IMG/VR virus record: IMGVR_UViG_3300046003_005061
Coordinates: 1 to 41,024 of that record
Direction: 5' to 3' (one strand)
Source of the DNA: a virus
Length of the DNA: 41,024 nucleotides
The notes beneath the pieces are model-generated. The model was not told the origin of the DNA, did not search any database, and worked only from the letters and a program-made list of their open reading frames with translations. The position numbers were made by a program, and so were the translations under genes. Numbering within the stretch: the first letter of the stretch is position 1; each line of letters opens with the position of its first letter. This document shows, one piece after another, positions 1 to 41,024 of this stretch.

Positions 1-125
1 CATTTACAAGCCCAAAACAGGGGATTCAGAATCCCCTGTGCAGCGGAAACGCCAGAATCCAGGGCACCGAGTCCGCCCAGATCCAGCCCGCGCGCCATTG
101 CCGACTTTTCCCCCGTCTCACAATC
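1..125. repeat. Left copy of 125-bp terminal direct repeat
   Basis: Bases 1-125 are identical to 40896-41020 in the same orientation. The match stops at base 126, where the right copy continues with only four different bases before the contig ends. This fits either an assembly overlap of a circular or circularly permuted genome, or a real direct terminal repeat of the packaged phage DNA. The tRNA-type attachment site lies elsewhere (6111-6152), so these are unlikely to be attL and attR. Confidence 0.9.
17..39 (-). terminator. Palindrome, likely leftward terminator
   Basis: Two perfect 11-base arms (ACAGGGGATTC and its complement) are separated by a single A. Folded with a realistic loop this gives an 8-bp stem, and on the minus strand it is followed by TTTTGG. 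It lies downstream of the leftward HTH gene 206-661, so a Rho-independent terminator for that gene is the simplest reading. The same palindrome is in the right terminal repeat (40912-40934). Confidence 0.5.
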
Positions 126-205
126 CATTACAGGGTAAGCAGCCGAGCAGGGTAGAGACAATGCAGTGCTAAAGTGCTCCACAGAACGCAGAAGAGAAAG
201 AGTGA

Positions 206-661
206 TCATGCTACAGCCTCCCGCATGGCAAAAAAAGAAGAAGGCGGCCCCGGCATACGGGCAGGCAGCGCGAGCACGTGCTTTGCCTCAATCAGCACGG
301 ACCCCAGCACCCGCCGAGAAGGCAGCAGCGGCAGACCATCGGCCCGCGTCATTTTGAGCCACCGATAAACCGACTTGTCAGAGATCCGCAGGCTGGCAGC
401 CACATCGCCGACCGTCACCATTTGCGGCAGCGGCCCGCACGGCGCTGCCAGGAGCACACGCAGACCACGCTCCGGCACCATCCAGCCGCTTGACTCACGC
501 ACCGCACCAGGGATGCAGCCAGGCGCACGATCCAGTAGCCGCTCGATCATCTCCGGCTCACAGCGTAGCACCTCGCCGAGCTGGACCACATCCAGCCACG
601 CAGCCGCACGGCTTGGACGGCCGCGCTTGCGTTTGGTTGGTTGTGCGTTGATCGCGTCCAT
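206..661 (-). CDS. Helix-turn-helix DNA-binding protein (151 aa)
   Basis: The N-terminus has a basic AT-hook-like stretch (KRKRGRPSR, about residues 11-19). Residues about 82-130 look like a MerR/excisionase-type winged HTH: VTVGDVAASLRISDKSVYRWL followed by a short wing. Such proteins bind DNA as regulators or recombination directionality factors. The gene is leftward, ends near a terminator-like palindrome, and lies upstream, in the leftward sense, of the noncoding region that precedes the replication operon. A regulator of early genes or an excisionase-like factor are both possible; the family is not certain. The ATG at 661 has no clear Shine-Dalgarno sequence. Confidence 0.65.
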   Translation of the reverse strand: MDAINAQPTKRKRGRPSRAAAWLDVVQLGEVLRCEPEMIERLLDRAPGCIPGAVRESSGWMVPERGLRVLLAAPCGPLPQMVTVGDVAASLRISDKSVYRWLKMTRADGLPLLPSRRVLGSVLIEAKHVLALPARMPGPPSSFFAMREAVA

Positions 662-669
662 GGATTTAC

Positions 670-700
670 AAAAAAAGAAAAAGCGCCGGACTACAGGCGC
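670..700 (-). terminator. Leftward Rho-independent terminator
   Basis: On the minus strand a GCGCC stem, an 8-base loop and GGCGC are followed by TTTTTCTTTTTTTG. It overlaps the stop codon of the small membrane gene 691-837 and lies just upstream of the start of the next leftward gene at 661. The transcript of the 1004-691 gene pair therefore probably ends here. Confidence 0.6.
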
Positions 701-837
701 CCCGGCTCCACATCACCACGCCGGGCCGTCTTGGCCGGCCAGTTGCTCAGCGGCTGCATGGAAACGACCACGAGCAGAAAAAAGACAAGGCCAGCCGCAG
801 CCAGGCCAGCAATGATAGCAAAGGCGGCAGCACTCAC
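691..837 (-). CDS. Small single-pass membrane protein (48 aa)
   Basis: A GTG-start frame overlaps the stop codon of the upstream leftward gene as GTGA, and the start is preceded by a strong GAGGAGG motif inside that gene. The product has one hydrophobic segment of about 22 residues (AAAFAIIAGLAAAGLVFFLL onward, residues 3-25) and then a short polar, basic tail (residues 29-48). It ends within a terminator. Size and topology would fit a small phage membrane protein such as a holin-like or exclusion protein, but no family is recognised. The coupled start and the ribosome-binding site make it a credible gene despite its length. Confidence 0.65.
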   Translation of the reverse strand: MSAAAFAIIAGLAAAGLVFFLLVVVSMQPLSNWPAKTARRGDVEPGRL

Positions 838-1004
838 GGCGCGACCTCCTCGGAGGGATCCGCGCGGATGGCATCCGCCACCAGAATAGCCAGTGATTCA
901 CTCGGCTCGCGTCCAGCATCGGTCTCACGAGCGACAAAAGCAGCGATCTCGGCAGGGGTCAGCCTCGGGCCGGTCTCAATAGGTATAACAATATGAGCTT
1001 TCAT
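834..1004 (-). CDS. Small hypothetical acidic protein (56 aa)
   Basis: The frame starts at the ATG at 1004 (MKAHIVIPIETG) and ends in GTGA, overlapping the membrane-protein gene 691-837. An in-frame upstream ATG at 1055 would put the start inside the putative operator region and is less likely. The sequence has a short beta-like N-terminus followed by a predicted helix (LTPAEIAAFVARETDAG). It is divergent from the HTH gene at 1096 across an operator-like region, so it may be one arm of a lysogeny switch. No function is recognised. Confidence 0.55.
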   Translation of the reverse strand: MKAHIVIPIETGPRLTPAEIAAFVARETDAGREPSESLAILVADAIRADPSEEVAP

Positions 1005-1095
1005 GGTTTGCATCTTGCACAGATTAAATATGCATAATGCAGAGTAAAGCAACATTTACTTTGCAGATTGCACATTTCGTGAGAATTTATCAATC
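1005..1095. promoter_or_regulatory. Divergent regulatory region with operator-like repeats
   Basis: This AT-rich interval separates two divergent genes. It holds a direct repeat of 15 bases with two mismatches (1007-1021 and 1060-1074, TTTGCATCTTGCACA type), an inverted repeat AGTAAA-6-TTTACT at 1043-1060 and an 8-base palindrome TATGCATA at 1029-1036. The 10-mer GCAACATTTA at 1049-1058 recurs inverted at 1504-1513 on the other side of the HTH gene. This is typical of an operator region for the adjacent HTH repressor, but no promoter hexamers were assigned. Confidence 0.5.
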
Positions 1096-1425
1096 ATGAA
1101 TACTGCCCCCCACATTAAAGCATGGCTCAAAGGAATCAGGAAGGACCGCGCCTGGCTCGCCGATCAGTGCGGCGTCTCGGCTCCCACCGTTGATGGCTGG
1201 CTGTCCGCAGGTCGAAACATCCCCGAACCCTCGGCGAAAATCATCCGCCAGCTCATGATTAAAGGCCCCAGCCTGAATCCCAAATTGACGCTGGAACAAT
1301 ACAATCAGGCCAGCGCCAAAGCCGCAGCCAAAGGCCAGACACTGGAAGACTGGATTTCTGATTTGATCACCGCCAGTTTAAAGCTGGTCATCTTCGGTGG
1401 CGTCGTTTGGTGGTGCCTGTCCTAA
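1096..1425 (+). CDS. HTH regulator with hydrophobic C-terminus (109 aa)
   Basis: Residues about 10-55 resemble a Cro/CI-type HTH: a helix with AWLADQCGVSAPTVDGWL is followed by a further helix around SAKIIRQLM. The last 17 residues (SLKLVIFGGVVWWCLS) are strongly hydrophobic, enough for a short membrane anchor or a dimer interface. It is the only rightward gene preceding the DUF932 operon and is flanked on both sides by operator-like inverted repeats sharing a 10-mer. A lysogeny repressor or Cro-like role is therefore inferred. It is much shorter than LexA/CI repressors with a peptidase domain, so RecA-dependent self-cleavage is not expected. Confidence 0.7.
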   Translation: MNTAPHIKAWLKGIRKDRAWLADQCGVSAPTVDGWLSAGRNIPEPSAKIIRQLMIKGPSLNPKLTLEQYNQASAKAAAKGQTLEDWISDLITASLKLVIFGGVVWWCLS

Positions 1426-1607
1426 CCAAAACCAGCGCAAAGCCTAACATGATGCAACCAGCCTAGAATAAGGCTTACAGCACAAAATTACATTTATTTA
1501 AATTAAATGTTGCGTGCATTTAAAAGGTGCTCTAGTCTTACCCCGTCGCCACCACTGGCGGCACCCGCTTCACCGGGTCACACAAAAACGACAAACAAAA
1601 TAACGCC
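1426..1607 (+). promoter_or_regulatory. Leader/promoter region of the DUF932 operon with AT-rich palindrome
   Basis: A perfect inverted repeat ACATTTA-TTTAAAT-TAAATGT lies at 1490-1510, and its right arm is part of the shared 10-mer (GCAACATTTA on the minus strand, 1504-1513). Downstream are two small hairpins: CGCCA-4-TGGCG, and ACCCG-6-CGGGT within the repeated leader. The leader 1562-1597 is repeated exactly at 2558-2593. No convincing sigma70 hexamers were found. The palindrome is a good candidate operator for the 1096 regulator. Confidence 0.45.
1562..1597 (+). repeat. Repeated 36-bp 5' leader, copy 1
   Basis: The 36 bases here are identical to 2558-2593. The unit contains an ACCCG-6-CGGGT mini-hairpin and the A/C-rich run CACAAAAACGACAAACA, and sits 10-12 bases before an ATG in both places. 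The shorter core ACGACAAA also occurs at 3536-3543 and 4544-4551, each time beside a GC-rich hairpin. It may act as an SD-independent translation enhancer or an RNA-protein site. Confidence 0.7.
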
Positions 1608-2504
1608 ATGTACTCAGACACCCTCCAATCATCCGTCCTCAGCTTCAACCGCTTCGCCAGCCGCCGCACCCGTGGCAATGGAGCCGTCAACCACACCAGC
1701 CGCAGCGCCCTCAGCCTTGACGACGTGCGCCGCATCGCTCCCAGCGTCTTCGCCGAGCAAAAACACGACAGCCGCAGCGACCGCTACAGCTACATCCCCA
1801 CCTCCGAAGTCCTCACCGGACTCATGGCCGAAGGCTTCCGCCCCTTCTCCGTCATGCAGGGCGGCAGCCGAGATGAAGAAAAGCGCGGCTTCACCAAGCA
1901 CCTCATCCGCCTCCGTCACGACTCACAGCAGATCGCCGTCGGTGGCACTCACAATGAGATCGTGCTTTTAAACTCACACGATGGCACCTCCGCTTATCGC
2001 CTCATGGCCGGAGTCTTCCGCCTCGTCTGTGGCAATGGCATGGTGGTTGCCCAGTCCATGATTGAAGACATCCGCGTCAAACATACCGGCGATGTCCAAG
2101 GCCGCGTAATTGAAGGCTGCGTTGAGCTGCTGTCAAAGCTCCCCGAGGTCTCCGACTCAGTGGCCGAAATGTCCGCGCTACGCCTCACCCCAGGCGAGCA
2201 GCGCGCCTTCGCCACCGCGTCCCTTGTCGCCCGGTATGGCGATGACATCGCCCCCATCACCGCTGACCAGGTGATGACCATCAAGCGCCACGAAGACGCC
2301 GCCCCGACCATCTGGAACACGCTGAACACCGCCCAAGAGTCCCTCATCCGTGGCGGCCTCGGCTACATCCAGCGCGACACCTCAGGACGCCGCGTTGCCC
2401 GCCGCCGCACTCGTGAGATCGGCGGCATCGATCAGAATACCCACGTCAACCGCGCCCTCTGGGCCTTGGCCGAAGAAATGAAAAAGCTCAAATCAAACGC
2501 CTGA
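1608..2504 (+). CDS. DUF932 family phage/plasmid protein (298 aa)
   Basis: The whole length matches my knowledge of the DUF932 (DUF945) phage/plasmid-like family. Hallmarks are the APSVFA and SRSDRYSYIPT region (about residues 44-66), FRPFSVMQ, the HLIRLRH box, NEIVLLNSHDGTSAY (about 117-131), FRLVCGNGMV and the C-terminal GIDQNTHVNRALWALAEEM. The family is common on plasmids, ICEs and phages, and its biochemical role is not established. It leads the rightward operon after an A/C-rich leader without a Shine-Dalgarno sequence. Length is normal for the family and no key block is missing. The name is confident; the function is unknown. Confidence 0.9.
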   Translation: MYSDTLQSSVLSFNRFASRRTRGNGAVNHTSRSALSLDDVRRIAPSVFAEQKHDSRSDRYSYIPTSEVLTGLMAEGFRPFSVMQGGSRDEEKRGFTKHLIRLRHDSQQIAVGGTHNEIVLLNSHDGTSAYRLMAGVFRLVCGNGMVVAQSMIEDIRVKHTGDVQGRVIEGCVELLSKLPEVSDSVAEMSALRLTPGEQRAFATASLVARYGDDIAPITADQVMTIKRHEDAAPTIWNTLNTAQESLIRGGLGYIQRDTSGRRVARRRTREIGGIDQNTHVNRALWALAEEMKKLKSNA

Positions 2505-2513
2505 CCTCCCACC

Positions 2514-2538
2514 CTGCGCACCGGCTCCCGGTGCGCAG
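2514..2538 (+). other. Intergenic GC hairpin without U-tract
   Basis: CTGCGCACCGG, a 3-base loop and CCGGTGCGCAG form a perfect 11-bp stem just after the DUF932 stop. No T-run follows. Instead the repeated leader 2558-2593 follows. It could be a partial terminator, an RNA processing site or a stability element separating DUF932 from the next gene. Confidence 0.6.
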
Positions 2539-2557
2539 CAGGGAGGCCAGACACCTT

Positions 2558-2593
2558 CACCCGCTTCACCGGGTCACACAAAAACGACAAACA
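2558..2593 (+). repeat. Repeated 36-bp 5' leader, copy 2
   Basis: This is an exact copy of 1562-1597, here placed before the ATG at 2606. The position of the copy relative to the ATG supports 2606, rather than the in-frame ATG at 2531, as the start of the following gene. Confidence 0.7.
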
Positions 2594-2605
2594 CAAAATC
2601 AGATT

Positions 2606-2893
2606 ATGAACTCGATCATCAGTAGTCTTCTCGACTTGCCCGCTTGCGATTGGCAGTCAGCCATTGACACCTTCAGCAGTGCTTCAAATCTCAACGACAC
2701 ATTACGCGCCGAACTAGACGACACCGCCGAGAGATGCGCCTACCTAGCAGAATATATCAGCCAACGCGCTGGCATTGCTGGCACTGGAAACAAAACACAC
2801 ACCCAGGCAGCCAAAGCAGCCCGCAAACAAATGATGAAAGTATCCAAAGCCCTTGGCTACACCTTCGCCGACCGCCGCGCTTTCAACATCTAA
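2606..2893 (+). CDS. Small hypothetical protein (95 aa)
   Basis: The start at 2606 (MNSIISSLLDLP) is chosen because it follows the repeated leader in the same way as the DUF932 gene. The frame is open further upstream but would run through that leader and the hairpin. The product is mostly predicted helix, with a central polar segment and a basic C-terminus (KAARKQMMKVSKALGYTFADRR) that might bind nucleic acid. It resembles the small unknown genes often found next to DUF932 genes. No family recognised. Confidence 0.6.
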   Translation: MNSIISSLLDLPACDWQSAIDTFSSASNLNDTLRAELDDTAERCAYLAEYISQRAGIAGTGNKTHTQAAKAARKQMMKVSKALGYTFADRRAFNI

Positions 2894-2905
2894 TCAGGCA
2901 CCACC

Positions 2906-3226
2906 ATGAAAAAACTGCTCAAAGCCAGCTACATCTACCGAATTGCCAATGAATGGTATCCCGCCAAGACAGGCACCGCCATCATCGCCCAAGAAGACCT
3001 AGACCGCGCCCGCGCATCAGGTGGGAAGATTGTCCGCCTTCCGACCTATCAGCCCGACGGCGAGAAAACCAGCCACATGCTCGACCGTTTAACCCCCGGA
3101 TTATATGCCGCCTACGAGGCCAAGCACGGCTACACTCAAATGATCCACCTCTGTTATCTCGAAAACGCCATTTTCACCCCGCACACACCCGTTGCCAGCA
3201 AGCGTCAAAGAATGCTTGCTGCCTAA
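2906..3226 (+). CDS. Small hypothetical protein (106 aa)
   Basis: It follows the previous gene by 12 bases, and its ATG is preceded by an A/C-rich GGCACCACC leader. The sequence starts MKKLLKASYIYRIANEWYPA and appears to be a soluble alpha/beta protein without signal peptide or membrane segment. No recognised motif. It is part of the rightward accessory operon. Proposed as real from its operon position and codon pattern; function unknown. Confidence 0.6.
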   Translation: MKKLLKASYIYRIANEWYPAKTGTAIIAQEDLDRARASGGKIVRLPTYQPDGEKTSHMLDRLTPGLYAAYEAKHGYTQMIHLCYLENAIFTPHTPVASKRQRMLAA

Positions 3227-3264
3227 GTCCCACACCAAACACCAAACACCAAACACCCACGACC

Positions 3265-3498
3265 ATGAAAAACATCGAAACCACCACCCAGACCATCTTA
3301 TCAACAACGGCCACCGTCTATGATGCTGACGGCAAGCTGACCGAATCTGGATTAACTGTGATTCAAATTGATGAGCCTGAAACGTCTGATTTAGACTCGC
3401 TCATTATTGTTGGCATCACTGCCCACAGATTGTCAGACCTCGAGCGCAACGGTGATACTCTGCACTCTCTCGCGGCAGGTTGGAGTGTGGTTTTATAA
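3265..3498 (+). CDS. Small hypothetical protein (77 aa)
   Basis: The frame is open further upstream, but the ATG at 3265 (MKNIETTTQTIL) follows a conspicuous A/C-rich leader made of three CACCAAA-type repeats (about 3231-3257), like other operon starts here. The product is acidic (EPETSDLDSLIIVG) with predicted strands. No domain recognised. A strong hairpin follows directly at 3506. Confidence 0.55.
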   Translation: MKNIETTTQTILSTTATVYDADGKLTESGLTVIQIDEPETSDLDSLIIVGITAHRLSDLERNGDTLHSLAAGWSVVL

Positions 3499-3505
3499 AC
3501 AAAAA

Positions 3506-3533
3506 GCCGCGCAGGTCTTCACACCTGCGCGGC
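3506..3533. terminator. Strong intergenic hairpin
   Basis: GCCGCGCAGGT, a 6-base loop and ACCTGCGCGGC form a perfect 11-bp stem between rightward genes. The only T-run is on the minus strand (AAAAA on the plus strand at 3501-3505), so as a classical terminator it would act leftward. For rightward transcription it resembles the U-less hairpin at 2514-2538 and is followed by the ACGACAAA motif at 3536. Terminator, processing site or attenuator are all possible. Confidence 0.5.
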
Positions 3534-3549
3534 ACACGACAAACAAGCC

Positions 3550-3807
3550 ATGAAATCACCCAAGCCAGCCCCGAAAGGCCAGCCCCGGCTCAATGCCGCC
3601 GACCTTACCACACGCGGCACGCCGCGCAAGCGCGCAGCAGGCGCAGGCAGGCCCGCGCGCCACATCCCGCGCACCATCACCCTGCCCAGGTGCAGCAGCA
3701 GCACCCACCAGCAGCTCAGCAGCATCAAAGCCCATCTCAAACTCAAAACCCTCGCCGATGCCATCGAGCACGCCGCACGCGTCGCCCACGCCAAACTCAA
3801 ACCCTAA
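3550..3807 (+). CDS. Small basic protein, possible ribbon-helix-helix (85 aa)
   Basis: The ATG lies nine bases after an ACGACAAA motif, as in other genes of this operon. The N-terminal half is Pro/Ala/Arg-rich and basic. The C-terminal half (about residues 41-82: ITLPRCSSSTHQQLSSIKAH, then LKTLADAIEHAARVA) resembles the strand-helix-helix layout of small Arc/CopG-like repressors. This is a pattern resemblance, not a firm family match. Overlapping frames in this GC-rich stretch are judged shadows because this one has the operon-like leader and the plausible fold. Confidence 0.5.
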   Translation: MKSPKPAPKGQPRLNAADLTTRGTPRKRAAGAGRPARHIPRTITLPRCSSSTHQQLSSIKAHLKLKTLADAIEHAARVAHAKLKP

Positions 3808-3819
3808 AACCCCGCACCC

Positions 3820-4215
3820 ATGAACACATCGACACCCTACACCCCCCAGCAAGTTATTCACAATCTGCAAAACATGATCGAGCAACTGCGTGCCCATCCC
3901 GCCAATCTCGAAGGCGGTCCCGGCTGGTGCCGCCACCAAGCCAAGAGCATCCTCGCCCGCGGCATTGTGGGCGATCATCAGCACAGCCAAGACGCTCAAC
4001 CCCCGCCCATGAAAACGAATAAACAACTCCTCGACATCGCCGAAGCCGCCATCCGCGAGCTGCTGCACCGCCACGATTACGAGCTGGAAGGAATGCCCCG
4101 CGCCCACAGCCACCACGCCATCGCCCACATCCGCGAAGCCCAGCGTGCCCTCGACGGTCACCCCGATGTCATGCCCCCACTCCAAACCGCCAAACTCACC
4201 GCCGCCCTGGCCTAA
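3820..4215 (+). CDS. Hypothetical protein (131 aa)
   Basis: It starts 12 bases after the previous stop behind a C/A-rich leader. The sequence MNTSTPYTPQQVIHNLQNMI is amphipathic helical. A second in-frame ATG (MKTNKQLLDIAEAAIRELLH, at 4009) opens a second helical part, so an internal or alternative start is conceivable. No known domain. Membership in the rightward accessory operon is inferred from spacing. Confidence 0.55.
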   Translation: MNTSTPYTPQQVIHNLQNMIEQLRAHPANLEGGPGWCRHQAKSILARGIVGDHQHSQDAQPPPMKTNKQLLDIAEAAIRELLHRHDYELEGMPRAHSHHAIAHIREAQRALDGHPDVMPPLQTAKLTAALA

Positions 4216-4228
4216 ATACCCCACGCCC

Positions 4229-4498
4229 ATGATCAAGCCAGACTCAGCCGAGCGCTACCCAGTGCAGATCCTCAGCCATCCAACCATCAGACATGAGGGC
4301 AATGTGACGATCCTCAGTCAGAGCCACTGGCTGACATACAATGATAGCACCAGCGAGCACAAGACGTTCGACACCTGCCGGATCACCAGTGGCGAGCAGG
4401 CAGCCGCTGCCGACTCATGGCGCGCAAAACTCCGGGCTACCTGGGCACGGCTCAGGCATTGGGCGAACAGTGATTATCCACACCAGATTTCTTCATAG
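4229..4498 (+). CDS. Hypothetical protein (89 aa), last gene of the rightward operon
   Basis: The chosen start (MIKPDSAERYPVQIL) follows the previous stop by 13 bases; an upstream in-frame ATG at 4145 would overlap the neighbour by 71 bases. The N-terminal part looks beta-rich (VTILSQSHWLTYN) and the C-terminal part helical and basic. Its final codons (ANSDYPHQISS) lie inside a 37-bp sequence repeated in inverse orientation at 34777-34813. There the end of an unrelated HTH gene encodes nearly the same tail (NSDYQHQIST). The shared tail therefore reflects a DNA element rather than protein homology. Confidence 0.55.
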   Translation: MIKPDSAERYPVQILSHPTIRHEGNVTILSQSHWLTYNDSTSEHKTFDTCRITSGEQAAAADSWRAKLRATWARLRHWANSDYPHQISS

Positions 4499-4501
4499 CC
4501 A
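4465..4501 (+). repeat. 37-bp inverted dispersed repeat, copy A
   Basis: This segment matches the reverse complement of 34777-34813 at 35 of 37 positions (mismatches at 4479 and 4493). It starts GAACAGTGATTATC and ends TTCATAGCCA. Copy A spans the 3' end of gene 4229-4498 and lies about 110 bp from the end of the phage integrase gene. Copy B covers the start of the IntI-like gene. Flanking DNA is not similar, so it is a discrete element and a candidate recombination site. Confidence 0.85.
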
Positions 4502-4551
4502 CCCAGAAACAAGAAACCACCCACTAAAACCCCCCGCCCAAAAACGACAAA

Positions 4552-4576
4552 GCCGCCGGACACCCGGCGGCTTTTT
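4552..4576. terminator. Strong bidirectional terminator
   Basis: GCCGCCGG, loop ACAC and CCGGCGGC are followed by TTTTT on the plus strand. The preceding ACAAA provides a weaker T-run for the minus strand. It sits between the rightward accessory operon and the leftward integrase gene, which converge here. This is the clearest Rho-independent terminator in the window. Confidence 0.88.
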
Positions 4577-4609
4577 CATGCCCTCAAAAAGCACCCACAT
4601 AGGCGAACC

Positions 4610-5917
4610 TCATCCAGCCCGCGCCGCCAGCGGATCGAGGAACGGCATTGCTGCCCGCGCCTTGGTATAGGTCCGCTCCACCATGTCTGTCGTCGTGTGC
4701 CCACCCGCCGCCGCCGCCATCTCCACGCCGCCATGCTCACGCACCTGCTGCAATCGAATGTGCCTGAAGATGGATGACTTCTTTGTGCCTTCCATACCCA
4801 TGCTTGTCAGCCACTCATTATGCGCTCGATAAGTCATCTCCCCATTCGCCCCGATCAGACTTTCATCCGTCGTCACTTCCAGCACGCCCGCCACCACCTC
4901 CGCAGACACCGGCCACGTCACAGGATTCCCCCGCTTGGTTGTGGGCAGCGTCACCAAACCCGACCCGTCAGCATTCACCGTCAGCGCAGATCGATCCAAC
5001 CGCCGCACCGTGATCGGCCGCGATGCCGTCCAGGCCACCAGTTGATTAAACGCCCACAGCCTCGGACTCTCCACCCTCAGCCGTGCCAGATCCTCTGTGA
5101 TGGCAGCCAAAACCTCCGGCTCAATCTCACGGTGGCCCTTCGGCGCCGTGATTTTCACCGTGAATCCAGGATTGCGCTTTGAACCATCGCCCAGAAACTC
5201 CCGCAGATCCGGCAGCACCAGCCCCGGCAGATACTCATTGTTATTCGCAAACACCGCCTTGGCACAGCGCAGATAACTGTGCACCGTCGTATTGCACTCC
5301 ATCACCTCCGTTTTGTCGATGCCGGCCAATCGCCCCGCCTTCAGCTCAGCGCGCAGCACCGCCCACGCATCCTCAGGAGCCGCCCCACGCACCGACCACC
5401 CGCGCCTGAAATGCTCCTGTCGCATCCGCACCCAGTTCCTCAGTTGCACCGCCGACAGCAGCTTTTCCGTCAGCGCGATCTCATCCGCCGACAGCCCCGT
5501 GATCTCCTCGCAAATCATCCGCAACCGCGCCGCATTCTTCGAATAGTCCGGCTTGTTCGGTGGCACATTGCCCAGATAGACCGCCAGCAGTTCCGACAGC
5601 AGCACCAGTCGGGCAGGCCTCACCACCGCCTCCATCTGTTCCACCTTACCACAGCGCATCGCCTCCAGCTTCGTCCGCATGACAGTCTCCGCCCACACCT
5701 TCACCGCCACCAGTCCATCACGCACCGGATACATCGGCCCCGCCGACACCTCCCACGATTGCCCGCCAACGTGGAATCGCACCAGCCAGTTCGGCTGACA
5801 CTCCGGCACCGTAGGCACCGCCCACCCAGAGCGCGCCTTGGGTTTCTCATAAAAGCGTGCCGTCCCATGTCTGGAAACCAGCAGATTCGTGGCCTTTGAT
5901 TTGTGTGAAGCGATCAT
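4610..5917 (-). CDS. int: Phage tyrosine recombinase (integrase, 435 aa)
   Basis: This integrase would catalyse integration and excision at the adjacent attP (6111-6152). The C-terminal half has a recognisable but divergent catalytic domain: WTASRPITVRRLDRSAL (box I Arg), TTKRGNPVTWPV (beta-hairpin Lys), SSIFRHIRLQQV (box II Arg-His, with Ser where the first His is usual), then GGHTTTDMVERTYTK with the His and the nucleophilic Tyr near residue 415. The N-terminal about 270 residues would hold arm- and core-binding domains. It is leftward and convergent with the accessory operon. Its start overlaps a 12-bp direct repeat, suggesting autoregulation. The degenerate box II is the only oddity. Confidence 0.85.
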   Translation of the reverse strand: MIASHKSKATNLLVSRHGTARFYEKPKARSGWAVPTVPECQPNWLVRFHVGGQSWEVSAGPMYPVRDGLVAVKVWAETVMRTKLEAMRCGKVEQMEAVVRPARLVLLSELLAVYLGNVPPNKPDYSKNAARLRMICEEITGLSADEIALTEKLLSAVQLRNWVRMRQEHFRRGWSVRGAAPEDAWAVLRAELKAGRLAGIDKTEVMECNTTVHSYLRCAKAVFANNNEYLPGLVLPDLREFLGDGSKRNPGFTVKITAPKGHREIEPEVLAAITEDLARLRVESPRLWAFNQLVAWTASRPITVRRLDRSALTVNADGSGLVTLPTTKRGNPVTWPVSAEVVAGVLEVTTDESLIGANGEMTYRAHNEWLTSMGMEGTKKSSIFRHIRLQQVREHGGVEMAAAAGGHTTTDMVERTYTKARAAMPFLDPLAARAG

Positions 5918-6010
5918 GTCAGTGTGAAGCGATGAAGGTTAAACTACCCAGCACACAACCTGATACACAAAAAACCGTGAGAAAGCAAGAGAAACCGTGA
6001 GAAGGTTAAA
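5903..6010. promoter_or_regulatory. Repeat cluster upstream of int, candidate arm-type sites
   Basis: Three pairs of short direct repeats lie between int and the attP core. GTGTGAAGCGAT is at 5903-5914 and 5922-5933 (flanking the int start), GAAGGTTAAA at 5934-5943 and 6001-6010, and AAACCGTGAGAA at 5972-5983 and 5992-6003. Spacing of about 19-20 bp equals two helical turns. Such clusters beside an attP core are typical of integrase or excisionase arm-binding sites. No gene lies between 5918 and 6234. Confidence 0.55.
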
Positions 6011-6110
6011 TGCACCCACAAAAGCACCCCTCAAGCCCACACCCCGCTGGAACCCTGTAAAATCAACCCATCCAGCCCCATTCACCCCCTAAAACCCTCC
6101 AAAACTAAAG

Positions 6111-6152
6111 TGCGCCCGGTGGGATTCGAACCCGCAACCAAGGGATTATGAG
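6111..6152 (-). other. attP: attP core: 3' half of a tRNA gene (CAT anticodon)
   Basis: On the minus strand this stretch reads as the 3' part of a tRNA: anticodon-loop CTCATAA, the 3' anticodon stem TCCCT, variable loop, T-arm with GGTTCGAATCC, and acceptor strand ending GGGCGCA. The 5' half is missing: bases before CTCATAA do not complete an anticodon stem or D-arm. A phage integrating into the 3' half of a host tRNA carries exactly this to restore the gene. A CAT anticodon means tRNA-Met or tRNA-Ile2. The adjacent integrase supports this as the attP core. Confidence 0.85.
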
Positions 6153-6234
6153 AACTCTGTGCCTGTCTCGCGGATCCTTATGGAATAAGGGATGCCGCTC
6201 ATAAATACCAGCCAGCACACATTTTGGCACACGC

Positions 6235-6489
6235 TCAGCGCCTCTTGTCGAGCCTCTCCAGGAGCTTCAGCAATGCAGCCCAGCCGAGAGCCAGAAACAT
6301 GACGGCACAGACAAACCACACCCAGGCGGTCGAGAGCCAGTTTAGCACCGACTCCACTAGCGTGCCTTTCAGCCATTGCGCCTCCATGCTCGTCCACCAG
6401 CTATTCCCCACGATCATCACGACAGTGATCACCAGGCCGATGATCACGCGCTGCCACACGGGCCGCTCTTGCGTTGCTTGTGGTTTCAT
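6235..6489 (-). CDS. Two-TM membrane protein (84 aa)
   Basis: It is the last gene of the late operon. A TTG at 6516 overlaps the stop of the polyvalent-protein gene, but the ATG at 6489 (MKPQATQERPVW) is preferred. Two hydrophobic segments are visible, about residues 12-30 (VIIGLVITVVMIVGNSWW) and 52-72 (WVWFVCAVMFLALGWAALL), and the C-terminus is basic (LERLDKRR). It may be an additional holin-like or virion/inner-membrane protein, or a lysogenic conversion gene, since it lies next to attP. No family recognised. Confidence 0.6.
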   Translation of the reverse strand: MKPQATQERPVWQRVIIGLVITVVMIVGNSWWTSMEAQWLKGTLVESVLNWLSTAWVWFVCAVMFLALGWAALLKLLERLDKRR

Positions 6490-6512
6490 AGGCTTGCACC
6501 TTACCACCAATG

Positions 6513-9500
6513 TCAAGGCGTGCCCTTTTGGATCTGCTCACGCAGGGCGCTGGCACGTTCACGCAGGGCACGGGCCGCGCGGTCAGCGGCGGCGGCATCT
6601 GGCGCTTTGAAGACAGGCTCGATCATCTTGCCCAGTTGCTCGATGGCTTTGGTGCCGGTCTTGCCGTTCGCCTTCGCCCACGCCATGACCCAGTGGTAAT
6701 CCTTGCTTTGAGTTGCCACAGGCCCGAGCACGAGGCCGGTCTGCTTCAGGGCAGAGGAACCCAGCCGTTTCTCAGGCGTGGTGAAGTCCGTGAAGCCCTG
6801 CCCCAGTCCGCCGTAGGAGTTGATGAAATGATCCACATAGCGCGGGTCCACGCCTATGATCTTGCTCACACCCTTCCCGATGCCGCTGGCCTGATCCGCA
6901 CCCTTGCGCAGTGGCAGTTTCAAATCACGCTCCCAGCTTGGCACGATGTCCCGATTCGTGAACGTGCTCTTGTTAAAGAAAATCTCCGCAGGCACCTTCA
7001 GCGGGCCGAGTGCCGTCACACTATCCACCGGCATCAGTGCCGTGCTCAGGCTGTCACCGTAGCCTTCAAAGGCGCGCTTCTCACCCATCGCCGCGCTCAA
7101 TGCACGCTCCACGCCGCCAGCCAGCACACCCATTTCATGCGGCTTGGGGATGCGCAGCCAGTGGTTTCCCACCTTGAAGTTCCAGAAGAAATCACGCTGC
7201 CACGCAGGCATCTGCTGATACTCCTCTTCATCCTCGGGATCATCACGATTCCACATCCGCATCAGCACCGTGGGGATGCCGATATATAGGCTCCAGCGCA
7301 GCGCAAAGCCCGCCGGATTCTTCATGCCCGTGCTCAGCGTCTTGCCCATGCCGCGCAGGTGCGGATTGCTGAAAGGCACCAGCCGATTGATCACCTTCAT
7401 CATGCTGCCCATCTTCGCGTAGTCCATCAGTCCGCGCGCCTGACTGGCCGCATACAGCGCCGCCTCTTCAGGCGAGTATTTCAGGTCTTTAATGGCGATG
7501 TCATACGCCCGCCGAAACTCCGCGATGCGGCCCACCGTCTCGCTCGATTGCACCACCTTCTCCCAGCGCTTCCACACCTGCCCCGGCATCACCAGAATAT
7601 TACGAGGATCTTTCCGCAGTTCCGCCATGCCGCGCTTCAGTTCACGATTCCACGTCAGCCGGTCCTTCGCGTAGTTGCCGAATTGTCCGCCACCATAGGC
7701 TTCAAACCTGCCCATCTCCGCCTTGGTGTAGCCCTTCAGCACATCCCACGGTTTTGATCCATGCTCACTGATCACCGCCCGCTGGATGGCATCCCTTGGC
7801 ACGTTGCGCATCACAAAGGGCAGTGAATGCGTGATCAAGTAGCGCGTCACGCTCAGCGGAGCCGCTGCCAGATCCAGCAGCACATGGCTGCCCACCTCGC
7901 TCAGTCCCATCATAGCTGCTTGGATGTCCTTATCCAGCTTCCAGTATTCAGGCTTGCCCTCGTTATAGACCACCACCGTGTTCTTGTCCGTGCTCGATGC
8001 CTTGCTGCCGATCAAGTCCAGCTCCACCGCCTCACCCTCATAGAGCGTGCGCGCGGTTTCCAGTTGGTTGGTGAAAGTCTGCATCACCTTGTTGCGCATC
8101 GCCTCCTTTTGGATGGCGTCGGTCATGCCCAGCAGGCTCTTGTAAACATTGTCGATCTCCTTCGTGCTGCCTTTGAAGCGCTTCACCTGATCGCGCACCT
8201 TGCCCACGGCCCCGCTGCTATGGTCAAAGTTCGCCGCCAGATCAAACTCTTCAGAGAGCCGACTCATGTCCACATAATAGTTATTCTCTGCTTGGATCTG
8301 CGTGCGCTGCTCCTTTGACATACGCCCGGAGTCCACCAGATAGTCCAGGTTCGAATCTGCCCAGAGCCGATACCGCCGCGCGGCCTCTTGCAGTCGGCGA
8401 TAGCGTGCCGGGTCAGTCGCCAGGTCAGCCAGCGCTTCATTCGCTGCCTGCACATCACTGATCATGCCCGCACCTTGGCCGGAGAGATTCTGTTTAGCCT
8501 CTGCCGCTTCTGCCAGGATAGCGTTTTGATTCTTCTTAAAGTTAGGCGATGCAGGAGACAGAGCCGCGATTTGAGCCGCCGCTTTCTGGTCGATGATGCG
8601 CGCCTTCTCCAGCGTGCGTTCCGCCACCATCATGCCGCTAGCTTCACGCATCTCTGTTTCTTGCAGTGCCTTGCTCGTGTTATCAAAGGCACCCACCAGC
8701 CAGGTCAGACTCATCGGTTCACCCGTCACCGGGTCAGTGATTCGTTGCACCTCCGGCACACCTTGCGCGTTAGTCACCTCCTGCGGCTTCAGCGGCACCA
8801 GGCCGTTGTCGAGCTGATCACTCAGCCGCGCCGAGTGACTGCTCAGCCAGCGCAGCATCACATCATACTGTTCGCTTGGTTTCAGATCCTTCAGCGTCTT
8901 GCCCTGCATCTTCAGCGCCGTGTTGAATCCCTTCAGCGAGTAGTGGTGACTGTCATCAAACCACGAGCGCAGCTTATCCGTCAGCGTCTTGTTGAACTCC
9001 CGGCTGTCACCAAAGACTGCCGTGTAAAGCCTCTCCTTCAGGCTCGGTGGCTCCATGCGGACGTTCAGAGACGCGCGCCGTCCGGGCCGTTCACCGGCCC
9101 ACGTCCGCACGTCATCACTGAAGGCATTCAGCGCTGCCATGTAGTCCTTTGGGATTGTCTTCTCAAAGTAGGCCGCAAACTTCGGTGCCTGCTTGATCGT
9201 CGCCGCAGGGTCCATCACATAGGCCCGCACAAATTCAGCGATACCTTCCGCCCGCTGAATCTTGATGTCTTTACTCGGGCTGCCATGAATCCAGAACCCT
9301 GCCAGCTCCGCATCATAGGGAGAGGTCGGGCTTTTCATCCACGGCTTGCCCAGGCCGTGCTTGTCATCTGTCCAGTGACCGGCCAGCTCATGCGCTGCCG
9401 TGTCCAGATCCCCGGCAAACTTAATGGCCGTCATCGTTGAGCCAGGCCGATAGACACCGAGCTGTGTCGGCTTTAATCCACGCACCCGCATGGCCTTGCC

Positions 9501-12500
9501 GATGTCTTTGGCAAAGTCCTCGATGATGCGAAAAGGTGACTTCGCCAGTCGGCCCGTGATCGGACTCACCGGGATGCGCGCAGGCGGTGGCGGAGGTGCT
9601 GGCTTCGGTGGCGACGTGCTCCGTGGCGGTGGCGTCGTGTTCCGTGGCGGTGGCGTCGTGCTCCGTGGCGGTGGCGTCGTGCTCCGTGGTGGTGGCGTCG
9701 TGCTCCGTGGTGGTGGCGTCGTGCTCCGTGGTGGTGGCGCTTGCGGTTGAGGAGCGGCAGCGCGTGGGGCCGCTGCATTCGTCGGGCGCGTGCCACTGAA
9801 GACATGGCGCATCCAGTCCATCTTCACCGCACTGGTCGGATTATCCGCCTGCTCCACCATGAAACGCTTCATCAGCGGCACATACACCGCCTTGTCGCTC
9901 ATCTTCATCGCTTCCAGAATGGCATCGAAGTCCTTGGCCGCGAATGCCTCGTCAAACATCTTGGCAAAGGACGCCTGCGTGAACATCTGTCTGCTCAGTT
10001 CATCCGTGGCCGCACTCTCCGGTTGCGGGTAGCGCTCGCGGAAACCTGCTTCCATGTCATCAAAGGCGGATTCATCGCCCATCTGCGCACGCTCAAAGGC
10101 CGTGTCTTGAGTGGCTTGCTTGCGGAAAAGTTCTTCATCCAGTTTCCCCTGATCCCGTTCCGCTTCCCCGGCGCGTTTCGCCCCGCCGAGTTCAGCCAGC
10201 GGGTCAGCGGCTTGAGTCGTCGCTGTCTCGCCCACGTTCATCGGGCGCGTGCTCGTGCCCATGTCGCCAAACATATCCGCGCTCGTGTCCACGGCGGCCG
10301 GTGCGGGCGCCGTTGGTTCAGGCGTGAAGCCAAACATATCCGCGCCAGTGTCCACAGGGGCGGGTGCCGCTGGTGCTTCCACCACTGCCGCCTTCCTGCC
10401 CGTCACCATCTCCATCAAATCAGGATGCGCAGGCCAGTTCTCCCAGCGGGTCAGCGTGTTCTTCAGCTCCGCCAGCTTGCGGTTGATGCCTTCAGGATCT
10501 TTGACATCCACGCCCAGCTTCGCCGCTGTCTCGGGTCGCTTGGCCGCGCCAGATACCGCAGCGATCTGATCCCGCAAATCCTTTTGTGCTGCCGTGGCCC
10601 GCTTGCCCTGCTCACGCCACGCATCATCCAGGCTCGTGTCAGCGAAGAAGTCGCCTTGTGTCGATGTCTCCGCACGGCCAGCACGCGCGGCCTTCATGGC
10701 GTTCACCGCATCCGCCGCACTGGCACCACTCAGCGCGGCACGGATGCCTACACTCTGCGCGCCTGCGTCTCCCGGTGCTTCCAGTGCCACCGCTGCCGCT
10801 GTCTGCTCGCCGATCTTGCCCGCACGATAGAGCGAATAAAGGTCATCCCCCGCCGCCTTGCCCAGCGCGTAGCCCTTGCGGCCTTTGTCGCGTGCCAGCA
10901 GTCCTCGGCTCGTGGCTTCTTCCACCGTCACGGCGGCATTCTTGAAGTAGTGCGCGTAGTCTCCCACGCTGCCCTGCCCATCCTTGATGTTTGATTCAGC
11001 GTCAAAGGTGAACGCGTCCGCCACCGTAAAGCCATCCGCCTCACGGACGATCTGAGATGGAATGGACTTCTCACCCATCCGCCGCGCCAGATCCAGCCGG
11101 TGCCGTCCGGTGATGACTTCCTTGGCTCCATTCATCCGCTCCCAGAGCACGATGGGAGCCGTGCCCAGCCGGTCATACTTGCCGCTGAGTTGATCCCCCT
11201 CGACCACGCCCGTGCTCGTGTTGCTGCCTTCCTTGAAGTTCGGCACATCTTTAGAAAGGCTGATCTCTTTCAGTGGCACCTCACGCGATGGATACAGGCT
11301 TGTATCCTCGATAGCCGTGGTTGTCGGTGGCAGGTCCGGGCTTTCGATGATGGCCTTCACCTGCTTCACCAGGGCAGGAGGCATTCTCTGCCACTTGCTC
11401 GCAAAATCATAATCGCTCCAGCCCAGCACCTCCGGCTTCACGCCCAACTTCTCCAGCGCGGCCACCTTTGCGGCAGCCTGCACTTCAGGCGGTGGCGTTT
11501 GCAGCACCTCCGCCAGTTGCAGCCGCTCCGCTGCCACGTCTGGCGTGATGTGGCCCGCCTGCACGTCCGCCAGCAATCCACTGGCATGAGTGCGCAGCGG
11601 TGCCGTCGGTGGTAGATCACGAGTCACCCCGTCAAAGTAGGTGGAAAGAGTGTCAACGGCTGGAGTCGAACCCGCACCACTCGGCACCGCGCCGGGAGCG
11701 CTTGGTGGTGGAGTGTTCCCCGGTGTCGGTGCTGCTCCCGGTGTCGGTGCTGCTCCTGGTGTCGGTGGTGCTCCTGGTGTCGGTGCTGCTCCCGGTGTCG
11801 GTGCTGCTCCCGGTGTCGGTGCTGCTCCCGGTGTCGGTGCTGCTCCCGGTGTCGGTGCTGCTCCTGGTGGTGGCACAGCTCCCGGCGTCGGTGCTGCTCC
11901 TGGTGTCGGTGGTGGCACGGCCCCCGGCATCGATGCTGCTTGCTGCCGTCCATTCCCTGCCATTTGCAGACCGCCAAACAATAGCCCACCCGCCGCGCCG
12001 CCAATCGCTTCCTGCTTCCGGCGTTCCAGCATGGCCGCGTCCAGCGCGGGCAGTTGGTAGCCTGTCTCTGTGAAGCCTGGGCGGTTTGGATCTGCCACCG
12101 CTTGCCCCGCTGTGTAAGTGGCGATGTCTTGTAGCGTGCCTGAAATCGGTTCTTCGATGGCTTCACCCAGCACGGTTTTACCGGCTTGCTTGAGTCCAGC
12201 TTTCACCCCGCTTTGCAGCATCTCGGCTGCCGCCTTGCCACCGATCCCGCCCATGCGTTCCGTCAGTGCTTCTACTCCGGCAAAGGTGCCACCCATCGCA
12301 AGCTGACCATACGGGTTTTGAATGCCCATCTGTTCGGCTGTCTCGATGCCTTGCCCCATGCCCAGCGCCCCACCCATGACCAGCGGCACCGTCGTCATCG
12401 CTGCCTTCATGCCCATCACGGGAGCCGCGGCCCCGGCTGTCGCCAGCAGAGTCGCTGCTTGTCCCACGCCCTCGCCTGCAATCCTTGCCGTCGGGTTCGC

Positions 12501-12866
12501 CGGATTCACCGCCCAGAAATCACGGCCCGCTTCACCGACTGCTTTGCCAAAGTTCGTCACAGGTTTGAAAGTGCCCGTGCGTGGTTGATCCAGCGCATCT
12601 GCCGCCGCGTTCTCCAGCGCATTCAGCGTGCCACCGACTGCCGTGCCCGCGCCTTCCACCAGGTTCGTGCCGAGTCGCATGAACCCGCGTGCAAACGTCT
12701 CCCCCGATCCCTGCTGGTCGATGCTTGGGCTGAGTCCTTCACGCTGATAAAACTGCGTGTCCCACTCGCTCGTGGCGTCGTCAATGTCCGACTCGGTAGG
12801 CTGTGCCTTGAAGTCCACATCAAAGGTCTGCCCCGTGCGCTTACTGGTGATGGATGCGATGGGCAT
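6513..12866 (-). CDS. Giant phage polyvalent/internal virion protein (2117 aa)
   Basis: Order of parts: an N-terminal Gly/Ala-rich region with hydrophobic stretches (about 60-300); a GAAPTP proline-rich tandem repeat linker (about 315-390); a ParB/sulfiredoxin-like domain (about 525-640; [12 protein letters not shown] box); a helical region; a second proline linker of PPPRSTT repeats (about 1040-1090); a domain with a zinc-metallopeptidase motif HELAGH (about residue 1159); and a long helical C-terminus. From about 1660 the latter resembles the large polyvalent-protein-associated domain type LPD38 ([20 protein letters not shown], then [16 protein letters not shown]). Such proteins are packaged and ejected with the DNA. 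No tape-measure gene exists, supporting an ejected internal protein of a short-tailed phage. Confidence 0.8.
9613..9738. repeat. Six-copy 21-bp tandem repeat (PPPRSTT linker)
   Basis: Six in-frame copies of a 21-bp unit (GTCGTGCTCCGTGGCGGTGGC on the plus strand, with third-position variants) encode a PPPRSTT-type proline linker within the polyvalent protein. The unit length is a multiple of three, so copy-number change would keep the frame. Confidence 0.9.
11722..11925. repeat. Tandem 18-bp repeats (GAAPTP linker)
   Basis: About ten copies of an 18-bp unit (GGTGTCGGTGCTGCTCCC on the plus strand) with a few degenerate edges encode a GAAPTP-type linker. It separates the N-terminal region from the ParB-like domain of the polyvalent protein. 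Boundaries are approximate because the outer copies decay. Confidence 0.88.
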
Positions 12867-13970
12867 TTATTTGTTGAAGGTAAAAGAGTTGCCTGACTTG
12901 GTTTGTCCTGCGGTGTTCGGCGTGGAGCTTTGAGTATCGCCCCCCATTCTCGCCTTCCTGATGATCATTTCTCCCGTTTTAGAGTCGATCACCGTGTATG
13001 TTCCCCCTATTACCTCGCCGGTCACGGGATCTGTCTGATACGTCACCTTGGGTTGTGGAGACGGTTTGCTAGCGGTAGGTGACTTATACTCCACGCCTCC
13101 GCGCATGGCTTTTGTTGGCATCATTTCGGGAGGCAGAGGTGCTTCGACCTGATTCCTCGGCACCATCATGCCGGTGCCGCTTGTATAGTAGCGCTCATTC
13201 ACCGCGCCAGTCTCCGGGTCGAGGCTTGGGAAAGTCTCCCGTGCCCGCGCGGTCTTGCGCATGTCGCCCATGATTTCCTGGGCGGTGGCCTGTGCGCGTT
13301 CTTCGATCTTCGCCGCTGCCTGGTCATCCGCTGCCTGCATGTCGGCACCGAGTTTGTCCTGGCTTGCCATGAAGCCGCCCGCGTCAGCGCTCATCTGACT
13401 CCAGAAAGCGTCATCACGGCCAGCGGGTGCCATGCCCGCCGGTGCCATCCCGGCAGAAGCCGGGGCTGTCATCGCCGGAGCTGTCATCGCCGGGGCCGTG
13501 TAGTTGCTTGCGCCCATCAACATGCCTGGTGCTTGCTGCATCGGCATCTGACCGGTGCGCTCGGCAAAGTTCTTGTTATTCTTGCCCACCGCATAGCTGT
13601 TCGGGTTGTTTGTGCCGACACCACGCGGGCTGTAGCTCATCGGCCCACCACGCCCCGAGAGAGATCGGCTCGACATCCCACCCAGCGGTGATCGGCTCGA
13701 CATCCCACCCAGCGGTGAAGCAGCTTGTGCAGCGGGCCTCATCATCGGGGCAGGGGACATGGCCTGCATCGGCGCTGGCACCTGGCCATTCATGCCCAGC
13801 TTCGCCACTCGGTCACTCGCCATCGTGTTGATCATCGGCGTCGTGGGCTGCATCTGGCGTGCGCGGGATTCCACCCCGGCAGGCGGCAGGCCGTTGGTGG
13901 GTGGCTTGGGAAAAGCGGAGTCAAACGTGCCAGGCACAATTTGATTGAAGGGTAGTTTCATGGCTGGCAT
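12867..13970 (-). CDS. Low-complexity virion-associated protein (367 aa)
   Basis: Its stop codon is immediately followed by the ATG of the polyvalent-protein gene (TAAATG). The protein is rich in Met, Pro, Gly, Ser and Ala. It contains a duplicated nine-residue unit (SPLGGMSSR, then SRSLSGRG) encoded by a DNA direct repeat near 13665-13715, and a run of APAMTAPAM/AGMAPAG. A short helical stretch (about 195-235) and a more ordered C-terminal part follow. Likely a virion or internal-core protein because of its position among late genes; no family is recognised. An alternative start at Met4 (MKLPFNQIVPG) is possible. Confidence 0.65.
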   Translation of the reverse strand: MPAMKLPFNQIVPGTFDSAFPKPPTNGLPPAGVESRARQMQPTTPMINTMASDRVAKLGMNGQVPAPMQAMSPAPMMRPAAQAASPLGGMSSRSPLGGMSSRSLSGRGGPMSYSPRGVGTNNPNSYAVGKNNKNFAERTGQMPMQQAPGMLMGASNYTAPAMTAPAMTAPASAGMAPAGMAPAGRDDAFWSQMSADAGGFMASQDKLGADMQAADDQAAAKIEERAQATAQEIMGDMRKTARARETFPSLDPETGAVNERYYTSGTGMMVPRNQVEAPLPPEMMPTKAMRGGVEYKSPTASKPSPQPKVTYQTDPVTGEVIGGTYTVIDSKTGEMIIRKARMGGDTQSSTPNTAGQTKSGNSFTFNK

Positions 13971-13991
13971 AACAATATTTGTGTTCAGTTT

Positions 13992-14702
13992 TTAGATTCG
14001 TGTCGCTGTCAGTAAATCGAAGTGCGCTGTCGTGTCTCCAGGTGAGTTGTAAGCTGTCGTGAATGGCGCGACTGTCGTGCTCGCCCCCGCATACCTTGCC
14101 CGCACCGTCGTTTCCCGCACTTTGCTGACGATTGCGATTGGATCACCCTCGACTACGGTTTGATAATAAGTCAGGTCAAAATCTGCCACACCTGCTTGAA
14201 AGCCTGTCTCAAAGGTCAATTCCCGATCAGTGAAATGCCCGCGCAGATAACACGTTACCGTGGCGTTCTTCGTTAGGTTTGACTCGACTTGATCCGGTGC
14301 CACCTCCGGCAAGTCCTGCTGAAAGGGAATGCCCGGAAAGTCTTCATCCGCATCCACGTCACCTTCCGTCACGATGTCCGGCAGCACGTCAAAGAAAAGT
14401 TCCTGCTCGGTGCCCCGTTCCTTGTCGATGTAGCCGAGAAACCGTGGCTCATACACAAACGTGTCACTCACCTGGCCCGGCTCAGTGCTCGTGTAAATCT
14501 GCTGCATTGAGACGGCCACCCACACCACCAGATTCCAGCCGCGCTCGGGCTGCTCGCCGTCGTTCTCCAGTCCCGCCACGCTGACCAGATCGCCCTGCAC
14601 ATTCACACGTCCACCGCCGCTGACATTGAGGCGCTGCATCTCCTGCGAGATGCTTTGATCCGCATGAGCTAGCAGTTGGTTGACTTGATCTCGTGTCATC
14701 AT
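13992..14702 (-). CDS. Hypothetical virion protein (236 aa)
   Basis: The start overlaps the upstream gene by ATGA (14699-14702). The N-terminus is a helix (QVNQLLAHADQSISQEMQRL); the rest is beta-rich and acidic (EGDVDADEDFPGIPFQQDLP), consistent with a tail or connector component. No domain recognised. Position between the large tail protein and the internal virion proteins suggests a structural role. Confidence 0.65.
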   Translation of the reverse strand: MMTRDQVNQLLAHADQSISQEMQRLNVSGGGRVNVQGDLVSVAGLENDGEQPERGWNLVVWVAVSMQQIYTSTEPGQVSDTFVYEPRFLGYIDKERGTEQELFFDVLPDIVTEGDVDADEDFPGIPFQQDLPEVAPDQVESNLTKNATVTCYLRGHFTDRELTFETGFQAGVADFDLTYYQTVVEGDPIAIVSKVRETTVRARYAGASTTVAPFTTAYNSPGDTTAHFDLLTATRI

Positions 14703-14881
14703 AGTTCATTGCCTCGCGTTGTCACGATCACCGGGAACCCTGGCACCACCAGCGTGCCCGGATCACCCGACTTCAGCGGCACTGCGGCCAGCGCCGCCGT
14801 GATCTTCCGCTGCACTTCTTCCAGCACCGCATTCGCTTGGGCTTCCGCCCCGTAGTCACCGTTGAGAATCGCTTCAATCAT
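14699..14881 (-). CDS. Small late protein (60 aa)
   Basis: The start MIEAILNGDYG at 14881 overlaps the end of the upstream gene; a Met three codons earlier is the alternative. The stop overlaps the next start as ATGA. It is helical with a Gly/Pro/Val-rich C-terminus (VPGFPVIVTTRGNEL). Short, but embedded in a chain of coupled genes, so probably translated. Function unknown. Confidence 0.55.
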   Translation of the reverse strand: MIEAILNGDYGAEAQANAVLEEVQRKITAALAAVPLKSGDPGTLVVPGFPVIVTTRGNEL

Positions 14882-15068
14882 GGGTTGCAATCAGGGTTGT
14901 TTCACTGCCGCCACCGGACTGCACGATCACTTCGCCCGCGCCCATCACCAGCATTTGCGCCAGTTCGGTCTTCACGATGAAGCCGACCGCTGAGTGCAGC
15001 ATGTCATACTGTGCCTCACCCCCGGCAGCGCCGTTGAGTGTGTTGAGTAGTTCGGTGGGTGCGCTCAT
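14874..15068 (-). CDS. Small late protein (64 aa)
   Basis: The frame lies six bases after the stop of the 1344-residue tail protein and overlaps the next gene by eight bases. The product MSAPTELLNTLNGAAGGEAQ has a central hydrophobic helix (MLHSAVGFIVKTELAQMLVMG) and Gly-rich loops. Its position in the coupled virion gene chain suggests a minor structural or assembly role; no family recognised. Confidence 0.55.
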   Translation of the reverse strand: MSAPTELLNTLNGAAGGEAQYDMLHSAVGFIVKTELAQMLVMGAGEVIVQSGGGSETTLIATHD

Positions 15069-15074
15069 GGTTCA

Positions 15075-18000
15075 TCATGCCGGACTAAATCTCATGGCTC
15101 GGCTCATGCTGGAACCGCTGACAATCAAACTCGTGCCGCTCCAGGCCAGCCCGCTCGGTGCGTTCATGTTCGTGGCCGAGTTGCTGGCCCAGGCCGTGCC
15201 CGTGGTCAGATCCACCTGACCGAGTGCCGCGTGTGCCGATCCGATGGCCGTCAGCTCCTCGTAGAAGATGAGCACTCGATCATTCGTCACGTCTGCCACC
15301 GCGATGTAGCCCAGCGCAGACACCGCGATTGCATACGGCAAGTTGCAAGTGCTCGCTGTCGTGCCCGTGGCATTGCTGGTCAGGTTGGCTTGGAATAAAG
15401 CAAACGTGGCACTGGTGCCCGTCGCGGTCGGGATGCCCGCAAAGCGCAGCACCCGGTTGTTTGTGCTGTCCACCACATGCAGATGCCCCAGCTTACTCAC
15501 CACCATCGCACGCGGGTTGTTCATCGTCGCGCCGGTCAGGCCGCTGCTGCTGTTCGTCGTGTTCGTTTGGCCGAGCACAAGCGACCCCGCCGTGTCCGTC
15601 GCGGTTGGCACTGAGTTCCAGACGATGACGCGATGATGCCCCGTGTCTGCTACGAACAACTTGCTACCGAAAATGTAAACACTGTTAGGCTGGCTCATGC
15701 CCTTCGTCGCATTCGCAGCCGCACTGCGCGTGCTGCCGCTGGTGAAGTCTGCCTGACCCAGCACCAGGCTGGCTGCCTGACCGCTCGCCGTGGGGTTCGT
15801 GTATCTCAAGACCCGATGATTCCCCGTGTCTGCCACCCAGAGATTCGCCCCATGCCAGCACAGTCCTTGCGGCGTGTTGAGTCCTGCCGCAGTCGTCGCA
15901 CTTGCTGTGGCCGTGAAGTTCGCCTGACCCAGCACCAAATCCGCTGCCGTGCCGCTGGTCGTTGGCACCGTGTTCCAGATCAAAATGCGGTTGTCCGTGC
16001 TGCATGACATCGCCAGCTTGCCCGTCGCACTCACCGCCACGGCATACGCTGCCGGTGTCACCGAGTTGCTGGCTGTTGCTGCCATCGCCGTCGCACTCGC
16101 CTGACCGATGATCACACCCGCCGATTGCGCCGTGAGCAGCGGAGTCGCAGGCACACCCACACCCGTGAGCGACACGTTGTAAGTCGTCGCATTGCTGGTG
16201 ATTCCTAACGTCGCCGTGCGTGGTCCGTAGCCGCTCGGGTTAAAGATCAAATCAAAGTCATCCGTCACAATCGTTGGCACCGTTGAGGCCAGCGTTGCTA
16301 CCAGTCCGCTGGCTGTCCAGTCGCCCGAGTTCGTGCCACTGAATCCTGCCGCGATGGTTGTTTGCGAGGTGCCTCCGATGTTGCGGATCTTGCTAGCTTT
16401 GGTGACGGTGCCACTGGTGACAAGTTGATTACCAAAATCCAGCGCTGTGATGACCGTGCCCACGGGTTGCTCGATCTGGCACTGCGGAGCCGCGACAGTC
16501 AAACCCGTGGCCGTGAGACTCAGCGTGAAACTTGGCGTCACCGCATCACTGCTGGTGATTGTGAGTGTGGCCGTCCGAGCACCCGAGGCCAGCGGATACC
16601 AGCGCACGACCATCGTTGTCGTTTCGGCTGCCGCCAGGGAAGTCGCACCGAGCGTAATGGTGAAATCGGCTGCGTTGGTGCCGGTCAGCGCGGTGGAAAT
16701 ACCATTCAGCACACCCACGCCCGAGTTCGTTAAAACAAAAGTGTAGTCCCGCTGATCCGTCGCAAGAACCAGCCGCCCAAACTCAAAACTGCTGCCACTG
16801 GCCTGCGTGCCCGTCCACGGATTCGTCACAGCCAGCGTGCCCGTGGCCGTGGCTTCGGCTGAAAGGTAGAGCACATAGCTGCTCTCGTTCGCGTCGTTGT
16901 TCGTGATCGTCAGCACCGCCGCGCTGCCACCATCAGTGTTCGGCGTGAACCGCACCACCATCGTCGTGCTGCCCGCACTTGCCACCGGCGTAGTCGGTGC
17001 TGTCAGCACACTCCACGCACCATCCGCGCTTGTGATGCCTGCGCTCAGCGTCAGGTTTCCCGTGCCGCTGTTCTCGATGGTGAGCGTGTAGTCGGTGGAG
17101 ACGCCGCCATTGGTGAGGCCGCTGAAATTGAGCGCGCTGCCGCTGGCGTAGCTGCTCGCACTGTAAACCACATTGATTTCAGGACTCTGCCCCGTGGCGG
17201 TCAGGTTCACCACATAGCTTGGGTTGCTCGGCGCATTGCTCGTCACTGTCAGGATCGCCGTGCGTGCGTTGATCGCTGTCGGGTTGCACGTCACCACAAA
17301 TTCCTCGTAGTCTTGAAGGGCCACGCTGGTCGGTAGCGTGCCCAGCACCCAGTCGCCGCTATTCGTGCCACTCAGCGCCACGCTGATGCCGTCCAGCGTG
17401 CGCAGTCCGTCATTGGTGATTCGGATCGTCTTCGTGTTTGTCGTCGTGCCCACCGTGGCATTGTCGAAAGCCAGCGTGCCATTATCCGCCAGTGCCCCGC
17501 TGCTGGTCAGAGTGATCTCCGCCTGCGGCAGCCCCTGCACGCGCTCATAGTTACTCGTCAGCGCCCCGCGCCGGATGCGCGCATAATACGGCGTGCCGCG
17601 CACCATGCCGGTGATCGTGGCTTGCTTCGGTGTGCCCAGCGCTGCCGGAGTCACCACCGCGCCATTGAATCCGCTCAGGAACCCATAGCCGAAATCAGGG
17701 TCAATGCTCACGTCCAGGTAGGTCGCCGTCACACTGCCCGTGGTTTCACCCGTCCACTCCACCAGGGCGGTGGTCGAGGTCACACTGACAATCGAAAGCT
17801 CGATGTCTCCGGCGATGCCGTCAGCATTTGGCGCATCGATGTAAAACTCCTGTGTCAGGTAGCCACCGCCAGGGTAGCGGCTCAGTTGCACGTCACCCAG
17901 AATCGTCTGCGGCCATAGGCGCGGGCTGGTCTTCTCGTAGCGGCCAATGGTTTGCGAGTCTTGCAGGATTATCTCTCCATGCAGACACGGCGGGATAGAG

Positions 18001-19109
18001 ATGCGGCCCAGCTCCACGCCCTGAAAGTTGATGCTTTGCGGCAGCAGTTTATCGGCTGAGCGCAGCAGGGGAGACGACACCTTCCAGTTAGTCGTGTCAC
18101 TCGGTGGTGCGGTTGATCCGGTATGGTTCGTCAGGCTGATGTAGGTTTCGTCAGCGTAAGTCCTGAACGTGCCGACAGTGAATGTGCCAGCCGCCCAGGC
18201 CGGTCCCCAATACCAGCCCGCATCACCCGCGCGGATCGGTTTCTTCTTCGTCCAGCGCCGTGTCTCGGTGCATTGACACTTGCCCTGGTAGCCATTGCTC
18301 AGGTAGATCGGGATCACGTTGTAGCCCACTACCGCACTGAAGGCATCTCCGGCTAACACGGCGTTGACTTTGATTTCAAGCAGCACCGGATCCCATGACC
18401 AGTTCATCTCCTTGTCCAGACTGTCTTCATACACTCCCGAGCCACCCGCCAGCGCAGGCATCCCGGCCAGGGCGCGTGTCGTCTGCCAGGCAAACTTGGT
18501 GTTGATCGGTTGGATCTCTGTCGTGCTGCCGCTGGCATCCACCGCCGCCGCCGCTGTGCTGGCAGGCACCAGCGTCCGCGTGCTCGTGCGCGTGTCACCC
18601 ATCTCCGGGTCAACACTGCGCGTGATCAGTCCCGTGGTCAGGTGCCGCCACACGCGCTGCACCCGCACAAACAAACCGTCCTCGATCTCTTCCCCGCGCT
18701 TCTCTGACTCCTCGATGAAGGTCCATGTATAAATACCAAACGCAGGCGGCAGCTCCGTCACCGGGGCCGATTGCGCAGGCGTCCAGGCCGAGCGCAGAAA
18801 CACAAAGTCCTGCCGAATCGTCGGGAACTCTTCACTCAGCACGTTGGCAAATTCATACGCATACGCATTCTGCGCAGCCCGCGTCTTGAGGTAGAACACA
18901 TACTGCCAGCCCTCTTCATCCGCCGCCTGAAACGCACACACCAAAAAGTCAGGATAGACCGACACCACCTTATGCGCCGTGCCGATTGCCAGCCGCGCCG
19001 CCTCGTCATCGCGAATCTTCTCACGCACGAGGAAATCTTTCCCCGGCGTTAAGTAGCGCCGTGTAAATCGTGGGTCATCTCCTGCTTGGTTCCGTGTCAT
19101 AAGTAGCAT
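15075..19109 (-). CDS. Large modular tail/adhesion protein with FN3, HYDIN-like and NHL-like domains (1344 aa)
   Basis: The N-terminal about 300 residues look like a virion-attachment module, with a carbohydrate-binding-like stretch (WGPAWAAGTFTVGTFRTYAD, about 303-325). Residues about 430-525 resemble a fibronectin type III domain. About 530-985 hold four to five repeats of the ASPM/SPD-2/Hydin (choice-of-anchor D) type, with motifs like TLTVTSNAPSNPSYVVNLTATG and ALSGTNSGDW. From about 993 to the end there are five or so NHL-like beta-propeller repeats, each with a D.NHRVLR or NRVLRF core and LVLGQ. It is likely a receptor-binding or tail-fibre-type protein. No enzyme motif is seen. The ATG at 19109 has an upstream AGAAGG. 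Confidence 0.8.
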   Translation of the reverse strand: MLLMTRNQAGDDPRFTRRYLTPGKDFLVREKIRDDEAARLAIGTAHKVVSVYPDFLVCAFQAADEEGWQYVFYLKTRAAQNAYAYEFANVLSEEFPTIRQDFVFLRSAWTPAQSAPVTELPPAFGIYTWTFIEESEKRGEEIEDGLFVRVQRVWRHLTTGLITRSVDPEMGDTRTSTRTLVPASTAAAAVDASGSTTEIQPINTKFAWQTTRALAGMPALAGGSGVYEDSLDKEMNWSWDPVLLEIKVNAVLAGDAFSAVVGYNVIPIYLSNGYQGKCQCTETRRWTKKKPIRAGDAGWYWGPAWAAGTFTVGTFRTYADETYISLTNHTGSTAPPSDTTNWKVSSPLLRSADKLLPQSINFQGVELGRISIPPCLHGEIILQDSQTIGRYEKTSPRLWPQTILGDVQLSRYPGGGYLTQEFYIDAPNADGIAGDIELSIVSVTSTTALVEWTGETTGSVTATYLDVSIDPDFGYGFLSGFNGAVVTPAALGTPKQATITGMVRGTPYYARIRRGALTSNYERVQGLPQAEITLTSSGALADNGTLAFDNATVGTTTNTKTIRITNDGLRTLDGISVALSGTNSGDWVLGTLPTSVALQDYEEFVVTCNPTAINARTAILTVTSNAPSNPSYVVNLTATGQSPEINVVYSASSYASGSALNFSGLTNGGVSTDYTLTIENSGTGNLTLSAGITSADGAWSVLTAPTTPVASAGSTTMVVRFTPNTDGGSAAVLTITNNDANESSYVLYLSAEATATGTLAVTNPWTGTQASGSSFEFGRLVLATDQRDYTFVLTNSGVGVLNGISTALTGTNAADFTITLGATSLAAAETTTMVVRWYPLASGARTATLTITSSDAVTPSFTLSLTATGLTVAAPQCQIEQPVGTVITALDFGNQLVTSGTVTKASKIRNIGGTSQTTIAAGFSGTNSGDWTASGLVATLASTVPTIVTDDFDLIFNPSGYGPRTATLGITSNATTYNVSLTGVGVPATPLLTAQSAGVIIGQASATAMAATASNSVTPAAYAVAVSATGKLAMSCSTDNRILIWNTVPTTSGTAADLVLGQANFTATASATTAAGLNTPQGLCWHGANLWVADTGNHRVLRYTNPTASGQAASLVLGQADFTSGSTRSAAANATKGMSQPNSVYIFGSKLFVADTGHHRVIVWNSVPTATDTAGSLVLGQTNTTNSSSGLTGATMNNPRAMVVSKLGHLHVVDSTNNRVLRFAGIPTATGTSATFALFQANLTSNATGTTASTCNLPYAIAVSALGYIAVADVTNDRVLIFYEELTAIGSAHAALGQVDLTTGTAWASNSATNMNAPSGLAWSGTSLIVSGSSMSRAMRFSPA

Positions 19110-19141
19110 AGGCCTTCTAGCCTGTGTTCAAAAGTAAAAGT

Positions 19142-19702
19142 CTATTGAGTTGCTTGAAAATGCATGGCGTCGCGGTTCCAAAAAGCCCCGGCAGCCAGCC
19201 AGCCTTCCCGTGAAAATTCCTCCATCACCGCCAGCGGCATCGAGCTGGCCACCGGCCATGCGCTCTTGTTGCCATTGCTGCCCGGCATGAAGTCCACCGC
19301 AGCCGCCCGCGCGTGCAGGCTTGGCAGAGATCCACCGCGCATCGATCGGTTGGCGTAGCATCCGGCATAGTCCGCCAGCACCTCTGGGTGCATCAGGCTC
19401 ACACGTCTCATCACCCGCAGCAGAGATGCTGCCACAAGCTCGTGGCAGGTGATCCGCGCCACCGCCGCCCCTTGATAGGCCAGGCCCAGCGTCTCCACAC
19501 TGATCTGCGTGTGCCGTGATTCATCACCCGCCGCCCCGTAAAAGGCGGTGAGCGCTTTCTGATCCGACTTCGGCCACGGATTCGTCAGCGGCATGAGCTT
19601 GCGCAGATGCTTCTGACAGGCCGCGATTGATTTCGGCCCCCAGAATCCATCCGCCGCCACCCCGATGCTGGTTTGCAGGGTTTGAATTTGTTTGCTCGTC
19701 AT
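19142..19702 (-). CDS. Endolysin: peptidoglycan-binding plus M15-type peptidase (186 aa)
   Basis: The N-terminal residues 1-40 fit a PG_binding_1 helical domain (QIQTLQTSIGVAADGFWGPKS). The C-terminal part fits peptidase M15 (D-Ala-D-Ala carboxypeptidase/endopeptidase type), with likely zinc ligands His130 and Asp137 (SLHARAAAVDF) and His181 in DAMHFQ. It would cut peptidoglycan peptide crosslinks at lysis. There is no signal peptide, so a holin is expected to release it. The start overlaps the stop of the small membrane gene 19699-19830 as ATGA. Length is typical for phage M15 endolysins. Confidence 0.85.
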   Translation of the reverse strand: MTSKQIQTLQTSIGVAADGFWGPKSIAACQKHLRKLMPLTNPWPKSDQKALTAFYGAAGDESRHTQISVETLGLAYQGAAVARITCHELVAASLLRVMRRVSLMHPEVLADYAGCYANRSMRGGSLPSLHARAAAVDFMPGSNGNKSAWPVASSMPLAVMEEFSREGWLAAGAFWNRDAMHFQATQ

Positions 19703-19830
19703 AAATCTTGTGCCTCCGATTCTTCGATCTCCGCCGCCCGATCACACATCCAGAACAGCGCGATCAACGCCATTGACCCCACCGAAATGAAGCCAAACAT
19801 CAGCCCGAGAACGACGGTGATCACCGTCAT
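19699..19830 (-). CDS. Small holin-like membrane protein (43 aa)
   Basis: This short frame overlaps both neighbours: its ATG overlaps the stop of the lipoprotein gene and its stop overlaps the endolysin ATG, both as ATGA. The product is one long hydrophobic segment (MTVITVVLGLMFGFISVGSM, continuing to LIALFWM, residues 2-28) and a short acidic tail (EIEESEAQDL). Position directly before the endolysin and topology suggest a holin, pinholin or antiholin, though no family is recognised. Confidence 0.7.
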   Translation of the reverse strand: MTVITVVLGLMFGFISVGSMALIALFWMCDRAAEIEESEAQDL

Positions 19831-20060
19831 GGCCGCAGTGCCCTTTCCACCTGTTCCATGTAGGATCCGTGAGAATGCAGCAGCGTCTCCACCGGCACCA
19901 CCACCACCCCATCCGCCGTCACGATCTCAGTCCCCGCGTGAATCTTCAGCACCGGCGGCATCGAGTATAGCCGCACGATCTCTGCCGTTGTCGGCGAGCG
20001 CGTTTTGCAACTCACCGAGAAGGCGAGCATCCCCAGCATCAGCAGCAGCAAAAATTTCAT
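19827..20060 (-). CDS. Outer-membrane lipoprotein, Rz1/o-spanin-like (77 aa)
   Basis: The start at 20060 gives a signal peptide (MKFLLLLMLGMLAF) and a lipobox-type SVSC site, so a lipidated Cys near residue 18 is likely. The mature part is short and polar. Its first 134 bases lie inside the preceding gene (19927-20172) in another frame, the arrangement of Rz1 within Rz. An in-frame ATG at 20093 is possible but would put 11 residues ahead of the signal peptide. It would act at the final lysis step by joining inner and outer membranes. Confidence 0.65.
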   Translation of the reverse strand: MKFLLLLMLGMLAFSVSCKTRSPTTAEIVRLYSMPPVLKIHAGTEIVTADGVVVVPVETLLHSHGSYMEQVERALRP

Positions 20061-20172
20061 GGCGTAGGCTTCGGGCTTCAGTTCGGAGTTCACGGCGTTC
20101 GCGGATCGCGGCTGTCTTGCACCACTCGGTAAAGGCCACCAGCGCAGCCCCGATGACGTTCAGCGGGTTCAT
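19927..20172 (-). CDS. Inner-membrane spanin-like protein (81 aa)
   Basis: A weakly hydrophobic N-terminus (PLNVIGAALVAFTEW, residues 3-17) precedes a charged, predicted helical region (IRERRELRTEARSLRHEIFA) and a polar C-terminus. The layout fits a short i-spanin (Rz-like) with the o-spanin-like lipoprotein gene overlapping it out of frame. The hydrophobic segment is short for a membrane anchor, so the call is tentative. The gene begins just one base after the stop of the holin-like gene 20174-20368. Confidence 0.55.
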   Translation of the reverse strand: MNPLNVIGAALVAFTEWCKTAAIRERRELRTEARSLRHEIFAAADAGDARLLGELQNALADNGRDRAAILDAAGAEDSRGD

Positions 20173-20173
20173 T

Positions 20174-20368
20174 TTACAAACCCAGCTCTTTCGAGGTCAC
20201 GTTTGAGTCACGCGCAAACAGCACCGCGATTGCTGGCATCGCCGCTGCAAACGTCACGCTCCAGTCTGGATTCGTGGCAGGGTTGCCATCAAATAACATG
20301 CTGATGACATTAGCTGCGATGATGACCAGGCCACCCGTTCCGAATAGTGAAGTTCTCCAGTTTTTCAT
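20174..20368 (-). CDS. Phage holin-like membrane protein (64 aa)
   Basis: Residues about 9-26 (FGTGGLVIIAANVISMLF) and about 37-52 (SVTFAAAMPAIAVLFA) are hydrophobic, separated by DGNPATNPDW, and the C-terminus is polar (RDSNVTSKELGL). This layout is familiar from small phage proteins annotated as holin or hypothetical membrane protein in lysis regions. It starts after an SD-less CAA-rich leader (AACCAATAACAACAAACTC). It is likely a holin; the order holin, spanins, small TM protein, endolysin forms a lysis cassette. Confidence 0.7.
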   Translation of the reverse strand: MKNWRTSLFGTGGLVIIAANVISMLFDGNPATNPDWSVTFAAAMPAIAVLFARDSNVTSKELGL

Positions 20369-20396
20369 AGTCGTGTTTTGAGTTTGTTGTTATTGG

Positions 20397-20573
20397 TTAC
20401 TTGCGAAGGTTTTTGACGATCAAAATCACACCCGAAATACAGCCGAGCACGCCAGCCAGAACACCGACCGAGAGTGATGCCAACTTGAGCGTAAGCTCCA
20501 TATCAGCGTGCGTTGCGAGCGAGCTGATGAGAGCTACGGTAGATCCGACGAATGGTGTGATGTGGTCGTTCAT
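20397..20573 (-). CDS. Small two-helix membrane protein (58 aa)
   Basis: The start at 20573 overlaps the upstream stop as ATGA (MNDHITPFVGST). Residues 4-20 are moderately hydrophobic, and residues about 31-53 (LASLSVGVLAGVLGCISGVI) form a strong TM segment, ending KNLRK. A longer in-frame extension exists but runs through the upstream gene. It may be a second holin or antiholin since it lies immediately ahead of the holin-like gene. Confidence 0.6.
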   Translation of the reverse strand: MNDHITPFVGSTVALISSLATHADMELTLKLASLSVGVLAGVLGCISGVILIVKNLRK

Positions 20574-21010
20574 GGGAAGTGAGAAAGGATCGCGGTCTTG
20601 GTGGCTTCGAGGTCGGCGGGCACATCGACGGCCTCGATGATTGCGCGTGCGACGTCGAATCGGCCTCGATCCATCGCGGCTTCGGCGGTCATGCGTGAGG
20701 CGTAAAATGATGCCTGCACGGACAGCGGCAAAGCATCGAAGGATGCAGCCATTGCAGCGCGTCGATCTCTGGCGATCTCCCACTCAGTCAGCACGCGAGC
20801 GGTGATCTGCCAGTCACGAGTGACAGTGCCTGCCGTGAGGTCGATGACTTCCGTTGAGTTAATGATTTGGGTGGCGGTGTTGATCTCTGGCTGCGCCTCC
20901 TGAATCAAGTCAAGAACTTGATAGTCGGCATCAAGTCCGAGAACAGGTAGATCATCAGCACGAGGATACGGGACTAGTGTGGCAGTTGGAGTGTAGTAAA
21001 GTAGTTTCAT
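20570..21010 (-). CDS. Tail-associated hypothetical protein (146 aa)
   Basis: It overlaps both neighbours (TAATG with the LamG gene, ATGA with the small TM gene). The N-terminus is beta-like (MKLLYYTPTATLVPYPRADD); the C-terminal two thirds are helical (ARDRRAAMAASFDALPLSVQ, then ASFYASRMTAEAAMDRGRFD). It resembles small tail-fibre assembly or chaperone-like proteins found next to tail adhesins, but no family is assigned. Confidence 0.6.
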   Translation of the reverse strand: MKLLYYTPTATLVPYPRADDLPVLGLDADYQVLDLIQEAQPEINTATQIINSTEVIDLTAGTVTRDWQITARVLTEWEIARDRRAAMAASFDALPLSVQASFYASRMTAEAAMDRGRFDVARAIIEAVDVPADLEATKTAILSHFP

Positions 21011-21684
21011 TAGCTGTTAGGGAATGCGGCTGTTGGTGCTGTAAATGATGCGGTGTAGCGTGCCACACCCTTTGTTAACCTTACATCGTCCATATTACCC
21101 GTGATGTAACCGAGGCTTGAGGAGTAGCCGACATGCACGTTCCCTCCGCCAGCGTTAAACGATGCGGACGAAGTGGCAGTTTCTTTGAGGTCCCCATTGA
21201 TAAAGTGCCGCATAGTGCTGCCGCTGCGGGAACAGGCCACATGAGTCCAGGCGTTGAGGTAAGGGGTGAACGACGTTACGTTTAAAAAAGGATTTGTGCT
21301 ACCATTGCCGACGATGATGGAGTTGCTGTTGACTCCGTAATAGAGTGAACCTAAACCGCTTCCAAAGAAGCCACTGTTAGCTCCAGATGTCAGGTAAACC
21401 CACGCTTCCCAGCAGAAGTCACCCGTGTAATCGAAGGCTGTATTTCCCGTGACTAACAAGTAATCTCCCGTTCCATCCAGCGAGCAACTACCTGTGCCAA
21501 ATTTAGGACTGGTCGTTGAGATTTTAGCATCAGCCTGAGCCGTTACCGTTTTCGGCGTGCCAGAGTTGTCGGTGAAAGTTGTGCTGCCGTTTGTGCCGTC
21601 GCAGTGCAACAGTAGCCCGACGCTTGAATAATCGGGGTCACTTCCTCCGCCAGCAGCAGCAAAACGATAAGGGTTGATGATCAT
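21010..21684 (-). CDS. LamG/concanavalin-like jellyroll protein (224 aa)
   Basis: Residues about 20-220 show the LamG-like lectin/glucanase fold pattern: LLLHCDGTNGSTTFTDNSG, then FGTGSCSLDGTGDYLLVTG, FCWEAWVYL, NAWTHVACSRSGSTMRHFIN and a closing MDDVRLTKGVARYTASFTAP. These domains bind carbohydrate or act as exposed decoration. It is part of a run of adhesin-like genes between capsid and lysis genes and overlaps neighbours on both sides. Base composition is less GC-rich than the genome average. A tail or capsid adhesin is inferred. Confidence 0.8.
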   Translation of the reverse strand: MIINPYRFAAAGGGSDPDYSSVGLLLHCDGTNGSTTFTDNSGTPKTVTAQADAKISTTSPKFGTGSCSLDGTGDYLLVTGNTAFDYTGDFCWEAWVYLTSGANSGFFGSGLGSLYYGVNSNSIIVGNGSTNPFLNVTSFTPYLNAWTHVACSRSGSTMRHFINGDLKETATSSASFNAGGGNVHVGYSSSLGYITGNMDDVRLTKGVARYTASFTAPTAAFPNS

Positions 21685-22433
21685 GCGCGTGTTCCGATGA
21701 GAGCTAGTTTCACGCCTGCTCCAGCGATGGTTGAGCCAATCTGATCAAAGTCGATTGTGATCTCCGCATCGTCAGCAAGGGCGCTGTCTGAGATGACGTA
21801 GGCGGTGGCAGCGGTGGTGCTCGTCTTCTCGCTTGCGTCGATCATTATTTTTGTGCTCAGGACGGTGGTGCCGCCCTCATTGATGTCGATGAGGATCGTG
21901 CTGCCAGTGGGCGCAGTCGTAACACTGGCGCGAACGGCGGTCAGAGTCATCGCATACGGCATTCGGAAGGTCGCCTTGGCAGTGCCTGCCGTGATCGCTG
22001 TCGTCTCGTCGGAGCAAGCAAGCTGAATTTCAACAGGCATCCCAACAAACGATCCGCCTGCTCGATAAAGTAGATTCCCTTCCACCGTGAGGTTACCCGC
22101 CGATGATCTTGCCAGTGTGGTGTCGCTCGCGTGTCCGATTTCCAAACTGCCCACACCGAGCGCGGTCGAGGTGGATGCTGTGATGCCGGAGACTGGCAAC
22201 GCTGTGCAGTTGGTCAGCGTGCCACTGGATGGTGTGCCAAGGGCTCCTCCGCTTATTACATAAAGCGTGTCATTGTAAGTCTTCAGCGTAGCTTTAATAC
22301 TGCTCCAGAGAGACTTTTTGTTAGTGCCAGTCGCTGCTGCTGAAGTGTCGGAAATGTCCACCACCTCCATGAGGTCACCATCAGCAAGATTTCCTGATGT
22401 GAGTTCTGTAAGTTCTGAGATTTTGCCAGCCAT
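21681..22433 (-). CDS. Tail fibre-like protein (250 aa)
   Basis: The N-terminal MAGKISELTELTSGNLADGD is a common opening of phage tail-fibre or appendage proteins. It is followed by a Gly/Ser/Thr-rich beta-helical-looking part with LGTPSSGTLTNCTALP-type repeats, and a C-terminal jellyroll-like domain (TFRMPYAMTLTAVRASVTTA onward, ending VKLALIGTRA). It overlaps the LamG gene by ATGA. A GAAGGAT sequence lies before the ATG, one of the few Shine-Dalgarno-like sites here. Confidence 0.7.
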   Translation of the reverse strand: MAGKISELTELTSGNLADGDLMEVVDISDTSAAATGTNKKSLWSSIKATLKTYNDTLYVISGGALGTPSSGTLTNCTALPVSGITASTSTALGVGSLEIGHASDTTLARSSAGNLTVEGNLLYRAGGSFVGMPVEIQLACSDETTAITAGTAKATFRMPYAMTLTAVRASVTTAPTGSTILIDINEGGTTVLSTKIMIDASEKTSTTAATAYVISDSALADDAEITIDFDQIGSTIAGAGVKLALIGTRA

Positions 22434-22437
22434 AATG

Positions 22438-23196
22438 TTATCCTTCTAAAATTCTATTTTCATTGTTCTCGAGTGTCCTTGAAACACTATCTTCCGTGGA
22501 TCTATTTGTTCCCGTTGAGAGCAGTGGCGTGCATTGCAGATGATTGCTTTCTTCGGAGTAAAAAGCCGATCCATTATTTGCGATGACATACCACCAATTA
22601 CCAACACCGAATGCTGATGATAACGATACGTCTAAGAACGTGTTAGCAATTCCTGACTGCCACAAGGTATAACCAGAGTCGGTGGTTGATTTGTAAACAT
22701 CGTAAGTAGCAGCCCCAGTAACAGCAGACCAAGTGAGTGTGAAGTCATCAAAGGCAAACTGTGGATTGGACGTATTGTCAGGACCAAGTAATTCAGGTCC
22801 GTTAGGCTTTCCAGGCAAAACTATTGCAACAGTGTTGCTGGTTGGACCCACACCATAATCATTATTTGGAATTACCCGATAACTATATGTTTCACCTGCT
22901 GCTAGTGATCTGGAGTCACTATACGTTAAACTTGTCGTTGTGGTTATTGAGCTGTATCCCGCACCGTCAATATCCAATTCAATGTCATAATAAAAGCCTG
23001 GACTACTGGTCTTGTTGCTAGCTGACCAAGAAAGTGAAGAAGTATTACCTCCAAACGCAGCAGTTACTGCCAATACTGGAGCAATCGTTGGAGGTGTGGC
23101 TGTCGGTTCTTCCTCGCCCCCCATCCCCGTGCCATAGCCATGCACGCGGCGTGCCGCGAACGGGTTGACGGTCTGGGTCGGGCTGGAAAGCATCAT
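22438..23196 (-). CDS. Protein with two fibronectin type III-like domains (252 aa)
   Basis: Residues about 40-128 and about 135-220 look like two FN3 domains: VTAAFGGNTSSLSWSASNKT, then GETYSYRVIPNNDYGVGPTS; and FDDFTLTWSAVTGAATYDVY, then WYVIANNGSAFYSEESN. It lies in the tail-adhesin run. Its coding region is visibly more AT-rich than its neighbours (for example 22500-23050), suggesting recent acquisition. The N-terminus carries VNPFAARRVHGYGTGMGG, similar in style to the LamG protein start (MIINPYRFAAAGGG). Likely an exposed virion adhesion protein. Confidence 0.75.
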   Translation of the reverse strand: MMLSSPTQTVNPFAARRVHGYGTGMGGEEEPTATPPTIAPVLAVTAAFGGNTSSLSWSASNKTSSPGFYYDIELDIDGAGYSSITTTTSLTYSDSRSLAAGETYSYRVIPNNDYGVGPTSNTVAIVLPGKPNGPELLGPDNTSNPQFAFDDFTLTWSAVTGAATYDVYKSTTDSGYTLWQSGIANTFLDVSLSSAFGVGNWWYVIANNGSAFYSEESNHLQCTPLLSTGTNRSTEDSVSRTLENNENRILEG

Positions 23197-23202
23197 AGAA
23201 GA

Positions 23203-23520
23203 TTAACCAATGGCGCGTTTCCAAGCGATATACCGCGCGGTGCCAGACATGGCCGCGACACTCACTGCACCGACGTAATCGGTGATGTAGTTAAACCCGC
23301 CTTTGCCATCGTCCGCAGCGCTGCCTGCTTGCAGGATCAGGCTCAGACTCGTGGTGCTGGCACCGGCTCCCAGCTTCACGGCCAGAGCTGCGTCATCCAG
23401 ATTCTGAATGAAGCCGACTTCACCCGGGGCCAGCGTGAAGACGGTGGCATTACTGGTGGCGATGGTGGCAGTGCTTGGCGTGGTGCCAGACTGAAGATTA
23501 ACAACGCGGGATGATTCCAT
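23203..23520 (-). CDS. Small virion protein (105 aa)
   Basis: The start at 23520 (MESSRVVNLQSGTTP) lies seven bases after the upstream stop; an in-frame ATG at 23580 would overlap the upstream gene by more than 50 bases. The product is a compact beta-rich protein (FTLAPGEVGFIQNLDDAALA, then LSLILQAGSAADDGKGG), resembling a small head-decoration or tail protein. No family recognised. Confidence 0.6.
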   Translation of the reverse strand: MESSRVVNLQSGTTPSTATIATSNATVFTLAPGEVGFIQNLDDAALAVKLGAGASTTSLSLILQAGSAADDGKGGFNYITDYVGAVSVAAMSGTARYIAWKRAIG

Positions 23521-23527
23521 AAGGGTA

Positions 23528-24232
23528 TTAAGGTTTGGGTGATTCTCGATTGCGACGGAGTTCGGCGCGGTGGATTTCAAGCAGTTCGGCCAGCGCTTTG
23601 TCTTGCAGCGACAAGCCAGTTTGAGTTTTGCCGTCTTCTAGCAGCCAGGTGCCGTGCAGATGGCGGATGATGAATTCATGCAGCACTTCAAGCACGGGCA
23701 TGAGCACCCACTTGCTCGCTCCTAGGTCCGTTGCAAAGGTGCCACTGGTATGCGCGACGATGCAGCGATAGCATTCAAGACTGCTGACGGTGCGGACATC
23801 GCCCACAACATAGGCTGTGGCAGTGAGCCAGGCCGTCGTATCAAATTTGTGAATGCGCGGCGTCCAGCTCACCCAAACTGTTACCAGATCCTCACTGACA
23901 CTGATCCCTGTCTTGTCGGTGAAGAATTGCACGCTGGCAGCCATCCGCGTTTCGCGTGGATCGAGCGTGTAGATCTCGATGTTGCGGGCATCACCCAGCA
24001 CGTCCCATGAGATGAGTCCGCTGCTCGGCGTGATCTCTGCCCAGGTGCGTGCGTCTTCCCAGAACACATTGCTGTGATAGGGCATCTCGTAGCCGATCCG
24101 GTGGCTGCGATTGAACAAGGCAAGCAGGTTGGCTTTTAGTGTGGCATCACTCGCCATCGCCGTCAGGTAACCGGTCGGGCGCACCGCATCTTCAAAAGCG
24201 GTATTGAAGGGAATGGATGCACGGATAGCCAT
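23528..24232 (-). CDS. Virion structural protein with CBM-like module (234 aa)
   Basis: The N-terminal half is soluble alpha/beta (FNTAFEDAVRPTGYLTAMAS). Residues about 135-175 contain a pattern seen in many phage tail proteins with a carbohydrate-binding-like module (WLTATAYVVGDVRTVSSLEC, then HTSGTFATDLGASKWVLM). The C-terminal helix is charged (ALAELLEIHRAELRRNRESP). A similar module occurs in the 1344-residue tail protein. Probably a tail or connector protein; the exact role is unknown. Confidence 0.65.
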   Translation of the reverse strand: MAIRASIPFNTAFEDAVRPTGYLTAMASDATLKANLLALFNRSHRIGYEMPYHSNVFWEDARTWAEITPSSGLISWDVLGDARNIEIYTLDPRETRMAASVQFFTDKTGISVSEDLVTVWVSWTPRIHKFDTTAWLTATAYVVGDVRTVSSLECYRCIVAHTSGTFATDLGASKWVLMPVLEVLHEFIIRHLHGTWLLEDGKTQTGLSLQDKALAELLEIHRAELRRNRESPKP

Positions 24233-24237
24233 AAAGG

Positions 24238-24738
24238 TCAGGCCACCAAAGCAGCACGGCCCTCCTGTGCCGCGTGTTGAAGTTTCAGACTGGTCTGCGC
24301 CATCTGCATGGCGCGGTGCATCCGGCCTTCCTTGGCCGCTTGCTCCAGTGATCTGTTCCAGCCACCTTGAATCTTGCCAGTCACGATCTTCTCAGGCGCA
24401 CAGTCAGGATTGCGCTTCAAGAAGTCGCGCATCATTTCAGCGTCATCAAACATCTCCCCACCCTTGCAGCCGCGCTGGCTCATGGTGCTGCGGTGGAGCT
24501 GCTTGTAAGTCAGCGGTGCCATGTGGTAGGCAGGCTGAAAATCAAAATCATTGCGCACCACGGCAGGTCCGCGTTGGCGGCGGAGTTCGGCAGCACGCTT
24601 TTCCTGCATCTCAGCACGGCGGTTGTCGGCTTCCAGTTTGGCCTTGTAGGCAGCAAAGATGGCGCGGGCTTTAACCAGTCCCACCTTGCGGGCAAGCTGT
24701 TCAAAACCGAACACAGGTGCTTTGTCAGGATTCCACAT
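24238..24738 (-). CDS. Hypothetical late protein (166 aa)
   Basis: It starts after the capsid-gene terminator region. A helical, highly charged N-terminal half (ARAIFAAYKAKLEADNRRAE, then MQEKRAAELRRQR) is followed by a helix-rich C-terminus (EQAAKEGRMHRAMQMAQTSL). No known motif. Position directly after the capsid gene suggests a head-tail or assembly protein. Confidence 0.6.
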   Translation of the reverse strand: MWNPDKAPVFGFEQLARKVGLVKARAIFAAYKAKLEADNRRAEMQEKRAAELRRQRGPAVVRNDFDFQPAYHMAPLTYKQLHRSTMSQRGCKGGEMFDDAEMMRDFLKRNPDCAPEKIVTGKIQGGWNRSLEQAAKEGRMHRAMQMAQTSLKLQHAAQEGRAALVA

Positions 24739-24760
24739 AAATCAAAATCAAGAGAGGAGC

Positions 24761-24887
24761 GCGGGCACACTTGCCCGCTTCAGTCTATAAAAAGGGCCGC
24801 CAAGGCAGGCAGAAGGAACCGGGGGAAGGATGCGCCGATGCGGTCACAACAACACACAAAGGCTACTTCCTCCCGCCTGCCCGGCGG
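24761..24887 (-). terminator. Hairpin region after the capsid gene
   Basis: On the minus strand, right after the capsid stop, CCGCC-G-GGCAGGC (24887-24875) can pair with GCCTGCC-TT-GGCGG (24810-24797), which is followed by CCCTTTTT. This gives a 12-bp stem with a long loop and a T-run. Further on, GCGGGCA-4-TGCCCGC (24778-24761) makes a second hairpin. Together they look like a partial terminator that would raise capsid mRNA relative to downstream genes. The long loop makes the first structure uncertain. Confidence 0.5.
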
Positions 24888-24894
24888 TGATGTT

Positions 24895-26124
24895 TTAGGC
24901 GACGGCGGTGTAAACCTTACCGTGAACCGCAGGCATGGAGCAGTGCAGGCTGAAGAAGCCTTCCACATAGCCCTGGGTGCCGCTGCCGTCGAGGGAGAGG
25001 TCCACTTCTTCGAGGCCATTCAGCATCTCGTAGAAGTATTCCATTTCCAAAGCCAGCATGTGATCCTGGTCACCCAGCGTGAGCGTGGGGGAACCTGTGG
25101 CGGTGGCCGCAGCCGAAAGCACGATGGTCGTGGCATTCGTGATGCTGGCGATGTAGGCACCCGCAGCGATCCCTGTGCCACCGATCTTCATGCCGGACTG
25201 CAAGCCAGCGGTGCTGGTCACGGTCAGCGTGGTGCTGGTGTTCGTGGTCGCGGCACCGGCCAGACTGCCTGCATTGCGCACACCGTTGAGGTGTTCGGTC
25301 GGCACGACCATCAGACTGCCAAAGGCGGTCTTGTAGCCGGTGAGCATGGCGCTGATTTCCTTGTCGCTGCTGTCCTGATTGAAGCGGCGGATCGGAGTCG
25401 TGCTGCCAGAGGTGCTGCCAGAGTCAAAGAACGTGGCGAGGTGATTCGCAAAGTCCGTGGTGGCGAAGGCGGTCAGCTTGACGTTCTTGCGCTTGGCCTG
25501 GCGGCACTCCAGCAGGAGCGTGCGCATGTTCGTCTCGGTGAATGCCGAGGCCGATGCCACAGCGATAAGCTGCGATGCGGCTGGGCGGTAGTTGCTGTCC
25601 ACCTGGAAGGTGGAGCTGGTGCCCTGCGCCGAGCTTTCGGTGTAGGCACTGGCTCCCATCGTGATGTGCATGGAGCCGAGGCGGGCTTCATCGTCATAGG
25701 CGGAGGCCGTGTCCTTGGCCACCTGGGCGGAAAGGTAGGTGAGTTCGATGCCCTGCTTGTAGCGCTCCAAAGCGCGGAAGCGGGATTCGCCGACTTCGTT
25801 GGCCACGCCTGCGGTGTTCTCCACCTTCTCGACGCGCTTGGACACGCCGTAGGTTTCGCGCTTCTGCTGCACGACACCGTAGATCTTGGCACGGTTGGTG
25901 AAGTGATTGCTGACGCTGCCACGGGTCACGGCATCACCTTCTTTGGTGCCGCCAAGGCGACCGGTCAGGTGTTTGTCCGCGACTTTGCTATAGACGGAGT
26001 TTTCAGCCGTGCCGCCCTTCTGGACGGTGGAGCTGAACAGTGTGTTCTCGTTGTCGAGAAGGGCGATTTCGTCCGCGAGGTCTTCGTGGATTCCGGGAAC
26101 GGTGGATGAGAGTGCTTGAGCCAT
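24895..26124 (-). CDS. Major capsid protein, DUF5309/SU10-like (409 aa)
   Basis: The N-terminus (DLADEIALLDNENTLFSSTV, about residues 15-34) and HFTNRAKIYGVVQQKRETYG (about 74-93) fit the SU10-type (DUF5309) HK97-fold major capsid family, and the scaffold-like gene lies just upstream. Residues about 284-351 form an extra Gly/Thr/Ala-rich domain (TVTSTAGLQSGMKIGGTGIA), also seen in other phage structural proteins, inserted near the C-terminus; it may be a surface protrusion. The start has an A-rich leader without Shine-Dalgarno. Hairpins after the stop may limit read-through. Confidence 0.8.
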   Translation of the reverse strand: MAQALSSTVPGIHEDLADEIALLDNENTLFSSTVQKGGTAENSVYSKVADKHLTGRLGGTKEGDAVTRGSVSNHFTNRAKIYGVVQQKRETYGVSKRVEKVENTAGVANEVGESRFRALERYKQGIELTYLSAQVAKDTASAYDDEARLGSMHITMGASAYTESSAQGTSSTFQVDSNYRPAASQLIAVASASAFTETNMRTLLLECRQAKRKNVKLTAFATTDFANHLATFFDSGSTSGSTTPIRRFNQDSSDKEISAMLTGYKTAFGSLMVVPTEHLNGVRNAGSLAGAATTNTSTTLTVTSTAGLQSGMKIGGTGIAAGAYIASITNATTIVLSAAATATGSPTLTLGDQDHMLALEMEYFYEMLNGLEEVDLSLDGSGTQGYVEGFFSLHCSMPAVHGKVYTAVA

Positions 26125-26173
26125 AATGTTTGAAAATTTAAGTTTGGTTATTCCACAGGAGCGGCGGGAAACA

Positions 26174-27370
26174 TCAGGCTCTAACCGTGCGGGGCATCGG
26201 TCCGAGTTTGATGGCTTCCTTCAGGTATTTCTGGCGCTCGTCTTCGGTCTTCGCCGTCGTCGCCTTCTGCATCAGAAGACTCTTGCGGGCCGCGAGGTCA
26301 GAGCCGGATTCGTTCACCGCTGCCAGGCGTGGAGTGCTGGCGCGGGTTTCGTTCGGCGGGTCTTTGCGTTGGGTGGATTCCTCTTTCGAGGTTGGCGCTT
26401 TAGTCGCAGCGCCCGCTGTGTCCGGGAAAGTGATGACGGCACGGCGGCTTTGCAGCACGTCGTAAAGGGCAGCCTTGGCCACCAGCTCTTCCAGCCTTGT
26501 CGTGAGGCTGGCGTCTTTGAAATAGGTTTCACAGGCTTCCTTGTAGCCCTTGGTCGCGGTGTGCTTCTCGGCCAGCTTGGCAGCCGACTCACGCACCTTG
26601 CCCACTTTGGCATCGTGGCTGAACCATTCCTGCGCATCGGTGATGCGTTGCTGATAGTTCGTCAAATCAGCGGGTCGCAGTTCAACTTCAACCCCATTCG
26701 GCAGCGTGTGGGTGATTGCTTCCTCTTCATCACGTCGGCCAGCTTTGACTTCCTTGTCATGGTAGGTCAGCAGGGCCAGCGCATCTTTGGCGTTCTCACC
26801 CCAGTTGGCCACGGCGTGCGCATCTTTGAAATGCACAAAGCTATTACCCGCCAGACCGGCAGCACGCACGGCAGATTCGCCGCCTTGCTTCTCGATCTCG
26901 GCAATTTTGGTTTCCAGCTCGGTGACTTTGGCGGCATGTTCTGCCACCTTGGCTTCAGCTTCTTGCGCACGTTTGCGCACCTTCGCCGCTTCTTTGCTGG
27001 CTTCAGTGATGCGCTTGCGTGCTTTCTCATCGAGCTTGGCCAGCTCGGTTTCGCTGATTTCTTCAGCCGGTGTTTCCTCAGCAGGCTCAGCGGGAGTTTC
27101 AGCATCCGTATCAAAATGAATGCTCTCGGCTTCAGCAGTGGCCGGCAGTTCGGCTGTTACCACCGGCTTGGCTTCCAGCGCCGGTGTCGTCACCGCAGCA
27201 GCAGCCGCTTTGGCTTTCTTCTCACGCCGATTGGCACGGAAAGCTTTGGCCTGCTCAGCACTGAGTCCACGCGCGATGTGTTCAGCGGTGGCGTCCTGCG
27301 GCGTGATGATCTGCACCGGAGCTTCAGCTTCGGCAGACACGGCAGGAACAGGCGTAGCAAGTTCGGACAT
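26174..27370 (-). CDS. Scaffolding-like coiled-coil protein (398 aa)
   Basis: Located directly upstream of the capsid gene, as capsid scaffolds usually are. Residues about 90-165 are acidic then strongly coiled-coil (EASKEAAKVRKRAQEAEAKV, then KVTELETKIAEIEKQGG); the C-terminal 70 residues are charged and basic. Residues about 170-310 have more ordered sequence (FVHFKDAHAVANWGENAKDA). Scaffolding proteins of tailed phages share length and composition rather than sequence, so the call rests on position and composition. Confidence 0.75.
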   Translation of the reverse strand: MSELATPVPAVSAEAEAPVQIITPQDATAEHIARGLSAEQAKAFRANRREKKAKAAAAAVTTPALEAKPVVTAELPATAEAESIHFDTDAETPAEPAEETPAEEISETELAKLDEKARKRITEASKEAAKVRKRAQEAEAKVAEHAAKVTELETKIAEIEKQGGESAVRAAGLAGNSFVHFKDAHAVANWGENAKDALALLTYHDKEVKAGRRDEEEAITHTLPNGVEVELRPADLTNYQQRITDAQEWFSHDAKVGKVRESAAKLAEKHTATKGYKEACETYFKDASLTTRLEELVAKAALYDVLQSRRAVITFPDTAGAATKAPTSKEESTQRKDPPNETRASTPRLAAVNESGSDLAARKSLLMQKATTAKTEDERQKYLKEAIKLGPMPRTVRA

Positions 27371-27454
27371 GCCAGAACATTAATCCGCACTTGCTGTTAG
27401 CGGCAAGGCTTGCACACGATCCGCCACGATCTGCCACAATGTTTGACGCTGGCT

Positions 27455-27778
27455 CTATTCGCTATCGTCTCGCTGAGTCGGTGCCGACTCCAGCCAGGTC
27501 CGTGTCAGTTGGTAGAGATACAGCGCCCCACAAGCCTGCCCTTGATCATGCGCCGTGGCATCATGCTGCACGCCTTCAGCCTGCATACTGAACGCCTTGC
27601 GCTCGATTAAATTAAACAGCGCCTGCACGGCCGCATCATGGCGATTCTCAAACACCAGCTTGCGCGCCTTCTCACGATCTTCCCGCGTGAGCTGAAACGC
27701 CTGCCCAAAGAGCGGCGCACAAAGAATAACAGTCGGAGTATTTAATTCTTGTCTCATTCTGGTTTCGTCATTCGTCAT
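27455..27778 (-). CDS. Hypothetical late protein (107 aa)
   Basis: The start at 27778 sits in a tandem ATGACGA repeat overlapping the end of the previous gene; an alternative Met8 start (MRQELNTPTVILC) is possible. Helical, with QAFQLTREDREKARKLVFEN and a His/Ala-rich middle. It lies between portal and scaffold genes, so a head protein or assembly factor is possible. No family recognised. Confidence 0.55.
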   Translation of the reverse strand: MTNDETRMRQELNTPTVILCAPLFGQAFQLTREDREKARKLVFENRHDAAVQALFNLIERKAFSMQAEGVQHDATAHDQGQACGALYLYQLTRTWLESAPTQRDDSE

Positions 27779-27962
27779 TCGTCATTTGCGGCACCGCCGC
27801 CGCCTCTCCCACCACCAGCACAGCCGTTCCAGCATTTTGAACAGGCACTTGTCCAAGACTCTCAGCATCAGGAAGAATAGGGGCATCATCAGTGATAGCC
27901 GTGCCCGCATCAGGAGCAACTGCCACAATCTCCCCCGCCCCGTCACATTCGTCATTCGTCAT
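27768..27962 (-). CDS. Small acidic late protein (64 aa)
   Basis: It starts by an ATGA overlap with the portal stop (27959-27962). Both ends consist of the ATGACGA heptamer repeat, so the protein begins and ends with MTNDE. The middle is acidic and Ala/Val-rich (AGEIVAVAPDAGTAITDDAP). It may be a small decoration or assembly protein; the repeat-flanked design is odd. Coding status is supported by the overlaps but not by homology. Confidence 0.45.
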   Translation of the reverse strand: MTNDECDGAGEIVAVAPDAGTAITDDAPILPDAESLGQVPVQNAGTAVLVVGEAAAVPQMTNDE

Positions 27963-30241
27963 TGCACCTCCGGTGCCCCCTGCATCATCTGCGCCATGCT
28001 CACGCCATCCGGCAGCGCTTGCAGTTGTTCCAGCAGTTGCTCTGCCGCGCTGGCTTGGGCCAGTGGATCTTCTGACAGCGTGCGCCCAATGCGCGCATTC
28101 TCGCCACCGTGCTGCTTCTGGTTGTTCACAAGTCCAGATAGGTAGCTTGTCAGCACCACATGGATCTGCTGCCCACCGATCACACTTTGCTGGCGGAGCG
28201 GGCTGCGCATGACTTCATCACTCACCGCCTGCGCCAGTCCGCCAAAGTCCATGCCTTCAGTGACATCAGGAGCACCACCGCTGAAGATTTCAGAAAGGTG
28301 CGCGCGGGCCATGTCCAGCGTTTGACGTTGCGCCGTGTCGGCATCCTTCGGCAGACATTGCGCGGCCAGGCCAGGGTCAAGCATGTTGAACCCGGCTTCC
28401 AGGATTGGCAGCGTGTTGATCTGCCCGCGATTGTCCAGCGGCACGATCATTTCTTTGATGAATTGGAGATGCTTGCTCGTCCATTCCATGTCCAGAGACT
28501 TCACATTGAACTTGCTTTGAATATCATATCCGCCGCGCACTTCATCCGCCGTGGCGGTGACAAGTTCATTCGTTCCGGTGATCCGCGCGCCTTGTAGCGG
28601 TGGCATGTATTGCTGAATCAGCTTGGCCGTGCGGGCGATGCATTGACTCAGCGAAAGCATGAACCAGTCCAGCTCCGCCTGACCCATCATCATCGCCACA
28701 CTGTCCGGCACATTACGACCGGCAAAGCCAAAGAAGCCATCCACGCTTTCGCGCAGGGTGCGCTCGATCTCGATGCTGCGGCCATCTGGCGGCGGGATCT
28801 GCAACGCGGTGGGCACCTTGCCACGAATCGACGGCAGGAACACACCAGGTGCGGGCCGTAAACCTTCAAGTTCAGGATCTCCGGTCCATGTCGGAAAGGT
28901 GGTCAGGCTCGCGGCATCGGTGCGGCTGTCCCACTGCGCCTTCACCGCCTGCTCTTTGGTCATGGTGATTTCCGCCACGCTGAACCCGTCCAGCATCAGG
29001 CGCTCGTCCTGGCTGAAGGTGAACGGCACAAACGGGTAGGCACCGTCCCAGTCCATGCGCAGTTCACGCTTGGCCACGAGCTTCTTCACATCCGCGTGCA
29101 GCACGGTTTCATAGGTGCCCGTGAGGCCATCTTCCGTCACCGCGCGGTCCCATAGTTCGATGATCTGATACAAGTGATTCTGTGATTCACCATTCGGGCG
29201 CGCGCTCCAGTTCACCCCGGCACCGCTGAGCGCCCACGGGTAACTGGCCATGCTGCTGCTGAACAGATTGCTGCGGCCTTTGTGCTTCTCCAGCACCTCT
29301 TTGACCCATGCCTTGTCCCAGCCTTTCAGCGCGGCCTGTTCACGGATCCACTGCGCACTGCGCCAGCGCACCCGGGCGATCCAGCGGCAGCTTTCGAGGC
29401 CGTCTTCCATCAAAGTTTCATAGGGGAAGAACACATCCACAAACGGCTGAAGCGCTTCCCAGCACGGTGAACTGCGTTTCACATAAGCCGCATGAACCGT
29501 GGCCTGGTCACCACGACGCAGCGCCACCAGTGCCCGTTTGACTGAGGACTCACCAATCTTCCGCCGTTGCGCAGCTCCCGGGAGATTGCGCAAACACAGC
29601 GCGATGATTCGGGCCTCATCCGCCGTGTCCATCACCAGCGCTTCAAAGTCGATGCCTTCGATCAGCGTCATGTCTTGCGCCTCGGCAGCCACTTCCATCT
29701 TCAGCCACTCCGCCACCATCGGCACGGTGAGCGTGATGGCCTCCACCCCGCGCTCCTCCTTCCAGCCGACATACAGCAGACTGGCGCGGAACCGGTCTGC
29801 ATAACTGCCTGCCCGCAAACCCTGAGTGACAAACTCGGTCCGCATCGGGCCATTCAAATAATAGCGCAGCACCTGGCGCATAAGTCCGGCGCGTTTCGCG
29901 TCCGTGCTTTCCATCGGAGTCACCGTCAGGTTGCCGCTCATCAGCGCGGCGATGCGTGCTGCATTGCGCCGGTTCATCACCGTCTGGGTCAAATGCACCT
30001 CGTGATCTGCCGCGCCGTTAAAAGGCTTGGCATCACTCGTCTTGGTGTTCGCCTTCTTGCCCGTGCCCGTCTTGTTCTGCCACCAGCACTTGCGCGTTTG
30101 CTCATTGATCGCCATCTGCTTGAGAAACTGGCTGGCATCAAGGCAGGCCGCGTTCATCTCTTCCAGAGCATCTTCCACCTGCCAGTTGGCAAGCGGCTTC
30201 TCCGGGTCAACAACGGAGGGCAGTTCGGTGGGATTGGACAT
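27959..30241 (-). CDS. Portal protein (760 aa)
   Basis: The gene follows the large terminase subunit by two small genes, precedes scaffold and capsid genes, and has portal size. The sequence shows a long helical C-terminal part with Gln/Met-rich tail (EQLLEQLQALPDGVSMAQMM) and a mid region with SVAEITMTKEQAVKAQWDSR, consistent with the large portals of short-tailed phages. It would form the dodecameric DNA channel of the head. I cannot point to a single diagnostic motif, so the call rests on size, order and general pattern. Confidence 0.8.
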   Translation of the reverse strand: MSNPTELPSVVDPEKPLANWQVEDALEEMNAACLDASQFLKQMAINEQTRKCWWQNKTGTGKKANTKTSDAKPFNGAADHEVHLTQTVMNRRNAARIAALMSGNLTVTPMESTDAKRAGLMRQVLRYYLNGPMRTEFVTQGLRAGSYADRFRASLLYVGWKEERGVEAITLTVPMVAEWLKMEVAAEAQDMTLIEGIDFEALVMDTADEARIIALCLRNLPGAAQRRKIGESSVKRALVALRRGDQATVHAAYVKRSSPCWEALQPFVDVFFPYETLMEDGLESCRWIARVRWRSAQWIREQAALKGWDKAWVKEVLEKHKGRSNLFSSSMASYPWALSGAGVNWSARPNGESQNHLYQIIELWDRAVTEDGLTGTYETVLHADVKKLVAKRELRMDWDGAYPFVPFTFSQDERLMLDGFSVAEITMTKEQAVKAQWDSRTDAASLTTFPTWTGDPELEGLRPAPGVFLPSIRGKVPTALQIPPPDGRSIEIERTLRESVDGFFGFAGRNVPDSVAMMMGQAELDWFMLSLSQCIARTAKLIQQYMPPLQGARITGTNELVTATADEVRGGYDIQSKFNVKSLDMEWTSKHLQFIKEMIVPLDNRGQINTLPILEAGFNMLDPGLAAQCLPKDADTAQRQTLDMARAHLSEIFSGGAPDVTEGMDFGGLAQAVSDEVMRSPLRQQSVIGGQQIHVVLTSYLSGLVNNQKQHGGENARIGRTLSEDPLAQASAAEQLLEQLQALPDGVSMAQMMQGAPEVQ

Positions 30242-30488
30242 CAGGATGGGCAGGTTTCACAGTTTGTGAACCGCATCTGACGCACCCTTCCCCAAGAGTA
30301 GGCCCATGCTTCTGCATCGCCGCGCAATAGTCAAGCACCGTTTGCCGCAGCCATAACCGGCGGGTGTGCAAATGATGCGGCACCGGTGGCGGCTGGTTCT
30401 GCGCCAGCAGCACCCGCGCATCCCGATACCGCAGCCCGCTTTGCATCATCAGGTCATGCGCTTGGGAATAAGTGATGAGTAGAGTCAT
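30207..30488 (-). CDS. Small protein, possible HTH (93 aa)
   Basis: Overlaps the portal start by 35 bases. Residues about 7-50 (YSQAHDLMMQSGLRYRDARV, then HTRRLWLRQTVLDYCAAMQ) resemble a short HTH of the excisionase type. The C-terminus has CVRCGSQ, a possible half zinc knuckle. Its position between terminase and portal is unusual for a regulator; a packaging accessory is possible. Confidence 0.5.
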   Translation of the reverse strand: MTLLITYSQAHDLMMQSGLRYRDARVLLAQNQPPPVPHHLHTRRLWLRQTVLDYCAAMQKHGPTLGEGCVRCGSQTVKPAHPDVQSHRTALRC

Positions 30489-30499
30489 GGTTCAATGAG

Positions 30500-30922
30500 T
30501 TAAATTCTTGTCCGCTTCGGCACCGTGCCGTCATATTCAAAAATGCCTTCCGTCTCTGACGGCGTGACTTCGATCCGATCCCCGCGCCGGAACTGCGTAG
30601 CAAACACACGCGGACCCGTGAGCCGCACACTCACCATCGCGCCACCGTCCACCGGCTTGCAGCGCAGCACGCGCTGCATGACTCCAGCCGCCTGCGCCAG
30701 CATGGCGATCTTGGCCGGGGCAGGGGGCGCGGCATCGATGCCGATGAGCCGCAGCACTTCCGCTTCACCTTCAGCGGTCAGGTGGTAGGCATTCCCGTCT
30801 TTGACGTAGTGCAGCAGCCTTTGCAGGTCGCCGCCATCGCGCCAGCGCTTGAAGCTGTCACGCGGCACATTGAGCCTGGCCGCAAGAACGGCTTCCGGTG
30901 TTGTCGTGGGTGTCGTGGTCAT
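30500..30922 (-). CDS. Hypothetical protein with HTH-like N-terminus (140 aa)
   Basis: Residues about 8-60 (TPEAVLAARLNVPRDSFKRW, then AEGEAEVLRLIGI) look like a small DNA-binding HTH; residues about 85-135 form a beta-rich part (VDGGAMVSVRLTGPRVFATQ, then DRIEVTPSETEGIFEYDG). The start has a clear CAA-rich leader (AACCAACAACACCAACAC). It lies just after the large terminase gene, so a packaging or head role is possible. Confidence 0.6.
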   Translation of the reverse strand: MTTTPTTTPEAVLAARLNVPRDSFKRWRDGGDLQRLLHYVKDGNAYHLTAEGEAEVLRLIGIDAAPPAPAKIAMLAQAAGVMQRVLRCKPVDGGAMVSVRLTGPRVFATQFRRGDRIEVTPSETEGIFEYDGTVPKRTRI

Positions 30923-30946
30923 GTGTTGGTGTTGTTGGTTATCGGC

Positions 30947-32947
30947 TTAGTAGCCAAATTCTTGTTGGGGTCGGCGCTTGAACCGCTCCAGATCGATGTG
31001 TCTCGGGTTGGCATTCAGCAGGTAGCGCAGCACGTCGATGGGGTCTTTCCACGCGCTCTGCGCAGCCCCCGGCACGGCATAGCCAGGGTAGTTTTGCAGG
31101 GCACCGATCAAGTTCGTGCAATGCTCCGCAATCCGCACCTGCGGCCCGCGCCCGAGTTGCGGATCTACCTCACGCCAGCCAGTCTTCTCATTGATCACGG
31201 CCAGCTCACGATTCCACATGAGCATGGAGTTGATGTTCTGTTCACCGGGCATGACGCGGCTGCTGCCCGCCTCGCCCCCGGCATCCCTGCCTGCCTGCAT
31301 GAAGTAAAGTTTGTTGTCTTCCATCCACTCGATCATGGTCTTCCCACCGTCTTGATTCTCACCCGTCGAATTGGACGAGCGACTGTCTGCAATGCGCCTG
31401 CCCCACAAGTTCAGCATCGTGCCCTCCAGATGATTCTGCTGTTCAGTGATCCCTTGTAGCGCGGCCAGCTTGGCCTCAATGCGCCGGATCTCACTGGCAC
31501 GGAATCCGTAGCCGACAGGCCATTGCTTCTGCGCATTGCCTTTGACGCCCATGCCGTGTTTGCCGCCCGACTTCGCCCATTCACAGTCCTCCCCTGTAAA
31601 CATCGACGCACCAGGCACGCACACCACATCACTCGCTTGCGGATACTCATGGGCGATAAAGATGTCACCCGGCCCGAAATGACCGTGTGCCTTGCCCAGC
31701 ACAAAAGCCCACAGCATGAACCACGCACGGCCACCCGTGGCATTCGGATCACAGGCCATCCACCACGTCCCAAACTCAGCAGGCGGCAGCCATGAAATCG
31801 GCCTCACATGCACCTGCACATTGAAGTTCGGAAACGGTGAATCTGCCGTGCCTTCGGCGATGCCGTAGCACTTCCACAGCTTCTTCGCGCGTGGACTGCC
31901 CAGCTCCGCCTTCTTCATCCCGTCCCAGTTCCCGCCGAGCGGATTCTGCCAGGCATAGATCCACATGAAACGCCGCGTCGGGTTCTCACAATGAACCACG
32001 CAAGGCAGCTTCTCACCGCCCACGATGACTCCATCCTCATTGCGCCGTGGCAGCAAGTCACGGTCAGCCTCGATCTCACGCACAGTCTTGGCCTTCTCCA
32101 TGAACCAGCGCACCGTCTCGGTGTAACCATCGCGGAAGGTGTAAGTCACGAACTGCACCGCCACCAGCAACCGGCCAATCAAGTCACGCGGAAACCACAT
32201 CTCAGGATCACGCTCCTTTGCGGCCAGCAGTTCCTTCCATTTCGAAATCCATTCATGTGTGAACTCCGCCGCTGTCAGCAGTCGGTTCTCCACCGCTTCC
32301 AGCACATTCACCGGCACGCTTTCATCACCCCAGGCTGTTGTTGGCCTCGGCCCTTCCAGCTTGCCGATGTCTTGCGCCCAGGTCTTGAACCGGCACACCG
32401 CGCCACTCATCACCGCGCACTCGTTATTCGTGAAGCCGCCCGCTGCATCATAGGCCATCTTTTGACTCGCCAGCTTCTTCATGCGGCCCGTGTCCGTCTT
32501 GTAGTCGTTCGGCTGCCAGAACCGCAGCGTGGCCTCCACCACTTCCGCGCTCTTGTCATCGTCGATGCTGAACGTCCAGAACGTCCGCTGATGCGCTGGC
32601 ATCTCCGGCTCGCACTGCTCCATTGCCAGTGAATAAAACCGCCCCAGCGCCATCGTCTTGCCCGATCCATTGCTGCCACCAATCCCCATCGTGCAAGGCA
32701 CACCAGGATTCGCCACCCGCAGCCGCGTCGTCTCCCACAAAATATCGTCCCACGACCGGAAGAACCAGCCGTGATGATAAGGATCTTCACTCGCCTCACG
32801 AATCCGATCCTCGCGCGCCGCCACCGCCGCCATCGCATCCTCCGCCCCCAGCGCCATCAGCTCCGCGCCAGTGATGGGCGGCAGCATCCCATGCGGTCTT
32901 TGTGTCTCTGCCAAAAGTTCAAACGCCAGTTTTTCCTCGTCGTTCAT
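30947..32947 (-). CDS. terL: Terminase large subunit (666 aa)
   Basis: This is the DNA-packaging motor and nuclease. The Walker A motif GSNGSGKT is at residues 91-98. A Walker B-like site with catalytic Glu is TAWGDES at 204-210. The nuclease domain starts around WWMACDPN (Asp400), and a conserved-looking SWKDPIDVLRYLLN stretch is near the C-terminus, typical of terminases. The start overlaps the upstream small gene (ATGA, 32944-32947). Length is at the upper end for the family. It belongs to the late operon with the small subunit-like gene two genes upstream. Confidence 0.88.
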   Translation of the reverse strand: MNDEEKLAFELLAETQRPHGMLPPITGAELMALGAEDAMAAVAAREDRIREASEDPYHHGWFFRSWDDILWETTRLRVANPGVPCTMGIGGSNGSGKTMALGRFYSLAMEQCEPEMPAHQRTFWTFSIDDDKSAEVVEATLRFWQPNDYKTDTGRMKKLASQKMAYDAAGGFTNNECAVMSGAVCRFKTWAQDIGKLEGPRPTTAWGDESVPVNVLEAVENRLLTAAEFTHEWISKWKELLAAKERDPEMWFPRDLIGRLLVAVQFVTYTFRDGYTETVRWFMEKAKTVREIEADRDLLPRRNEDGVIVGGEKLPCVVHCENPTRRFMWIYAWQNPLGGNWDGMKKAELGSPRAKKLWKCYGIAEGTADSPFPNFNVQVHVRPISWLPPAEFGTWWMACDPNATGGRAWFMLWAFVLGKAHGHFGPGDIFIAHEYPQASDVVCVPGASMFTGEDCEWAKSGGKHGMGVKGNAQKQWPVGYGFRASEIRRIEAKLAALQGITEQQNHLEGTMLNLWGRRIADSRSSNSTGENQDGGKTMIEWMEDNKLYFMQAGRDAGGEAGSSRVMPGEQNINSMLMWNRELAVINEKTGWREVDPQLGRGPQVRIAEHCTNLIGALQNYPGYAVPGAAQSAWKDPIDVLRYLLNANPRHIDLERFKRRPQQEFGY

Positions 32948-33147
32948 CGTGTTTGATGTTGGTTTCCCTTGCCATTGAAAGAGTTAAATTCCTCGCAGAC
33001 GTAATCCGCCAGCATCTCGTTGATCTTCGCAGACAGGCTTTTCCCGTCTCGAAAGCATTTGTTCTTTGCCAGCGCCATCACGATGGGCGTGAGCGTGATC
33101 GAGGCATTCACCTTCTTGACGTTCGGGTTTATCTTGGGTCGGCTCAT
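32944..33147 (-). CDS. Small ribbon-helix-helix-like protein (67 aa)
   Basis: The sequence VKKVNASITLTPIVMALAKN followed by GKSLSAKINEMLADYVCEEF has the strand-helix-helix layout of Arc/CopG-type DNA-binding proteins. It overlaps neighbours on both sides by ATGA. Placed between the two terminase genes, it may be a late regulator or a packaging accessory. Confidence 0.6.
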   Translation of the reverse strand: MSRPKINPNVKKVNASITLTPIVMALAKNKCFRDGKSLSAKINEMLADYVCEEFNSFNGKGNQHQTR

Positions 33148-33770
33148 GGTTTGTCATTCGTGATTCGGATTTCCTCATGCTGTGCCACTGGCACCACCTC
33201 CACCTCCACACTCGGTTCACTCAGCGGCAGCGCCGGTGCCTTCATCTTCTCACGCGCCAGTTTCATAAAGTCCTCAAACGTCTTGGCCTTCCTGCCATCA
33301 TCCGTGTTGCCGCTGATCCTCGTCGCCCCGCCACTGCTGAGCTGCTTCACGTTATACACCGCCGTCAGCGCCATCGCCGCTGCTCCCAAATCCTTCGCCG
33401 CCTTGGCTGTATAAAGAAGTTCCTCAATCTTGTCCAGAGCATCTGCCGAAAGCAGTGCTGACCGACGCCGGATAATCTCATCAATTTCCCCCGGTTTGAA
33501 CTCATCCCGATCATTAAACAGCGCGATGATCGTATTCCGCGAAATCCCCGGCAGACCCCGCGCTTCTCGGTGTTCATCGACCATCCGTTCCAGTTTGGAT
33601 TTATTGGTGAGGCCAAGCCCCCGAACCAAATACACTGCAAACTGGAAGCTCTCCGCATCCCGCTCCTTCCACCTCTCCGCCGTATGCGCCCGCCATTCCC
33701 CCGCCGGAGCTTCCGCTAATGGTTCCCCATCCATCGTCATCAATGGCAAACGTGGTTGATCTTCGTTCAT
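33144..33770 (-). CDS. terS: Terminase small subunit-like protein (208 aa)
   Basis: The start at 33770 (MNEDQPRLPLMTMDG) overlaps the stop of the IntI-like gene as ATGA; a longer frame reaching 33875 would lie within that gene. Residues about 40-100 are a helical, HTH-like DNA-binding region (LTNKSKLERMVDEHREARGL, then GISRNTIIALFNDRDEFKPG). The rest is helical and ends with a variable tail. Position before the large subunit, size and helical layout fit a small terminase that recognises the packaging site. No specific family was matched. Confidence 0.65.
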   Translation of the reverse strand: MNEDQPRLPLMTMDGEPLAEAPAGEWRAHTAERWKERDAESFQFAVYLVRGLGLTNKSKLERMVDEHREARGLPGISRNTIIALFNDRDEFKPGEIDEIIRRRSALLSADALDKIEELLYTAKAAKDLGAAAMALTAVYNVKQLSSGGATRISGNTDDGRKAKTFEDFMKLAREKMKAPALPLSEPSVEVEVVPVAQHEEIRITNDKP

Positions 33771-34777
33771 GCGCAGCGGGCCTGGGGTTGGGCTTGTGGG
33801 AATAACAGAACATTCGGAGCATCCGGCATCACATCCAGCGGGCTGGTGATCGTCTCGGCAAACTTGGGCACGCAATGCAAATATACCTGCGTCGTCTCCA
33901 CCGAGTTATGGCCTAACAACTCCTGCACCTGCGTGATGCTGGCCCCATTCGCCAGCAGGTTCGTGGCGAACGAATGCCGCAGCGTGTGGGCCGTCACCCG
34001 TTTCGTGATGCCACACTTACGCACCGCCACCCGCAGCGCCTTCCCAAGCGTGTGTTCATGCACATGATGCCTTCTTACGATCTTGGTCCGTGGGTCAACC
34101 GACTCGCCACCCGCAGGCCACAGCCAGAACCATGCCCACTCGCGCCCACCGTTCGGAAACTTCCGTTCCAGTCCATCCGGCAAATAGATAGGCATTCGGC
34201 TTTCAGCCCGGTCCCGTTCATAGATCACCCGCACCCGCTCAATGTGTGCATGGAGCCGATGCACCACCGTTTGCGGCAGCACCGTGATGCGATCCTTGTC
34301 ACCCTTCCCACCCCGCACCGTGATGAGTCGCGCATTCAAGTCCACATCCTTCACCCGCAGATTCAGCAGTTCCGAGATCCGCAGCCCTGAACCATACGCC
34401 ACCTCAGACATCAGCCGAGTATTGGCCGGCATCGCATCCAGCAGCAGCCGCATCTCAGCCGGAGCCAACCACGTCGGCAGCCGTTGCGGCCTCTTAGCCC
34501 TTGCCCACTTGCCGATTTCCCCCAGCGGTTCCTTGATCACGTCCCGATACAGAAACACAATCGCATTCAGCGCTTGGTTCTGAGTCGAAGCCGCCGAGCA
34601 CGGAGCCAGTTTCTCCAAGAACAACCGCACCCGCTCCTCACGAGTCCGATCCGCACAAGTGCGGACATGCTCACCAAATCGCCGAATCCATCCCGCATAC
34701 GTTTCTTCCGTGTGCCGAGACAGCCGCCGCATTCGGCACACCAGTCTCACCTGTTCATACATTTCGTGTTTGTTCAT
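33767..34777 (-). CDS. intI: Integron-type integrase, IntI-like tyrosine recombinase (336 aa)
   Basis: Residues 1-95 form a SAM-like core-binding domain (LSRHTEETYAGWIRRFGEHV). Catalytic residues are Arg133 (YGSGLRISELLNLRVKDVD), Lys158 (GGKGDKDR), His264 and Arg267 (HTLRHSFATNLL), His290 (LGHNSVETT) and Tyr299. Residues about 200-240 hold the insertion that defines integron integrases (LERKFPNGGREWAWFWLWPA, then DPRTKIVRRHHVHE), and the C-terminal SPLD is also shared with IntI proteins. XerC/XerD lack this insertion. It would recombine attI/attC-like or related sites. It is coupled by ATGA to the terminase gene. No attC array or attI consensus was found nearby. Confidence 0.88.
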   Translation of the reverse strand: MNKHEMYEQVRLVCRMRRLSRHTEETYAGWIRRFGEHVRTCADRTREERVRLFLEKLAPCSAASTQNQALNAIVFLYRDVIKEPLGEIGKWARAKRPQRLPTWLAPAEMRLLLDAMPANTRLMSEVAYGSGLRISELLNLRVKDVDLNARLITVRGGKGDKDRITVLPQTVVHRLHAHIERVRVIYERDRAESRMPIYLPDGLERKFPNGGREWAWFWLWPAGGESVDPRTKIVRRHHVHEHTLGKALRVAVRKCGITKRVTAHTLRHSFATNLLANGASITQVQELLGHNSVETTQVYLHCVPKFAETITSPLDVMPDAPNVLLFPQAQPQARCA

Positions 34778-34813
34778 GGCTATGTAGAAATCTGGTGTTG
34801 ATAATCACTGTTC
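34777..34813 (-). repeat. 37-bp inverted dispersed repeat, copy B
   Basis: Read on the minus strand, it matches 4465-4501 at 35 of 37 positions. It covers the last codons of the small HTH gene (stop at 34780-34782) and the first base of the IntI-like ATG. Its position at the 5' edge of a recombinase gene is where integron integrases keep their primary site, but no GTTRRRY-type core was recognised. Confidence 0.85.
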
Positions 34814-34995
34814 TCTGACTTGCGCTTACCTCTCGGCCTGCGGAGCGACTGAATCGCTAGGACTGCCTCGTTGGTGATGGTCATCGTGCCGTTTTCCCGC
34901 TTCGCCACTGTCACGCGATTGACGCCCAACAACGAGGCAACCTCGGCTTGTGTGCCGAGGCGCTCGCGGATGGCCTTGTATTCAGTGGCGGTCAT
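34780..34995 (-). CDS. XRE-family HTH regulator (71 aa)
   Basis: Residues about 4-58 match a lambda-repressor-like (XRE) HTH: YKAIRERLGTQAEVASLLGV followed by NRVTVAKRENGTMTITNEA. The C-terminus is basic (RRPRGKRKSE) and ends NSDYQHQIST within the dispersed 37-bp repeat. It overlaps the upstream gene by ATGA and is followed two bases after its stop by the IntI-like start. It probably regulates either the late operon or recombinase expression. Confidence 0.8.
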   Translation of the reverse strand: MTATEYKAIRERLGTQAEVASLLGVNRVTVAKRENGTMTITNEAVLAIQSLRRPRGKRKSENSDYQHQIST

Positions 34996-35273
34996 GGTGC
35001 TAGCATTCTCTCCGCTTCTATGAGTTTTTTGGCTTCATCCATCCGCGTTTGAAGATCGTCGTTGCTGTCGTTATCCATGCAGTGCTGATCCACCTCGTAG
35101 GATGCCACCAGCAGTTCGAGCATCTTTAGCCACCGCGCCGCGTTTGCCCGTTCTTTGCAGACTGCCGATTGATACGCGCCGAATGATCCGCACGCGCTTT
35201 GCGTTTTGCGGTCACATTCCAGACCTTGCCACGGTATTTCGCGGCTTCCACACCAGCGGCACCGTGCGCTCAT
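34992..35273 (-). CDS. Small protein with Cys-rich N-terminus (93 aa)
   Basis: CRWCGSREIPWQGLECD with further Cys (SACGS, VCKE) suggests a small zinc-binding knuckle at residues about 5-40; the rest is helical (AARWLKMLELLVASYEVDQH). Overlaps both neighbours by ATGA. No family recognised; a small DNA- or RNA-binding accessory is possible. Confidence 0.6.
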   Translation of the reverse strand: MSARCRWCGSREIPWQGLECDRKTQSACGSFGAYQSAVCKERANAARWLKMLELLVASYEVDQHCMDNDSNDDLQTRMDEAKKLIEAERMLAP

Positions 35274-35446
35274 TGCGCAACCTCCATTTTAAGCACGGCA
35301 CGCACGCACCGCTTATTCATTGCCAGCCATTCTCCATTGGCAAGGCGGATGAGCCAAGCGAACGGTGCGCCACCAAAAGCGTTTTTGTAGCAGATAAGCC
35401 TAGCGTTGATCTTGCGGGAGATTTGGATGTTGGAGCGTGTTGTCAT
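35270..35446 (-). CDS. Small basic protein (58 aa)
   Basis: First gene of the leftward late operon as read here. The start at 35446 (MTTRSNIQISRKINARLICY) follows an A/C-rich leader (AACCAAACCAAACAACACT); an upstream in-frame ATG at 35485 would sit in an operator-like inverted repeat. Basic and beta-like (PFAWLIRLANGEWLAMNKRC). Function unknown. Confidence 0.55.
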   Translation of the reverse strand: MTTRSNIQISRKINARLICYKNAFGGAPFAWLIRLANGEWLAMNKRCVRAVLKMEVAQ

Positions 35447-35581
35447 AGTGTTGTTTGGTTTGGTTACGTTCCTAGTGTGTAGCATAAAGCTACACTGTGC
35501 AAGTCCTTATTTGAAGATTTTTCACCAACGTCAGAGAACAATGAGATGCAGTCCAACTTCGCTTAGGCTCAGTGGCTGATC
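35447..35581 (-). promoter_or_regulatory. Probable late promoter/operator region
   Basis: This gap between the replication and late operons contains a perfect inverted repeat GTGTAGC-ATAAA-GCTACAC (35477-35495) and a CAA-rich leader downstream. A TATGCT-like box lies inside the repeat on the minus strand. No clear -35 at proper spacing was found. It may be the site where late transcription is started or controlled. Confidence 0.45.
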
Positions 35582-35872
35582 TCAAACGTTCGCCCTCTCC
35601 TCGTAGCGATCTTCCGTCATCCATGAGTTGTGCCACATGAGCTTGCGATCTTCACACGGCATCCCTCGTGTGGTGCGATCATATCCGCGACAACACGGGC
35701 AATCCCAGAACTCCGGCGAGTCTGAGTTGCAGCGCGGGCATACATTCCAGCGCAGCCGCCGCAACGCCATCCAGTATCTCAGCGTCCATCGCAGCGAAGT
35801 TAGCAAGCCACGCCAAGGGCGAACAAGGCGCGGCAGATCAACAGCAGGGGCGGTTGTGTTTGGTGTGCTCAT
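35582..35872 (-). CDS. Small zinc-ribbon-like protein (96 aa)
   Basis: The central CPRCNSDSPEFWDCPCCRGY (about residues 45-64) has four to five Cys in CxxC pairs typical of a zinc ribbon. The N-terminal half is basic with a predicted helix (PWRGLLTSLRWTLRYWMALR). It lies after ssb in the leftward direction. A nucleic-acid-binding role in replication or transcription is plausible but not proven. Confidence 0.6.
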   Translation of the reverse strand: MSTPNTTAPAVDLPRLVRPWRGLLTSLRWTLRYWMALRRLRWNVCPRCNSDSPEFWDCPCCRGYDRTTRGMPCEDRKLMWHNSWMTEDRYEERANV

Positions 35873-35939
35873 AGTGATTCAAATGTCTTTGGCTTCGTCA
35901 ATGGGCCGCGCCTGCCCCTGCTGTGTCTGCGCTTGGTCG

Positions 35940-36386
35940 TTAAAAGGGAATGTCATTACCCTCCCCGGCTCCGCCAAACACTGCGCCCATCGACTCGTTA
36001 CCCGTGGCATCACCGACCCCCGGCTTGCTCACTGGAGCCGCTCCCGCCTTGCCTCCGCGTGACTCGCCACAAAATTCAAACTGCTCGACCACTACCAGCG
36101 TCTTGCTGCGCGCCTTGCCTGTTTCCTTGTCCGTCCACTTGTCCTGCGCCAGCCGACCTTCGATCAAGATGGGCGATCCCTTCTTGAAGAACTGGGCGAT
36201 TGTCTCCGCCTGTTTGCTCCATGCCTGGCATTCCAAGAACACCACCTCTTCCTTCATCTCCCCCGTCTGCTGATCCTTCAACTTGCGATTCACCGCAATC
36301 GCAAACTCCCCCACCGCCGTGCCCTTCGGCGTGTAGCGCAGATCCATGTCGCGTGTCAGATTACCTTTAAGTATGGTTCGATTCAT
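35940..36386 (-). CDS. ssb: Single-stranded DNA-binding protein (148 aa)
   Basis: OB-fold SSB: MNRTILKGNLTRDMDLRYTP, then FAIAVNRKLKDQQTGEMKEE, FLECQAWSKQAETIAQFFKK and GSPILIEGRLAQDKWTDKET. It has a Gly-rich linker and an acidic tip ending NDIPF that docks partner proteins. It coats ssDNA in phage replication. It follows the DnaB-like helicase gene, and its leader is three tandem copies of TGTTGGTTAA (read on the plus strand) without Shine-Dalgarno. Confidence 0.93.
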   Translation of the reverse strand: MNRTILKGNLTRDMDLRYTPKGTAVGEFAIAVNRKLKDQQTGEMKEEVVFLECQAWSKQAETIAQFFKKGSPILIEGRLAQDKWTDKETGKARSKTLVVVEQFEFCGESRGGKAGAAPVSKPGVGDATGNESMGAVFGGAGEGNDIPF

Positions 36387-36388
36387 TG

Positions 36389-36418
36389 TGTTGGTTAATG
36401 TTGGTTAATGTTGGTTAA
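36389..36418. repeat. Three tandem 10-bp repeats before ssb
   Basis: TGTTGGTTAA occurs three times in tandem. On the coding (minus) strand it reads TTAACCAACA, giving the ssb leader the CAA-rich AACCAACA motif seen before other operon genes. The repeat overlaps the last codon and stop of the helicase gene. Confidence 0.85.
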
Positions 36419-37947
36419 TCTGGAAATGCCCCGTCCATCTCTGAGTCTTTTTTGCCTTTGCTTCCCTTGTCCTTCTTCCCGGTGGCATCGTGGCTTTGAT
36501 AGCCCTTCTGCCGCTCGGCTGAATTGTTGCTGAACAGTTTTTCTGTCGCCGGATCAAAGCGCGCCAGCGGTGCAATGAACCGCAGTGGAATCACTGCCTC
36601 AGAACTGTGGCGCGACTTCACCAGCAGCAACTCGGCTGCCTCCATGTAGGCACCCTCGCTGCCATAATAGTCCTGCTGGTTCTCCTTCAGCCTTTCCCAC
36701 GGAATGAACTTGCATGGCCGGTGAACAAAGGCCGCGTAATCGGCCCACTTCTCGATAGCACTCGACCCGTCAAAGTCCCGCAGCGTTGGCCGCTTCCCTG
36801 GCTGGTCCTCACTGCCGCGCGATGCCTGAGCCAGCGCAATAATAATCACATCGCATTGCTTGGCCGCTGCCTTCAGCCCACCCACGACTTCCTTGATCCC
36901 CATGCGTTCATCCTGCTTCCCAGCCTTGGTCACGGCCTCGATGATCTGGATATAATCAATCATCACCACCCGGATGCCCCACTTTCTTTTGGCCGCACGA
37001 ATGCGCGCACGCACATCAGCAATCGTCAGTTCTGGAGTGTCATCCACCCACACCTGCGACTTCTGCCACTTAATTGCCGAAGTCATCACACTCGTTTCAT
37101 CGTCCTTGGATAGAAACCCCGTCTTGCCCTTGCTCTGCTCGACATCGGCAGCCGAGAAGAGAACACGCCTGCCCACCTGCATTCTCCCCATCTCCAGAGA
37201 GAACATCAGAGTCGGAACCTGCTGCTCACCCAGCATGGCAAAGGTCATGCTCTCCATCAGCCTCAGAAGCAGATTCGTTTTCCCCATGCCTGGCCGCGCT
37301 CCAATGACAAACAAATCAGGCGCTTCCAGTCCGTTGATGGTTCGGTCCAGATCCGGCAGGCCCGTCTTGACGCCGCGAATCTTGCCCTTGTTCTTCATCG
37401 CCTGATCCAAGTCTTCCAGCGTCTCGCTCATCACGGTGCTCATGCTTACCGCCTGATTGCTCTGCTCCAGCACTTGCAGCAAAGACATCTCAGAATCTGC
37501 GCACTGCATCGCTTCCTTCCATGATCGTGTCATGTCCATCGCCATCATCCGACTCTCCTGAGCCGTAGCAATGATGGTTCGGCGTGCCAGCCGATCCGTG
37601 AGCGTTTCACACCACTGATCAAAGCCCAGCAGCGTCGTGTAGCCCGTGGTCAGTTCCATGACAAACGAGGCCGTCACCAACTGATCCAGCACCTCATGCT
37701 CACGCAGCCAGTTCACCACATTCACCGGCTCGATGATTTTGCTGGCATCCGCCATCGCTCTCAGCTCGACAAACAAAGCGCGGGTATCCGGGCAGTAAAA
37801 GTGATCATCACGCAGCTTTCGAATCGCATCGTCAGCATACTTGCCAGGATCACTCAGCATCGCACCGAGCACACCTTGCTCCGCCTCACGGCTGTAGGGA
37901 ATGGATGGGTCGCTCACTGTGCGCCCCCCTTTTCTTTTTTCTGCCAT
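36415..37947 (-). CDS. dnaB: Replicative DnaB-like helicase (510 aa)
   Basis: An N-terminal helical domain (SREAEQGVLGAMLSDPGKYA, residues about 19-38) and a RecA-like C-terminal ATPase domain are present. Walker A GARPGMGKT is at residues 216-224, Walker B VVMIDYIQII around Asp331, and the motif FSLEMGRMQVGRRV fits the DnaB family. It would unwind DNA at the phage origin, loaded by the neighbouring initiator. It overlaps that gene by 34 bases. The C-terminal tail is Lys/Gly-rich low complexity (KKDKGSKGKKDSE), not typical of host DnaB. Confidence 0.92.
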   Translation of the reverse strand: MAEKRKGGRTVSDPSIPYSREAEQGVLGAMLSDPGKYADDAIRKLRDDHFYCPDTRALFVELRAMADASKIIEPVNVVNWLREHEVLDQLVTASFVMELTTGYTTLLGFDQWCETLTDRLARRTIIATAQESRMMAMDMTRSWKEAMQCADSEMSLLQVLEQSNQAVSMSTVMSETLEDLDQAMKNKGKIRGVKTGLPDLDRTINGLEAPDLFVIGARPGMGKTNLLLRLMESMTFAMLGEQQVPTLMFSLEMGRMQVGRRVLFSAADVEQSKGKTGFLSKDDETSVMTSAIKWQKSQVWVDDTPELTIADVRARIRAAKRKWGIRVVMIDYIQIIEAVTKAGKQDERMGIKEVVGGLKAAAKQCDVIIIALAQASRGSEDQPGKRPTLRDFDGSSAIEKWADYAAFVHRPCKFIPWERLKENQQDYYGSEGAYMEAAELLLVKSRHSSEAVIPLRFIAPLARFDPATEKLFSNNSAERQKGYQSHDATGKKDKGSKGKKDSEMDGAFPD

Positions 37948-38900
37948 TCCTGCCTGAGTTCGCGGCGGGCATCTTCCGGCACATCAGACCACTGCTCCCA
38001 GCACCCGCCATAAATTCCGTTGGCGATGCCTTTCCAGTTCCACTCCGGCGGCGTGTCCTCACGCGGAAGCTGTGGCAATGTCGCCAGTTCATCCTCCTGC
38101 GCCTGATCCGCCTCATACCGCCTCTCCGCCCATGACTTGACCCCGCCGCCCCCTTCTTTTTTTTGCCCTCCCAAACCTGGACTTTGGCTGGATGCGTTTG
38201 AACTTCGGAGATCTCCACCGCGATCCTGCTCCTTTTGCAGCCAGGTCGTGATGAATTTGCGCCAGTTGCTCTTCTTGGCCTTCAGCGGATTCGACTTCAA
38301 CCACTGATCCATCGCCAGCAGTTGCCGGTTGATGTCGCAGGCCGGATATGCCTCCGACCATTCAAGCATGACCAACTCACCACAGCCTTGCCAGGAAGTC
38401 TTCAGACTCCAGAATGGCACAGGTGCCGCTGGCTCTGATCCGACAGGATCGAGCTTAAATCCTGTTCCCTGTTCCACTTCCCTGTTCCCTGTTCCCTGTT
38501 CCTGCACAGTTGCGTCATTGACGACTGGCATATGTGTCAATGATTCGTCATTGATTCGTCGTTGATCAATCTCAGACGGTTCACTGATCTTTGAAGCCTT
38601 GGGCCTTTGGATTACTTGGTGTTTGTGAAAACTGACCACATGCCCGACATCCCGACCATCAGCCGTCTTCGACAATCTGACGTAGCCAATCGACTCCAGC
38701 GCGGCCAGCATTTTCGGAATGCTCTTCAAATTTTCAGCAAACGGCATCAATTCTCCGCGAATCAGCGATGGATGCGCGAGAAAATAGCCTTCATCATCGG
38801 CCAAATTCAGCAGACCGATCGCCAGCAAGCGCACTTCTGGTGCCTGCTCACACATCACCTGGTGCTTCCAGAAGTCCGGTTTGAGAGATCTGATTCTCAT
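37914..38900 (-). CDS. Replication initiator, lambda O-like with internal repeats (328 aa)
   Basis: The N-terminus (MRIRSLKPDFWKHQVMCEQA, then VRLLAIGLLNLADDEGYFLA) is typical of phage O-like proteins with a winged-helix DNA-binding domain. Residues about 120-150 are encoded by a cluster of direct repeats (QEQGTGNREVEQGTGF), probably the replication origin. The C-terminal third has a Gly/Lys-rich linker and a helical domain that may contact the helicase. It precedes the helicase gene with a 34-base overlap. The first gene of the operon with ori inside it recalls lambda O. Confidence 0.82.
   Translation of the reverse strand: MRIRSLKPDFWKHQVMCEQAPEVRLLAIGLLNLADDEGYFLAHPSLIRGELMPFAENLKSIPKMLAALESIGYVRLSKTADGRDVGHVVSFHKHQVIQRPKASKISEPSEIDQRRINDESLTHMPVVNDATVQEQGTGNREVEQGTGFKLDPVGSEPAAPVPFWSLKTSWQGCGELVMLEWSEAYPACDINRQLLAMDQWLKSNPLKAKKSNWRKFITTWLQKEQDRGGDLRSSNASSQSPGLGGQKKEGGGGVKSWAERRYEADQAQEDELATLPQLPREDTPPEWNWKGIANGIYGGCWEQWSDVPEDARRELRQEWQKKEKGGAQ
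38461..38575. other. Candidate replication origin (iterons and AT-richer repeat)
   Basis: Inside the initiator gene, five copies of the 7-mer CTGTTCC lie in 38461-38504 (two, a degenerate spacer, then three). Next, at 38513-38572, GTCATTGACGAC and the units GATTCGTCATTGATTCGTCG form a second repeat array in a more AT-rich stretch. Iterons followed by an AT-richer region inside an O-type initiator gene are the lambda-type origin layout. Confidence 0.6.
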
Positions 38901-39121
38901 AGTGCGACCTCCTTTTTTCCGCCTTCACGGACCCGTGCCTCATAGGCGATGCAGAAATCACGAACCGCCGCTTTGGTATCAGCCATGCTGCCTGGACTCG
39001 GCTCCAGCAGTTTCAGCACATGCTTCACCTGGCGCAGCAGGGCATAGGCACCCGCAAGCATCACTTGCTCCTCGGTGGCCTTAATCGGCTTGGATTCTTG
39101 TATGTCGTGGTGGTAGGTCAT
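38897..39121 (-). CDS. Small hypothetical protein (74 aa)
   Basis: The start at 39121 (MTYHHDIQESKPIKATEEQV) overlaps the preceding stop by ATGA and its own stop overlaps the initiator start by ATGA, so it is clearly within a coupled set. It is mostly helical (AGAYALLRQVKHVLKLLEPS, then DTKAAVRDFCIAYEARVREG). Possibly a replication accessory; no family recognised. Confidence 0.65.
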   Translation of the reverse strand: MTYHHDIQESKPIKATEEQVMLAGAYALLRQVKHVLKLLEPSPGSMADTKAAVRDFCIAYEARVREGGKKEVAL

Positions 39122-39342
39122 GCTCGGCGATTGCAACAGTAGGGTTTCGCGGCCACCTGCGTGGCAGCACGTCTCTGAAATTCTTCTTCGGTGATCTCAG
39201 TCACCGGCCCCAGTGTTCGGCAGTCAGACTGATTCAGCGCTTTGTTGCGGATGTAACACGGCGCTTTCGCCCTCCATGCCTTGATCACTGCCCGACCCGC
39301 AAAGTCGGTGTAGTCAATTCGGTAGTTTTTGAGGTCACTCAT
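39118..39342 (-). CDS. Small hypothetical protein (74 aa)
   Basis: Coupled at both ends (TAATG at 39342, ATGA at 39118). The sequence (MSDLKNYRIDYTDFAGRAVI) is beta-like in its first half with a C-terminal helix and a Cys pair (KPYCCNRRA). No domain recognised. Belongs to the replication operon. Confidence 0.6.
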   Translation of the reverse strand: MSDLKNYRIDYTDFAGRAVIKAWRAKAPCYIRNKALNQSDCRTLGPVTEITEEEFQRRAATQVAAKPYCCNRRA

Positions 39343-39620
39343 TATTCGGCCCCTCCTTCTTCCAGAGATTGCTCAGCCCATGAGCGCCAGCGCGCCACCA
39401 TCGCAGCCAATTCGGATACCTGGGTTTCCAACTCCGACAACGTATTCATCAGGTCGTCAGCGACGATGACCGCGCCCTGCGTATTGCCAGTGTCATGGTC
39501 TGCATGAGCCTCACGCAGTTGCCCGGACGCCGCACCCAGCAGCTCGATGAGGTCATGGAACTCACAGCGCGCATCGAGCAGCAAATCGCCGCTCGGCTTG
39601 ATCTTTTTATCAGCACTCAT
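39342..39620 (-). CDS. Small hypothetical helical protein (92 aa)
   Basis: Starts by ATGA overlap with the upstream gene and ends by TAATG overlap with the next. The protein is acidic and predicted to form helices or a coiled coil (DDLMNTLSELETQVSELAAM, then VARWRSWAEQSLEEG). No family recognised; replication operon member. Confidence 0.6.
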   Translation of the reverse strand: MSADKKIKPSGDLLLDARCEFHDLIELLGAASGQLREAHADHDTGNTQGAVIVADDLMNTLSELETQVSELAAMVARWRSWAEQSLEEGGAE

Positions 39621-39874
39621 GGGTTCAGCACCTCCTCATCACGATCATTTGCTGCAAGCCGCTTCCGATCCCGTGCCTGCACTGGGAACGCCACTGGCAC
39701 CGGCGGCAGGAACTCCGCGCGATTGATCCCCGCTGTAAACTCCAGCAGGTGAATGCTCGCCTCGTCCAGCTCCACGCTGTCCACTTGGCCGCGCAGATCC
39801 TTCACCAGATCCCGCATGACTCCGGCCAGCTCACGCAGCCGCTTGCAATTCGCTTGGGCTTGGATGTCGATCAC
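39617..39874 (-). CDS. Small hypothetical protein (85 aa)
   Basis: Coupled by ATGA at both ends between the exonuclease gene and the next small gene. Helical N-terminus (QANCKRLRELAGVMRDLVKD), then an acidic stretch (SVELDEASIHLLEFTAG) and a basic tail. No recognised motif. Confidence 0.6.
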   Translation of the reverse strand: MIDIQAQANCKRLRELAGVMRDLVKDLRGQVDSVELDEASIHLLEFTAGINRAEFLPPVPVAFPVQARDRKRLAANDRDEEVLNP

Positions 39875-40545
39875 AGTTCGACCCTCCCAAGCGCGATGAC
39901 TTGATTGGCCTGCTCCAGCAGCATCTCCAACTGCGTGCGTGCCCGCACCGATTCGGTGTAGAGGTTCTTCAAAACCGTCACCTCTTCAGCTTCCTTGTGA
40001 AGCAACCACTGGTAGCCCATCAGACACGCCTCCGCATCCTGCTCCGCCTCATGCGTCACAGGCCTACCATCCACCGGCCACAGTCCTGCCAGTTCCCCAA
40101 GTCGGCTCAGATTCGCCTTCCCCTGGCCAATGACGCCCCGGTCCATCAGGCACCCGAGTTTGTCCATCGAGCAGCGCCACGCATGGCGAATCGGCATCTT
40201 TAAGCCCGTGATCGCGCTCGCCTCATCCAGAAATATGCGGTCAAACCCCGCATTGTGCGCCAGCATCCGCGCCCCTTCTTTTTCCGCAAACCGCGCTTTC
40301 AGCCACGCCTGAAGCCACTCCATCCCCTGAAAGAGCGACACCGCCCCGCGCTCCTTCCAGCGCTCCACCGAGTAGCCATTCACCTTGACGGCCCCAGGCT
40401 CCACCTTGTAGCCATCCGCAGGCCACAGATGCACAATAAATGTCGGAGCATCCCACGAGGCCCGTGCCGCAATACTTAGCAGCGCATCCCGCCCAGGACG
40501 CACCCCTCCCGTTTCAGTGTCGATGGCAATGTATTCAGTCTTCAT
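39871..40545 (-). CDS. DEDDh exonuclease, RNase T/Pol III epsilon-like (224 aa)
   Basis: A 3'-5' exonuclease fold with the four acidic positions: Asp9 and Glu11 in IAIDTETGG, Asp102 in HNAGFDRIF, and the ExoIII-type His165 and Asp170 in THEAEQDAEAC. It may proofread or degrade nucleic acid in phage replication, acting with host polymerase since no phage polymerase is encoded. The start at 40545 is preferred to an upstream in-frame ATG because of its CAA-rich leader (CAACAACAACACAACACAAC). First gene of the leftward replication operon. Confidence 0.88.
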   Translation of the reverse strand: MKTEYIAIDTETGGVRPGRDALLSIAARASWDAPTFIVHLWPADGYKVEPGAVKVNGYSVERWKERGAVSLFQGMEWLQAWLKARFAEKEGARMLAHNAGFDRIFLDEASAITGLKMPIRHAWRCSMDKLGCLMDRGVIGQGKANLSRLGELAGLWPVDGRPVTHEAEQDAEACLMGYQWLLHKEAEEVTVLKNLYTESVRARTQLEMLLEQANQVIALGRVEL

Positions 40546-40895
40546 GTTCCGTGTCTGTGTTGTGTTGTGTTGTTGTTGAAATTTGCAGTCTCTCCCGCTG
40601 TCACCACCCGCCACCGCAGCGCCACCCGCCGCTCCTTCTTTTTTTTATTGGGCACCTGTATGAGTCCCACGAAGTCAGTCCGACCTCACCCACACGCGCC
40701 ACCGCCCGGGAGACGGGGCAATGCCAATAAATTTTCAGGGCACCAATGTATTCATAGGACCGGCCCCGCGCACCGCGCTCGACCCCCCCCTCCCCTGTTG
40801 AAAAGCTCCCGGCCGGCCTGGTCGAATTGCCCCAGAATCCCGCCCCATTTGTGTGCTGGCTTGTGTGCCAAGCATCTAAAGCACTGACAATCAAG
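40546..40895. other. Noncoding region before the replication operon
   Basis: No convincing gene. In a circular map this joins to 1-205, giving the largest noncoding tract of the genome. It contains the CAA-rich leader of the exonuclease gene, a run of nine T followed by ATTGGG near 40639-40652, a C-rich tract (CCCCCCCCTCCCC near 40784) and a GGCCGG palindromic element near 40812. It is a plausible place for a leftward early promoter or the terminase recognition site, but no sequence proves either. Confidence 0.4.
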
Positions 40896-41020
40896 CATTT
40901 ACAAGCCCAAAACAGGGGATTCAGAATCCCCTGTGCAGCGGAAACGCCAGAATCCAGGGCACCGAGTCCGCCCAGATCCAGCCCGCGCGCCATTGCCGAC
41001 TTTTCCCCCGTCTCACAATC
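40896..41020. repeat. Right copy of 125-bp terminal direct repeat
   Basis: Identical to 1-125. After it only TCTC remains, which differs from the bases that follow the left copy. If the contig is a circle, the four terminal bases may be an assembly or read error, or population variation at the junction. Confidence 0.9.
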
Positions 41021-41024
41021 TCTC

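Follow-up and report, generated by a model that had tools for sequence, protein, structure and literature searches.

A probable phage-owned integron

Integrons have been studied as bacterial platforms that are sometimes carried by phages, and the locus described here raises the question of what an integron-type integrase gene is doing in the operon of a phage, and on which sites its product would act. The window, by which we mean the whole stretch of DNA analysed, is a virus record of 41,024 bases. It carries a 125-bp terminal repeat in direct orientation (1-125 and 40896-41020), and so is probably a complete, circularly assembled phage genome; its class in IMG/VR may differ. It encodes an SU10-like major capsid protein (E-value 1.7e-13), and profile matches identified a replication initiation protein, an SSB (35940-36386, minus strand; PF00436, 2.7e-31) and a DnaB helicase (36415-37947, minus strand; PF03796, 1.7e-58). 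The gene in question, intI (33767-34777), starts with ATG, encodes 336 residues and lies between the SSB gene and two terminase candidates. From sequence comparisons we conclude that intI is very probably the integrase of an integron owned by the phage, and that some phages appear to run integrons of their own.

A preliminary description of this DNA had reported the open reading frame, which is real, while leaving its location on the minus strand unstated, and had described it as coupled by an ATGA to the small terminase gene. The overlap is exact, the TGA stop of intI occupying 33769-33767 and the ATG of the next gene (33144-33770, minus strand) 33770-33768, whereas the identity of that gene as a probable small terminase draws on its position and a weak match (phrog_2538, E-value 0.11). 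The probable large terminase (30947-32947, minus strand) gave no match of its own to terminase profiles, has ~34% identity to a relative (L047:5516-7546) that itself weakly matches Terminase_6N, and yielded an unusable AlphaFold model (mean pLDDT 44); both terminase calls beside intI are weak. The claim of a phage-encoded gene in an operon setting held, as intI sits in a block between the replication genes and these probable terminase genes.

Family identity of IntI

The earlier call of an integron-type integrase agreed with the profile scores: the NCBI integron integrase model TIGR02249 scored the protein at 331.3 bits (cut-off 265), while both Xer models missed it (XerC, 138 bits against a cut-off of 335; XerD, 141.5 against 330). 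The catalytic residues that had been listed, R133, K158, H264, R267, H290 and Y299 (R132, K157, H263, R266, H289 and Y298 when the initial Met is not counted), are kept in the alignment of relatives. Like XerC and XerD the protein belongs to the tyrosine recombinase superfamily; unlike XerD it has the insertion said to set IntI apart (LERKFPN..WFWLWPA..DPRT..RRHH), which we also found in IntI1, in Virus Rctr41k and in Vibrio cholerae IntI4. The last is its closest relative among solved structures (2A3V, E-value 1.9e-60). The gene at 33767-34777 is a genuine member of the integron integrase family.

A virus-only clade of integron integrases

Searching IMG/VR with the protein alone gave 9 loci, and with an alignment query 209, of which 80 were kept; a search of ~85,000 bacterial and archaeal species genomes gave 508 loci, of which 80 were kept, the best being 49% identical. 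The preliminary description had named a tree as a check on its family assignment, and in our tree the protein falls among IntIs, within a set of 22 IMG/VR virus rows that includes no cellular row (SH-aLRT 99) and is separate from the 50 cellular rows as well as from other groups made up of viruses only. The top cellular IntIs, from the species genomes and from Verrucomicrobiota, have ~50% identity to it; IntI was found at E-values of 1e-70 or less in 91 of 388 Verrucomicrobiota genomes, none above ~50% identity. When 20 Verrucomicrobiota IntIs were added to the tree, one (L228) joined the 22-row virus set, beside L170. This sequence is a 3.7-kb contig of a Verrucomicrobiota MAG on which intI adjoins an AAA gene with a weak MuB-like match, and given this phage-like neighbour the simplest reading of the contig is phage DNA. 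L228 was the sole sequence from a cellular bin within the phage IntI clade, and it hints at Verrucomicrobiota hosts and at Mu-like members of the clade. The place of intI among replication and packaging genes recurs across the mosaic phages of the clade; all these relatives are metagenome contigs, in which single junctions could be assembly chimeras, but several independent contigs agree.

It is very unlikely that the IntI of the window is a passenger with no role in the phage, brought in by chance capture of a host integron fragment: such captures exist in Vibrio anguillarum and Shewanella prophages (PMC9892861) and IntI is common in Verrucomicrobiota, but the 22 virus rows form their own clade, in which attI is conserved and intI repeatedly sits among genes for replication and packaging, cellular IntIs come no nearer than ~50% identity except for the phage-like MAG contig, and the cassettes run in the direction opposite to cellular ones. 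The tree largely refutes this explanation.

Virus-labelled IntIs were also seen outside the clade. Eighteen rows (L176-L210, e.g., L208, L197, L186 and L199) form a second clade, in which 3-11 attC sites of the classical GTTRRRY type are arrayed upstream of intI and the cassette genes point toward intI (28:1); in one of them, L179, ParB and a second integrase adjoin intI, so that these may be phages or phage-plasmids. The "xerD integrase-like" gene of Virus Rctr41k groups with integron integrases too, and two IMG/VR loci, L202 and L213, join its virus-only branch.

attI sites

Directly 5' of intI lies a block of ~36 nt (34778-34813, minus strand) that extends from the start codon out to an AAC/GTT core (34810-34812), and the same block, with AAC at its outer border, recurs upstream of intI in members of the clade. 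When 18 relatives were aligned on the AAC, mean identity was 70% on the intI side and 29% outside the core, and the distance from core to start codon ranged from 35 to 74 nt. The outer letters in several relatives are GCCTAAC or GCATAAC, the reverse complement of the integron core. With AAC/GTT outside and the body toward intI, this is the exact layout predicted for an attI, and we designated the block attI1. A DnaA box had been a candidate, as TTATCCACA occurs in many copies; this word is absent in L005, L007 and L008. Because it is not conserved, and because divergence starts exactly at the core, we rejected readings of the block as a promoter, a DnaA box or a dif-like site.

The window holds a second copy, attI2 (4465-4516, plus strand), with an 87% match to the attI1 region, placed at the 3' end of a rightward operon just before a terminator-like hairpin; two copies were observed where 0.01 would be expected by chance. 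We found no attC near attI2 and recognised no cassette there. The copies are inverted and 30 kb apart, such that inversion between them is possible, of which we saw no evidence. In a related 39-kb contig (G008, 3300032296_003095) there are three attI sites, each with correctly oriented upstream attC sites: at 9666, before intI (attC at 8333, 9131 and 9425), at 14306 (13618 and 13998), and at 38442 on the minus strand. The last precedes a terminator-like hairpin, as attI2 of the window does, and has its own array, with minus-strand attC sites at 39035 and, if the contig is taken to close into a circle, at 93-185, 453-582 and 846-936 across the contig end. In G007 and G009 an attC and an attI precede portal-like or terminase-like genes, on fragment sequence without intI. 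One IntI serving several arrays in trans would be the simplest reading.

Cassette movement among relatives

Comparisons between close relatives show precise gain, loss and exchange of cassettes at the core, in those relatives and not in the window itself. L143 and L145 have flanks that are identical over 520 bp and 99.6% identical over 5.7 kb, and L145 carries an extra 1,797 bp exactly at GAAC, between an HTH gene and attI; in L144 an insertion of 1.8 kb occupies that position. The insert of L145 has a hairpin of attC layout at its attI-distal end, as attI x attC integration predicts and as in classical integrons. In L148, L149, L150 and L154 the attI and intI are nearly the same (98% over 30 nt inside the core), while the DNA outside is unrelated (32%), and these exchanged blocks also start with hairpins of attC layout. 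A 303-bp cassette of L148 that lies between two GAACG cores is missing without a scar from L150. L138 and L145, whose IntIs are clearly different, share two cassettes at 99.7-100% identity, followed by different ones. As a separate observation, the first inserted cassettes of L144 and L145 (L144:478-680 and L145:4060-4260) differ only in the left arm of the attC and the 5' leader, the L144 attC looking as if two different attC sites had been fused close to the start codon of the gene.

These junctions make it highly improbable that the repeated block is a promoter or other regulatory element next to which genes came to differ through ordinary homologous or illegitimate phage recombination. Phages are mosaic, and extra copies of the block precede late genes or terminator-like hairpins, as that explanation would have it, but divergence begins exactly at the AAC/GTT core, the attC of an insert sits at the end predicted for it and excision leaves two cores joined and no scar, and a pure promoter explains none of these core-precise changes.

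As the preliminary description noted, the window has a separate phage tyrosine integrase (4610-5917, minus strand; a weak profile match to phrog_1, E-value 2.6e-4). Nearby, at about 6111-6153 on the minus strand, is a sequence like the 3' half of a tRNA with a CAT anticodon loop, at which no complete tRNA was found and which is probably the attP core for that integrase; none of the 388 Verrucomicrobiota genomes had a tRNA attB match to this 42-nt piece with one mismatch or fewer. That IntI is instead the phage's own genome integrase, with attI as its attP, is very unlikely. In its favour, IntI belongs to the tyrosine recombinases, is encoded by a phage and has the site beside its gene; against it, the stretch 4610-6153 holds another integrase together with an attP-like core derived from a tRNA, and the variation at attI consists of small attC cassettes gained or lost, not of prophage junctions.

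attC sites and covariance models

A hairpin scan with the pattern AAC-N8..10-arm-loop-arm-N8..10-GTT found 59 sites in 27 clade loci, some of them near-copies of one another, as compared with 9 in shuffled sequence; 54 of the 59 lay 6 kb or less upstream of intI. Twenty-four distinct sites aligned without gaps, with standard pairs in 88% of pair cells and 11 stem pairs changed on both sides, counts that lean upward since pairing was used in selecting the sites; a slide by one column destroyed the pairing. Both the attC rule and the model were made after junction examples had been seen, so these hairpin statistics are partly circular. Features that had not been selected for include an invariant G after the AAC and a near-invariant TT and C in the right arm.

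Our covariance model of the phage-type attC (R2) found 63 sites at E-values of 0.1 or less across 463 kb. They share the strand of the attI that they serve, and many are outside the training set, some in loci that had contributed nothing to it; these outside hits, like the invariant G, are free of the circularity. R2 also scored a class 1 integron attC at 32.8 bits and found cellular attC sites, so by this independent measure the clade sites are attC-like. A model of the classical attC (R1, RYYYAAC/GTTRRRY) detects the arrays of cellular integrons and of another viral clade; at E-values of 1 or less it found nothing in the window and almost nothing in the window's clade. R1 is nearly blind here because the R boxes are mostly GTTCNNN; the classical boxes hold for only some clade sites. 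From the R1 result we had at one stage viewed the clade as IntI without cassettes, a view reversed by the junction comparisons and R2.

The cassette in the window

The preliminary description had proposed scanning the window for attC with a covariance model, and R2 (filters off) returned one site, at 35533-35594 on the minus strand (AAC at 35588-35590; 30.3 bits, E-value 1.5e-5). R2 alone found it, the strict hairpin scan having given no site in the window above chance. It is among the weaker attC sites, its single-strand DNA fold is unremarkable (z -1.46), and its DNA is ~90% identical in G002. The attC core lies 778 bp upstream of the attI1 core, and the ends of the segment between them, GTTCTCT and AGAGAAC, are complementary, as expected of cassette ends. 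Bounded by these cores is a cassette (34810-35589, ~778 bp, minus strand) with three small genes directed toward intI, encoding a 71-residue HTH protein (34780-34995; PF01381, E-value 2.3e-6) whose last codons and stop lie inside attI1, and proteins of 93 (34992-35273) and 71 residues (35270-35485) with no Pfam match, all on the minus strand. Cassettes with HTH genes recur in G002, L143, L145 and G011, where they are the first, second or fourth cassette counted from attI.

The contrast that had been implied between this gene and integrons beside cassette arrays therefore fails, as intI has its own attI and an attC-bounded cassette directly upstream, and arrays in relatives reach about ten cassettes. 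Three kinds of substrate had been offered for the enzyme, of which the phage's own attI and attC sites are the best supported, while host cassette arrays and a "37-bp repeat" are not. The attI, the attC, the cassette and the second attI had been missed.

Cassette direction, shared tails and cargo

A strand test by codon score placed 13 of 58 phage cassettes toward intI and 1 away, with 44 undetermined; cellular integrons, as a control, gave 0 toward and 3 away, and another viral clade 28 toward and 1 away. In L166, the lone phage case scored as away, a C5 methylase is encoded on the strand that reads toward intI, and cassette ORFs with Pfam matches point toward intI. In the window (34780-34813), L146, L048, L143 and L148-L150, attI supplies the C-terminal tail and stop shared by otherwise unrelated cassette proteins (e.g., ..NSDYPEQLSR and ..NKNYPD; pattern NSDYPxQxS or NKNYPD), because the cassette ORFs stay open through the core.

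By Pfam the cargo includes N6/N4, Dam-type and C5 DNA methyltransferases, an RNA ligase, a PAPS-reductase-like protein and a DnaG zinc ribbon. Many cassettes encode DNA methyltransferases, and the swaps adjacent to attI in L148, L149 and L150 replace one methyltransferase by another. The likeliest advantage, which we suggest with moderate confidence, would be that DNA modification can be altered rapidly to counter restriction by the host.

A proposed mechanism

We consider it probable that these phages represent a dedicated viral integron lineage, in which one phage IntI and several attI copies, each anchoring an array that reads inward, allow methyltransferases and other accessory genes to be exchanged site-specifically at operon boundaries. 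IntI would be expressed from the operon that also carries the replication and terminase genes, would bind attI as double-stranded DNA and attC as a folded single strand, for which phage replication is a plausible source, and would act at the G^TT/AA^C core to recombine the two. A cassette freed as a circle from one phage genome could then enter an attI of the same or a co-infecting phage. As the cassette genes point toward attI and intI, read-through of the phage operon would express them at once, in place of a cassette promoter, with the attI sequence often adding the final codons and the stop. IntI of the window would be the catalyst, presumably acting at some stage of infection and serving several attI sites in trans, although an IntI supplied by the host could also have moved the cassettes. 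The payoff would be that accessory genes, those for DNA modification among them, are traded quickly to counter the defences of the host.

Comparison with known systems

Phage-borne integrons are already known, mostly as pieces taken from hosts; the one described here appears to be a variant dedicated to phages. In four temperate phages, Qi et al. 2023 (PMC9892861) reported integrons, most of which closely copy those of hosts. In virulent and other phages they reported attC clusters that have no integrase (CALINs), some with methyltransferases, those of virulent phages lacking IntI; of six phage attC sites, five recombined with attI1 when IntI1 was used. In that study the IntI of Shewanella prophage M16-3 is 95% identical to that of S. 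oneidensis, with attI at both integron and CALIN, and the V. anguillarum phages carry part of their host's integron. Our phages resemble those in having integron parts and attC cassettes with DNA methyltransferases, and differ in that IntI belongs to a distinct viral lineage, with an attI of its own, a recurrent place in an operon and up to three attI-anchored arrays per genome. With class 1 and chromosomal integrons (IntI1, IntI4) they share the catalytic set, the insertion, an attI at the start of intI, attC sites with paired arms and an extrahelical base, and the polarity of attI x attC insertion. Unlike those integrons, however, the phage cassettes run toward intI rather than away, R boxes are mostly GTTCNNN instead of GTTRRRY, there are several attI per genome, and the IntI of the window is ~41% identical to IntI1. 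In Virus Rctr41k (KX853513) an IntI family gene annotated as "xerD integrase-like protein" (4680-5678) likewise lies upstream of a terminase region, but the window protein is 38-39% identical to it and on a different branch of the tree; R2 found no attC in Rctr41k at E-values of 0.1 or less. Our searches of open-licence PMC papers turned up neither an IntI clade specific to viruses nor reversed cassettes in phages.

If viruses have an IntI clade of their own, complete with attI, cassettes and visibly recent cassette movement, phages would own integrons in their own right. Part of phage mosaicism would then have a concrete, testable mechanism, in which cassettes are exchanged site-specifically where operons meet, as would the fast change of DNA-modification genes against restriction, and a large cassette pool that may exchange with bacterial integrons would be added.

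Other features of the window

The only repeat near the size of the "37-bp repeat" is a 39-nt direct repeat (1562-1600 and 2558-2596, 97%), which is neither attI nor attC. It lies just upstream of two genes of the rightward operon, with a third copy (62%) at 4518-4556, and is possibly a regulatory leader. A 2117-residue protein encoded at 6513-12866 matches only PHROGs of unknown function, and its gene contains internal tandem repeats of 21 bp and 18 bp (9606-9739 and 11719-11911).
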